From Owenia fusiformis (lineage: Eukaryota > Annelida > Polychaeta > Sabellida > Oweniidae): a stretch of DNA of 64,000 nt. The stretch covers positions 5,270,001-5,334,000 of the forward strand of contig CAIIXF020000001.1 of assembly GCA_903813345.2 (NCBI GenBank), written 5' to 3'. Numbering within the stretch: position 1 is the stretch's first letter; each line of letters begins with the position of its first letter. The translations under genes were made by a program, and so were the position numbers. This document shows, piece after piece, positions 1 through 64,000 of the stretch. The notes below the pieces were generated by a model, which ran no database searches, was not told the origin of the DNA, and worked only from the letters and a program-made list of their open reading frames with translations.

Positions 1-2014
1 GAGCGTCGGCGCCAGACTGTCTGTAAGCCACCTGTATGGATTGGCTAGTACTACCACCTGTGAGAGACTAATACAACTTATAACGTGGGAGTCAATGTAA
101 ATTGGGCTAAATTCCAAAAGACAACTAGTAAGACTCCGCCCCCTATTATAATACCTAATTTAAATGTTAAAAGAAACAATATGGTTAACTGTATTAAACC
201 GGTAACATAAATATATGATTTACCGATTGCACGTTTCCCTGTTCTATCTTTGAGTGTTGTCGACGTGGAAGTCATGAAAACAAAAATTTATTTAATGCAA
301 ATACGACTCAGGAATCCAGTTTCTTGATTGAATATCATATCCTCGAAAAAATATGAAGTAGGCATAGCTTATTAAAAACCTAGAATTCATAATATAGCAT
401 GTTTTTCCAGATTCATATTGAAAATTTGCGGCAAACATTGAGCTGGGAATAAATGTTTTGGTTCGTGGGTTTCGACATGTTTTCAGGATGGCTAGTTCTT
501 TTGAATGCATCGGAATTTTGCCACACCAACCACTGGCTCCAGTAGTCTGCGTTTCACCCATTTTCCCTCCCCCTTTAATCATATGTAAATATACAATGCA
601 TTCTTATCTTTATTAGTACCGAATCAACTGAGCAATAACTTACATATCTAACTTTTCACACGGCATTAATACAGATTGGTAATTATATTAGTGACACAGT
701 GTAACTACATGTATAGTTGATTTTTCGCACTTAGCCTACAGTTTTTTCAAGCTATGCACAGGGTTTATCCGTAATTAACAACATATGATGCAGAACGAGG
801 TGAATGTCATATTTGGGACGTTATTAGGTTCTGATGACAGATTCTGATTCACCTTCAGCTGTGCATCTTTTCTCAGATCACCACAGTTCCCGACTGTTTG
901 CGCCATGTGAAGGCTAAAATTGCTCCATGGATAAGTTCTTCCGTAGAAGTCCTTCTTTGATCGCGCAAGGCTACATTCATAAGCAGTCTGGATATAGTAA
1001 TTGTTGCATATTATAAAGTGTCATTACAAAGGTTTGAATGTATAGCTCTTGTTTATACATGGGCACTTGTTTAAATTCGAGGCGACAGTGAGTCTACATC
1101 CCACCTGGCCGCTTAACATAGGCTATCAATGCGACTTACATACACTATTATAAACATAAAATACTTGAACCAAGCCACAAATCCTATTACAATCTTATAC
1201 ACGTTTAAGGCCGAGTTGATTTAAGATTAAATATCAAAGTGTATCATTTACCTGAAACATTATCCATATGTATTATACATATATGAAATTTACCAAACTG
1301 GTGTGTTACTAACTCCTGGCCCTGAACGTGAATATGACGGAATCCTATAGAGATTAGAGACGAGTAATGTTTTGACTTAATCAGTAATAAATTGAACTTT
1401 TAACAGATTTTTGTGTGTATTTTTTTACCCATTGATTTACAATAGTAATGCGCTTTTTGATTTTTAGCTAAAACTTATATACGTGTAAGTTACTCATATT
1501 CAAAGAAAAACAGATTGTCTTCATGAACAGTTATTCGACTATCGTTGATAAGTACGAGCGCAATTTGCGATCAGTATTTGTTTACAGACTTCCACAGTAA
1601 CTGTAACATGTCAATGTTTGGCAATTTTGAGTGACACAATTGTAAGGTTCAATCTAAATTCACGCATTTTTAACCACAGATTGAGAAGCTAATTGCTCTT
1701 TTAACTGGACTTGAAGTGACAAACTTTTGAAAAAAGTGTTACCTTGTACCTTCTAGCTTAAAACCTTAATTACCTCTATTGCCTCCCTTAATCCATTTAT
1801 TCGCAAAACAAAATATTAACATGATCCACTAAAGTTTGATATTCGTGAAAATGGAGAGCAAATACACTGGAACAATAAAGTACTAATCTCTAAGACGATA
1901 TCGAGTGGAGTGCATCTGAAAACTAAAACATTTTGGGTTGATTTTTCCTCGAAAATATGATGGACACCCGATATTTCAAAACATATTTTTGATTTGATGC
2001 AACTATTTTGTTCT
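1..2014. other. Gene-free AT-rich stretch
   Basis: I recognise no gene here. Two short minus-strand ORFs (78-275, 65 residues with two hydrophobic segments; 292-582, 96 residues) have no family I can name and no clear splice context. They may be chance ORFs or fragments of a gene continuing to the left of the window. Confidence 0.5.
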
Positions 2015-2185
2015 AGGGCGTAGCCAGGGGGTGCGATGGGTGACCCCCCCCCCTCCCCCATAACCAATAAAAATGGGTCCATTAGAAAGAAGAAAGGAGC
2101 TTTTAAAATGCTTTTTATTTGAAGTTTCTAGGTCAATTTTAAAGGAAGTTACATCAATTTTTGTAAAATTCAAAGCAAATCTTTT
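2015..2185. repeat. Dispersed repeat with 'gtagccaggggg' end
   Basis: The block begins with a 'gcgtagccagggggtgcg' motif and a C-rich run, then carries a segment (about 2098-2180: aaaatgctttttatttgaag and following) that recurs at about 14605-14680. The same 'ggctac(g)cccctg' type of end is seen near 14800, 25035 and 39366-39430, so this is a dispersed transposable-element family. Confidence 0.6.
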
Positions 2186-2330
2186 GACTCGTTTATGCCA
2201 CGATCGCTAAGGTGTACTATTTGGGATTGGTGGATTATAGTGAAGCCACATATTGCCAATAAATAATTACCTGAACATGTCCGTCAGACAATTTTCTTCT
2301 AGGGGTGCGGTTTTTACCATAAAAATCATA

Positions 2331-2808
2331 GGCTAAGGTCGATAGAAATAATTTTTAAATAAAGATGGAATGGTAATCGATCAGTTTTTATTTATAAATA
2401 TTCTCTTAGTTGGTGCTGCCATCTTTCTATCGGTCCAGAACCTATGATAAAAATGAAACTGGTCGAATTTTGCCGCCTAAATCGACGGCAGATGTGGTCA
2501 GATGGTTGAGGGAGGGTGGTTCGGTTACCTCCTAAAGTAGGGAAACCCAACCTATTTTGTCATACTTTAGTTCGTTTTATATTTTGTTAGTCACGTGAGC
2601 AAGTCGGAGAAACATTAGAATATGGGAGGGTGTGCTAGAAGGGCTCTCGGCATAAACCTCTTTGAACAAATGTCTCTGTATACTGTATACTTTGAAGATC
2701 ATAGAATAAGGTCCTGGCGCTCAAAACTGCACTTAGTCTAGCGACAAGCCAGAGGCTAAGGTCGATAGAAATCATTTTTAAATAAAGATGGCATGGTAAT
2801 CGATCAGA
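2331..2808. repeat. 55-bp direct repeat pair
   Basis: A segment starting ggctaaggtcgatagaaat and ending atggtaatcgatcag occurs at about 2331-2385 and again at about 2755-2808 with a few substitutions. The first copy is followed by an inverted piece (tctttctatcggtcc, near 2425). No gene is visible between the copies. Confidence 0.7.
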
Positions 2809-3461
2809 GAAAAAGAGTACTGGATTCCTACTCACCTCCCCACTGTGTGAGATTTGTGTACTCAAATAGGGGGACCACAGGGTTTTGGTGTAATACTGCC
2901 ATCTTTACATAAACCTCAGCATTCGTTTCAACGTCATGATGTGAATGTCGTCCGGTGTTACAGGTTTAAGTGTCCCCAGGGGTCAGTGTCCGACAAATCT
3001 GAGAGTCTCACCAGTTATAACTGTCTCCCCATGATCCTCGTAAATATAGTCTCAATGGCCCTACAACGGACAGCCAGCTTGGGGGTGAAATCTGAATGAA
3101 ATCAGGCTATTACACCGGCAATCAGGATCATTGAGCAAAAGAGTTTGTATTTAATCTTATCTACGAAAACAATGCCTTTCATATAAAGTTTCAGGCCTCC
3201 TAGACTTCCAACAACGCGAACATCAGTTCTGAACTTCTGATACCGCGAGCATATTTCTCGACCCGCGTACAGAGATCCGAAACAAGTTTCTATGCCGCTG
3301 TGTAGTTGACATGTTTTAATGGTTTTTCATATACCTTTTGAAATCTCCATTGGTGTCATCTACTCGAATAGTGTATTTTTCTATATTATATTATATTATT
3401 TCTTTGATATTAGTTGTGTGTCATTATTGAAGTTTTTTCGTCTTAAATTGATTGAATATAT

Positions 3462-4049
3462 TGGGCTTTGTATAAAAAACCTCCTACCTCATACCCACCT
3501 ACCCATGCCTACGTGGGACATGATACAGTCTTTGAAAGGTTCAATTTTAAATATTATAAAATCTTAGTTTATGATGACTTATAGATGAATTAATGCGCCC
3601 ATATGCCTTTATTTATGGATTTGTCATCTGTCTAGTCATAAAATGAAGCCAGAATTTCAGAAGCCTTAATAATTTGAGCTATTTTGATTTCATGTCTGCT
3701 TTTAATTTTTCGAAATGATTTTTGATGACCGGAGAGTCTGGCTTTGTATAAAAAAAACTCGTACCAACGTTCGTGGGTCTTGACACAGTCTTTGAAAGTG
3801 AAGTTTTAATTTTGTCAATTGTATCTCCCAGAACTCCTTAACATTTTTGCAATTCCGGCTTTATTTTATGACTAGACAGTTGACAAATACATCTAGATAA
3901 ATAAAAGGCATATGGGTGCATTAATTCATCTATAATTCAACATAAACTAAGATTTAATAATCTGTAAAACTGAACCCTTCAAAGACTGTGTCATGTCCCA
4001 CGTACGTGAGTAGGTGGGTGCGAAGTAGGAGTTTTTTTATACAAACCCC
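3462..4049. mobile_element. Foldback/MITE element with about 190-bp inverted arms
   Basis: The left arm (about 3463-3656) begins gggctttgtataaaaaac. It is matched in reverse complement by the right arm (about 3852-4048), which ends tttttttatacaaacccc. Internal landmarks such as 'cagtctttgaaag', 'gcatatgg' and 'tttatgactagaca' fall in mirrored order. A second partial copy of the left terminus is nested at about 3737-3800. The same family recurs at 54347-54735. No transposase is encoded. Confidence 0.75.
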
Positions 4050-4129
4050 TTATATCCCGATCGTGTAACAGACCTTCTCCCTTACATATGAGTCACGGTA
4101 GCGGTCCCAGATGTTTCTAACTCTTGGGT

Positions 4130-5130
4130 TGTGGACCATGATATGTTCTTCATCATCAGCCTTGTGATGATATTGAAGGGGGGTTGGGGTGGTTGTAGTT
4201 CAAGTAGAGTTGAGTTGAGTCATGGGCTTTCAATTATATCGGTATCAACGGTTCTTTTTGGTTTATTGGTTGTGCCTGATTGTGTTTTGATGGGTTGATT
4301 AAATCGATTAGTATTTAGTTGAGCCTTGTTGTGTAATGGTGGATTACTGTCAGGTAGGTACCGTGGTATAGGTTTTGACGAATTGTGTTGTGTCAGTTTG
4401 AGAGTGGGTTGTCTTTTGATGGTTATTAGCCGGTCTGGTGATTTAATATCGGGTTGTGCCCCATTGTGAATTATGTTAATTTTATAATGGGTTGTGTTCT
4501 CTTGTGAATATGTTATGTTGGTTAGGTAGCCGGTTGTGGCTAGTCGGGTGAGGTATCTGGTTGTGTCTGATTGTGTTGTGTGATTGGCGTTGTCTCCAAT
4601 TTGGAGTAAATTAGTTGTATATATTGGTATTACAGTTTGATTGTGTTTTTTGCTTGTGCCTGATTTTGTTTTGATTGTTTGGTTTTGGGTTTTGGAAAAT
4701 TGTGTTGTGTTACTTGAACAATGGGTTGTGTTTGCTTTTGTTTACCATTGGGTTGTGCCAAATTGTGTCCAGGTGATAATTTCACAATTCGTTGTGTTTT
4801 CGTGGTTGTTAGTTTAGTTGTGTTGTGTTGTGCACAATTGTGTTGAGTTAATTCAACAATTGGTTGTGTTTGCCTTTGTTGTATTATCATTGGGTTGTGA
4901 CATATTGTGTTAATTTGACAGTTGGTTGAGTTTTGGTGGTTGTAAGTCAGGTTGCGCTATGCTGGGTTTGGTGCTGGGTTATGCTCTATTTCGTTCTGTG
5001 TATGTTATCACTGGGTTATATTCTATTGCTCTGTTGTATGATTGGTGATCTAGGTTGTGTTTGGTTGTAATAGGCTATATAGGTCGTGTTACGGGCTGCG
5101 CCCGATCAGGTTGTGGTGTATTATTGGGTT
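4130..5130. repeat. Degenerate GT-rich minisatellite-like array
   Basis: About 1 kb of strand-asymmetric G/T-rich DNA is built from variants of 'gggttgtg', 'attgtgttg' and 'ggttgtta'. A longer period of roughly 100-150 bp is visible around 4690-4920 (ttgtgtttgc...cattgggttgtg recurs). The minus-strand 86-residue Q/N/T-rich ORF here is a by-product of the repeat and not a supported gene. Confidence 0.7.
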
Positions 5131-5617
5131 AAGATACAAACAGCCGGTTTAGGCTATTGTCCTGTATTATGTTGTTGGTACATCAGTTGATTCTGGGTAG
5201 AATGAAAGGGTATATTAATATGTTTGTACACATTAGTATGCTATAGGTTTGGTACCTACACGTACATGCATGTATCTCATACTTGAGTGGGTTTGGGGTA
5301 GATATCACCCGGGAATATATATCGTATCTGAGGAGCGGGCAGGATATATTGTATATGTCCCGTTCCAGGCCAAATGCGGGTAGATATAATATATCCATCC
5401 CGCTCCCGGGAATTTTTCAAAAGTTTAAAAAAGTTTAAATATCAAAAGTTTTAATTTTAAAATTTAATTTTTTTAAGTTTAATGTTACAATTTCATTGTA
5501 TTGAACAAAAAGAATATTACGAAAATGTTAAATTTAAATATCTTGTCATTTGAAAAAGGTGGAAAGGGGTATATCAACCCTAAACCCACTCAAGTATGAG
5601 ATACACCAGTTATGCAC

Positions 5618-5740
5618 GGTCGGTTTGGATACATGGAATATCCCTTGGGATATACAATACATCTTCCCTAGGTCCCTTCGGTCCCTCGGGAAGATATATT
5701 GTATATCCCTCGGGATATTCCCTGTATCCAAAACCTCCCA
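5618..5740. repeat. Near-perfect palindrome (hairpin)
   Basis: The sequence around gggatatacaatacatcttc is followed after a short loop (ggtcccttcggtccctc) by its reverse complement gaagatatattgtatatccc. The match extends outward through 'ggatacatggaatatcccttgg' / 'ccctcgggatattccctgtatcc'. Arms are about 45 bp. Related ccgggaatatata/gggatatattgtatat pieces lie at 5296-5410. Confidence 0.8.
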
Positions 5741-7522
5741 GTGCATAACCCCTATATATGCAATCTCTTGTGTGAGATATTCAACCGGTATGATGGGCGT
5801 TAGCTTTGCGTCGTTCTCTGATGAGGGAGTCTCATGTTGTTCAATGAATCCAAGAAAAACAATGCTAATTTATCTTTTTACATAATATATTTTTGTTGAT
5901 TTTTCATAAAAAAACAGGGGAGATATACTTTTATTGCATAAATTATATATTTGTGTCACTTTTTATGATCAAATATGTTACTTTGCTTCCATCAAGTCGA
6001 TATTTTTATTTATCTGATCTTGAATTATTACCAAAATATACAGCTGCAATAACATGAAATTAAAGGTCCATGTGAAATATGGCAAGTGATTTGCCATCTT
6101 GGGCTTGGGCAAGGCTACGAAGTACGAATGCCTATATGGTTTATTATGTCTAAGAAACTATTTATTGGAATCACTCCATAATAAACCTTGTGCATATGCT
6201 TAAGATAGAATATTCTTCTTTTGAGTGAAATAAAAAATATGCCATATGAGTAAATAGGTGTTGCAATAGATGTCAACTATTTGCTGGATGGATTTCACTC
6301 ACGCTTCACTTATACCATTTGTTAAGATTGCGTATGCTCCTTTGGAACTAATTATAGCATTGATACTTATAATGACATATTTAAAAAGATAATGAGGTCA
6401 AAGGGGATATGATGATATTACGCCAAGCGTGCATGTTTTCATGTAAGTCAAAACGCACTTGCTGCATTCTTAATATTCTCAGGAAAAAACAAGTAAACGC
6501 AAATGTGCACACTAATTTCGAATATCAAATATTATTTTTACCGAAAACAGCAATGTTTACGCTGAAGGTCGGCTATATATTCCTGTATAGCCGCCAAACT
6601 TTTTGCCATGACATTCGGTCGCAAGCTGGGGCTATATTGATGACAGACCTCAGACATATGTTCGATGATAGGGACACAATGGAGACATTGGTATATGTCT
6701 GCCTAGGGGAGGGGCATGCTTTCGGGACACCCTGTATAATATACACTGCTACTGTTTAAATGAAGATCAACAACAGAAGCACGGAACAACTTTGTTCGTT
6801 GGGTTAATAAGCAAAAGTCAGCAGAAGTGAAAATGTATAACAGACAATTTTGATAGCGAGGTAAAAAGGTCATCAGTTTTCATATCAAGAAACATCCTTG
6901 GAAAGTTAAGACCAATTTATCATACACTAGTAAGTGCAGACAAGAAAAGTTAGATGCCAACTCCTAACTATCATACATCAAGCCCGACACCAAGCTGACA
7001 ATATCGTACCTTTTTGGGTGTGATAAAAAATTATTAATAACAAAAGAATAGTGCAGTTTTGCTTTCTTTTATATTGTCAAATATCTGTACTATTACAGTA
7101 AGAGAAATGACACATACACACTAAACATTGAATAAAATGCACATTCAAACACTTTTAACTTGTTATCTATACAATATGGTACAATATTTACAGAAATCTG
7201 TTTATAAAGCCTTTTCACAACGTTTAACATAGTCAGTCACTGAACCTAACTAAATATAGAAAAATAAACATGTACTGTATCTTTGCTAATCACTACAATT
7301 ATCCACGTGCAGAGTCGGGTTATAAAACTCTCTTTTAAAGGCGAAGTCGAACGAGTGCAAAGGGTAACCACTAATAATACCCTCTGTAAAGAAAATGTGT
7401 ATAATAATTTATCAATCATATTTTTTCAATATTTTGTATAATTTCACTGAACTCCTTTAGGCATATGGTGTACATGTAAATATCGTAAATTACTGTTGAA
7501 AATCTTGACAAATTAGAAGAAA
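5741..7522. other. Gene-free stretch
   Basis: No coding region is recognised. The 116-residue plus-strand ORF at 6409-6759 has no splice context or recognisable family. At its 3' end 'gggacaccctgtata' (6723-6737) resembles a solo mariner-type terminal repeat. Confidence 0.4.
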
Positions 7523-8228
7523 AGGATGGGTATTAAAATGGTGAACTTTTTGAACACATGTTTCTGTTATAAAAGAATTCTGAAAATTTTACACATCGTC
7601 AATTTAATGGGTATCTTTTGAATGGTAACAATATAGTTTGAAATAAATATATATATATTTCTCTTAATTGTTTTAGAAAACACCTCGGCCACTCATTTTG
7701 TTCTTGGTATCATCTTTTCGGAATGGAATGAAACATCTATCCGAACCTCATTGGAACAAAATGACATAAACACCATGTGTTTATGTCTCTCAATTTTATA
7801 ATATTGTACAAAGGAAAGTTTGGTTGATTTAAGAAAAGTATCTTATTAATGAAATAAAAGGTTTATCTAATCTTTATCTCTTTTTGTTTTGATATTTTGA
7901 ATACTTTTTGTTAAATCAACCAAAATTTCCTTTGTATAACTATAATAATGAGAGGTCTTAGAAAATTTTGTACATGCTATTTTGTTCCAATTTTATTTAT
8001 TTCTCAAGAATTGGTAGAAAGGAACAAAAAGCAATTGCACTAAAAAACAAAAAATGTTAACAGAAACAGTTATATAAATTATATATAAATAATTTTCGCA
8101 TTTAATTGTTGTCAATCAGTCAAAATTACATAAAGGACTGTGTTTTTTACAGAGTGTTTGCAATAATTGGTTTAAGAGAAAAACATTGTTGAATTCAGTT
8201 CACCATATTGATACCAATCCTTTAAAAA
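7523..8228. mobile_element. TIR element, family also at 19.5-20.06 kb
   Basis: It starts with aaaggatgggtatt...atggtgaacttttt and ends with the reverse complement (cagttcaccatattgatacc aatccttt, about 8197-8226), giving terminal inverted repeats of about 50 bp. The interior (for example ttgttcttggtatcat, cattggaacaaaatgacata, caaccaaaatttcctttgta) is repeated in the same orientation at 19493-20060. A solo terminus lies at about 25975-26032. No ORF of use is present. Confidence 0.7.
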
Positions 8229-9290
8229 AGTTAGCAATGGTTAAAAACATTATCTCACAAACTCACTAATGTGACTTTTTTCATAAATTACAATTTGCCA
8301 TTTTGCACTGTAATACATTTTCCTCTATAGCTAGGATATAATTTTCTATATATCGAATTTTTCATACCATTGTAAAGCCTGTCTTAAACTGTTCATGACT
8401 GAGGGGTTTGAAATAAACATTATAACACATTGACAGAATGTTATCTTAGTGCCCAAACCCATCTAAAACATGATTTTAAGCCGATTTTGAAATTTTGCGG
8501 CTATTATATTTCGCTAATTTCATGCTTCTTTGAAATTTCACGGCTATTAGTTTTAGCAGATTTGTGACCTAATTTGTCATGCTTCTCTTTCTAAGTTGGC
8601 ATTTTCCTTAAAAAAACATCATTTCCCTTTCAATATCAGCCATGCTTTTCCCTTCACCCTAAGATTTTGGCTTCGTTTTGAGCCATTTTGTGAATGTTCA
8701 TTTCAAATATGATCAAAACTCGCAAAATATAGAAGCACGTGAAAATTACCAGGAGTACTTAAACTCTCTATCTCAAATGTAATAATTTAAATCGTGATAT
8801 ACATCCTTGTGCCTAATGCTGAAAATTTATCTGTTTCATTCATTATTGAGATTTAAATAAATCAAACAATCAGCGATCCTATATTTTTCATCCTGAAAGC
8901 CCAACAGTAATCAGTTGAAGTGACAGAGAGAAAATCTAATATGGCCACCTTAAAAATTACTCCAAAAACCAAACAGTTGTTGATTTACATATAAAAAATA
9001 ATCCTAATAAAAAATTCAGATTAATCCATCAAACTGTTTGTACAAATTATACAAAGCTGTAATATCCCTGTGAAGGAACTCAAACTGGTAGTTATGATGA
9101 CAGAACCATTTGTTGAACAAAATAGAAACAGGCCTGATATGATTTTTCTTCTTGATTCCCAAAGTGTGCCAAGTTTAAAGTTCATGCCAGTTAACTAACT
9201 CTTATAACATTCAAGCCTGTTCTCCCCACAAAAAACCATCAGTCGTATGGAAAGAAAGATTGGAAGATCACAGACTTGAATCCTTTCTGA
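8229..9290. other. Gene-free stretch downstream of SKP2
   Basis: AT-rich sequence beyond the likely SKP2 polyadenylation site. I see no gene or strong repeat in it. Confidence 0.4.
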
Positions 9291-9292
9291 AT

Positions 9293-9304
9293 TTTATTTT
9301 TATT
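9293..9304 (-). terminator. Candidate polyadenylation signals for SKP2
   Basis: Two adjacent TTTATT hexamers on the plus strand read AATAAA on the minus strand, about 180 bp downstream of the SKP2 stop codon at 9481-9483. This is a plausible 3' end, but AATAAA is common in DNA this AT-rich. Confidence 0.4.
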
Positions 9305-9480
9305 GCATAGTGCTACTTGTATCATGCACATAACATGCTGAGATTTATATCATTGGGGATGCTGGTATGTCAATATTTTGCACTTTTCTTGTTCTCTGGT
9401 TCTAGCATATATAGCTGGTAGTTTGGTTGTAGATTGAATGATTCTTGTGTTTGAGCATATTATCTAGCCTTGTGTAAATG

Positions 9481-9676
9481 TCACACAATACAATCCCTTG
9501 CTCTGAGAGACCACACACTAGACCTGCGTATACCAGTTGTTGGACGCGCTATACTTGAGAATGGAAATTTATTGATCTCTATGTTTTTCAAGTTCTGCTT
9601 TAATGTCTTTATGGAAGAGTCCTTCATCATACCGAACACATCGAATGCTAGTAGAGTATGCACTCCACCAAGAAGC
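9481..9676 (-). CDS. SKP2: SKP2 exon 11 (C-terminal tail, stop)
   Basis: Acceptor ctatttccag|GCTTCTTGG, reading LLGGVHTLLAFDVFGMMKDS, then FPFSSIARPTTG, ending RDCIV and stop (TGA, 9483-9481). The FSSIARPTTG motif matches the SKP2 C-terminal tail, which in the family packs back over the LRR surface. Confidence 0.95.
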
Positions 9677-12600
9677 CTGGAAATAGAAATAAAACAAAGT
9701 AATGCACAAAAATTCTGAAGTGACTTAAACATTCATTCAACTTTAAAAGTTCCATTTAAGAAGTAGAGACAAGTTTAATAGTGGGTCATAAGAGAATGGC
9801 AAGAATGTTTCTAAAGAAATTATGCATCAATATTTTTATTTTATTATTATCTTTCACAACGTGAAAACAAACTTACAAGTCATGTTGAAATATATTTGTT
9901 TATTTCAATACTGCAGGCTATGTTTTAAACATTAACATTTATTTTACAACACAGAATTGATTTATTATTCGTGTATTGTGGTGGCAAATCGCAAAAATAT
10001 GAATATGCGAATATAATCAAATGTACAAATCAGCGAAAATTGCTCCCGCAAATTAAAAGTGTTTTACAGTATTTCAAAATGGTGAACAGAAGCAGATGTA
10101 AAGTCAAAACTTTTCAAGTGATTTGTGTAGAGATTTTTGAGAAATTGCTTGACTGTATGGACAAATAGACATACAGATGGGGAAAATAACTAGACAACAG
10201 CAACGCCAAAGTGTAGCAAATCCCATTGAACAGCCATGGCTGGCATTTTTACAAACAAAGTATATAGCAAAAATGCAAGCCATTTTTCAAAATGGCCACC
10301 TTCTATCAAAAGTGTTATTAGACAGTGTGCCATGTGTATAGTATTCACATACCAAATATGAACAAAATCGCTCCACTATTTTCCGAATCATAAAATGGTG
10401 GCCATTTTTCAAAATGGCCACCTTCTACAAAAAGTGTCATTAGACAGTGTGCCATGCTTATAGTATTCACATACCAAATATGAACAAAATCGCTACACTA
10501 CTTTTCGAGTCCGGACAGACAGACGGATGGAGGCGTTCCCTATATCCCTCCAAACTTCCTTCTATGGGATAATAAAATGGTAGCACAACTTACATGAATG
10601 ATGACAGGGCAACATTATAACATCGACTCAGGGCAAGGTACTCTAAACCATGCAGATATTTCACTGCATGTTCCACAGTGGCCTGTGTTAGTACAGTTGC
10701 ATCACTAAGGTCTAGTTCCTTCAGATGAGGCAGTCTTCGACATAAGTGGAGTACATCTGCAAAAATATTATAGACTTTCATACCAATACACACCAGAATA
10801 GCCTGACAACGGTAAAGTCAAATACCGTTGTCACAAATGGCAGACATAACCGTCGCTTCAACTCTTTAATCACTTGGTCTTCGTTTCATTGGACTTTATT
10901 GTCGCTAATTCTGTGCATGTGTTAAGCTCGTGTGATGATGTATTATATGAAATCCCAATTTCTATCAAATGGGGTCGTGAATCACCACAATATAGCATAT
11001 TCGATATCGTCAATGACAATGGAATCTGAATTTGAAATAACTTACAACGACATATGGTAAGATGTGACAACGGACTATGGTGGATGTATTGCATTGGAAC
11101 ATAGGAAAATGACAATGGTAAATAGACACTTTACCGTTGGATTCCAAGGCTTACCTTCATCATTGAGGAGTTCCTTGCATCCACTGATATTGAGCTTGGT
11201 AACTCTGGGTGGCAAACATACAGCTACCAACTGGATGGTGTCTCTATCTAACTCAGTCCATGCAAGGTTCAATGACTCTAAGCTGAAATTATCAAACATA
11301 TCAATTCATTGTATATTCAAAGAAATACAAATGAGAAATACTGGGGTAACATTTTCACTTCAATTAAAGTAATATCAAGATACTTATACGTACGCTAAGC
11401 AGTTTGATATGATGGCATCAAGACCGGCTGATGTTATGCCGCTACACATGGCTAAGTTCAGGGTGTCCAACCCCATATTCTCACCAATTGACCTGAAACA
11501 TTTATCAAAAATCTAAATTGTCATTAGACGTGTAATATGGTTTCAAGAAATCACATGTGAAATATTAACAAGATCAGTCCACTACTTTTCCATCTAAAGC
11601 AAAAATGTAAAATAACACATATAAAAACTGCAGCATTTAATGAAATGGCTGCCTATTAGACAATTGTATATGTTATCCCTAAAATACTGTAAAATTAACA
11701 CTATAGCAGCCATATTGAAACCAGTGGTCATTTTGAAAATCGGCTTATGAGCAGAACTTATATCTGCATGGAGCAGAACTTGTAATCACATGGGGCATAC
11801 AACATGTATGAAATATTAATGATAATGGGCAAACCGTTTTTGAGTTATTGCCCAGATAGATGGATGTAAGTATCACAGTATGTATGGACGGACAGAGCTA
11901 TTCTCTATATCCCTGACCTGAACTTCATTGGATGGGATAACTAAGTAAAATTGTCCGCACCAAATATTTAATTCAGACTTTTATAAAACAAGTTTTTTAT
12001 TTAATGGACTCAATAGGTTAAGTGGGACGTGGGTTAAGTTTAAAGTGTGAAGGTTCAGATGATTTAATTTGACAGGAAAAATGTAAATCTATTTGAACTG
12101 AGAATGAACCTACTGCAAGATCTCTAGATTAAGTGGACAGTGTTCAAGACTCAGTTTCTTCAACTGTTGACAGCTTTCAAAGATTTCTTCTAATGTTGAT
12201 GATGTCACTACAGCCATAGAGAGGTCTAAGTATTGCACACGTGACATGCTGTAAGAGAACAAATTCACAATCCTACAATCATTATATTAATTTCAATGTT
12301 TTTTTAATCTAGTGTTCATCCAAAAACAAACAAACCAGCTCACAAAGTAAATACAGTAGATTCATGTTACAAATATTCCATAGTGACTAAGACTCTAATG
12401 AATTAGTTAGCAAAACTCTATTAATTTCAGACTAGTAAATTAATAACTTACCAAGATGAGTGTAAACTAGTAGACAAATCTGTAAACACTGGAGACAGCA
12501 CCTGAATATAACATGGAATTAATTATGCTAATAACATCTAGGATCAAACTAATAATAAACTGCAGCAGATAAATGGGAGATTGTACCTGCAATCTACATA

Positions 12601-15600
12601 AAGGTCTGAGAGAAAATGGATATTTGTATATCCAAGGTATTTTGACTTAAGTTTAACACAGGAGTGTAAATGAACTGAACAATATATTTTGTCTATGCTT
12701 TGTCATTTGATCAGTGTTGAAATTGATAGACTAATAATTCCAAAATTGTATGTTCACATTAAAATAAGCTATGGGATCAGAGCAAAATTAAACAAAACAC
12801 ACAATGATAAATATTCAAGCTTATTAAGCAGAATGTAATCCATTATTGTCTTGAAATAACAATGAGTTGCAGCTTATATCATTTATATGGGGAAAGTCTT
12901 GTAGATTTCTTGCTATTCTAGGTTAATCACAATTTTTTTTGTAAGGTCACAATAATTCATTGTATACTTGTCCCCCCATATATCAATCTTGGTGAAAGAG
13001 GAATGTATAGACAGTTAGACATTGTTAAGTGAATCTTAGAACCTCCTCTCCATACCTCAGCCTTGGCAAGTCTAAGCACCATGACACCTCTATTTAGTAA
13101 ACGTCCCATAACACCCGGCAGGAGCACCTTATTGGCCAAGTCAAGTCTTCTCCACAGAGATTCATCAAAACTAAACAAATGAAAATTGAAAAATAGAGTA
13201 GCAAATCCCACTGAATTAATAATATTTTATCATATCACCCATCATTTTGAACATAACGGGACAGAAAGGTTTGTGTAAAAAACTGGTTGACCGGGTAGGC
13301 CTACCTAACATTCCCAGCAGGGTTAGGAGTTTGATTTTTTCATAATCATACGATCATAATCAATCGTAAAAAAATTCATAAGGATGAATCTTATATTGTT
13401 CTACTGGGTCTCGATCTGCAGATTCAAATGTGGGAGCATTTATATCTGGGAACATTAAGTACCCACTCACCAATCCACCCAGTTTTTTACACAAACCCCT
13501 AAAGTAACTAGGAAGTATTAGAATAGTATTGTTTCTTTTGGGCAAAATCTCAACACCAATAATGTAATATGTCATATTATGAATTCCTGCTTCTGCCTTT
13601 CTCTCTCATCTTTCCTGTCTTTTTATATATCGATTGATAAAACAATGGTATAAGCGGATCTTATTTAGCAGTATGTTGTCTCAAGCCAGGTCCAGTTGAC
13701 CTGTTTGTTACTAAGTTGGAGAATTTTTCCAAATACCCTGTGTCAAGTGGATGCAAATCCAACAATTTATGTATTTAAAGGTGATATTCTTAAGTACTGG
13801 TAATGAGGCAATATTCTGGTGTTGCATCTAGTTTCAAGTGTGTTTTGGGTTGGGGGGGGGGGGGTGTCAGGGTATGAATGTAATACAAGGTAAATTCCAA
13901 TAAGCACCAACCTAAAGCCCTATAATAAGATTTTTCAGCCTTTAGGAAAACTTGACAACAGGCTAGCAATTCAATTTTCAAGTGGGATTGAAGTTATTAC
14001 AGCGTACTAATAATATATACTATTGTTTTTTCTCACTTTTTCTGCAGATTCAAGAGATGTGGCCATCACACTATACTGGTTAACAAGACATGGAAGACAA
14101 GAATTACCTTACAAAGGTTTTTAACTTACGCTAAACGGTTCCACCTTTTGCAAACCCTAGCATTCTTGGCCAGCATGGACTTAGGGATCCACTTAAAAAT
14201 ACTAAGCACCATTTCATCCGAGAGGATGTTAAAAGGACCTGAAAATATATATTAAGGATATGAAAGATAAGGTGAAATAAATCGGTTTCGGATTCTATTA
14301 GATGAAAAAATATAGATTCACCTGATTTTTCAAACTTCATATTTGCACATCTGATGTGATATACCAAATTATCCTACACTTAGTGTGCTAAATGTATAAT
14401 AACATTAAAAAATAAATTTGGCAAAAGAATAACTGGAGGATATCGCCACGATATACTCCGGAAAAGCAATATGCGGAGGATATTGTGACGTTATACACTT
14501 TATAATATCGCACTTTGTGATCACTAAGTTACATTTTTGATCTACAAAGATTACTGCAAATTCCAATAGCATTCCATGTATTTCCAAAACAGATGCAAAA
14601 GAGCTTTAAAATGCTTTTTATTTGAAGCTTCTAGCTCGATTTTGAAGGAAGTTGCATCAATTTTTGTAAAATTCAAAACAATTTTTGCCTTGCTTATGCC
14701 ATGATCACATCCCTGACTGAAAAGCCCCAAAAATTAGGTGATAGCACCCCCTGACTTAACCGAAAAAAATTGGCGACCGCACCCCCTGGCTGAAAGCTGG
14801 CTACACCCCTGCCTGAGATATATACATGGTTAGATCTATGTTGTAATTCTTACACTGTCCATCATTCTCTTCGCATTTGTCCATTGTTGATATCCTCCTG
14901 AGAAAGTCATTATTCAGTTCCACAATTCTTGGAGTACTTGGAGATGGTATGTTCTGTGATGTAGAAAAACTTGGTGCTCCAGGTACCCTAGGAGCCTGAA
15001 ATAGGAGGAATTCAAATGTAGGTTTCTGCATGTGTACATGTGAATCGCTGTAACATTTTCTTGCCATTTTCATGTTTAATCCTTGCTTATTTACAACTCA
15101 CTCCTACTTGTTGTTATATCCTTTGCTGGTAATGGATGATTGTATACATAAAACATGAAACTACATGTATGGGTATGTTATAATAACTAATTATAGATCA
15201 GTTTGAGAAATAGTGTAAATAACAATGCTAATTTACTAAATTTATGCAACCAATATTGTAAGTAGCAGCACTTCAGCTTCCTGATTGTTTTAAATATCAG
15301 GTCATTGTTTACCTGGAGGCATAAAAATACTGTGTGATGAAGACTGTATTTTTGTATGCCCTAGGTGCTAGTAAATTGCGTGATATTTTAATGAGGTTTC
15401 TCCCCAGGTATCACTAAAAGAACAATAAGCCAAGCAGTGCAAATTACATGCTCAAGTGTTTTCAACAAAAATAGCTTATCCAAGCGCACCTACACTCACA
15501 TAATTCTTTTGAAAGATACGACAGTTTATTGCAGTGGAACCCCTGCGGTGCACTAGCAACGAGCAGACGCGGTTGACACACGCGAGCAGCCGACAAGGCT

Positions 15601-17042
15601 GCCACAGCATATTAGCTGTTTAAGTGCGCTTTGATGAAATGCACTAGCCCGCTGGCTTTTCGGGCTTGAAGTTCGATATAGTGAATTTCAAATATAACTA
15701 ATAAGAAATAAATCATCAAAACATTGGAAATATATACATACATTTGGTGGGTTGTTTATGTCAGGGATTGTTATATTTGGAGTAGGGTTGAGGGTTGCCC
15801 CATCACAGCTATCCTCATCCAGGAGAGATACCCCCATGTCTTCTAGTATTGCCTCTGTACTCTCGTCATCAACATCCCATGTAGTCCTCTGTTCATTCTC
15901 ACTAATCTTACGTTTACGTCTTGTTGTCATCCTGACATAAAATGTATATTATTTCATTTATTACTTAAATCTACATGTACAATAAGCCTATACAATTTAT
16001 TTTGCCTATTGCCTAATTTCTGCCAGGTTCGGAAAATTGAATGTTGGAGATATTACCTTTATAATGTCATTCAATGAGGGGTTTCTTGTCATAAGGAAAA
16101 TGATAAAATTTGACCATTCACCAAATTAACCACTTGGATTAAATACCACTTATACAGTATGTCATCAACTCAGGAATGCAACTAGCTACAGAATAATATG
16201 TTGTCAAGATGTCACAATTATACATTTAGGCATTTTTGCATGTTCTGAATTTTCTTGGAGCCGTACTATCAACTTGCCTACGATGCACTGAATACTAGTT
16301 TAATAACATAAACAGACAATTATATGAATATATATAAATTATATGAATATATGAAAAGAATATGATATCTCGCTACACGTTTAGTAGCTTTAGCGAAATC
16401 CTATTATAATAATTTTGTTTCTTGGTGTTCATATAGATTTGCATAACGACCAGAGGAACGGGTTCCAACGAAGTTGAAATTGCTTGCACTGTTGGACATT
16501 ATACTTATAGAACGAAGGATTTACGATAATTAAGAACTCAAGAATTACATTTTCAACTGTATAAATGAGACAGGAAATAAGTGGGCTGGTCAAATAAAGG
16601 GTAGGTCTCCAACTAACATCATAATTTTAACATTTATGAGTGCCAAATTCTGCGACAATCTATTCAATGGTATGCGAGATGTCCCTAGAGTAGGACTAGG
16701 GACATCTTGAAGTCTAGAAAAATCAAGTGCATATATTTTAAGAAGAAAGGTATGGTGAAGAAGATGTTAGGCCATAAGGTTGCTTATACTCTTAGTACAG
16801 GGATTTTTGATTTGTTTGGCGGTATTTTTCGTTCCTGGCCTGGCTGGATATTTCATTTTTACTCAGCAGCACTATTCTAACACCATTTGTTAAGTTTTCT
16901 GATGAATCGATTATCACATGTGTACATCGAGTAAATGCCTCTATACTTACTTAGTTTTAGATTTACCAATTGCTCGTTCAATCGAGATTGAGGAATTATT
17001 CTTCTCTTTAGTAGTCAAAATATTCTTCGATTTTGCCGCCAT
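9481..17042 (-). CDS. SKP2: SKP2: F-box/leucine-rich-repeat substrate receptor of SCF ubiquitin ligase (whole gene)
   Basis: Eleven minus-strand exons join to 1419 nt (472 residues; human SKP2 has 424): 17042-16951, 15931-15742, 14995-14854, 14238-14130, 13170-13056, 12501-12452, 12248-12114, 11492-11394, 11282-11155, 10756-10594, 9676-9481. Every intron is GT-AG and all phases agree. Layout: a basic, Ser/Thr-rich N-terminus with an RRKRK cluster (residues 35-39); an F-box (about 142-185: PFNILSDEMVLSIF, VCKRWNRLAFDESLW), which in the family binds SKP1; then leucine-rich repeats with typical LNLAMCSG, LNISGC and LDLSDA motifs; and a C-terminal tail with FSSIARPTTG, matching the vertebrate SKP2 tail (FTTIARPTIG). 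SKP2 proteins recruit phosphorylated p27-type CDK inhibitors, with CKS1, for ubiquitination in the nucleus. That role is inferred from family membership. Repeats occupy several introns. Confidence 0.93.
10188..10573 (-). repeat. Dispersed 'atcccaacgaac' repeat in SKP2 intron
   Basis: One end reads aactagacaacagcaacg...caaatcccattgaacagcc. The other reads ccctatatccctccaaactt...gggataat. Between them are AAAATGGCCACC blocks and gacagacagacgg. It is the same family as 11.6-11.9, 20.6-21.1, 23.4-24.2, 45.4-45.8, 53.7-54.05 and 62.86-63.94 kb. Confidence 0.75.
10594..10756 (-). CDS. SKP2: SKP2 exon 10 (LRR)
   Basis: Acceptor atttttgcag|ATGTACTCC, reading VLHLCRRLPHLKELDLSDAT then GLEYLALSRCYNVALSSF. 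It corresponds to human LVRRCPNLVHLDLSDS...LQHLSLSRCYDI. Donor TTCAT|gtaagt. Confidence 0.95.
11155..11282 (-). CDS. SKP2: SKP2 exon 9 (LRR)
   Basis: Acceptor ataatttcag|CTTAGAG, reading LESLNLAWTELDRDTI...VTKLNISGCKELLNDE, matching human LDELNLSWCFDF...ITQLNLSGYRKNL. Donor GAAG|gtaagcc. Confidence 0.95.
11394..11492 (-). CDS. SKP2: SKP2 exon 8 (LRR)
   Basis: Acceptor aatgtttcag|GTCAATT, reading SIGENMGLDTLNLAMCSGIT then AGLDAIISNCL. It is equivalent to human [20 protein letters not shown]. Donor TTAGC|gtacgt. Confidence 0.95.
11575..11945 (-). repeat. Dispersed 'atcccaacgaac' repeat, second SKP2 intron copy
   Basis: It contains ccactacttttccatctaaagcaaaaa, ttgaaaatcggcttatgagcagaactt and a gacggacagag...tatccctgacctgaacttcattgg...gggataa end. 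This is a diverged member of the family at 10188-10573. Confidence 0.65.
12114..12248 (-). CDS. SKP2: SKP2 exon 7 (LRR)
   Basis: Acceptor ttctcttacag|CATGTC, reading MSRVQYLDLSMAVVTSSTLE...LKKLSLEHCPLNLEIL. These are two leucine-rich repeats. Donor TTGCA|gtaggt, a little weaker than the others. Confidence 0.9.
12452..12501 (-). CDS. SKP2: SKP2 exon 6 (50 nt, first LRR)
   Basis: Acceptor tatattcag|GTGCTG, reading VLSPVFTDLSTSLHSS, donor CTTG|gtaagtt. The phase fits both neighbours. It aligns with the human HFSPFRVQHMDLSNS segment only in outline. Confidence 0.75.
13056..13170 (-). CDS. SKP2: SKP2 exon 5 (end of F-box, linker)
   Basis: Acceptor tttgtttag|TTTTGATG, reading FDESLWRRLDLANKVLLPGV and GRLLNRGVMVLRL. 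Human SKP2 has SDESLWQTLDL...DVTGRLLSQGVIAFR at the same place. Donor GAG|gtatgg, phase 0. Confidence 0.95.
14130..14238 (-). CDS. SKP2: SKP2 exon 4 (F-box)
   Basis: Acceptor atattttcag|GT, reading PFNILSDEMVLSIFKW...ARVCKRWNRL. This is an F-box core (L-x-D-E, I-F, VCKRW). Donor TTAGC|gtaagt. Confidence 0.95.
14590..14815. repeat. Dispersed repeat in SKP2 intron 3
   Basis: It shares aaaatgctttttatttgaagcttctag... with 2098-2180 and ends in several 'gcaccccctg' / 'ggctacacccctgcctg' pieces typical of one transposon family. Its end is about 40 bp from the exon 3 donor. Confidence 0.65.
14854..14995 (-). CDS. SKP2: SKP2 exon 3 (pre-F-box region)
   Basis: Acceptor cctatttcag|GCTCC, reading APRVPGAPSF...SPSTPRIVELNN..., donor CAGT|gtaaga in phase 1. 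Joined to exon 4 it gives a Cys directly before the F-box. A repeat ending cccctgcctg stops about 40 bp from this donor. Confidence 0.85.
15742..15931 (-). CDS. SKP2: SKP2 exon 2 (N-terminal region)
   Basis: Acceptor ttttatgtcag|G, then MTTRRKRKISENEQ... rich in acidic and Thr/Asn residues, ending NNPPN|gtatgt in phase 0. The low-complexity N-terminal segment is typical of the poorly conserved pre-F-box region of SKP2. Confidence 0.85.
16951..17042 (-). CDS. SKP2: SKP2 exon 1 (start codon)
   Basis: ATG at 17042-17040, read as MAAKSKNILTTKEKNN..., 30 codons plus two bases, ending ACTAA|gtaagtatag, a strong donor. I chose this start over the internal ATG in exon 2 because the donor phase (AA) joins exactly to the G that precedes that ATG, giving an open in-frame Lys-Met junction. 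The alternative is that translation starts at Met-32 (15930). Confidence 0.75.
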
Positions 17043-17640
17043 TCCAACAAACTCTCGCGGGTTCACGCTCTCGTCATTTCTCGATAGCTTACATGTACCT
17101 TCACCTTAAAATTTCGTAAGTTTTTAATTTCCTTTTATATCACTGGTATGTAGATCAGTTTTTTGTAGTAAAATGACATAGAGATTTTGATGTAATCATC
17201 TGAGTTAATATGAAAGAAAATTCCATGCAATTCTATGTATAGAGTTAGAGTAGCCTTACACTTTATTGTGGCATTTTTCAACTCGCAGGATATAGCCTAT
17301 TATCGCCCACCGGGTGCCCATCACGGTGTAAAAGGCCAGGGTAGGAGATCAAATTATGCTCATACTCTTCATTGATTTATATGGTGACCCCTTTCCCTAA
17401 TTATCTTATACACAATCAGTGCTAGAAAGGGCCGTTAACAAAGGGGACCATACACCTCATTACAGGGGGAACCTTCTTTTTGCTCCATTGAGATACATTG
17501 ACCACAGCTGGTCTCTGGGTAATAAGAGTGTGGGTGGTGTCCGCCCTGCAAACAGATAAATCAAATGTATCTGTTTGCATGGTTATCGCATCCTACGACC
17601 CCTTTAGATTGTGGTCGTACGCCCGATTCATTGGTAAGCC
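17043..17640. other. SKP2 upstream region
   Basis: This is the likely 5' UTR and promoter of SKP2, just upstream of its start codon (a short stretch ccgcgagagtttgttgga precedes the ATG on the minus strand). I see no TATA box or other firm element. The 62-residue ORF at 17498-17686 runs into the inverted repeat and is not supported. Confidence 0.4.
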
Positions 17641-18085
17641 TGTCTTTCTACAATGTCGGAGAATGAACTACGCATTGCACTATTAAATGACCTACCTCGA
17701 TACATTCCAGAGTATTTTAGAATTCTTTTTATGTTGTTAGATAGATCGCCAATTGTATGGGATTATTGGCAGAACGAAGATATTTTCGTTTTTGATAGTA
17801 ATATTTGCGTGTAATATTTAACTTATTTCAACCGTCAAATTCCTCCATTCAGTTCCCGGCATGCACCAGTCATAAGGGAAATCCCTGGGGAATTCCCCTT
17901 CCAACATTTTGAAAATTGCTGACATATTTCTGATGTAAAAACTAAAATCTCTTCGTTCTGCTGATAAACCCATACAATTGACGATCTAACAACATAAAAA
18001 GAATTCTAAAATACTCTGGAATGTATCGAGGTAGGTCATTTAATAGTGCAATGCGTAGTTCATTCTCCGACATTGTAGAAAGACA
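17641..18085. repeat. Long inverted repeat (about 145-bp arms) with an ORF start on each arm
   Basis: The left arm 17641-17787 is almost perfectly matched in reverse complement by 17945-18085, with a loop of about 157 bp. The left arm carries ATG at 17653 (MSENELRIALLNDL..., 53 residues, stop 17812-17814). The right arm carries the same start on the minus strand from 18073 (43 residues, stop 17944-17942). The two diverge in frame near the loop. I do not recognise the peptide. Confidence 0.8.
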
Positions 18086-18373
18086 TGTGACGTCAGAATT
18101 CCAATGATGTTTTAACACATAAAAGCCTGGATCAAGTGAAAAATATATGCCTTATTAAAAGTTAAATTACTGCGTCCAAGGGTTATTTACTCAAACCAAA
18201 CAAGTAGAAATAGAAAGATGCAGATCTCAGCTCTAAATTAAGTGCAAAATCTGTCACGGGGAAGAAGGTACAATTTTTTATAAGGAACGTTTTGAAAGGT
18301 GGTCAGTTCTGGTCACTGACGCATGAGATCCTACTACAAAACGATCTGGCCAACATCTTTGATAAATGTATAA

Positions 18374-18435
18374 AAAACAAGAAAATTCAGAGAAAAATTT
18401 CAGAAAATTTTCTTACTGAATTTTCTTGTTTTTTT
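18374..18435. repeat. Short hairpin
   Basis: aacaagaaaattcag is followed about 30 bases later by its reverse complement ctgaattttcttgtt, with an inner cagaaaatttt/ttctg component. It lies in gene-free sequence upstream of HCCS. The rest of 18086-19490 shows no gene. Confidence 0.7.
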
Positions 18436-19254
18436 ATACACTTTACAAAACAAATCTTCTTTTTGTGAAGGGTTAAACCTATACTTTATGTTTTTTGAAA
18501 TGCAAATGAGATGTAAATGAGTATCATTGTGATGTCATAATTCAAGATGGCGCATATGGATTTTTTTACAAAATGGAATTATTTTGGCATTTCATTTTTT
18601 ATTCAAAAATCTGATTTGATAGAATTATAGATCTTTTTAAATGCTGATTTCAGTGGTATGTGTACGATGGCATAACTCTTGCAAATACATTTTTTAGAGC
18701 ATCGAGACTGAAAATTCCCAGAAAATCCCTATGCCGATTTAACATGGAATTTTTTCGTTTTCACTATTTTTTGCGCCTTTCAAGCTTCAGACCCCTGTAA
18801 CTACGTAAATTCTTAACGAAAAGTCATGAACTTATTTTTAAAATGTTAGTGCAGACTTCAAGATTAGAGAGATTGATAAATCATAAAATCATGCATTTTT
18901 ATCATCAGGGGTACCTTGGAGACCGCTTAGAACAAAATTGTCACTATAACAACGATTTTGCTTTATTGCTATTTATTGTTAAGGGGTTTTAATAAACTGC
19001 AAGAATAATGCATTTTCTGAAAGTACGGACCAGTAGGAATATCCTAAAAAAAGATAGTCTGAATCCAACAATTTTGTGCAAAGTTACAGGCACCTGAATC
19101 TGCCATATTCCGAAAAGAATTGAAAACTATAAAATCTGATGTTAGATCCTCATAGGGGTTTTCGGTCTCGATAACGAAATGTTGTGATGTAAGCAAGTAT
19201 CTACTTACCAGTATGTTCTATGTCATCTATCAGACTATGTTACATTGTGAAACT

Positions 19255-20060
19255 CTGTTCGTTCGTCCGTTGTTTTTCTGGATGATAACTCAAATACCGG
19301 TTGTTGGATTAGATTCAAATTTTATAGGGTTATGCCTTATGGTTGTAGGACCTAAGCTCGAGAAAGAATTTGAATATGGCCGCTTAACTTAAAATGGCTG
19401 CCATTTTTCGTAAAAATGTAATCTTTAATATCTCAAATATCAGTGGGGGAATTTGGTTTAAATTGTATATGGTATGCTGATGCGGATTGATATTGGTGAA
19501 CTTTTTGAACACAAGTATCTCTTTATTCCAATCATCAAAACATTCTGAAAATTTTACACGCCGTCAATTTCATCTTTTGGATGGTAACATTATAATTTGA
19601 AATATGGATATACTATTCTCTACATTGTTTTAGAAAATATATCAGACACTTCTTTTGTTCTTGGTATCATATGCTCGGAATGAAATGAAACATCTTTCAG
19701 AACATCATTGGAACAAAATGACATAAACACAACTTGTTAATATGTCTCTCAATATTGTAATTGCAAGTTTGGTTGATTTTAAAGAGTACTGTATCTTACT
19801 GAAATAAATGATTTATCTTAATTTTTATCTATTTTGGGGTTTTTTGTTTTTTTGAATACTTTTTTTTAAACCAACCAAAATTTCCTTTGTATAACTATAA
19901 TATTGAAAGGTCTAAGTAAATGTTGCTATATGTTCCAACAAACTTCGGAAAGATATTTTATTTCATTCTCAAGAATTAGTAGAAAGGAACAAAAATCAAT
20001 TGCACTAAAAAATGAAAAATGTTAACAAAAATAGTTATACAAAACATATATAAATAAACT
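19255..20060 (+). repeat. Dispersed repeats upstream of HCCS
   Basis: 19255-19470 is a diverged piece of the 'gttcgtccg...AAAATGGCTGCC' repeat. 19493-20060 is a second copy of the TIR element at 7523-8228 (shared gtgaactttttgaacaca, attggaacaaaatgacataa, accaaaatttcctttgtat), apparently lacking its right end. Confidence 0.7.
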
Positions 20061-20314
20061 TTTTGCACCCATCATGAAATTATGAGGCCACTAAGTTTGA
20101 AGGTGGTGACATAATGCCCTGTCTATGTAAACAACAACACCATGTAACCCCACCATTACCCACAGCACTATTAATTTATATCATGTTATATTCTAAAAGA
20201 TTTGATTTGATTCAATGGAATTTCTTTTTGTTCAGTGGGATTTGCTACTCTGGGGAATTGCTACATTCTCATTGAGTTAATAAGCTCATTTTATTTTCAT
20301 GAATTTTTAAGGAG

Positions 20315-20602
20315 ATGGGTGCTGGAACATCAACTGAAGCTGCTTTAACATTGGCCAATACCAACGATGTAACAGAGACAGGTAAAGCAAGTAACAACTG
20401 GGCAAAGATGGCTCCTGGACCAACTAAGCCTACTCATAGACAGCAGTCACAGTTTGATATAAAAGACATACCCAGTGAGTGTCCCATGCACCAGTCCCAG
20501 GAGGCAGTAGCAGTTCCAGCTCAGAGATTCCCAAGTGAATGTCCTATGCATCAGGCTGAACTTGGGGCTGGAGATGCTCCCAATCTTGATCCTACCAACA
20601 TG
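20315..20602 (+). CDS. HCCS: HCCS exon 1 (heme-motif N-terminus)
   Basis: ATG at 20315 (aaggagATGGGTGC), 96 codons ending LDPTNM|gtgagt. It contains both SECPMH motifs. The residues LDPTNM fit human LDPSNLM. The tttttaag just upstream could also be an acceptor for a noncoding 5' exon. Confidence 0.93.
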
Positions 20603-23600
20603 GTGAGTAATATATGAGTAAATTGGCTTGTGCAACAAATAATCCTAAAAAATAAGGGAGTCGGTTATTATTCCATTGAACGAAATTCGGAGGGATATAG
20701 GGAACGCCTCCGTCCATCTGTACGTCCGTCCATCCAGGCAGTAACTCAAATACTGTTAGCCAGATTTTGTTCATATTTTGTACATATATACCCTATGGGG
20801 GTAGAAGTTCTGCTCGAAAGCTGATTTTCAAAATGGTCACTCATTTTTATTTTAGTGCCGATTTTACGATTTTTGCTGTAAGTTGAAAAGTAGTAGAGCG
20901 ATTTTGTTTATATATTTGGTATGTGAATACTATAAACATGCCACACTGTCTAATGACACTTTTGGTAGAAGGCAGCCATTTTGAAAATGGCCGCCATTTT
21001 AACATATTTTACTGTAACTCGAAAAGTAGTGGAGCAATTATGTTCATATTTGGTATTTGAATACTATAAGCATGGCATATGTCTAATGACACTTTTGGTA
21101 GAAGGTGGCCATTTTTAAGATGAACATTTTCTTATAAGATGTAAAAAATATGAAATACTTAAAGAATGTTTGTACTAAGAATTAAAAGAAATTATTCCTA
21201 GTTTTGATTGTGATGACCCATATATTTTTAAAAGGTTAATGGCCTGAACACTTAACTGTTCAGTTACACATTGGAAAATTTATATATCATAGTTTCAGAA
21301 TTTAGATTAATATGTTTAGTAGTGTACATCACACTGTATAATAATTATTTTTATAGTTAGAATAGTTGTAGTAGTAGTTTGTCGTGATTTAGTGACCAAT
21401 GAATCATGTAACTGATATAAAATGTCAATAAAAGACATAATAATAATACTAAATACCTTACCTTCAGATGGAACCTCCCAACCAAAGGCCTGCCCCTGAT
21501 CAACCATTTCCTCTTTCCACTGACAGGATCAAATCGTCCATACCAAAGGCAGATAAAGAGGGAGAAAAATGGGTATATCCCTCTCCTCAGATGTTCTGGA
21601 ATGCAATGCTCAGGAAAGGTAAGACAATGTTGGTAGATTTATACAATTTGAAATGCAATAACTATCCCATTTAAGTTTTAACATATGAATTTTAAAATGT
21701 ATAAAGTCCGATGTGATGTATAAATCCCCAAAGAGGCAATGGAATCAAGGTCATACCATAAATTAAGTAATCGGACATATAGAAACAAAAGATACTGGTC
21801 AATTGTAAGTAGTCTTTTAAGAAAATCTAAAAACAGTAAAATACCACTTCTCTATGCTTTTAGATGTAATAGTTATCTTGCAAAATTCACTTTTGGACCA
21901 TTTTCTTTAAAACCTGTGTCGATGGCCGCCATTGTCTCGCGAAATTCACTTTTGGCCCATTTCCTGATTTTACATATAATTTCAGGTGTCCTGCATTGTA
22001 AAAAGCCATGTCACTGTACACACTGCCAACATGAATGGTATTGGAAAACCAGGTATTAATTATTGGCAGTGTGTACACAACATAGACATTATTCATTAGA
22101 TATAGCATCCACATGAAAATAAAAAACAATGAAAAATAGATTTAGGCTATTAGGCTTATTTCCTGGTTTTTAATATCCCAATGAATGAAGTCCATCGGAA
22201 GTTCAGTTTGTCCATCTATAAGTCAGTCCGTCGAATACTTGTGGATAGATTTTCTCCAAAAGGGGTCAAACCAGACCAAGATTTAAACCCTAATTCATGT
22301 TTATCTTGACCAAATAAATAAGCTTGGTTTAAAATATTAGATTCTGTTAGTTTCAGAAGTCTTAACAAGTACTTTATGATAGAAAATTCAATTGAATAGA
22401 TTTGAAAAAGGACAAATGCACTTCTAGATTATAGATGCAGATTCAAATGCAAATACTGTAGTCATCTTAGCTTTTTGTGTACTATACAGTATATGTACTG
22501 AACCCTTTCCACCTCTCCTGTCTCAGAAATTTCCCTCTGTCTGTCTACTTGAAGGGTGGCGCTGGAAGGATGATGACTTGAATCCAAATGATATGGCCCA
22601 CATCATAAATATTCACAATGCAAACAATGAACAGGCCTGGCAGGAAGTACTCAAGTGGGAAGCTTTACATGCAAAGTATGTATATGATGATTAATAAATG
22701 AATAAAGGACCAGGTTTAGTATGGCAAGAGATTTTAGATGCTCATATCTTTCACCATGAGCATTTTCTCAATTCAAATATGACATTTCCCATTAACACAA
22801 TATGTTATCTTTCAAGTAAATTCTCAAACAATTCGAAAAATTATGAATAGGGACCCCGTATCAACATTTATTTTAAAATATGGAACCTATTTACTCGAAA
22901 GAGGATCTTATTTTTCTGATTTTTATTGCACAAAAAGATTATTGAACAAGAGGTCTAGAACTCCTACAAAAGTAGAATGGATTGAAAGTCAAGTTTAAGA
23001 AATACCAATTTTCGATGACCAAAATTATGCTGAAAAAAAAGGATAGCATACAAAGGATGGAGTTTTTCCTATGGGAAAATAACATGGGATATGTGGTTTA
23101 ATTTTATCTCTTTTCAATCCCAATCCCCTTTTCAGAAGTTGTTAACATAGTGTAGAATAAACTTTTGATTTATTTAAATTGAGAAAAACAAGATCATCTT
23201 TTAATAAGATAAGCCTAACATTTTTAAAAAAGCGACAACTTGGGTTCATAATCCATACTTTTTCAGAATATTGGTTGATATTTTTATGATCATGGGGACC
23301 TCACTTAAAAAAACATATTGTCTAAAAACACTGTATTTATGGCCAGAAATACTCATGATGAATGATATGACTGTCCAAAATCACTTGCCATACTAAATCT
23401 GGGCTTTTGAATTTGTATATGATAATATTCAAAATGGTGAGTAATTATCCCAATGAACAAAGTTCGGTAGGGATATATTGAAGCTGTCCGTCCGTCAGTC
23501 AGTTCGTCCGTAGGTCAGTCCATCTGCTTAAATTGGCCAAACACGGGACACATTGGTATGATATGGAACATTGGTGAGGTATACCACATGGCTAAGAATA

Positions 23601-26490
23601 AATAAATGCCAAATAAGAACAAAGAATTAAAAGAATAAAGATATTCTCAAGCTAACAATACAAGCAGCAACCTAGACATCTGTCTGTCTGCACAATAACT
23701 CATATATTAGTGGATAGTTTTGCTTCAAAATTGGTAGAAAGATGTATATTGGTGAATAGTTGTATGCAAAATTTTTTTTTCAAGATGGCTACTGCTTTAG
23801 AAATGGCGGGAATATTTGGCGAAAATCTTTAGTTTTTCATTTTGAACCAAAGATCTCTTCAAAGTATGGCTATATTATACTCAAATTGAAGGAAATATGG
23901 GTTGGATCACAATTATCGTATTGTTTTTCTGATTTGTGCCTCAGAAAATTCAAAATGGCTGCTTAACACAAATCCGCTGTTACTTAGAGATTTTTTTGAA
24001 GTATGTTGACATACTTTATTAGATATAAAATATATTGTTTTTATTATTTGTGGCTTTGAAAAAACGGTGTAAATTCTGATATATCTCTTATGTACTGTAC
24101 TCTTATGTAGTATGTATATATCTACCGATTATATTTCAAGGGAAGAGTAGATGTAAATATTACATTGTGACAAATACAGATTCATTTATGTTAAAGTGTT
24201 CATTGGGATATGCTACTCCGTGGAGTTGATATTCATGTTATATTTTATCACAGGGCCGTAGAGAGAGGGTGTTCGGAGGGTTCGTGCGAACCCCCCAAAT
24301 TTTGAGTTAATTTTTTGCAGTGTATCAGTAATTTATCGTTTTTTGATTACCTTAGATATTCGAGGTACACTATATATATAGATGGAAATGAATGAGATGT
24401 ATACTTTATCCTGAGTAAAATGACTGGTGAGAATACAGAAAAATGATCTATTTTGAGATGGTGATAATAGGTTTGCACTTTTAGGCTGTTCTTATAACAC
24501 ACAGTTAACCCCTTTAAAGGAATAAGTGATTTCTTTTAGACAAAGTGGAAAACAATATTTTTCATGTTATTTTCCCATAGGGAAAACTCATGCGATCCAT
24601 TGCTTTCAGCTAATATCTTTAGAACCCCCGAAGGAATCACTTATTCAAAACACAACACATTGATACAAGAAAAATTAATAAAAAAGCAGGAGTAGAATGG
24701 GTTGAAAATCAGGAAAACATTTCAGAAAAAAACATGTGGGTGGGTTGTTTGAATCTTCCCTATCTCCAAGTCGAAATTATTTTATCATCTCTATGAGTGC
24801 TTTTCCTAGGGATAATGCATTTGCCTTACATATGCACCTGTTAAATCCTCAGAAAATAGCCAAAGTCCAACATTTGACTGTCCAAAATCTCTTTTGGCAA
24901 AGTTTAAGCAAATTTGGCAAAATTTAATCAAATAAGGCAGAGATTAAGCAAATTTGAAAAGGTTTTCACCAAATTCACCATTATTTTGCCAAAAAATTTC
25001 GAACCCCCTCCTGTCAAATCCTAGCTACGCCACTGTATCATAATACGTTATGCTATTACAGGGAATGTAGCAACCCAAGACTGAGAAAGTTTGGAGGCAA
25101 AGCTAAAGAATTCTCACCACGAGCAAGAATTAGAAGTTGGATGGGGTACGTAGACTTATTCTATGTCAAACACTGTACATGTATATTGTTAAAATTCTGA
25201 CCCACTTGAAGTGTTATTTGGCCTCAATCGCAATGTTTGGTAACTTTTTTATGTCCCCACCACATAGTGTGGGGCCATATTGTCAGCCTAGGCGTGTCTG
25301 TGTGCATGTATGTCCTACATCTGTATGCAAATTTTCAGGGACCTACTTCCTGTCGACCATTTTGAAGTCAAATGCTGAAATCCTTGTCTGCAGACTTTAA
25401 GAAAATCGGCTTCTCAGTTACTTTTAAAACTATAACATCTTCTTTAACCTTTAGCATGCTGCCGGCGAGTGGAGTCGCCTGTGCTTTACTATCTCAAGTG
25501 ACTGCCGGAGACTCCGGTCGACACACTGTTTAAACTTTAAAAAACTTTACTTTTTCGTGCATTCTTATTATCCAATAAGATTGCTTGTTTTATTCAGTGC
25601 CATACTTGACTTCTGGGTGACCTAGAAATGGCAATATTTTGAAAAGAAATTGTCTATTTAACAATTTAAATGGCATTTTAGCCGTTTTAAGTAGAGAAAT
25701 CAAACAAAATGGCATCTAAATATGATCATAATAAAAATGTGGAGGATATGGACTGCTATTTTGAGCTCTTGAGGCTTTTGGAAGCTGATAATGGACATCG
25801 AAAATAGAAACTAGAATATTTTCTGAATTGATTTAGTCACTCCAAATTCAGTTTTGGATTCTGACTCGATGTTAAGTCTTCCCAGTGGCGTAGTGGTGGT
25901 TTCCGGAGGAGTATTCATAGTAAAGTATGCACAGTTGGGTTAATTCATTAAAAAAATAATTTTTTGATGACTTGTTTAAGAGAAACGTGTGTTCAAAAAG
26001 TTCACCATATCGATACCCATCCTTTCAAAATGGCAACCATGTTTCATAAAACGTAATCTTTGATAATTTAAATACCAGTCAATGGATTTGGCTCAAATTT
26101 TATATGGCTGCTATTTATCAAAACATGTTTTATTCTGTGGGATTTGCTACTCCGTGGAGTTGTTGTTTTTCTAGTTAACATTAATATACTAGTAGCACAT
26201 AAGAGAACATTATTCTGTATTTTTTCAGTTATGAGCTTCCATTTGACAGACATGACTGGATTGTTGACCGTTGTGGCAAAGATGTGCGATACATTATTGA
26301 CTATTATGATGGTGGGGCAGTAGACACTGACACCAATAGGTTTACGTTACTTGATGTCCGCCCTGCATTAGATTCACCAGGTGCCCTCTGGGATAGAATG
26401 AAAGTAGCATGGATGCGCTGGAAATATAGCAGTGTCGCAGCTGATGACATCGACCCTCACAGTGCCAAACAAAGTGGTGACAAATCTTAA
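20315..26490 (+). CDS. HCCS: HCCS: holocytochrome c-type synthase (cytochrome c heme lyase), whole gene
   Basis: Five exons join to 906 nt (301 residues; human HCCS has 268): 20315-20602, 21468-21618, 22555-22675, 25062-25145, 26229-26490. All introns are GT-AG with matching phases. The family enzyme covalently attaches heme to the CXXCH motif of apocytochrome c in the mitochondrial intermembrane space. Visible landmarks: two Cys-Pro heme motifs SECPMH (Cys56, Cys76) in a divergent N-terminus; [52 protein letters not shown], whose first His (residue 167) corresponds to the heme-ligand His154 of human [39 protein letters not shown]; and [20 protein letters not shown]. The C-terminus is about 20 residues longer than in human. 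The gene is divergent to SKP2. Confidence 0.96.
20640..21115 (+). repeat. Dispersed 'atcccaacgaac' repeat in HCCS intron 1
   Basis: It reads attccattgaacgaaattcggagggatatag, cgtccatctgtacgtccgtcc, then several AAAATGGCCGCCATTTT-type blocks and repeated 'acactttttggtagaagg' phrases. Internal sub-repeats of roughly 120 bp are visible (cgaaaagtagtggagc...gacacttttggtagaagg, twice). The remaining intron 1 has no other feature. Confidence 0.75.
21468..21618 (+). CDS. HCCS: HCCS exon 2
   Basis: Acceptor accttcag|ATGGAACC, reading [20 protein letters not shown] through [18 protein letters not shown], donor AAAG|gtaaga in phase 1. Confidence 0.97.
22555..22675 (+). CDS. HCCS: HCCS exon 3 (heme-ligand histidine)
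   Basis: Acceptor tctacttgaag|GGTGGCG, reading [20 protein letters not shown] then [19 protein letters not shown], donor CAAA|gtatgt in phase 2. Confidence 0.97.
22706..23404. mobile_element. TIR element in HCCS intron 3
   Basis: It starts accaggtttagtatggcaag and ends with the inverse cttgccatactaaatctgg (about 23384-23402). The left 110 bp recurs at about 55510-55618 (catatctttcaccatgagca). It is non-coding and about 700 bp long. Confidence 0.65.
23445..24236 (+). repeat. Dispersed 'atcccaacgaac' repeat in HCCS intron 3
   Basis: It begins attatcccaatgaacaaagt...gtccgtccgtcagtcagttcg and ends gttcattgggatatgctactccgtggagttg, the two characteristic ends of the family, with AAAATGGC blocks between them. 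Confidence 0.75.
24253..25038. mobile_element. Probable transposon with 'ggc(c)gtag' ends adjacent to HCCS exon 4
   Basis: The left end is cagggccgtagagagagg...tcgtgcgaaccccccaaattttg. The right end is ttcgaaccccctcctgtc...tagctacgccactgt, an imperfect inverse. 'tatca' flanks both sides. The insertion stops about 24 bp before the exon 4 acceptor, so the branch-point region of intron 3 may lie in or beside it. Confidence 0.55.
25062..25145 (+). CDS. HCCS: HCCS exon 4
   Basis: Acceptor tgctattacag|GGAATG, reading [20 protein letters not shown] then ARIRSWM, donor ATGGG|gtacgt in phase 2. A transposon-like repeat ends only about 25 bp upstream of this exon. Confidence 0.97.
25249..25345 (+). 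repeat. 'atgtccccaccaca...gtgtgggg' repeat
   Basis: A hairpin-like tatgtccccaccacatagtgtggggccatat is followed by gtgtctgtgtgcatgtatgtc. This layout is common in dispersed repeats of marine invertebrates. It lies in HCCS intron 4. Other intron 4 repeat pieces are a solo TIR (about 25975-26032) and a 'gggatttgctactccgtggag' end (26139-26175). Confidence 0.5.
26229..26490 (+). CDS. HCCS: HCCS exon 5 (C-terminus, stop)
   Basis: Acceptor tattttttcag|TTATGAG, reading [51 protein letters not shown], ending SAKQSGDKS and TAA (26488-26490). Confidence 0.97.
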
Positions 26491-27396
26491 CCATAACTAT
26501 GTGATGACTATTTTACAACTTACATCTAAATGGATAGTATTAAGGAATGAATGTTCAGTTAAAACACCCAAACTGGATACAGTATTATCTAAGTGTAGAC
26601 ACTACTGCACTGATTTAGGAGTTCTGTTGATAGTGTTTGCATAGGAGGTTTGTCTTCAGAAATGTGTTATCACATTAGGGTCGGTCTCAAAAGTGTGACA
26701 ATGCTGCTCATATCACTGGTATTAGATTCACTATTGACAAAAGTCAAAATAGAATATCTTGCTAGGAAGGAGAAAACGTTGTTGACACAAATTTGAAGGT
26801 GCTTTAATGAGGCATGACATGTAAAGTGAAGTGAAATCAGGAATAATGTTTTATTTCTGTAAATATGAAAAAGCATTTAATCCATTCTTTTGGTTGTTTG
26901 TTGAGCAGTCTCTGAGTGTCAGAAAAATATGGTGAACAATATCGCACACTTGACTATTATAAGGGAATAATGTACGATTTCAGTGGCGACGAGTCCATTA
27001 TCCAGAATGGCGATGAAGGTTCTCAGTCAATTTGATAACCCATGCCAGACCATTTCTTTCCTGATATGGTAGCTACATGTAGCTGTTACTATTATATATC
27101 GGGTGTCTCAAAAAATGTACCCAAAAGTAATTCAACAGCACAGATAAACCAATCAATATTTTCAGATCTACTTCAAATGTTCACACATGTTACATGGTAA
27201 GAAGTTGTGGAGCTGATTAACTTATTAGCAGCCATCATGAATTTTGGCAGCCATTTTGGAAGTTTTTAGATAACCCAACTACCAGTGGTATATCAGGAGA
27301 GGAATGGTCTGGAAAGGAATATTGCTTTAAGCAGTAACATGTGATGGGGTTGTTGGAAAAGTCAGTCATACCTGTATTCACATTGTATAAAATAAA
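26491..27396 (+). other. HCCS downstream region / probable 3' UTR
   Basis: AATAAA at 27391-27396 (ttgtataaaataaatg) is a candidate polyadenylation signal about 900 bp after the stop. The mariner terminus at about 27097-27165 would then lie in the 3' UTR. No other gene is visible. Confidence 0.4.
27097..27170. mobile_element. Solo end of a mariner-like element
   Basis: tatcgggtgtctcaaaaaatg, then cagcacagataaaccaatcaatattttcaga. The latter string is the reverse complement of the right end of the relic at 51683-52125, so this is a truncated terminus of the same family. Confidence 0.7.
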
Positions 27397-27465
27397 TGTT
27401 ACACTTATTTATTGATAATTGTTATGAAAAACATGAGCATGTTTATTCTATGATGGATTCGAGTT

Positions 27466-27883
27466 AGGGGAGGCATCAAAAGCTCGATGTTGGATAGAAA
27501 ACTAAATAAATCTAGTTAGGGGGGAGGGGGTTCAAACCCATTTCAGTTTGCTATCCGACAAATTTCAACATTTCAAATTTTTGGCAATTTCAACTCAGAA
27601 TGCCTTGAAACGGTTTAAAAATAAAGATTTTACCTGATGCTTTCTTCGTCAAGATCATTCCATTGGATTATATTCTATCAATAGTTGTAAAAAGCGGCAA
27701 ATTACAATAGAAATTAACAAAAACTAGATCGTGTTTAGCAATAATTTTTCAAATTCTCAAACCGGAAGTAAGCGATCAACTTTCACGGTATTTAGTTTTG
27801 GGGGGGGGAGGGGGGGGGGGTCTGAGTCAAAACTAGATTTATTTAGTTTCCGATCCGACATCGAACTTTTGATGCCTCCCCTT
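27466..27883. mobile_element. MITE with about 55-bp inverted termini
   Basis: aggggaggcatcaaaagctcgatgttgg...ctaaataaatctagtt at the left is mirrored by aactagatttatttag...ccgacatcgaacttttgatgcctcccct at the right. Poly-G tracts sit at the inner edge of each arm. The boundary of the 2.3-kb tandem unit (27694) falls inside this element, so later unit copies carry only its right half. Confidence 0.8.
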
Positions 27884-29998
27884 ATACAATCATGATATTA
27901 GTGCAAGCTAGTTGATAAAATAATGAAATAGAGTGTTTTAATAAAATCAGTATTACCCTTTGGCTTTTCATACTCTCACATCAAAACACATCTAGGTGCT
28001 TACTTATAGGTTTTGATTACACCAGGTTTGTTTCATTGAAATATGTAATGTAAAAAAGAAAGAATCCATACCCATAAGGGTATATTTGGCGAAAATCTTA
28101 AGTAATATTTTTGTTTGAGATTTGGGTAGTATATTCACAACGTCGATCTATTTCACATATGTTCCCAGTTTTTCACTTGACCCTCAGGGGCTGTGTATGG
28201 GGGGGAGGGAAAACAGGAATTTTTGCTAATTTTGAGATCTTTCTGAAGTATAGCTTTATTATACTCAAATGGAAGGCAATTTTGAGTAGATTGCAAAAAT
28301 TGTGTCATTTTTTAATTCAAGTCTCGTAAAATTCGAAATGGCTGCTTAAAATCACGCCCGATGATTGGAAGAAATAAATGGAGGAGGGAGTAGTTGATTA
28401 GTAGTAGCTATGGCAAAGAAAATCAGCTACTCCCCCTCCATTCATTTCTTCCGATCATGTAAATGATATTTCACAATAATTTCCTGATCTCTTCAAGGTA
28501 TGACTATTATCAAGTAACAGGGGTCTACACGACCTGTAATAAATACTTGTAAGTGAAGTTATTATCACAAAACTATTGTCATCGTTAGTTTTGTAAAACA
28601 TGTTACCATATGTTATATAAAAAATAATCAAAACTTATAGAAATTGAATGGAGGGGAAGTGAATGGATCGGGGAGTAATGTGTCTTTAAGACATATGATA
28701 AGAGATGTAACTTGACTTTATTTCCGAAAACTCCATATGTCTCTATTTTTCACTTTTCAGAGTTGTAACATCAAGTTGTTACTGAGTTGCTGAGCTCATT
28801 TTTCAAAAACACAAATTCGCTGAAATTTCTTCCACCATTACTCCCCCACCTCTGTTCACTCCCCCACCTCTGTTCAATTTTAGTTATTTTCAATTATTTT
28901 TTACCTCACGTTTGGAAACTTATTTTAAATAACTGGCAATGACATTAATTTTGTGGTAAAAACGTTGCTTATACAGGGTGGGCAAAAAATGCCACTTTTT
29001 TCAAAATGCTATAACTTTTTTAATTTTTGATACAAAATCATAATTTGCATACCAATTGAAACTTGAGGATGCTATCTAGCCATGGATTATGAATTATGTA
29101 TAAAAGAAAAATGTCACCAGTGTCTCACTTAAAAATGTGGTGTGCCCTGGGAAATAAACATAATTTGCAACATATTCCTGAATTGATACGGCCTGATGAA
29201 CACCTAGCTAAGAGTCCTGATGAAATCCCCAGTGAGTATAGGGTATGGGAAGATCTCCAGGAGATGGTATGAAGGCACCCAATCTAAAAATTGCCTAACT
29301 AAAGCTGGCAATAAAGACAGGTTGAAAGAAACTTTCCAACATTTCACCGATACTGCTATATCAGCAAGGCAACTAAGACTAAAAGCTATCATCAAAGAGG
29401 GTGGCAGACCAATTGAACTCCTCTTTTAGATCAAATATAATTCAAGTTGAAGGGCATTGTTACATTATATTATTACTCAGAACCCCTGGTACTATATAAC
29501 TGCAAAATTTGGGGAATATAGGTTGGAAAATAAAAAAGTTAGTGTCTTGAAAAAAAGTGGCGTTTTTTTGGCCCACCCTGTATATATATTTATTACAGGT
29601 CGTGTAGACAATTGTTGCTTGATTTGCAAGCAAAAACATTGACATTTGCACATTGGTCATGCTGCGCATTTTTTAATAGAATTATTTTAGAAGTCCCATC
29701 AGTTCAAAAAAATTGTAGAAGACCTAACACATTTCCCTGTGTACTGCATCTATTCATTTAGCAATTCAATTGTAAATTTTTTTCTTGAAAAAATAAATCT
29801 AGGAGACATTTTAAGTTCCAATGGGGACATATGGAGCTACAGATACGTATAACGTGCTATATGTGGTTTGGTAACTGAAATCTTAGTTCATAATTGATCC
29901 GAAGATTTGCACATTTTTCAATTGAGTTGTATGGGGCCATTTAATAGTTCAGTTGTCCACAGTGAGTATTATCTATCATTCTTTTATATTAGATATTA
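27694..29998. repeat. Tandem unit copy 1 (2305 bp)
   Basis: First of three head-to-tail, near-identical units starting gcggcaaattacaata. It contains the right half of the MITE at 27466-27883, a hairpin (ggaagaaataaatggagga...ttcatttcttcc, about 28370-28455), a second inverted pair (gaatggaggggaagtgaatgg / gttcactcccccacctctgttc) and the mariner-like MITE 28972-29582. No gene is recognised. Copy 1 alone has 'acaatagaaatt' at the left edge. Confidence 0.95.
28972..29582. mobile_element. Mariner-like MITE in tandem copy 1 (611 bp)
   Basis: The termini are tacagggtgggcaaaaaa...gccactttttt and the inverse aaaaaagtggcgtttttttggcccaccctgta, flanked by TA on both sides, as expected for Tc1/mariner insertion. 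Inside are two short plus-strand ORFs: about 44 residues beginning MWCALGNKHNLQHIPELIRP, stopping at ATGGTATGA near 29270, and a second at 29220-29429 (69 residues, other frame). They could be a remnant or captured coding fragment, but I cannot name a family. Confidence 0.85.
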
Positions 29999-32300
29999 GC
30001 GGCAAATTACAATAGGAATTAACAAAAACTAGATCGTGTTTAGCAATAATTTTTCAAATTCTCAAACCGGAAGTAAGCGATCAACTTTCACGGTATTTAG
30101 TTTTGGGGGGGAGGGGGGGGGTCTGAGTCAAAACTAGATTTATTTAGTTTCCGATCCGACATCGAACTTTTGATGCCTCCCCTTATACAATCATGATATT
30201 AGTGCAAGCTAGTTGATAAAATAATGAAATAGAGTGTTTTAATAAAATCAGTATTACCCTTTGGCTTTTCATACTCTCACATCAAAACACATCTAGGTGC
30301 TTACTTATAGGTTTTGATTACACCAGGTTTGTTTCATTGAAATATGTAATGTAAAAAAGAAAGAATCCATACCCATAAGGGTATATTTGGCGAAAATCTT
30401 AAGTAATATTTTTGTTTGAGATTTGGGTAGTATATTCACAACGTCGATCTATTTCACATATGTTCCCAGTTTTTCACTTGACCCTCAGGGGCTGTGTATG
30501 GGGGGGAGGGAAAACATGAATTTTTGCTAATTTTGAGATCTTTCTGAAGTATAGCTTTATTATACTCAAATGGAAGGCAATTTTGAGTAGATTGCAAAAA
30601 TTGTGTCATTTTTTAATTCAAGTCTCGTAAAATTCGAAATGGCTGCTTAAAATCACGCCCGATGATTGGAAGAAATAAATGGAGGAGGGAGTAGTTGATT
30701 AGTAGTAGCTATGGCAAAGAAAATCAGCTACTCCCCCTCCATTCATTTCTTCCGATCATGTAAATGATATTTCACAATAATTTCCTAATCTCTTCAAGGT
30801 ATGACTATTATCAAGTAACAGGGGTCTACACAACCTGTAATAAATACTTGTAAGTGAAGTTATTATCACAAAACTATTGTCATCGTTAGTTTTGTAAAAC
30901 ATGTTACCATATGTTATATAAAAAATAATCAAAAATTATAGAAATTGAATGGAGGGGAAGTGAATGGATCGGGGAGTAATGTGTCTTTAAGACATATGAT
31001 AAGAGATGTAACCTGACTTTATTTCCGAAAACTCCATATGTCTCTATTTTTCACTTTTCAGAGTTGTAACATCAAGTTGTTACTGAGTTGCTGAGCTCAT
31101 TTTTCAAAAACACAAATTCGCTGAAATTTCTTCCACCATTACTCCCCCACCTCTGTTCACTCCCCCACCTCTGTTCAATTTTAGTTATTTTCAATTATTT
31201 TTTACCTCACGTTTGGAAACTTATTTTAAATAACTGGCAATGACATTAATTTTGTGGTAAAAACGTTGCTTATACAGGGTGGGCAAAAAATGCCACTTTT
31301 TTCAAAATGCTATAACTTTTTTAATTTTTGATACAAAATCTTAATTTGCATACCAATTGAAACTTGAGGATGCTATCTAGCCATGGATTATGAATTATGT
31401 ATAAAAGAAAAATGTCACCAGTGTCTCACTTAAAAATGTGGTGTGCCCTGGGAAATAAACATAATTTGCAACATATTCCTGAATTGATACGGCCTGATGA
31501 ACACCTAGCTAAGAGTCCTGATGAAATCCCCAGTGAGTATAGGGTATGGGAAGATCTCCAGGAGATGGTATGAAGGCACCCAATCTAAAAATTGCCTAAC
31601 TAAAGCTGGCAATAAAGACAGGTTGAAAGAAACTTTCCAACATTTCACCGATACTGCTATATCAGCAAGGCAACTAAGACTAAAAGCTATCATCAAAGAG
31701 GGTGGCAGACCAATTGAACTCCTCGTTTAGATCAAATATAATTCAAGTTGAAGGGCATTGTTACATTATATTATTACTCAGAACCCCTGGTACTATATAA
31801 CTGCAAAATTTGGGGAATATAGGTTGGAAAATAAAAAAGTTAGTGTCTTGAAAAAAAAGTGGCGTTTTTTTGGCCCACCCTGTATATATATTTATTACAG
31901 GTCGTGTAGACAATTGTTGCTTGATTTGCAAGCAAAAACATTGACATTTGCACATTGGTCATGCTGCGCATTTTTTAATAGAATTATTTTAGAAGTCCCA
32001 TCAGTTCAAAAAAATTGTAGAAGACCTAACACATTTCCCTGTGTACTGCATCTATTCATTTAGCAATTCAATTGTAAATTTTTTTCTTGAAAAAATAAAT
32101 CTAGGAGACATTTTAAGTTCCAATGGGGACATATGGAGCTACAGATACGTATAACGTGCTATATGTGGTTTGGTAACTGAAATCTTAGTTCATAATTGAT
32201 CCGAAGATTTGCACATTTTTCAATTGAGTTGTATGGGGCCATTTAATAGTTCAGTTGTCCACAGTGAGTATTATCTATCATTCTTTTATATTAGATATTA
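29999..32300. repeat. Tandem unit copy 2 (2302 bp)
   Basis: Second unit, preceded by the junction tatattagatatta|gcggc. Private changes relative to both other copies include aacatgaatttt (not aacagg), tcctaatctc (not tcctgatctc), cacaacctg (not cacgacctg), ctcctcgttt (not ctcctctttt) and a shorter G tract. These show it is a real separate copy. Confidence 0.95.
31273..31884. mobile_element. Mariner-like MITE in tandem copy 2 (612 bp)
   Basis: Same element as at 28972-29582, with one extra A in the run before gtggcg. It was carried along by the tandem duplication and did not arrive by a separate insertion. Confidence 0.85.
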
Positions 32301-34605
32301 GCGGCAAATTACAATAGGAATTAACAAAAACTAGATCGTGTTTAGCAATAATTTTTCAAATTCTCAAACCGGAAGTAAGCGATCAACTTTCACGGTATTT
32401 AGTTTTTGGGGGGGAGGGGGGGGGGGTCTGAGTCAAAACTAGATTTATTTAGTTTCCGATCCGACATCGAACTTTTGATGCCTCCCCTTATACAATCATG
32501 ATATTAGTGCAAGCTAGTTGATAAAATAATGAAATAGAGTGTTTTAATAAAATCAGTATTACCGTTTGGCTTTTCATACTCTCACATCAAAACACATCTA
32601 GGTGCTTACTTATAGGTTTTGATTACACCAGGTTTGTTTCATTGAAATATGTAATGTAAAAAAGAAAGAATCCATACCCATAAGGGTATATTTGGCGAAA
32701 ATCTTAAGTAATATTTTTGTTTGAGATTTGGGTAGTATATTCACAACGTCGATCTATTTCACATATGTTCCCAGTTTTTCACTTGACCCTCAGGGGCTGT
32801 GTATGGGGGGGGAGGGAAAACAGGAATTTTTGCTAATTTTGAGATCTTTCTGAAGTATAGCTTTATTATACTCAAATGGAAGGCAATTTTGAGTAGATTG
32901 CAAAAATTGTGTCATTTTTTAATTCAAGTCTCGTAAAATTCGAAATGGCTGCTTAAAATCACGCCCGATGATTGGAAGAAATAAATGGAGGAGGGAGTAG
33001 CTGATTAGTAGTAGCTATGGCAAAGAAAATCAGCTACTCCCCCTCCATTCATTTCTTCCGATCATGTAAATGATATTTCACAATAATTTCCTGATCTCTT
33101 CAAGGTATGACTATTATCAAGTAACAGGGGTCTACACGACCTGTAATAAATACTTGTAAGTGAAGTTATTATCACAAAACTATTGTCATCGTTAGTTTTG
33201 TAAAACATGTTACCATATGTTATATAAAAAATAATCAAAAATTATAGAAATTGAATGGAGGGGAAGTGAATGGATAGGGGAGTAATGTGTCTTTAAGACA
33301 TATGATAAGAGATGTAACCTGACTTTATTTCCGAAAACTCCATATGTCTCTATTTTTCACTTTTCAGAGTTGTAACATCAAGTTGTTACTGAGTTGCTGA
33401 GCTCATTTTTCAAAAACACAAATTCGCTGAAATTTCTTCCACCATTACTCCCCCACCTCTGTTCACTCCCCCACCTCTGTTCAATTTTAGTTATTTTCAA
33501 TTATTTTTTACCTCACGTTTGGAAACTTATTTTAAATAACTGGCAATGACATTAATTTTGTGGTAAAAACGTTGCTTATACAGGGTGGGCAAAAAATGCC
33601 ACTTTTTTCAAAATGCTATAACTTTTTTAATTTTTGATACAAAATCATAATTTGCATACCAATTGAAACTTGAGGATGCTATCTAGCCATGGATTATGAA
33701 TTATGTATAAAAGAAAAATGTCACCAGTGTCTCACTTAAAAATGTGGTGTGCCCTGGGAAATAAACATAATTTGCAACATATTCCTGAATTGATACGGCC
33801 TGATGAACACCTAGCTAAGAGTCCTGATGAAATCCCCAGTGAGTATAGGGTATGGGAAGATCTCCAGGAGATGGTATGAAGGCACCCAATCTAAAAATTG
33901 CCTAACTAAAGCTGGCAATAAAGACAGGTTGAAAGAAACTTTCCAACATTTCACCGATACTGCTATATCAGCAAGGCAACTAAGACTAAAAGCTATCATC
34001 AAAGAGGGTGGCAGACCAATTGAACTCCTCTTTTAGATCAAATATAATTCAAGTTGAAGGGCATTGTTACATTATATTATTACTCAGAACCCCTGGTACT
34101 ATATAACTGCAAAATTTGGGGAATATAGGTTGGAAAATAAAAAAGTTAGTGTCTTGAAAAAAAGTGGCGTTTTTTTGGCCCACCCTGTATATATATTTAT
34201 TACAGGTCGTGTAGACAATTGTTGCTTGATTTGCAAGCAAAAACATTGACATTTGCACATTGGTCATGCTGCGCATTTTTTAATAGAATTATTTTAGAAG
34301 TCCCATCAGTTCAAAAAAATTGTAGAAGACCTAACACATTTCCCTGTGTACTGCATCTATTCATTTAGCAATTCAATTGTAAATTTTTTTCTTGAAAAAA
34401 TAAATCTAGGAGACATTTTAAGTTCCAATGGGGACATATGGAGCTACAGATACGTATAACGTGCTATATGTGGTTTGGTAACTGAAATCTTAGTTCATAA
34501 TTGATCCGAAGATTTGCACATTTTTCAATTGAGTTGTATGGGGCCATTTAATAGTTCAGTTGTCCACAGTGAGTATTATCTATCATTCTTTTATATTAGA
34601 TATTA
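32301..34605. repeat. Tandem unit copy 3 (2305 bp)
   Basis: Third unit, ending tatattagatatta|gatagagggtg, the unduplicated right flank. Private changes include gtagctgattag (others gtagttgattag), ggatagggg (others ggatcgggg) and accgtttgg (others accctttgg). Copies 2 and 3 share aaaaattatag and taacctgac against aaaacttatag and taacttgac in copy 1. Confidence 0.95.
33579..34189. mobile_element. Mariner-like MITE in tandem copy 3 (611 bp)
   Basis: Same element as in copies 1 and 2, in the same position of the unit with the same TA flanks. Confidence 0.85.
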
Positions 34606-34670
34606 GATAGAGGGTGCTGACTGTGGAGTTGTCCCATTCTCAAAATTCATTTCGTTCCTTGTGTAAAGGT

Positions 34671-35058
34671 CAGCGTAAAATCGTATCCTCAAGAATTAGC
34701 CCCGGGGACCTTTCAACACTATTATAACACTCATCCTCAAGAATTATCCCCCTGAACTTTTAACACTGTCACTATGTTGGCTATCAATACTGTTTAAATA
34801 CATTAAACATTCCCAAGTCTTGTATTTATCTATGATTAAATTAGTAGAGTGATCTTATAGAATTTATGAGCCCAAATCCAATCAAAAGCAAATAACAAGC
34901 TTTAAAATTGCAAAACACAAATGTGATTTATTAATTTAATGTATAAGTGGTTTATTGAGTATATATAAACATATAATATGATAAATTTCTAGCATCTAGC
35001 ATGTACTTTAGGTAATTATTACTTTCCCGGGATTTGGGCTTGAGGATACGATTTTACT
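34671..35058. mobile_element. Possible short insertion with 18-bp inverted ends upstream of SNRPA1
   Basis: taaaatcgtatcctcaag at about 34675-34692 is matched exactly by cttgaggatacgatttta at about 35039-35056. The segment between is AT-rich and non-coding. It ends about 180 bp before the SNRPA1 start codon, so it borders or forms the promoter. Confidence 0.55.
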
Positions 35059-35238
35059 TACGAATTGCACTGGACGAAAGGCTCGGAGATTGTTGTCCCG
35101 CGTGATCTTGCGAGACCTTGTGACTTCCTGTTTATGCGCATCGTTTGTGCGCAGTCAAAATTTGGCGTGTTTCAAACGTATTTTTTTTGTTCACTAAAAC
35201 ACAAATATCTCTATTTTCGCTGCGTATCTATTTACAAA

Positions 35239-35920
35239 ATGGTGAAGTTGACACCGGAATTGATCCAACAGGCGCAACAATATACGAATCCAGTGCGGGA
35301 CAGAGAATTGACTCTCCGAGGATATAAAATTCCAGTCCTAGAAAATCTGGGAGCGACTCTCGATCAATTCGACACAATCGATTTTTCTGACAATGACATT
35401 CGTAAGCTTGATAGCTTTCCATTATTAAAGAGATTAAAAACCCTTCTTTTTAACAATAACAGAGTTTCAAGAATCACAGAAAATCTTGAAGAAAGTTTAC
35501 CTAATTTGGAAACATTGATTCTCACCAATAACAACATGCGCGAGTTGGGCGATATTGATGTGTTATCAACTGTAAAAACATTGTCCACTCTCAGCTTACT
35601 CGGAAACCCTATCACCACTAAAGAACACTACAGACTTTATATTGTGCATACACTGCCAAATCTGCGTCTGTTAGACTTTAGGAAAATCAAACAAAAGGAA
35701 CGTGATGCTGCTCAACGTTTGTTCAAGGGGAAAAGAGGAGCCAACCTTATCCGTCAGATTGGTCAGAAGTCTAATACCTTCGTACCAGGTGGAAATATTC
35801 CAGAAAAGCGAGTTGCTCCTCCTAAAGATGTTGAGGCAATCAAGAGAGCCATAGTGAATGCAAAGAGTTTAGAGGAGGTTGAACGTCTAACCCAAATGCT
35901 CAGGACTGGTCAAGTACCAG
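35239..35920 (+). CDS. SNRPA1: SNRPA1 exon 1 (almost the whole protein)
   Basis: Start gcatttacaaaATGGTGAAG region, 227 codons plus one base, donor TACCAG|gtatta. It carries all LRRs and the helical C-terminal segment in one exon, unusual for a gene that is multi-exonic in vertebrates. Confidence 0.97.
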
Positions 35921-38599
35921 GTATTACTTGAAACTTACTCACTTCGAGAGCCATGTTAGATTTTGAAACTTATGCACATGCTATCTATTGCAAGACTAAC
36001 GCCTGGTGTAACCGTCGCCATGTTATTCGGTGTTTTTTAAGTAGCGCAAGGATCCTGCCATGACCGTGGCAGTGTTATTTTGTAAGCCTGGTATAACCGT
36101 GACAACGCTGTATTATATTGCAAGGCCTGTCATGACCGTGAGTGTTTTCGTGGAAGCCTGGCGCGGCCGTAGCATTTACGTTTAATTTAAGAATTTTTTA
36201 TTGTTGTATGTTAAGGATGTTCCCTGGACGAAGTTGAAAACGATGAACACCAACCCCTAATTTTTCTTTTCAAAATGTGAAGTACATAGCATAACTAAGT
36301 GTTTCTGTGAGTTTAAGAAAAAGTTAAATATTCAAAAGTGTGTTTTGGGGTGAAAACCTGATTTTTAACATGGGTTTCAATGAGAAAGTGCCACGCCCAC
36401 TTTTGTCAAATATCGACACTTTAGAGGCCTCTTGCTCAGAAAAAAGCACACTAACATATGGTTTTTAAAGTTTTAATATTCTTTGTTGCCCGTGAGAATC
36501 CCAGAAAACCATTTTTGAGAAAAAGTTAAATACTATTGAATATTTTCCTATCTGACCAGGGAACATCCTTAAGTGATTTGTTTACTATCCACTTTTAAAT
36601 AAATTGTTTATTAGCGTGACTCAAATAACTTGTCTTATTCTGTGTAAATGATTAATTATTTTAGAATATGCGGAAATAATGTGAATATAATGTCTAGTAG
36701 TAATTTTGATATTAACATAATTAAGGTAGTTAAACACCTACATCACCACTCTCATACCTGAACTTGCAATACTACATTACACTGCCACGGCGGTCATACC
36801 AAGCCTTGCAATACTATATTACATTGTCACGGTCATGCCAGGCCTTGCAGTACTATATTACATTGTCACGGTCATGGCAGACCTTGCAATACTATATTAC
36901 CTTGTCACGGTCATGCCAGGCTTTGCAATACACATTGTCACGGTTATAGCAGTAGTCCTAATCATAAATTTCTACATCACCACTTTCATACCTGAACTTG
37001 CAATATTACATTACACTGCCACGGCGGTCATACCAAGCCTTGCAATACTATATTACATTGTCACGGTCATGCCAGGCCTTGCAGTACTATATGACATTGT
37101 CACGGTCATGCCCGGCTTTGCTATAAACATTGTCACAGTTATAGCAGTCCTAATCATAAATTATTGCAAGGCCTGTCATGACCGTGGTAATGTTAAAGCC
37201 TAATATGACCGTGACAATGCTTATAAGGCCTGTCATGACCGTGGTAATGTTAAAGCCCCGTATGACCGTGACAATAGTTGCAAGGCCTCTAATGATCGTG
37301 GTTGTATTTAAAGTAGCATGAGAACACTGTAATGACAATTTTTCTTCGTGTTTAACTACCTTAAATATGTAAATAAAGACTACTAATAATGTGTATTAAT
37401 TTCACAACGAAAACCTAATTTTTACTCATAAATAATTTGCAAACAAACTATATCTCTACTCTCATTCAAAGAGCTTCGATTCGAAAGCATATACTTTCTA
37501 TAATGATCAATTGATAAGATTTATTCATAAAAAATACCAACAGCAACGGGTCATTAATGTCATATAAAGGTTGCGGTCGCGCCAGGCTTACACGATTACA
37601 CTACCACGGTCATGGCAGGCATTTTAATATAATACAGCATTGTCGCGGTTATACCAGGCTTTCACGATAACATTACCACGGTCATGGCAGGATCCTTGCG
37701 CTACTTAAAAAACACCAAATAACATGGTGACGGTTACGCCAAGCGTTAGTCTTGCAACAGATAGGGTCTCAACTTATGGCTCTCAAACGGGGGAATGGAC
37801 AGCTGAATAATAGTGACCTTTTAAACACAAATTAAGTCGATCAGCTGCCTACTTTTGTTCTCTAACTATGTTATCCGTGCAAGTATTGGAGCGCTGAAGT
37901 ACTTCCTTTTCGATCAAGACTTGTAATTTTTAGTCGAATGAATGTTTTTATTGGCAAATTCCAATATGGCGTTTTATGCTCAGACATTTCCGCGAATCTC
38001 TGGAGGTTGTCCGAACCTAATCATTCTCAAAATTCATTTCGCTCGTTGCGTATCTCGCCCTTAGCAAACCGCCATATTGGAAATGGGTCGAAAAAACATT
38101 TACTCAATGAACAATTTACAAGTCTTGATCTAAAAAGAAGTATTTCAGTGCTCCAATACTTGCACGGATTGATGATACTGATGTAAGACACAGTTAGAGA
38201 CCAAAAGTTTTATTCATATTTTAAAGGTCACTATTACTCCGCTGCCCAAGTGCGCCGTGGGAAAGCTATTGTATCAAAATCCACTATAGCTTTCGCAGGA
38301 AGTAAACTTGAAACCGTTTTCTGTATCTAGTTTTAGACTGTTACTTTATTTTTTCATTCACTTCACTGGTTTGGTTATATTATCCAGTTTGGAACATAAA
38401 TAATGACTCATAGATTTACTGAAGTGAGGATTTCCCATGTTAAAATAAGAGAATCAGGGAATGTACTAAAAACCCTACGACCTACGACTTGCTTGGTGTC
38501 AACATTATCCAAAACATTTTTATTGTTGATGTATGACATTTATTTTACTCAGGTGGTGCTGGCGAAAAGGAAGAAATGATGGAAGTCAATGGTCACTAG
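35239..38599 (+). CDS. SNRPA1: SNRPA1: U2 small nuclear ribonucleoprotein A' (whole gene)
   Basis: Two exons (35239-35920 and 38553-38599) give 242 residues (human 255). U2A' is a nuclear leucine-rich-repeat protein that pairs with U2B'' on stem-loop IV of U2 snRNA in the spliceosome. Visible: the diagnostic N-terminus MVKLTPELIQQAQQYTNPVR, RELTLRGYKIPVLENLGATL, LRRs (IDFSDNDIRKLDSFPLLKRL, LFNNNRVSRI, LILTNNNMREL, LSLLGNP), the cap YIVHTLPNLRLLDFRKIKQK with ERDAAQRLFKGKRG, then the helical ANLIRQIG...VPGG and VERLTQMLRTGQVPG. Exon 2 supplies an acidic tail (GAGEKEEMMEVNGH) like that of human. I chose the ATG at 35239 by homology. An upstream in-frame ATG (35065) would add 58 unrelated residues. 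If the intron were retained, the protein would end after two more residues. Confidence 0.97.
35985..37770. repeat. Large inverted repeat in the SNRPA1 intron
   Basis: The left arm (about 35988-36172: ttgcaagactaacgcctggtg..., ttttttaagtagcgcaaggatcctgccatgaccgtgg...) is mirrored by the right arm (about 37568-37766), nearly 190 bp each. Both contain several spaced accgtg/cacggt units. The 1.4 kb between the arms holds the tandem array at 36738-37300 and ordinary sequence. Confidence 0.85.
36738..37300. repeat. 39-bp tandem array with about 233-bp higher-order duplication
   Basis: The unit ccttgcaatactatattaca + ttgtcacggtcatgccagg (39 bp) repeats from about 36803. A block starting ctacatcaccactctcatacctg at 36738 recurs at about 36971, so the array itself is duplicated. 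From about 37170 the units run in the opposite orientation (gcctgtcatgaccgtggtaatg). Because 39 is a multiple of 3, all frames give periodic peptides. These ORFs are artefacts of the repeat. Confidence 0.85.
37785..38250. repeat. Second foldback element in the SNRPA1 intron
   Basis: Left arm about 37790-37972 (aatagtgacctttt, ccgtgcaagtattggagcgctgaagtact, gatcaagacttgtaa, ccaatatggcg) and the reverse-complement right arm about 38070-38245 surround a loop of about 100 bp. The 82-residue ORF at 37938-38186 lies in it and is not a gene. Confidence 0.8.
38553..38599 (+). CDS. SNRPA1: SNRPA1 exon 2 (acidic C-terminal tail)
   Basis: Acceptor tttattttactcag|GTGGTGC. With the split Gly it reads GGAGEKEEMMEVNGH then TAG. 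Phase 1 fits exon 1 exactly, and the tail ending VNGH resembles the human C-terminus (acidic, then TNGS). This supports the splice model over the read-through stop at 35929. Confidence 0.85.
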
Positions 38600-39600
38600 A
38601 CGATATATCCTCAGCAAAAGAAAAACCACATTGATAAATAACCCACGTTTTACAATTGAAGGCCAGGAACCTCTGCAAAATGACTAATATAATTTTTCTT
38701 GATGGTTCTTCAGTTGTAAGCCAAAATCAGAGGTTAGATGTAGGTTTTGCATTTCCTTTCATAATATGTATTGAAATGGACTTTTTGATACAGACTTTAA
38801 GCTGATAACGATTGTTCATGTTTGTTGAATGTATGACCATTTGCAACAAGAATGTTTACTGATGTAGATATCAGTAATGAATGTACCGATGTACATATAG
38901 TGTAGTCTTAAAAACAGAACATATACTATACTTTGATATCTAACTGAAGCAGATTTTGATTTGATTTTATGTCATCTAAAATTGATGACATATTGTTGTT
39001 GTGTAATATTGTTATGGCAATATGGTTCAATAATGAGTAACTTGAATTTTTCATTTAGTACATGTTTTCTTGACAATTAATAATGCTGCAACAAAATGTT
39101 TTACTTTTGAATGATAATTTTATATGTTTGCTCTTCAGCTTTCTCAGAATTCTAAAAATTGTATTATGTCTGTCATGGAATCCATTTTCTGACCACCATG
39201 CAATTGTGACTGGAAAAAGCCATCCAACATATTTATATGAACCAACACAAAACATACACTATTTGTTATTGATTGACCAAGAATGGAGTTCAGTTACATT
39301 TCGATTCAATGATTATCAGACATTTTAGTAAACTGATTCAGACTGCATTCTTACCCTATTCTACAGGCCCGTAGCCAGGATTTGCCAAGGGGGGTTCACT
39401 ACCCATCGAATCCCCCTGGCTACGAGCCTGTTCTGTGACTGTTCAAACTGTTAATGAATGGATCCATTTCTGTAACAAAATGGAGCAGCCTCGAAGGCAC
39501 AAGTTTTCTTTTTCCATGATTTCATGAGATATAGGCAGAAACTTCACGACCTTTTAGTACAAATATGTGTCAGCAGTGCATCCTATGTTTAAGAAAATCT
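38600..39600 (+). other. SNRPA1 downstream region
   Basis: Probable 3' UTR and intergenic DNA. The nearest clear AATAAA in this direction is at 39990-39995. At 39366-39430 a short inverted piece (cccgtagccagg...cctggctacgagcctg) is a member of the 'gtagccagg' repeat family. No gene is seen. Confidence 0.4.
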
Positions 39601-39629
39601 AAATGCAAACAAATTGTTCACAAGAAGTC

Positions 39630-39905
39630 AGAATCATGGATATATAATTCCTCGCTTTAGTTACGTAAATGGATCTTTAAAAATGGCAACATCTGTAGTA
39701 GTGGGGGGAATTTACCCCTATATTTGGCAGAATATTTCAGATGGTGATACAAGTATAAACTTTTGCTTTTCTACTACTTCAAACCTTTTTAAAAAAATCT
39801 GTCCCTGTGATCAATGGATTTTTTTACTTTTTCCCCCCAAAATCCAAGATGGCCGACACACTATAGCTCGGAAAATATATTTAGCTCTGATTTGGCAAAT
39901 ACAGC
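39630..39905 (-). repeat. Inverted copy of the 44.4-45.1-kb repeat
   Basis: gtggggggaattt...aatatttcagatggtgatacaag corresponds in reverse complement to 45080-45140, and the following cctgtgatcaatgg...aagatggccg to 44450-44510 and 44990-45045. The 98-residue ORF here is a by-product. Confidence 0.6.
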
Positions 39906-40364
39906 TGTAATATAAAGTTTAAATTGTGTTTTCAGGACTAAATGCACTAATAGGGACACCACATAATACATGTCATGAGCTTAAGTCAAAATAAATAATT
40001 ATATGGGAGTTAAGCAAGGTTCATTTCTGACCCCCCTCTTATTTTGTTCATTTATAAGTTTGTATAACCCTACTCCTATGAATTATACATAATTAGTAAG
40101 ACTGTTCTTAAATTTTAGATTTTTATTCTCTGCTACATATCAAATTAGTTTGTATAAATGACCGTAGCCTAAAGAATTGAAGGATTTTCACAAATAAATG
40201 GTTTATTGAGTACAGACATTTACCATGCACTTACAATTACAGACTATTACAGCGACATCAGGACCACTAAAAGCAAATTCAATTATTCATTAAATTTTGA
40301 TTGAGGTTAAAGACATTAAATACAATCCATCAATGTATTCTATGCATTATTGAGTATGAATATG

Positions 40365-41610
40365 AAACATGTGGTTTTCCATGACTCTTCAGTAAGGAGG
40401 AATGAAATACCAAGCAGGAAGGTGATGTGAAATTTGAGTAAGAATTTGCAAAATTTAATCTAACAAAAATCTACCATTATTTGTAGAATTTTGATTAAAT
40501 GTAAAATATTAATTCATCCCATAAATATATCTTATGCATTCTTTCATGGTGTTCAACCCAAACGCTCTTACATGCACAATGGAAAGTTTCATCCAAGCGG
40601 AAACGGGGCTAATGAAGATCCCACTATGACTGAAAGTATTGTTTCACTAGTTTCTCTTACATATCACGCGTTATGGTGACATATTATGTACCATTCGATG
40701 AACAATACCCTGAGCAAAGATCTTATTTATTCAACTTCTGGTGGTAAACTGTTATTTGCTTGATCAAAGCTCCGTAGTGTAGATCAAACAAATTTGAAGT
40801 TGACAAATTGACCACAAATTACGAATTAAATTAGTAGTAATATGAAATTTGCTCTAAAACATAAAACTATTGACAAATAAACAAAAAGTTTATATGTGAA
40901 TTAATCGTTCTTTTGATGCCAAGGGTAACAATAGATTGTTTCTTTCTCTTCTTGAAAAGGAAAGTTGAGCTTAGTACAGCAGTGTTTCCAGTTCACTGTG
41001 TTAACCAGATCGCAGCATTTCTTGAATATGAGAATGTCATTATTTTTAAGACTTGATTTTTGTTATCAAATAACGATTACGATAATGTATGGTGTGATCA
41101 AGGTTTGGAATTTGACCAAAATATACTCTGATGCTCAAGGAACAGGGTTTTGACCGGAAGAATGACAAATATGTTTATGAATTTTGATAACTATACTGCT
41201 TAAGACAGCTCTTCCTAATTGCTTCAAACGTCAACAGCCATCAAAGTACAATATATCACACCCATCAAATGGTATACTTGAAATAAGTAACACATACTTC
41301 TTATTCCCATCATTGGGGAAATTGTCAGATGACTCATCATTTCCGCTCGCCATACTCCAGAGTGTTTCTTTGTTTAGTTTCAGGAATGAAGCGTTCAATC
41401 TTGCATGTAAGAGCGTTTGGGTTGGACACCGTGTCCTTTAATTGTGAAAATCAAATATATGGGATGTCATGACTCCTCAGTAAAGAGGAAGGAAACGATT
41501 GGAGGGAAGATAATTTAAAATTTGGGTAGGAATTTGCTAATTAGAAATTAAATCTTCCAATATTCTACAATTATTTTGAATTATTAAATTATCACAATTT
41601 CTAGATAATA
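40365..41610. repeat. Diverged direct repeat pair
   Basis: About 40370-40500 (atgactcttcagtaaggagga...ggtgatgtgaaatttgagtaagaatttgc) is similar to about 41465-41590 (atgactcctcagtaaagagga...gataatttaaaatttgggtaggaatttgc). I see no gene between or within the copies. Confidence 0.6.
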
Positions 41611-41859
41611 TTTAATGAACAATTAATTTTGTAATGTCTTGGGCTAAGGCCATGAATGTTTTTTTAAGAATAAACAAAAATGAATATAAAATATGGTAAA
41701 AATCTATTCTAACATTTTGCAAACATGACATATCTGCAACAACTAATGTACATGTACTAGGGCAACAGCCCAACTCATATGTGGGTGTTTTCCATATACA
41801 GAACAAGTGAAACAATTGATATAAATACACCCAGAAAGTGCTTATTTTGCAAAAAAAGG

Positions 41860-42171
41860 AAGACCAATCGAGAGAATTCCACCTACTCACATGCCTTGGA
41901 ATAGCGCATTAAAAGAACAGCTTACGAGGCTGGTGTAGTTTGGGGACAAATGCGAAATTCTTCACCACCTTGCCTTTACGACTACATCAACTGGGGATGG
42001 GACAATAATGAAACTGTTACCCCACTGTGGACAACCCAGACACAGTCCTCCAAAGCCTGCCAAGCTCTTATACAATGTTCATATAAAAAGCTATGTTCTG
42101 TATGCACTTGTAAAAAGCCAGGACTTACATTTTGTGACAGTATTTATGAGATTGAAATTATAACAGAGTAA
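41860..42171 (+). pseudogene. Fragment of a transposon-associated Cys-rich (CXC-type) protein
   Basis: In one frame, interrupted by a TAG near 41900, I read HALE*RIKRTAYEAGVVWGQ, then YDYINWGWDNNETVTPLWTT, then SSKACQALIQCSYKKLCSVC and TCKKPGLTFC. This order (IKRA.YQ.G.VWGQ, WGW, PLWTT, SKAC.ELI.C.CKK.C...C.CKKA.L.CT) is, from memory, that of the C-terminus of repetitive hypothetical proteins found in many copies in fish and marine invertebrate genomes. It is broken and partial, so a relic. Confidence 0.55.
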
Positions 42172-42402
42172 AAAAAGATCCATGTGGAACTCCTTCAAAG
42201 GCTATTTTGTATTTGGAAGACAATAATTTAATTTGAACCTGAAATATAAGATAAAATGATGTTTGAAATATTATCTTTATTCAAGAAAACAGGTTCATTC
42301 ACTTAAGTTGTTGCAAAATAAGAGCCCTCCCAAAATACTAGATGTAAACAACATGCTTTACTACTTAAACAGTATTATTTTTAAACCACATTTATCCCTA
42401 TA

Positions 42403-42443
42403 CGAGGGGTGATTCAAAAGTAATGGACAAAATTTTATAGGCA
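42403..42443. repeat. Mariner left terminal inverted repeat
   Basis: 41 bp, cgaggggtgattcaaaagta through ttttataggca, an exact inverse of 44365-44405 as far as I can read. Confidence 0.93.
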
Positions 42444-42758
42444 CGCTTACCTTTACCAGATTTGAATGAAACTTTGTACAAATAAAGATTAATCAATTAT
42501 CTATTAGATGTTAAAATTTTATTAACTAAATGCAAATACATTTTGAGATAGACCACTTCTCTTGGATCATGGTGCATACACCCGGAATCCATTTTTAAGG
42601 CTATTTTCATCATAATAACAAATGGATTTTCAATGAAAAGTTTGCTGGTGCAATATATTTTGCAATGCAAGATGTATATGAAAAGCATATCGCAGTAAGT
42701 TCAATAATAATCCATATCATTCCTTATTATTCCTGATGATCATCCATTTGAATTATAT

Positions 42759-44011
42759 TCAATCCTCAATGTATTCTCCTCCAAGTTCAATTACTTTCTT
42801 CTGTCGGCGCACCCATGCAGAGAACACATGCCCAAATCCATCAGCAGCCATGGTGTTCAGCTGTTTTTGTACAGCCATTTGCAGCTCAGCTAATGTCTGA
42901 AAGGATTGTCCCTTTAATGCCATCTTAAGGGTGGGAAAAAGATAGAAATCACAAGGAGCAGTATCAGGGCTATATGGAGCATGTGGAAGTTGAGGCATGT
43001 CCATGAATGCTGCAAGAGTATCCTGAACTAGCTTGGACCTGTGTGCTGGGGCATTGTCCATGTGTAACAACCGATTGTCTCTTGTGTCTTTCCTTTTCTT
43101 TTGAAGTGCCTGTCCAAGATTGCATTTTAGAACGTGAAAGTGAAATATCATTATTTATTTATTCATTCATTTATTTATCTATTTTCAAATTATTAATCTT
43201 GCTTAAAGCTATTATGACTTCATTTTCTCCTTTTAAATTGACAATGATTAAAACGGATGAAAATATCATGTTTACCTTGGTGAAGTATTTCCCTTTGATA
43301 GTCTGATGAGGAGGAACATAGTGGGTCAGGATCACGCCATCATAATCGAAGAAGGGAACAATCATCACTTTGTCAGAGGATCTGCTTTGCCTTTGTTGGG
43401 CGCCGCTCACCCTTTTTGATATACTGTGTAGATTGTAGTTTAGTTTCTGGATCTCTAAAGTATAGCCATGATTCGTCAGTAGTGATTATACGCTTTAGGA
43501 ATCCTTCTCCTTCAATGTTGTATTGCTTCAGAAAATCCTGCGCAACTTCGACACGTTGTTGCTTTTGTTCTTCAGAAAGAAGCTTAGTAATCCACTTGGC
43601 ACACACCCTTTTCATATTTAGGTCGCATTTTACAATCCTTTGTACTGTAGAGTAGGACACATCTGTAATGGAACTTATTTCTCTCAGTGTCAATCTCCTG
43701 TCTGCATTTAGGATGGACTCTACATGGTGAATAGTGTTATCAGTGCGGCCAGTCTTGGGCCTTCCAGATTGCTTTAAATCTAAGGCTCTCGTATCCCCTT
43801 CACTAAAGTGTTTGTACCATCGCTCAATGGCTTGCCTTGACAAGGCCTTGTCTCCATGTGTCTCTTTTATTTTCTTGACAACTGCCTGCCTTGTCTCTCC
43901 AGTAGCTACCAAATATTCAATAACAATCCTTTGCTTAACTTTTATTTGTTGTAAAGTAGACATTTCTTGGATGTGTGTGAGTCTAAGAGTCTGATCTACT
44001 TTCTGACTCAC
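42759..44011 (-). pseudogene. Mariner transposase, disrupted
   Basis: Three minus-strand pieces in different frames cover a whole transposase. Piece 1 (44011-43373): two helix-turn-helix regions (SRQAIERWYKHFSEGDTRAL; LTLREISSITDVSYSTVQRI) and the first catalytic Asp (IITTDESWLYF). Piece 2 (from about 43392): SSDKVMIVPFFDYDGVI...GKYFTKV. Piece 3 (43151-42759): the second Asp (LLHMDNAPAHRS) and the mariner signature YSPDTAPCDFYLFP with the third Asp. By my count 35 residues separate the last two Asp, one more than the usual mariner DD34D. A single-base frameshift near 43385-43395 and a 118-bp insertion (43143-43260, flanked by 9-bp direct repeats) break the frame, so it cannot be active as it stands. 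Confidence 0.9.
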
Positions 44012-44364
44012 TGTGACTCATCATTCTTAGAAATATCATTGTGATGTCATAGCACAATTGGTTGCTGAATTTAGAACTCAACAGCAAACACATGGGCATG
44101 TGAGTCTTGCTTGACAATTGCATTACCATGCTTGTTAGACATATCATGTGTGGTAATTGAGTCATTAAAACGAAATCAAGCAAAAATGACAAAAACATTC
44201 AATTATCATTAAAAAACCAATTCCACCCATGCTTACCCTTGTTACCATGGTTACGCATAGCTGAAACAATTTCAAATGCATTTAAATGAGAATTCGACAC
44301 AAAGTAGAGAATTGATTGATCTATTCACTGTAAAAAAATTAGACTGATTGGGTGAAATTTAGTA

Positions 44365-44405
44365 TGCCTATAAAATTTTGTCCATTACTTTTGAATCACC
44401 CCTCG
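44365..44405. repeat. Mariner right terminal inverted repeat
   Basis: Inverse of the left repeat. TA follows at 44406-44407. Confidence 0.93.
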
Positions 44406-44589
44406 TATATGAATCTACAGTATTATTTGTACCAAATTATGCGTATATGGCGGCCATTTTGATTTTTTCTTGAAATACTGTTCAGTTTTATCGATCACAG
44501 GGATGGAATTTTTCCTAACATCATAATAACAGATGTACAAAATCAGGACTTACATGTACAGAATTGTGCGATTGCACATGCAATTCTGT

Positions 44590-45140
44590 ATAAGTCATTA
44601 ACATTTAAAGACAGTATATATGGGATTGTGATTATAACAGAGTAAAAAGGAACCATGTGGAACTCCTTTAAAGGCTATTTTAAACTTGTAAGACAATAAT
44701 TTAACTTGAACTTGAAATATTAGATTGAAAAGATGTGTGAAATAGTATCTTATTCAAGAAAACAGGTTCATTCACTTCAATTGTTGCAAAATAAGAGCCC
44801 TCCCAAAATAGAACCTTGTAGAATCCCTATATAAAGTCATTTTGTCCAAATTCAAATCATTAATGAATGTGACTGTATTTCTAGATGTAAACAACATGCT
44901 TTACTCCTGTTCCAATATTATTTTTAAACCATATTTATCTCTATATATGAATCTAGAGTGTTATTTGTACCAAATTATGCCTATATGGCGGCCATCTTGA
45001 ATTTTTCTTGAAATAGTGTTCGGTTTTATTGATCACAGGGATGGAATTTTTCCTAATAACATAAATAACAGATTAAGCCATTAAATTTGCTTGTATCACC
45101 AATTGAAATATTTTCCAGCAAATTCCCCCCACTATAGTAC
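44590..45140. repeat. Diverged tandem copy of the mariner's flanking DNA, without the mariner
   Basis: attataacagagtaaaa...ccatgtggaactcctttaaagg and onward repeats 42155-42400 plus 44408-44530. The site corresponding to the insertion reads tttatctctatatatgaatct (about 44935-44955), an unoccupied TA site. This copy has about 90 bp (near 44808-44885) that the first copy lacks. Confidence 0.8.
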
Positions 45141-45404
45141 TTTTGACAGTTTGGTTTATGTAACAATAATGAGGAATTGTTTTGATCATTATGGTGTCCC
45201 ACAAACTATTTATTCGCAGATGCTTTGATTTTCCTTTGAGGATGCTCCATTTTGTCACGAAAATGGATCTATTTTTTGTAACCAGTTTGAGGTTCACCAC
45301 AGTGTATCTGCAACATATGATTAACAGCTAGTATTAAGGGTAAGTCAAATCTACAATTTATATGTTCATCTGTACTGTTTTGAAAATTATTTGATTATCA
45401 GTTT

Positions 45405-45815
45405 TAATTATCCCAACGAACGAAGTTTGGCAAGGATGTAATGGAGCCATCCGTCCATCAGTCAGTCTGTCCCACAGTTATATACTTTCGTTTGTAAAAA
45501 TGCCAGCCATGTCTGTTCGATGGGATTTGCTATGCTTTGGCGTTGCTGTTGTCTAGTTAAGCCTGTTGTAGGAATTTCTGGTGAAACCACTGTGAATTTT
45601 AAAATGGCTGACATTTTTTGTAAAAAAGGAACATAATCTTTGATAACTCAAATGCTAATTAACGGATATGGTTTACATTTTATATGTTGATGCCTAGGGA
45701 CAAACAAGCTCTGCTCAAGAAGGAATTTTCAAGATGGCTTCTAATTAGCAAAATATGTTTTATTTGGTGGGATTTGCCACTCCGTAGAGTTGCTGTTTTT
45801 CTAGTTTCTCGAAAG
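45405..45815 (+). repeat. Dispersed 'atcccaacgaac' repeat
   Basis: Starts attatcccaacgaacgaagtttgg and ends ggtgggatttgccactccgtagagttgctgtttttctagtt, with ccgtccatcagtcagtctgtcc and AAAATGGCTGAC inside. It is a nearly complete member with both ends. Confidence 0.8.
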
Positions 45816-46230
45816 TTTGTAAACTTATTAGTAAGTCCATTGTTGTTTGTATTTATTTTAAAACTTGCATTTCTCGAAATTTAGCAACTGTGAAAATAAT
45901 TTCAAATCTACCACGCTGACCCTTTAACAACCAATGGGCGAAGTTGAAGGGAACATGTGCTAAATACATGCTCATTAACTATGCGGTGATGTCAGAGGAA
46001 ATGACCATATAGAAAGTCGTCCTTATTTCGACAACGAACTCTGATTGGCTCGGTGAGATCAGAGATTTATTGTAAACTGAAAGAATGAAGACAAAGCTCT
46101 CTTTTACGAAGTGAAATCAAACGAATGCAAAGGGTACATACATTACAACTACTCCACTGCAAATCCTTCTGTTCAATCCTTTGAAAACCCTTTGTCTAAT
46201 ATTATTACATTTTTGCATGCTCTTTTTCAG

Positions 46231-46341
46231 TCTAAGGGCTATTGGCCAGAAGTGATGGACATTAATACCACACTTTCCTTACTCATGTGTAACATAATGG
46301 CTGACATAATCTCCCAAACTGGCAGGGATTGCATTATTACT
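46231..46341 (+). CDS. Candidate internal exon, gene not recognised
   Basis: A strong acceptor (tgcatgctctttttcag|TCTAAG) and a strong donor (ATTACT|gtaagtttg) bound 111 bp, exactly 37 codons in phase 0: SKGYWPEVMDINTTLSLLMC then NIMADIISQTGRDCIIT. Both other frames contain stops. The composition looks like a real amphipathic protein segment, but I cannot assign a family or find the neighbouring exons. A weak downstream candidate starts after tttatacttgcag at 47065 and reaches a stop after 18 codons. Confidence 0.4.
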
Positions 46342-47440
46342 GTAAGTTTGAAGCTGAAATTTAATAATAACAATGGTAGCATTCGTGAATTCAACTGCTG
46401 GCTGTTGGATTAACCTACTATTTCATAAATACTTTTGTATTCCCATAGAATATGATCACAATTTTTTCACATTTTTTGTAAATAACCAAATGGTCAATGT
46501 TTCTAATTTTGAAATGTTTTGTTATACATCAATATATCTTTCAACTAGTTTTTTCAAGAAAATCTGAATTATAGAAAAAAGTTGGTCGAGACTGAAGTTC
46601 TACCTTAAATTATTTTGAATTAGTATGAGAATACACTTGCATGTATGCTTTATCAATGTATCCAGTTAAAGAGAGAATCAGAAATAGCGAGCAGCCTAAC
46701 AAAACATTGTTTTAATTTAAGAATATTTCTGGCTTATGTCATTCCTTTTCATGTCTATTTTCTAAAAATCACCAAAATTTACACTTTATTTCAGGAAAAC
46801 TAAAGATTTTTACAATAATGTATTATTTCTCTATATTTGGGAGAATTTAAACACTTTTTGCCCATTTTTGCACTTTGAATCCATTGTAACTTCACCAATT
46901 TATAATATATCAAAGATCTTTTGGGAGATATTGTATTTGAGATTGTAAGGAATAGATTGTTAGGTCAATTGTATATGTTGCTTGTAATTGTAATTTAATG
47001 TCACCCCCATAGATCTGATTCTGCCTTTAAAGTACTAAACTAAATTTCAATTTTATACTTGCAGGTGAGGATTCTGTTTGTGTATAGAATTACAACAGTA
47101 TGTAACAAAAATCGATCGTGAACTGTTCTACAATCCAATTAAATCAAGAACATTGGTTGGGTTGTTCCTTTGGAAACCTGAGTTCATTCAGTACATTGAC
47201 AGGGGATATGACATTGTTCTGTTGGAATATAGCTTGAGATGAAAAGTGAATTGACAAGAGTGGTCTTCAATGTATTCATCAATAATGATGAAAAATGAAA
47301 GAGTTGATGCTCCAGATGAGCAATGGCTATAATGACATTGACTTCATTGACAATGAATGCATGATGACTATTTTATCTATTTATCATCTGTATCTCATCT
47401 GATACAACATTGAACTACTCGTATACATAGAATTATTTTC
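46342..47440. other. Gene-poor stretch
   Basis: No recognisable coding sequence apart from the possible acceptor at 47063-47064. Nothing else stands out. Confidence 0.35.
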
Positions 47441-47454
47441 ACAATAGCATGACA

Positions 47455-47820
47455 AGCAGGTAACGGCTGTTACCTTCGCATCTAATATGGCGGATGATAA
47501 TTGTTGATTTCGATATTTTCAGTTTCCTAATTAAACTACTTTATTGTTGACTTTATGCTTTGATATTTCAACCGATTTGATCATTTGTTTATTGGAAGAT
47601 ATTGTTAAACTGTTGCACCTTTGCATGATATATGAACAAATGATTATACTCCAGAGTTTCCATGTCATATAAGTCGGTTTCAGTTCAAATGTCAAAGAAT
47701 CACATCAACTGTAAAGTTGTTTAATTCGATGAAAACTAAAAAATATCGAAATCGACACTTCTCCTCCACCATCTTTGATGTGGAGGTGACAACCGTTTAC
47801 CATGTAACAATATGAATTGT
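47455..47820. repeat. Imperfect foldback element
   Basis: The left part (ggtaacggctgttaccttcg...tatggcgg...gatttcgatattttcag...attaaactactttattgttga) is mirrored by the right part (tcaactgtaaagttgtttaatt...aaaaaatatcgaaatcgac...caccatctttgatg...ggtgacaaccgtttacc). Arms are about 130 bp and diverged. Confidence 0.65.
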
Positions 47821-48619
47821 GATAGATTCTGATTTAGAAATTACAGATGTTTAAACTTGCAAGGCTGATTTCTAAATTCCGCAAAATTTTAGATAGGTCC
47901 ATATAGACATATGATGATATTCTTAAAGCTTCGGGCCAGAAAAAGGATTAACTTATTGCTCATTTTGAAAAATATCTAACAATCGTAGAATAAGCCAGTT
48001 CTTTGGTTCACCAAAAGAGCGACCATGATTGTATAAGAAAGGATTATTAACTGAAACTAGACTAGAGAGATGTAGTGAGAACAGTTTTTCAAAGTAATAA
48101 AATACAAGTCATTTGTGTATATATGTACTAATATAACATTATTTATTCATGATATTTTACAATTCTATATACATAATTACAGACTTTGTACAAATAAGAT
48201 ACATACAACTATTCGTTAATGTCATCAACCACTGGAAGCAAACAAGATTATGTGGGCCTATTGGCCTCAGTCATATATCTGTACCTTACAAAATTACATG
48301 AAATTGCCTAATAAAAAATTGTCTCTTCAGTATGTTTAAATGCAAGTTTGTCTATTTGAATGATGACAGAGTTGAGGAATGAAGTGAACCTATGGTCAGT
48401 TTGGCTGAAAAAGTACTATCTTTGCTTAGTTCTGTATAAAAATCATAAAAATGTGTGTTCTAGCTAAAATGCTATGTGTATAATTTAGTGTATATGACAT
48501 GTACACCATATTAAAAGTTGCACATAAAACTAAACAATTTGTTCAAACAATAATAATCAATAAATATTGTTAGGGGATCATGGGGATTGATCTAAAATGT
48601 TATTACTCAGATTTTGGAC

Positions 48620-48800
48620 AACATTGAACTAGAAAACGGCAACATCGCAAAGTTGCAAATCCCACGCAACACAACATATTTTATTAAATGCTTTGTTATT
48701 TTGAACATAACCTGATAGGAATAACCAGGAAATTGTAGAATCCAGTAGCCTTGTCTCATTTTGGAAAAATTTACACCCAAAATGTGACTAAATTATGTGA
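48620..48800 (-). repeat. End of an 'atcccaacgaac' family repeat
   Basis: aactagaaaacggcaacatcg...gcaaatcccacgcaac is the characteristic end in minus orientation. The other end is not clear. The surrounding 47.8-50.2 kb holds only AAAATGGC-type fragments (for example 49860-49895) and no gene that I can see. Confidence 0.55.
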
Positions 48801-50269
48801 CTATATATAGAGATTAAATTCTAATCAGGTAAATCACTGGTATTTTTGTGTTATTTCCCTAAGAAATGGTGGCTATTTTGAATTCAGCAGTCAGTTTGAA
48901 AAAAATCATCCTGAGCTAATTTCTATATTCATATGGCATCAGCATAGCCTATAAAATTTGAAGCAAATCTGTCAAGTGGTATTTGATATACTGTGAAGTG
49001 TGAATTGCTTTAAAGGAACATGCCTATCCTAATATGGCAGCTAGACACATATATTTACTTTCCATATTTAGCAAAACTCTGGAAAATGTTTTAATATAGT
49101 CAATTTTGACAATTTAGAAATGTATTGCTCATTTCCAATAAGCTGCCATCTTTTAGGATTTTGCTCAGGAAGTGATATCATTGATTCTCAACTGTCATTA
49201 CCTTGCCTCTATTAGTATAGGAAAGTAGCACAAAATCATTTCAAGACAAGTGTTCCTTACTTTACTTTATGCACAAAAATGATTTCAGAGCTTGTCAGCT
49301 TAGAATAAAAGATACTTTTAGAAGGATTAAATCAGAGACTTTGAAAATGAATATTCATCCCGTTTGTAACTCTTAATATTATATACTAAGTTGAGAGTCG
49401 ATGACATCACTTTCTGAGTGAAATCTTAATAGATGGCATCCTACTGGAATTGAGCACCACATTTTTAAGTGATCAATATTGACCATATCAAAACATTTTT
49501 CCGTGTTTTGCTAAACATGGCTAGTATATATATATAGTTATAGCTACCACATTAGGAGATGGTTTAACAAGGAATATCCTTTAATTTGACATCCATTTTA
49601 ATTTGGCGGATTGATAAAAATGCCAAATTAAGTTTCTGTCAATTTTTTGACAATGAAATTCCATGGATTTTCATCTAGTGCCTTCACCTTGCACAATAAA
49701 ACTTTGGTGAAAATCTTGACTGAAACATATTATGTCATGGATAAAATGTCAGAGTCCACGCTGGTTTAGATAAAACAATCTTTTACCAGGAGAGATCAAA
49801 TTTTGCGCAATCCGCCAAATTAAGTAGTGCCAAATTAAAGCAATTTACAGTATCAAATATTACATTTTTCACAAAAATGGCTGCCATTTTGACCCAGTAC
49901 GTTGACTAGTATTTGGAAAGGTGTTTTGTTCGGTGGGATAATTATTGAACTGTTCGTAGTCTCTCTCTCTGCCAAGTTGACCATTATTAGCTGAATGAGC
50001 TACTGAAGATACACTTAATTTGACGCTACTAAATTTGCTGGCGGATTTGCTCAATTTGAATACTTACACAAGTGAAATAATTGCAAATTACTAATTCTCA
50101 AGGGATTTTCCAAAATAGATCCGTCAAGTTGAAACAGTAGCCAAATTAAGTTTATCTACAGTATTCACAGAAAACTGAGAAACGATTATTCTCCATTTGC
50201 AATGTTCATATATTAGTACATGCAATGATGGGTACTAGTACAAACTAAAAATTTCAAAAAGGCCTTAGT

Positions 50270-50690
50270 TAGCTTTAATGTCCTGTTTAAGAACCCCTAT
50301 GCTAACTATTAAAAATGATTCTATCAAATTTACTATACCACATTGATGTACTTGTTGAGATCGTGGGCATTCATATTATTGAAAGCCCATGTTGAGATTC
50401 AATCAACTTGAGTTTTTCTGAGAAAATAAGGATTTCAGCCATGTCAGCAAGGGTGCATTGCCATAACATGGTGACATACATGATGGTATCTCCACGCTGG
50501 TCAATGGTGTATGTCCCCATGTTGAGTCAATGCACCCTTGCTAAAATCCTCATTTTCTCAGAACTCAAGTTGATCGAGTCTCAACAAGTAGATTCATGTG
50601 GGATAGTATTGCTAGAATTTTCAATAGTAAGAATAGGGGTTCTTAAACATGTTAAACAGGACATTGGACCAGCTTTTAAGAACTTTTTGT
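50270..50690. repeat. Foldback element with about 190-bp arms
   Basis: Left arm about 50278-50465 (aatgtcctgtttaagaacccctat..., tacttgttgaga, caacttgagtttttctgagaaaataaggattt, agcaagggtgcattg) and right arm about 50510-50672 in reverse complement. The small loop contains catacatgatggtatctccacgctgg. The 97-residue ORF at 50408-50701 follows the right arm and is not a gene. Confidence 0.8.
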
Positions 50691-50869
50691 TGGAAGTGTA
50701 GTGGTTGTATCTGCATCCCAAAAAATTATCACTGCCATGAAACCATTCACAGTTTACACTATCTTATAATGTAGACTATGTTGAACAATTACAATATTTT
50801 GGTTCACTTGTGAAAAATCACACAGTTTCATTTGCAATTTTTAAAACAGGACTGGCTTGTGTGAAATAA

Positions 50870-51260
50870 TTGTTCACAAATATTAACAAAATCCCTCCAC
50901 TACTTTTCCAATTAAAGCAAAAAATGAGTAAACACACATAAAGATGGCGCCATATTTCAAATTGCCTGCTTTACCAGCCAAACTGACATTGGAAAGTGTA
51001 ATAATTGCTTCTAAATATTCACATATAAAATTTCAACAAAATCTACTCTAGCCTACTTTTCCAGCTATAGCAACAACGTTAAATAAACTCACATAAAAAT
51101 GGCAGCCTATTAGCCAAAATATTTTTTTATTAAAAACACTAATATTTACGTTTTGTATGAAAGTATCTAAAATACTGTAAAATTGACACTAAAATGGTAG
51201 CCATTTTGAAACCGGTGGACACTTTGAAAATTGGCTTCTGAGCAGAACTTGCACTCACAA
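50870..51260 (-). repeat. Dispersed AAAATGGC-type repeat
   Basis: It contains cctccactacttttccaattaaagc, aagatggcgccatatttc, aaaatggcagcc and ttgaaaattggcttctgagcagaactt in the order seen in the copy at 11575-11945. Confidence 0.65.
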
Positions 51261-51682
51261 GGGTAGAATCACAGTTAAAATGACATTTCCTTAACATTTT
51301 TCAAAACTCTTCTTTAAGTGCAGAACCACCAATCCTTCTAAGCAGGTATTCAGAATCCGTACCTCCTTCTTCCCCCTCCTGTAACCAATTTGGAAGCACC
51401 CGATTAAACTGAATCACGTGATCTAATTATGCGCAATGACTTGTACATTATTTCTGTCGCAGTGTTGCGGCAGCCAATCAGAGTTCTTAATTGGGGAAAT
51501 GCTAACTGCTTATTGCAGGGGGTAAAAAGAATATATTCTGGATTTTGAAGCCCTGTGATCGGAGGATGAGAACCACCTTAATGTGAAAACTTGGCAATTC
51601 AGTGGCTTGCATTTAATATGTAGCTCCTTATTATCCCATGTATTCTATCCAATAATGTTCAATCTGTATCATGGTATTAAAA

Positions 51683-52125
51683 TATAGGGTGTCTCAAAAA
51701 ATGTTCTCAAAAAATTTCAACACCACACGAGAATTCTTACGAACACAGTTTCCTGAAAGTCTGATCTCTCTATATGAAGACACTGACCTATTTCCCCAAA
51801 TTTGATACCCCTGGACATCTTTCTCTGGGGTTATTTGAGATCAAGAATAACTTACAGCCAACATCTGAAGAGAAATCCAAAACATTCCACCAGAAACATT
51901 AATTTTTCAAATGCAATGAATAATGTAGCAACAAAGATGCAGGCTATCATCGGGAGACAAGGAGAATACACCGATCGTGAGGTGTAAAGGTAAAGGGTTG
52001 AAGCATCAAATAGGCAAGACTGAAGTAAGAACTGCGTATTGTGCAAAAAATATCTGAAAATATTGATTGGTTTATCTGTGCTGAAGTACATGTACTATTG
52101 GGGACATTTTTAGAGACACCCTGTA
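51683..52125 (+). mobile_element. Mariner-like relic with transposase 3' remnant
   Basis: The ends tatagggtgtctcaaaaaatg and (inverse) atttttagagacaccctgta bound 443 bp. Inside, the plus strand reads IPLDIFLWGYLRSRITYSQH, clearly like the conserved 'TPLDFFLWGYLK..VY' segment that follows the last catalytic Asp of many mariner-type transposases. Only this C-terminal fragment remains, so the copy is internally deleted. Confidence 0.8.
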
Positions 52126-53393
52126 TATATTTGTCTGAAACAAAGATATGACTTACTTTGTACAAATATTCACTTGCGTTGTAAACTAATCTCAGCAAAT
52201 CATAATAAACTCTTGTGAAGATTAAAAAGACAATATTGCACATTTTATAATCTGTCTCTCTTCTTATGCATTTAAAGAGATATGCCTTTGACTATATACA
52301 GATATATAATGTATTATAATCATTGTGAATATGACAATATGAGGTCAGAGATGCTTATTAGTTCCAGAATTCCAAAATCAATAGAATTGCATTGTTCTAA
52401 ATGCAATTGCATTGTACATTCAGACATTTCACATATGTTTTAGACTTTATTTGGAAATATTGTTTTCAAACACCTGAACACATTTGTCAAGTTTTACCTT
52501 TGAAGTGCTCACACACACTTGGCTAATGATGATCAGTTAATATTGTTTACTATCATATTAAGTACACATTAGCCATTTTAATTGTATATATTACTTATAA
52601 TGAGAATATAAAGATAAATTTCTGATTGAGATTCAGGATTAAAATTCATAAAATTAAAAAAGATCCAAAAAGTCCATGTGTTTAAAATAACATTTGCACA
52701 ATATAGTGAAATGTGTAACTGAAAGAAATAATTCTCAGATTGTTCAAAACATTGTACATCTGAACTTATTGTACATCTGATTAGAATTACAATTCACATA
52801 GGTGATATTTAAAGTGTGTTATCCCTATATGTTATCCTCTGGCTTCTCTGCTTTTTAGATATAAATTTAAACCAAATTGTCATGGAAACAAGGACATAAA
52901 CATATACATGTCCTCACAAATGGGTGATCCTCTATAGATTTTCATCCTGAATACCCAACCATAATCAATGGAAGAAGGGTTTACGAAAAAACTGACGACT
53001 GATCTGTCGGTCTTTATCGTTAAGATGAATAGATACAAAATTAGAAGAGGAATATAAAATTAAAAACTAGGAATCCAATGACTACAGTACAAGGTCATGA
53101 TTAAAACGTGTTTAAAACATTTTTAAACTTCTGATCAGTCTCTATATACTTAGAAATATGTAGAATTTGATAGTATATAGCCTTAGCCTAATATCAATGT
53201 TCTGTGGAGATAACCAGAAACTAGCATCTATAGGATTTTCTGATTACAATCATGGCATCTAGTATTATACAGAATAATATGGCCCATGTAGCATTGGCAT
53301 GGTAATGGGTAGTTATCATCAACTTCAAAGTTTACACCACCATACAATCCAAATAGTTTGTGCTCAGCTTACGACATTGATTGCTTTTCTGTT
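52126..53393. other. SULF 3' UTR / downstream region
   Basis: AT-rich DNA downstream (minus strand) of the SULF stop codon. Several TTTATT hexamers could serve as polyadenylation signals, but none stands out. No other gene is seen. Confidence 0.35.
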
Positions 53394-53578
53394 TTACCAA
53401 TCATGGTTGTCAATAATTTGTAACCTATTATTGAGATCATACATTGATTTAAAATCTGGGTCTAACGTGAAGGGGATTGTAGGCCCAATAAGATCTGGCA
53501 ATTCATTGATGTCATTTCCAGAACCTTCTCCACTACCTCCACTGCCTTCATCATTGTCTCTGTTGTTCACATCAAAAT
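53394..53578 (-). CDS. SULF: SULF last exon (C-terminal tail)
   Basis: Acceptor gaacttcttccag|ATTTTG, phase-matched to the previous donor, reading [20 protein letters not shown] then [20 protein letters not shown] and ending IIDNHDW, TAA (53396-53394). Its coding character is clear and the phase fits, but the assignment to SULF rests on phase and order alone because the tail is not conserved. Another exon could sit in the 5.5-kb gap. Confidence 0.75.
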
Positions 53579-56500
53579 CTGGAAGAAGTTCATCAGGCTT
53601 TATATTTTAATTCATATAAGTTCATAAAGAGTGATATTATTATTGTATATAATGTGGCAGAAATAAATATATTTAATGTCTTGTGAATTTTTTTAAAAAT
53701 CTTTGATAAGGGACAATCAAGTCTATAAACTAGAAATTGGCAACTGACAGAGAAGCAAATCCCAATGAACAAAAAAATATCCTTAATCTGTATAAATGTC
53801 CAATATAATATTTACCATCTACTCTACCCTTGATTTGCAGATAATAAGACAGACATGTAACTAAATGTAACCATAGTTTGAAGAGATCCCTAAAGTATAG
53901 CGAATTCTCGCTTTAGGTAGCCATTTTGAAATTTCATAAATCTTCCCACAAAATATGACAAAAAATCAAATCAAGTTATTTTCCGGACAGATGTTCAGAG
54001 AATGGAGGGATTCACTAAATCCTTATTGAACTTCGTTCATTGGGATAACAAGCTTCTCATGGGAATTCAAGAAACGAGACAAATATTTCATATTTAAAAC
54101 AAATAAAAATAAAAACATCAAACTGAAGCATCTAACTGCAGCATTCAGGCATTAGCAAAAAAGCAAAAAAAAATTTTTAATAAATATATTTGATTTTGTA
54201 TTTTTAATATAAAAGAAATCTTTTGAATTTGAAAGACAGAGATTTAGTCCTGGATTTTGTTGTTAGGTATGATAATGCCTGGAATAAGTGGAACATAGGA
54301 TCTTGCTAATTTCTCCTAACCTCTTCATTGGATATTTCATTGACTAGGCTTTGAATAAAAAAAACTCACACCTTGTACCAACGTACCCACTTAGGTGGGT
54401 CACGATACAGTCTTCGAAGGATTCAATTTTTACTGTTTCAAAAGATTATTCTTAGTTGATGCTTTAACTTCATGTACTTATCCACTCATGGCATTTAAAG
54501 ATGTGAAATTCTGATGAAGGATAAAATAAATAAAATAGCAAAGATAAACAATTCTGCAATCTGGCCTTATTTTATGACTAGACAAATGTTAGACCTATAA
54601 GACATACATGTAGGCCTACGAGTGCATAAATGCATCTACAATTCGGCATAGGAGATTGAATATTCTTAATATTTAAAAGATTGAACCCTTCAAAGACTCT
54701 ACCATGCCCTATATGGGTTTTTTATACAAAGCCCATCATTGACTAGCATGACATTTCAACCATGAGATGCAAAACAACACCATGCATAGACCATCGAAAA
54801 AAGAAGAATGGTAGATGAATAGCATGCATGCAATGAAAACATAGTTTTTGTTCAATGTTAGAATGGCATTACTTGGAAAGAAGAAACAGCATTTAAAAGC
54901 AATCATGCATCTAAATGAGATAAAAAGCAGCATCAATGTGTAGCAAGTATTGAACAGTGCTGCTTGTAAGTATTCACAGATGAAATATTAGAGGGGTTCA
55001 CACAATAGCAAAATCATATTTGCTACCGCATCTCTATTTAATTGAACTACTTCACATAAATCTGGTGAATGCTGGCGGATCCAGGGGGGGATTTTAGAGC
55101 CCCAAAAATTTTGTAGGGCCTCAAAAATGAGCCTTTTGGGCCCAAAAGTTTTCCCTGACTATAAATTTTCCCCCTTTCCCCCTTATTAGCTTCTGTATTG
55201 ACTAGTGAATGTGTCATGGATTTTAGATAGGTTCTGCTAAAACGTTGTGTGAAACCTCTCTACAGAGAAAATCTCTACACTTAAACTTCCAGTTGTGACA
55301 AAACGTAGAATAACCCACATAAAAATGGCCACTTAATAAGCCAAACTGTCATTGGGCAGTGTAATACATGTATGCTACCAAAAGTATCAACAAAATCACT
55401 CCAGTACTTTTCCAGTTAAAGCAAAAAAACAAAAGAAATTGCCTGCTTCCCCTCCATCCCATTTATCTGATCATTGGGTATGATAAAGTAGAACAAGATG
55501 TATGAAACAAAGGACCAGGTATAGTATGCATGGCAAGTGATTTCAGATGGTCATATCTTTCACCATGAGCACTTTCTCAATTTAAATATGACATTTCCTA
55601 TTAACACAATATGTTAAACTGATAATATTCAAGTTTAAGGGAACTTTCTAAATACCTGCCATTAGTGGTGGTACGGTGAATCGGCAACTTGAATAACCAT
55701 TCTTTTGGACTAAAACGTCTTCCTTATTTATAGCATGTGAATCATGAATCGAAACCGGAAGTAGAGCTCACCCTCGTTTTGGTTTTCAAAATTTTGTTGA
55801 ATTTTCATGTTTTGGAGCATAATAATGGATTGAATGGTAAGTTTTAGAAGGTTATATTTCTTTTAAAATATTTGAATTAATTTGATTAATCATCGTCAAT
55901 TTGCTCCCAATAATCAAGTCTGAAAAACTGGATAATCCCACCACTACCTGCCATGTTAATTAACCTGCATCAGCCACCAGTGGTGAAACTGGTAACTACC
56001 TACTCACATCTGGGTAATTAGGCAATTCAATGGCCTCCTGTCAAGTACCCATAATCTTGGATGAAGAATGCCTTATTTACTTACTGAGAAAGGCAGTCTT
56101 TTATAAGGGGGAACAAGAAAACTGAAGCACAACATAAAAACTAACTTCCTAATTCCTAAAACTTGAAATAAAAGCGAAATCATAAAGAACATTTATACAG
56201 GGTGTTCCAAAAGTAACAGGACTGGTGCTGGCATTTTGTCAATTTTGCACTGAGTGTCTTCAAATTTTCACAAATTTACTTTGTAGTATTGCAACTAAAA
56301 TTGTAAAGTTTCAGAAAAAAAGATGAAATGCGGTTAGAGTTATGGTTGCTATAGAAACATGACATCACAATACCCGGGGCAACTTTTCCGTGAAAATATG
56401 ATATCTCACATTTTTGTATTACTGAACATCTCTTGTTTATTGTATCAGTTCCTTTGTTGTAAAGGTGTTGCATATACAACTCAGATTCAAGTATAATTTC

Positions 56501-59500
56501 ATAATGATAATAATATTTATTCAATTTCCTGGAATATCACTATGTATAAGGGTCTGGACAATTCACGGTTGAGTTTTTGAAAAGACCCAATTTGAAGCCA
56601 GTCATCTACCTTGATAGCGCGCCTGCCCGCAGGTCACCATTTAAGACCATGCAGCTGTAGAGGAGCTAGGTCTTGAGTCTAAAACCATGCACCATACTCC
56701 TCTGATCATGCAATATCTAATGTTTACTTATATTGAGAATGGAATGCTAATCAGTGCTGTAGGACCTTTAAAGATGGGAATGACCTTCTCCAAATTGTCC
56801 AATTGGCCCTGCGTGACATGTCATCAAATGGGTTCACTCGTGTGTTTGGGTAATGGATACAGAGTACTACTCTTGTACTCACCAAAGAGGAGCCTATTTT
56901 TCAAAGTAGAGGATACATAGGAATATCAAATGATGTAAAACAAATGTAATTCCAACCAGTTGCTGCATTTCAACTTTGATATGGCATGTACAAAATGATA
57001 TGGCATGTACAAAATGTTTAATGTCTCTGTAACTTTTTGCGTGAAATATTGCCCCGGGTATTGTGATGTCATGTTACTATAGCAACCATAACTCTACCCG
57101 AGTTTCATATATTTTGTCGAAACTTTGCAGTCTTAGTAACGATACATGAAAGTACATTATGTAAAATTTTGAAGACGATTGGTGCATATTAAACAAAATG
57201 CCAGCACCAGTCCTGTTACTTTTGGAACACCCTGTATACATGTATAGAGGTTATTTAGTGAGAAGATTGCTATGTAAAATGTATTCCTAGAGAAAATATG
57301 ATATTGGCGGAAAATATCATATTGACCGATAGCTCAAGTGTCAATATACTTGAGCAAAATAGAGCCTCCAAGTGCGCTCCTTAGTGATTTTTCAATTACC
57401 TCTTCTGCACTAAGGTTCCAATACACCATTGGAAAGCTGAGAGTGTCAGCTTTAAGAATCCAACTTACATTCTAATTTTCGCTGAATGCAAAATTTGTTA
57501 TTAACCCTTTCATCACCAAGGGGTAAAATTAAGAAATAAACAGTACATTGGAATCTTTAGTTCAGAGGTGGTCATTTATATCACCCTAGTTTGCTCACTA
57601 ATATGATATTTTCCTTGGCCAATATCACATTTTGCCAAGGAAAAATTCATATTCCATCATGACCATGAATAACCTGTTTATTCCATATAGTTTTTTTTCT
57701 GAAACTAATTTATTTTAAAGTTTTGTTTGTCATCACCCAATAATGGTGACACAAAATGGCATGATTTAATATATACTAATAAAATATTTTCAACTTTTAT
57801 TGATTTTTTATTACCTTTTATTGATTTCTATATTGCAGAATTATGATAGGTTTGTATGTGTACGTCACATATGTGTGTTACACCAGAAGTGTTAATATGT
57901 GCAGTCCAAATATTCTGAAAAAGTCAGAATGCAATGAGAGTGTGTTTAATTAAGTTTAAACTTTATTTTATGTTAGGTGATGATGTTCTTTTTAGTCAAT
58001 GGGGGCACGATCAATTTTATATTGTAGATGGACTGGTAAAACAGTTTTTAACAAAGATGTTTACTTGTGACAGGGCCATAAAAAAATTATGGAATAAAAA
58101 GGTCAGTTCATGATTGATTTTCAATATGAATTTTATTCCAGAGTAATGTGATATTGACCGAGGGAAACATGATATGAATAAATGAGTGCAACAAGTGGGT
58201 GTCCACATGATATTTCCTGGGGTAATAACCTATATATATGTATCTACTTTGCTAATGATGGGATAAAAAACTAAACTCCCTTAACATGTAGAAGTGTAGT
58301 TAGTAGTGATAAAACAAACAATACCTGAACAGTGTGTAAAAGAGAGATTTGTGTATCAGGGATCACACTGTCTCTTTCAAACTGTTGCTGGATTGTCTAG
58401 ATTTGATAAAGACATGTATATAAATTCATGTATTAGAAAAAGAGTGAATCAGAGTCCATTGGCGTCGGAAGAGGGAGGGAATTGGGGGCGACCGCTCCCC
58501 TAGATTGGTGTGTGCTTCACGCATGACCCATCCATACCCAAAAGTCGCCCTCCCCTCGGCAAATCCTTCTGACGCCCCTAGAGTCCAATGTATAGTAAAG
58601 CACAATATATAACACCACACACATATAAGAGAGTCATGCTAAGAATTAAAAGCAAGAAGTACACACATCATTGGCACCTCTGTGTTGCTATGACAACACA
58701 TGTCGCTATGACAACAAATCAATGCCCCCTGGGTGGAATGGTTTCAACATTCTGCGCCCTCTTACAGTAGTGCCTAAGAAAAAAAGAAAGAATTCAGCAT
58801 AAACAACTAAAGCATAGGCTTCAGATAAAAAGTGCAAGACTTTATGTTTCTCATGAAAGGATCGTACATGTGATCAAGAGGAAACACATTCCAATATCAC
58901 TTAGAGTTAGTCTTATATAAAGCCTTACAACATAATACACTAATGAGTGCAATTAGGGTATCAATATAACAGCAAAAAATTGAAAAAAAAATTAAGTAAG
59001 GTTTGTATACATAGTTTGGAAAAATGATTTCAGATTTTTAACTTACCCTCCCCAGGCTGTTTGCTCCGCACTGTACATTCCTTGGCACCTTTGCATTTCC
59101 GTAGTTTGTTAAGCTGCTCGTGAAGTTGTTGAAGGACTGGGTAACTCAAGTCATGCACTGCATTACGTAGCTAAAAGCAGAAATATAAGGATGGTGCTGT
59201 AGGCGATGGAGATTTATAGTTTTTAAAATCTTGAACCCAAAAGAAACATTACTTTTTGATTTGTTCCATGATCTATGAGAGAGATGGATGAAACAACTAA
59301 GCAAAGATATGTTAAATAAAGCTGAAATTTGAAACATTGATTTGTACTCTTATCTATCTGGAATTCCAGTGGCTTTGTAATTAGTCTATATCATCACCTT
59401 ATCACTTTCAATTCTCTGGTTTTAGAGACATACATGTATATTCAAAAGGATACTTTTAACATTTTGAGCTTTACCATACAGAATTTGTTCTTGTATGAAA

Positions 59501-59710
59501 TTAAGAATGTACACTTACAGTATTTACAAATAAAAAACAATAAAAATCTGAGCAATGTTCCTCTTACCTGATAGGGGTCCTTATACATATCATAGTAACT
59601 GATGAAGCCAGTGATAAACTCACAATAGAGATGGTTGTTGGTGGAATTGATGGTCCTCAGACACCAGTATGTGTTGTTATTAGAGTTAGAGCAAAAACAG
59701 AATGGGCCCC
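53394..59710 (-). CDS. SULF: SULF: extracellular heparan-sulfate 6-O-endosulfatase, 3' end of gene (partial)
   Basis: Three minus-strand exons are in the window (59710-59568, 59170-59047, 53578-53394). The rest, including the sulfatase catalytic domain, lies beyond the right edge. The family removes 6-O-sulfates from heparan sulfate at the cell surface and so tunes Wnt, FGF and BMP signalling. That role is from family knowledge. Seen here: [65 protein letters not shown], matching the human SULF C-terminal domain ([50 protein letters not shown]). The last exon, after a 5.5-kb intron, adds an acidic, Gly/Ser-rich tail that vertebrate SULFs lack. Whether this is a SULF1 or SULF2 orthologue cannot be said. 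Invertebrates usually have one gene. Confidence 0.92.
53728..54052 (-). repeat. Dispersed 'atcccaacgaac' repeat in the SULF last intron
   Basis: aaactagaaattggcaactg...caaatcccaatgaac at the left and cggacagatgttcag...ccttattgaacttcgttcattgggataa at the right are the two family ends. Confidence 0.7.
54347..54735. mobile_element. Foldback/MITE, same family as 3462-4049, with direct-repeat flanks
   Basis: ggctttgaataaaaaaaact...cgatacagtcttcgaagg and the inverse cccttcaaagactctaccatg...ttttttatacaaagccc. It is flanked on both sides by the 10-mer tcattgacta (54337-54346 and 54736-54745), which looks like a target-site duplication. Confidence 0.8.
55080..55200. repeat. 'ggcggatccaggggggg' repeat
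   Basis: ggcggatccaggggggg, agccccaaaaattttgtagggcc and a C-rich run belong to the group of G/C-run repeats seen at 2015 and 24253. About 55510-55618 repeats the left end of the TIR element at 22706. No gene lies in 54.75-56.19 kb. Confidence 0.5.
56196..57236. mobile_element. 1041-bp TIR element with about 200-bp inverted termini (mariner-like MITE)
   Basis: Outermost tacagggtgttccaaaagta acaggactggtgctggcatt is mirrored exactly at the right end. The inversion continues imperfectly to ggttgctatag(a/t)aacatgacatcac / acccggggcaa (about 56345-56395 against 57042-57095). TA flanks both sides (56194-56195, 57237-57238). It carries no recognisable transposase. The 77-residue ORF at 56687-56920 is unassigned. 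It lies in the SULF last intron. Confidence 0.88.
57275..58235. repeat. Complex 'aatatgatattggc / gaccgagggaaa' repeat
   Basis: Mirrored pieces recur: gaaaatatgatattggcggaaaatatcatattgaccg (about 57293-57330), aatatgatattttccttggccaatatcac (about 57600-57628) and gtgatattgaccgagggaaacatgatat (about 58147-58175). The arrangement suggests an element with inverted ends, but I cannot fix its borders. Confidence 0.5.
58459..58579. mobile_element. 121-bp insertion with 8-bp target duplication
   Basis: tggcgtcggaagaggga...ccttctgacgcccct has short inverted ends (ggcgtc(g/a)gaag). The 8-mer agagtcca flanks it exactly on both sides (58451-58458 and 58580-58587). Confidence 0.75.
59047..59170 (-). CDS. 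SULF: SULF exon (second from last)
   Basis: Acceptor ctgcttttag|CTACGTAATG, reading [20 protein letters not shown] then [20 protein letters not shown], donor GAGG|gtaagt, phase 1. Confidence 0.95.
59568..59710 (-). CDS. SULF: SULF exon (third from last)
   Basis: Acceptor tttgctattttag|GGGGCCC, reading [20 protein letters not shown] then [20 protein letters not shown] and PYQ, donor CAG|gtaagag, phase 0. It contains the Cys residues typical of the SULF C-terminal domain. Confidence 0.95.
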
Positions 59711-62700
59711 CTAAAATAGCAAATACAATGATGTTTATTTGTCATCAGTGTGGGGACAAAAATATATGGCATTTTAAAGTGAGATTTTATTTTTCAATGC
59801 AGAGTTGTCAAATTCTGAGACAGGCATTTTCAAATTTTCATATATTTCTTTCAAAACGCCTCACTTGCCTTTTTCCTCAATTTGTTGGACTTAAATTTTG
59901 CATGATGCAGAAATGGATAATTTTGTGGTAGACATTTTAAAAACACCTTACTTTATTAGCCTGTTCCCTTACTTTGTCAGACTTCCGTGTGGAGTTGCAA
60001 AATTTTAAGACAAAATCAAAATGCCTGAATCAAAATTTTACATTGAACTCTAAATAGAAATGGGAATGCAGCAAAGTGAGGGAAATGGTTTAAGTTAGGT
60101 CTTTTGGGAATTCCATATACAAAAGATTTTCAACTCTAAATAGAAACATAATTATCAAAGTTGAAGAAAGTGAGGAAAATAATAGGGCAAAGTAAGCTGT
60201 TTGAAAAAGTCTGTTTCAAAAGTTTTCAGTTCTACTGAGAAATATATCAAAGATAAGGAAAGTAGTGGAAACAAGGCATTAACATAACAAAATGTCACCA
60301 CCTGCAAATGATTACAAAATGGTAAAACTGTTACACTTGTTGTCCTTGAAAGTTTAACTTTTTTAGACTTCAGTAGGTATTTTGTGATTGCCGACTTGAA
60401 GGATCGAAAAAATTAATTTGAAAAATCAACTTCTTGACCTTTCGAAGGTTACTGAAGGTCAACCAAAGGTCAAACCTCAAGACAGATTTGAACTTCAGAG
60501 AACTTGTAAATGATTTTGAAAAAATTAATTTTTTTACTTTTTTGAACTTCAATATGTTGCCATATAATATGGTAACAGATATTGGCAGAAATGTGTTGGA
60601 ACTCATAACATGTTTATATATACTGACAGTAAAAATCTGCAGTCAGTCTAAACAGTACTCGTTAAGTTATCGGAAGTTGTAAATTTTTGTTACAGATACC
60701 TAACTCTGGACACCCACCACCAAACACCATCCACAAAAAAGACTATAACAATATGTCACCACTCTTGTTGGTGACATAATAATGAAGGCCAAATGTTAGA
60801 TGCATTGATAATGCCTGACATGACTCACATTATCACTGAGAAACTATGGCGTTGATAAATGAAAATAACGAAATAATACTGAAAACCTTACTTTTAAAAT
60901 GCCATAATTTTTGTTCCTATATCATGACATATATATAAAAGATATACCAAAATATAATTATGCAACAACCATCGTAATATCATTTACTATTTTTAATACA
61001 GAACATAATATCAAATTTTAAATGTGCATCAAATATTGGCTTTTCAAACAATGTTGATCAGTAGTTTCTGTAAAATGTGAAACGCATTACACAATCTACA
61101 AGAAGAACTAAGCCCCAAGTAAACATGTCCAAATGCATATATAACATGTTATTCAAGGTGACGCTTGGACTAAATGAAAATTGAACAATTTCTATAAACA
61201 GCTTCAGTCAATATGTTGAAATGCATGCAGGAGTATAAAATAAAGGGACCAATATTGCAAGTCATGCAGAACACTGGAGTTGGAATGAAGCAAAAGTTGA
61301 TGAAAACACACATTTTGCTGTCTTTAGTTTTTGTATAGCTAGTACTATAGACCACAAGTGATAAAGTGACCACAAGTGGGCTCTTGTATTGGTCATTCCA
61401 CAAATTTTCATTAATAAATTAATTTAAAAACATTTATACTGGTATATGTGGTATCCCTAATTAAAACATTGATATAAACAAAGTACTGCACATGTATCTC
61501 TCGACATTCATTAACACAAAGCTGCTGACAAGAAAATCTGATGTTTTAAAAAAAGAGCTCATTCTGGGGCAGCCCCTAGAGTTGGCAATATTTGACCAGA
61601 TTTATTGCCCCCACAGTGGGGAATTGAATTTATTTTGCCCGGGGGTAAGGAATTCAACAGGTCAAACTTTTTGTTAAATTCCGCACCTATGCATGGGTGG
61701 GGGGTTCACACAAACTTTTGAATCGTGCATAAAGCTTTAAATAAGGACAGTTGACTATGCTTATACACATTGATTCCAGCTCTTAAAACTTCACCATGCT
61801 TTTGATTTCAACACTCTTTAAGCAAGTCTGGGATTCTGAAATGATCAAATCAAGATGCTCCTGTAAAATATCAGTAGAAGGAAAAGTCAACATTCCAAGT
61901 ATAAGCATGCAGGAATGAAATACTTCGGGAAACATTTGGTGAATTGGCATGCCATGTTACGTTTTATTTCATTTTATTTACTCTCTGAATGGGTAAATGT
62001 GCAAACATGATTATATTTAATCATATCATGCTTGTTATTCTTCTATGTTGCTGTAGTCAGCTTTTATGATACTGAAGAATTTGACTCTATATCAGCTTTG
62101 AAAGGATGTTCATCAGAAAACGTTCCTTCATTAATTTCTGAGATTTTTTATGTTGTTAATAGTAATGCACCATTGCAAACCAAAAAGTACCAATTTCTAA
62201 AGTAGTTACAATGCAAAACCAGACTTGGGTTGGAGTAGTAGGGCGGGGTCACACAATGTATGAGTCATGCATGTATGCACATCTTTCTCATGACATACCA
62301 AATGATCATTTTCTGGCCATCCATTTATTTTCTAATCAATGAATTTCTGTATTCAAATGTAGGATGAACAGAGGGAAAGTCATGAGAAAGTATACATAAT
62401 CATGTTATTTGAATCAGAAAAATGTTCATACTGTCCCAGAGGGGAGAAACCTTCCAATGACGATCACTCATTATATGGCATTCAAGACCAAACCCTTGGC
62501 ATTTGGGATGCTTTTTCGATTTAGTGGCTAGAAAGATCATACAAATTATGATTTGGATTCTTTATGTTCTTATACCTGTATACATCAGATACAAATGAGA
62601 CATAAATATCATTCATACTCTAACTGATAACTTAATGCTATTATGTATCTGTAATATCATGGATGCCTATAATATAGTTCTATATTATAGGACTATATAG

Positions 62701-62855
62701 GATAATTCTACTTCAAAAGTGGAGATTACAAATATGTACATTTATTTAAAACCATACATTATAAATAAGCAGTGAAGCCGTAGCAAAATCTTTTCTTCTG
62801 TGATTATATTGCACGCTCATAATGTATCAATAATAAAAGAATACTGAAGCAAACT
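59711..62855. other. SULF intron, no exon recognised
   Basis: The intron upstream (minus strand) of the SULF exon at 59710. I searched by eye for the expected preceding exon (a His-Trp ... Phe-Trp motif) and did not find it, so it probably lies outside the window. Short C/G runs at 61600-61710 belong to the G/C-run repeat group. Confidence 0.45.
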
Positions 62856-63943
62856 AGATAACAGCAACGTCAAAGCGTAGCAAAACCCATCGAACAGCCA
62901 TGGCTGGCATTTTTCAGAAATCATTGTACTACTTTTTCAGTTATAGCAAAGATCATAAAAAAAGTTTTTATTAAATATGGCCACCATTTTCAAAATGGTT
63001 GCTCACTAGCCAAATTGTCATAAGAAAGTGTAATATGCTTCTAAAAAGTAGACAAATATATAATTTCAAAAAAACCGCACACACATACATGTAAATGGTG
63101 GTCATTTTGCAAAATAGCTGCCTACTAGCCAAAGTGTCGTTAGACAATGTCCCATGCTTATGACCTACCAAATATGAACAAAATGGCTCTATTACTTTTT
63201 GAGTTTTAGTAAAAAAACGTAAAATAACATATGTGAAAATGGCGAGCATTTTCAAAATGGCTGCCTTTCGACAGTATGCCGTGCTTATGATATTCACATA
63301 TCAAACATGAACAAAATCACTATTATTTTTTGAGTTTGACACATGTAAAAGTGGTGGCCATTTTCAAAATGGCCGCGTACTCGCCAGAGTGTGATAAAAC
63401 GGTGTGTGATGCTTATGAGCATTCAAATATCAAATATGAACATGCAAAATTGCTCCACTACTTTTCAAGTTACAGCAAAAAACGTAAAATAATGTGTAAA
63501 GGCCATCATTTTTCAAGATGATTGCCATCTACATTTGTAGCTTTACTAAAGGACGTATATAACTATCAAGAGCTTAGAAAACAATAAAAATGAGTTTTTT
63601 GAAAAATAAATCATCAATTTGATTCATTTTCATTAATTAAATCCAATAAATACGCTTTCTTTCTTTCTTTATACAATCTTTAATATCATATATAACTTTT
63701 TTACATTTGGCAGTAAAATGGCCACCATTTTTGAATTAGTTGCCATTTTGAAAATCCCCTTTCGAGAAGAACTTTTACCCCTATAGGACATACATAGCAC
63801 ATTATGAACAAAATCGAGCTGACAGTATCTTAGTTATCGCCCGGATAGACGGGTGGATGGACAGACGGATTGACTTACATATGGATGGCCGGACGGATGG
63901 AAGCATTCCCTATATCCCTCCAAACTTTGTTCGTTGGGATAAT
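62856..63943 (-). repeat. Large 'atcccaacgaac' family repeat (about 1.09 kb)
   Basis: The left end is aactagataacagcaacgtc...caaaacccatcgaacagcc. The right end is ggacggatggaagcattccc tatatccctccaaactttgttcgttgggataat. Inside are at least four diverged sub-repeats of about 130-150 bp, each with 'caaatatgaacaaaatcgctccac', 'cttttcgagtt' and palindromic AAAATGGCCGCC/GGTGGCCATTTT blocks. The minus ORF at 62971-63297 arises from them. Confidence 0.8.
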
Positions 63944-64000
63944 AAAGAATGGAAAATGAAGACTGTTAAACATAACTAGGAAACATACTGTATAATAATG

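Follow-up and report, generated by a model that had tools for sequence, protein, structure and literature searches.

Why should a 2.3-kb stretch of DNA, in which no gene has been found, stand three times in a row in the genome of Owenia fusiformis, the copies almost indistinguishable from one another? We addressed this question for a single locus lying within a window of 64,000 nucleotides, which is the whole stretch of DNA analysed here and the frame for all coordinates below. The original prediction had placed three head-to-tail copies of 2305, 2302 and 2305 bp at this locus.

Three copies and one common junction

Self-BLAST of the window returned two overlapping direct matches, 27693-32301 against 29998-34606 (99.4% identity) and 27693-29999 against 32300-34606 (99.6%), the repeat next in length within the window measuring 585 bp (79%). 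Registered on a shared AG dinucleotide, the matches resolve into copy 1 at 27693-29997 (2305 bp), copy 2 at 29998-32299 (2302 bp) and copy 3 at 32300-34604 (2305 bp), all on the plus strand, followed at 34605-34606 by an AG that is common to both ancestral breakpoints. Both the number and the lengths of the predicted copies are thus borne out by self-comparison. The array span, 27693-34604, is ambiguous by the 2-bp AG overlap, and the span first claimed, 27694-34605, falls inside that ambiguity. When the remainder of the window was searched for degenerate copies of the unit (E up to 0.01), no older extension of the array came to light, the only three matches being an arm of the inverted-repeat element at the left edge, 116 bp at 74% and 26 bp at 92%.

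With gaps counted, pairwise identity is 99.44% for copies 1 and 2, 99.61% for copies 1 and 3, and 99.44% for copies 2 and 3, as near-identical as had been stated. Substitutions were counted with the poly-G tract (unit columns 108-119) excluded, as the alignment there is arbitrary; copies 1 and 3 differ by 7 mismatches in the pairwise alignment versus 6 in this count, the seventh presumably falling in the tract. Eleven substitutions were found outside the tract (5 transitions and 6 transversions, counted by eye), and every copy carries private ones, in line with the original prediction: 3 in copy 1, 5 in copy 2 and 3 in copy 3. Two more indels separate the copies outside the tract, one in a G run and one in an A run. 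The pairwise counts of 8, 6 and 8 substitutions per approximately 2302 bp correspond to 0.26-0.35% divergence, which fits a single clock together with the 3/5/3 distribution. The bases that copies 2 and 3 share to the exclusion of copy 1, which the original prediction also cited, are uninformative about history, since among three sequences every two-state site is necessarily private to one of them. The private differences argue against one sequence having been written three times, but not against two haplotypes having been mixed.

The substitutions are unevenly spread along the unit. Its initial 1021 bp contain nine of the 11 (simulation, p about 0.013, for a region picked after inspection of the data). 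Copies 1 and 3 carry none over the final 1284 bp (p about 0.053). Chance and gene conversion are the sole explanations that we can offer for this skew.

Both internal junctions read ATATT-AG-CGGC, while the outer edges of the array read AAAA-AG-CGGC on the left and ATATT-AG-ATAG on the right. Apart from the shared AG, the two ancestral breakpoints have 24.6% ungapped identity over 122 bp; immediately to their left it is 35-40% over 20-40 bp, compared with 27% expected from base composition, and immediately to their right it is 10-15%. Head-to-tail copies with one common junction, at breakpoints without long homology, are the marks of a non-homologous tandem duplication, and the lack of longer homology (24.6% over 122 bp) makes a homologous first step unlikely. 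The 2-bp overlap itself was correctly predicted, but it does not point to end-joining or slippage as had been proposed: 16-18% of random joins are expected to share 2 bp or more by chance alone, so the junction names no repair pathway. This range is analytic and was preferred over an empirical value of 0.204, which counted positions inside the array and was inflated. The narrower class of microhomology-mediated tandem duplication, defined by an overlap longer than chance, was considered and not assigned, as the AG is within chance.

The left edge of the array falls inside a TTA-flanked inverted-repeat (MITE-like) element at 27467-27881 (415 bp). Its 52-nt arms, 27466-27517 and 27831-27882, are 92% complementary, and TTA stands on both sides, at 27464-27466 and 27882-27884. 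Terminal inverted repeats with a 3-bp TTA target duplication are those of a PIF/Harbinger-type MITE, the TTA duplication being the mark of this superfamily and hence of the type of the element. The array's left breakpoint is about 19 bp from the centre of the element at 27674 (relative position 0.54), and its predicted location within a MITE-like element is confirmed. The element runs unbroken from the flank into copy 1, whereas copies 2 and 3 have its right half only. Because copy 1 completes an element that begins in the left flank, the unit was already at the locus before amplification; on this sequence evidence, copy 1 stands in its ancestral context and the array arose in place. We agree with the original prediction that there is no sign of the unit having moved by transposition, having found nothing that points there. 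A Helitron was also considered and dropped: the unit ends, inspected by eye, are without Helitron termini, and the left-edge element shows duplication in place.

Contents of the unit and its neighbours

The unit is made of putative old transposon pieces, with inverted-repeat elements forming much of the 2.3 kb. A poly-G tract containing a G-quadruplex motif lies at 27800-27820 on the plus strand, where copy 1 has 9 G, an A and 11 G; the two runs are 7+9 in copy 2 and 7+11 in copy 3. G-quadruplex motifs occur in the window once per array copy and once more at about 13847. A strong hairpin at 28358-28455, with its copies at 30659-30756 and 32965-33062, has minimum free energies of -51.5, -51.5 and -53.9 kcal/mol in copies 1, 2 and 3, and z is -10.28 in each. 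The hairpin differs at a single site (unit column 703, in copy 3), where the plus strand keeps its pair, G-U against G-C. Two G/C-rich stem-loops had been predicted in the unit, and this hairpin is the first of them. The second, at 28635-28880 (z -5.69), is real but forms only the inner part of a palindromic, foldback-like element at 28509-29623, which measures 506 bp without its nested insertion.

The arms of the palindromic element pair 28509-28545 with 29587-29623 at 89% and 28550-28654 with 28867-28971 at 72%. Once the insertion is removed, alignment of the two outer arms, each of 170 bases, gives 72.2% over 176 columns; the score is 73.5, whereas 200 shuffles reached at most 25.0. The nested insertion itself, at 28972-29582 (611 bp), is flanked by TA and has CAGGGTGGGC termini; its terminal inverted repeats (20-nt and 18-nt arms, at 95% and 94%) are of the Tc1/mariner-like kind. 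A C-terminal reading of the insertion, in pieces, presumably resembles a mariner-like transposase by motif, and a Pfam search for transposase with two short pieces gave no match. Viral contigs scanned for exact patterns taken from the termini of two of the inverted-repeat elements contained no match. Elsewhere in the window, 23808-23966 is a diverged relative of two parts of the unit, 28235-28349 (74% over 116 bp) and 28078-28103 (92% over 26 bp), which suggests that the unit may hold another, unnamed repeat.

The claim that the unit contains no gene agrees with the searches made, the Pfam part of which covered the two short pieces only. Across the window, no Rfam family was matched at gathering score, and with it no known RNA family by which a microRNA or structured RNA could be recognized; a tRNA scan of the window detected no tRNA. 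The only listed stop-to-stop ORF of at least 80 aa inside the array is at 31752-32063 (103 aa).

The array is flanked by exons of cytochrome c heme lyase and by the coding sequence of SNRPA1. Upstream on the plus strand, two ORFs within 22428-26490 contain parts of cytochrome c heme lyase (HCCS; PF01265), with Pfam E-values of 3.6e-9 in 22428-22694 and 1.1e-20 in 26203-26490; the last of these ORFs ends about 1.2 kb before the array. A Pfam search with a further ORF at 20303-20617 gave no match. Downstream, SNRPA1 (U2 snRNP A') is encoded on the plus strand at 35239-35931 (LRR_9, E 1.9e-82), and its product matches the U2A' chain 5xjc_o at 1.1e-92, query residues 1-228 aligning with residues 1-231 of 255. 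The SNRPA1 start codon is 632 bp past the AG at 34605-34606. The reading frame stays open over 230 codons, has no intron and ends in a TGA stop. The human SNRPA1 gene has several exons, and the ORF in this window may be a retrocopy, an intron-poor gene, or an ORF that overruns a splice donor.

Repeats are found on either side of SNRPA1. A further inverted-repeat element at 34675-35057 (32-nt arms, 81%) has the array on one side and SNRPA1 on the other. Just past the coding sequence, 36738-37302 contains minisatellite-like arrays with periods of 39 and 27/57, as well as a 139-bp direct repeat (97.8%, spacing 234 bp). Farther downstream, at 42759-44017, a mariner-type transposase lies in pieces on two different minus-strand ORFs, with HTH_48 at 2.4e-7 in 43373-44017 and DDE_3 at 1.7e-4, under its curated cut-off, in 42759-43154. 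One family of related elements is present at 10279-10506, 20871-21122 and 63093-63490, in both orientations, and two of its members contain tandemly duplicated internal segments, of 122 and 133 bp.

A proposed origin weighed against its rivals

We consider it likely that transposon-rich intergenic DNA was recently triplicated in tandem at this locus. The process would have begun with a non-homologous duplication and continued with a second step by homologous exchange or template switching, and the array is most likely neutral. A break or stalled fork would have occurred close to the centre of the inverted-repeat element at 27467-27881, and this site would then have been connected, through a 2-bp overlap, with a position lying 2.3 kb downstream on either the sister or the homologous chromosome, producing a duplication. 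End-joining, template switching and break-induced replication would all be compatible with this first duplication, given that a 2-bp overlap is within chance. From two 2.3-kb copies, misaligned homologous exchange or further template switching could have made three with identical junctions; the agreement of the second junction with the first suggests either a later homologous exchange between copies or repeated switching in one event. A single crossover between two diverged copies would be expected to make the left part of copy 2 resemble copy 3 and its right part copy 1, and this signature is not seen at the six sites that separate copies 1 and 3, where copy 2 agrees in order with 3, 1, 1, 3, 1, 3. 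With six sites and later mutations, its absence is weak evidence and decides little. The array would now be neutral copy-number variation and possibly the seed of a satellite array.

The array looks genuine and young, and the chief doubt concerns the copy number given by the assembly. One or two real copies could have been expanded, or two haplotypes laid in tandem. Divergence of 0.26-0.35% is comparable to allelic difference, being in the ordinary allelic range of many invertebrates, and the length of the poly-G tract differs between copies, such tracts being places where sequencing errs. However, the novel adjacency ATATT-AG-CGGC is present twice with the identical 2-bp overlap, and a true head-to-tail junction would most likely have to exist in the reads in order to be assembled. 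Moreover, the eleven differences are substitutions rather than indels, and haplotypes placed in tandem would normally duplicate flanking sequence as well, yet self-comparison shows no duplicated flank. Taken together, we regard an assembly artefact as unlikely. Identical junctions between head-to-tail copies would also be produced by a rolling-circle or extrachromosomal concatemer that was made elsewhere and then integrated. Here, though, copy 1 completes a TTA-flanked element begun in the flank, and the unit was accordingly at the locus before amplification; a circle could have been excised and reinserted at the same spot, at the cost of more steps. An origin by integration thus seems exceedingly improbable.

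The original prediction also held that recent amplification of a gene-free unit asks for an explanation, be it a regulatory element, a transcribed hairpin or neutral copy variation. Such amplification does not of its own accord require an adaptive one. If extra copies were favoured because a hairpin or palindromic element is transcribed (as a source of small RNA) or acts on the SNRPA1 promoter, the strength of the hairpin in all copies, its one pair-keeping difference, and the 632 bp from the end of the array to the SNRPA1 start would all fit. Set against this, the window has no Rfam match at gathering score, a single pair-keeping difference amounts to no statistic, and when the minus strand is read, copy 1 has no pair at that site. 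Long inverted repeats are, moreover, what MITEs yield without any function. None of these tests favours either a regulatory role or transcription of the hairpin, and we judge functional amplification to be very improbable. Just as doubtful, in our estimation, is a bolder possibility, in which palindromes and poly-G would make the locus fragile and self-amplifying, a satellite at its birth, with a copy number that varies among individuals and tunes SNRPA1. The duplication is most likely an ordinary accident of DNA repair or replication without consequence.

Relation to known tandem duplications

On its own the array has little weight, as another young tandem duplication of transposon-rich DNA. 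Its value lies in being a clean early-stage case, with flank, junction and donor element still legible and a breakpoint close to the middle of an inverted-repeat element. Should individuals turn out to differ in copy number, the locus could serve as a marker of how arrays of this kind begin.

About 80% of new Drosophila duplications are tandem according to PMC3207856. Counterparts of similar dimension are the natural CUP1 arrays of yeast, for which PMC4232551 gives units of about 1.2-2 kb, junction overlaps of at most 3 bp and 0.5% divergence, and which it explains through non-homologous joining. The present array is alike in unit size, in overlap and in low divergence. Unlike the yeast arrays, which in that account carry a selected gene, the 2.3-kb unit is one in which we found none.

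The two-stage model outlined in a review (PMC12628747), in which satellite DNA derives from MITEs and other transposons through a few repeats that subsequently expand, describes in its first stage tandem copies of transposon-rich DNA like those seen here. There are only three 2.3-kb copies in this case, and satellite expansion is absent from the window.

The position of the breakpoint finds its parallel in PMC8277862, which reports, for transposon-associated duplications, 190 cases (67.6%) with microhomology at one breakpoint or at both, ranging from 1 to 36 bp with a median of 2 bp, and breakpoints in animals that are skewed toward the interior of the terminal-inverted-repeat element. The same study links duplications associated with DNA transposons to gap filling and to fork stalling with template switching. 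Those duplications and the present one share a breakpoint interior to a terminal-inverted-repeat element, here at relative position 0.54, and an overlap of 2 bp; they differ in that the duplications described there are pieces captured inside a transposon, whereas here half a transposon is contained within the tandem unit. Seen beside these systems, the array is a new example rather than a new kind, and it fits among known tandem duplications.
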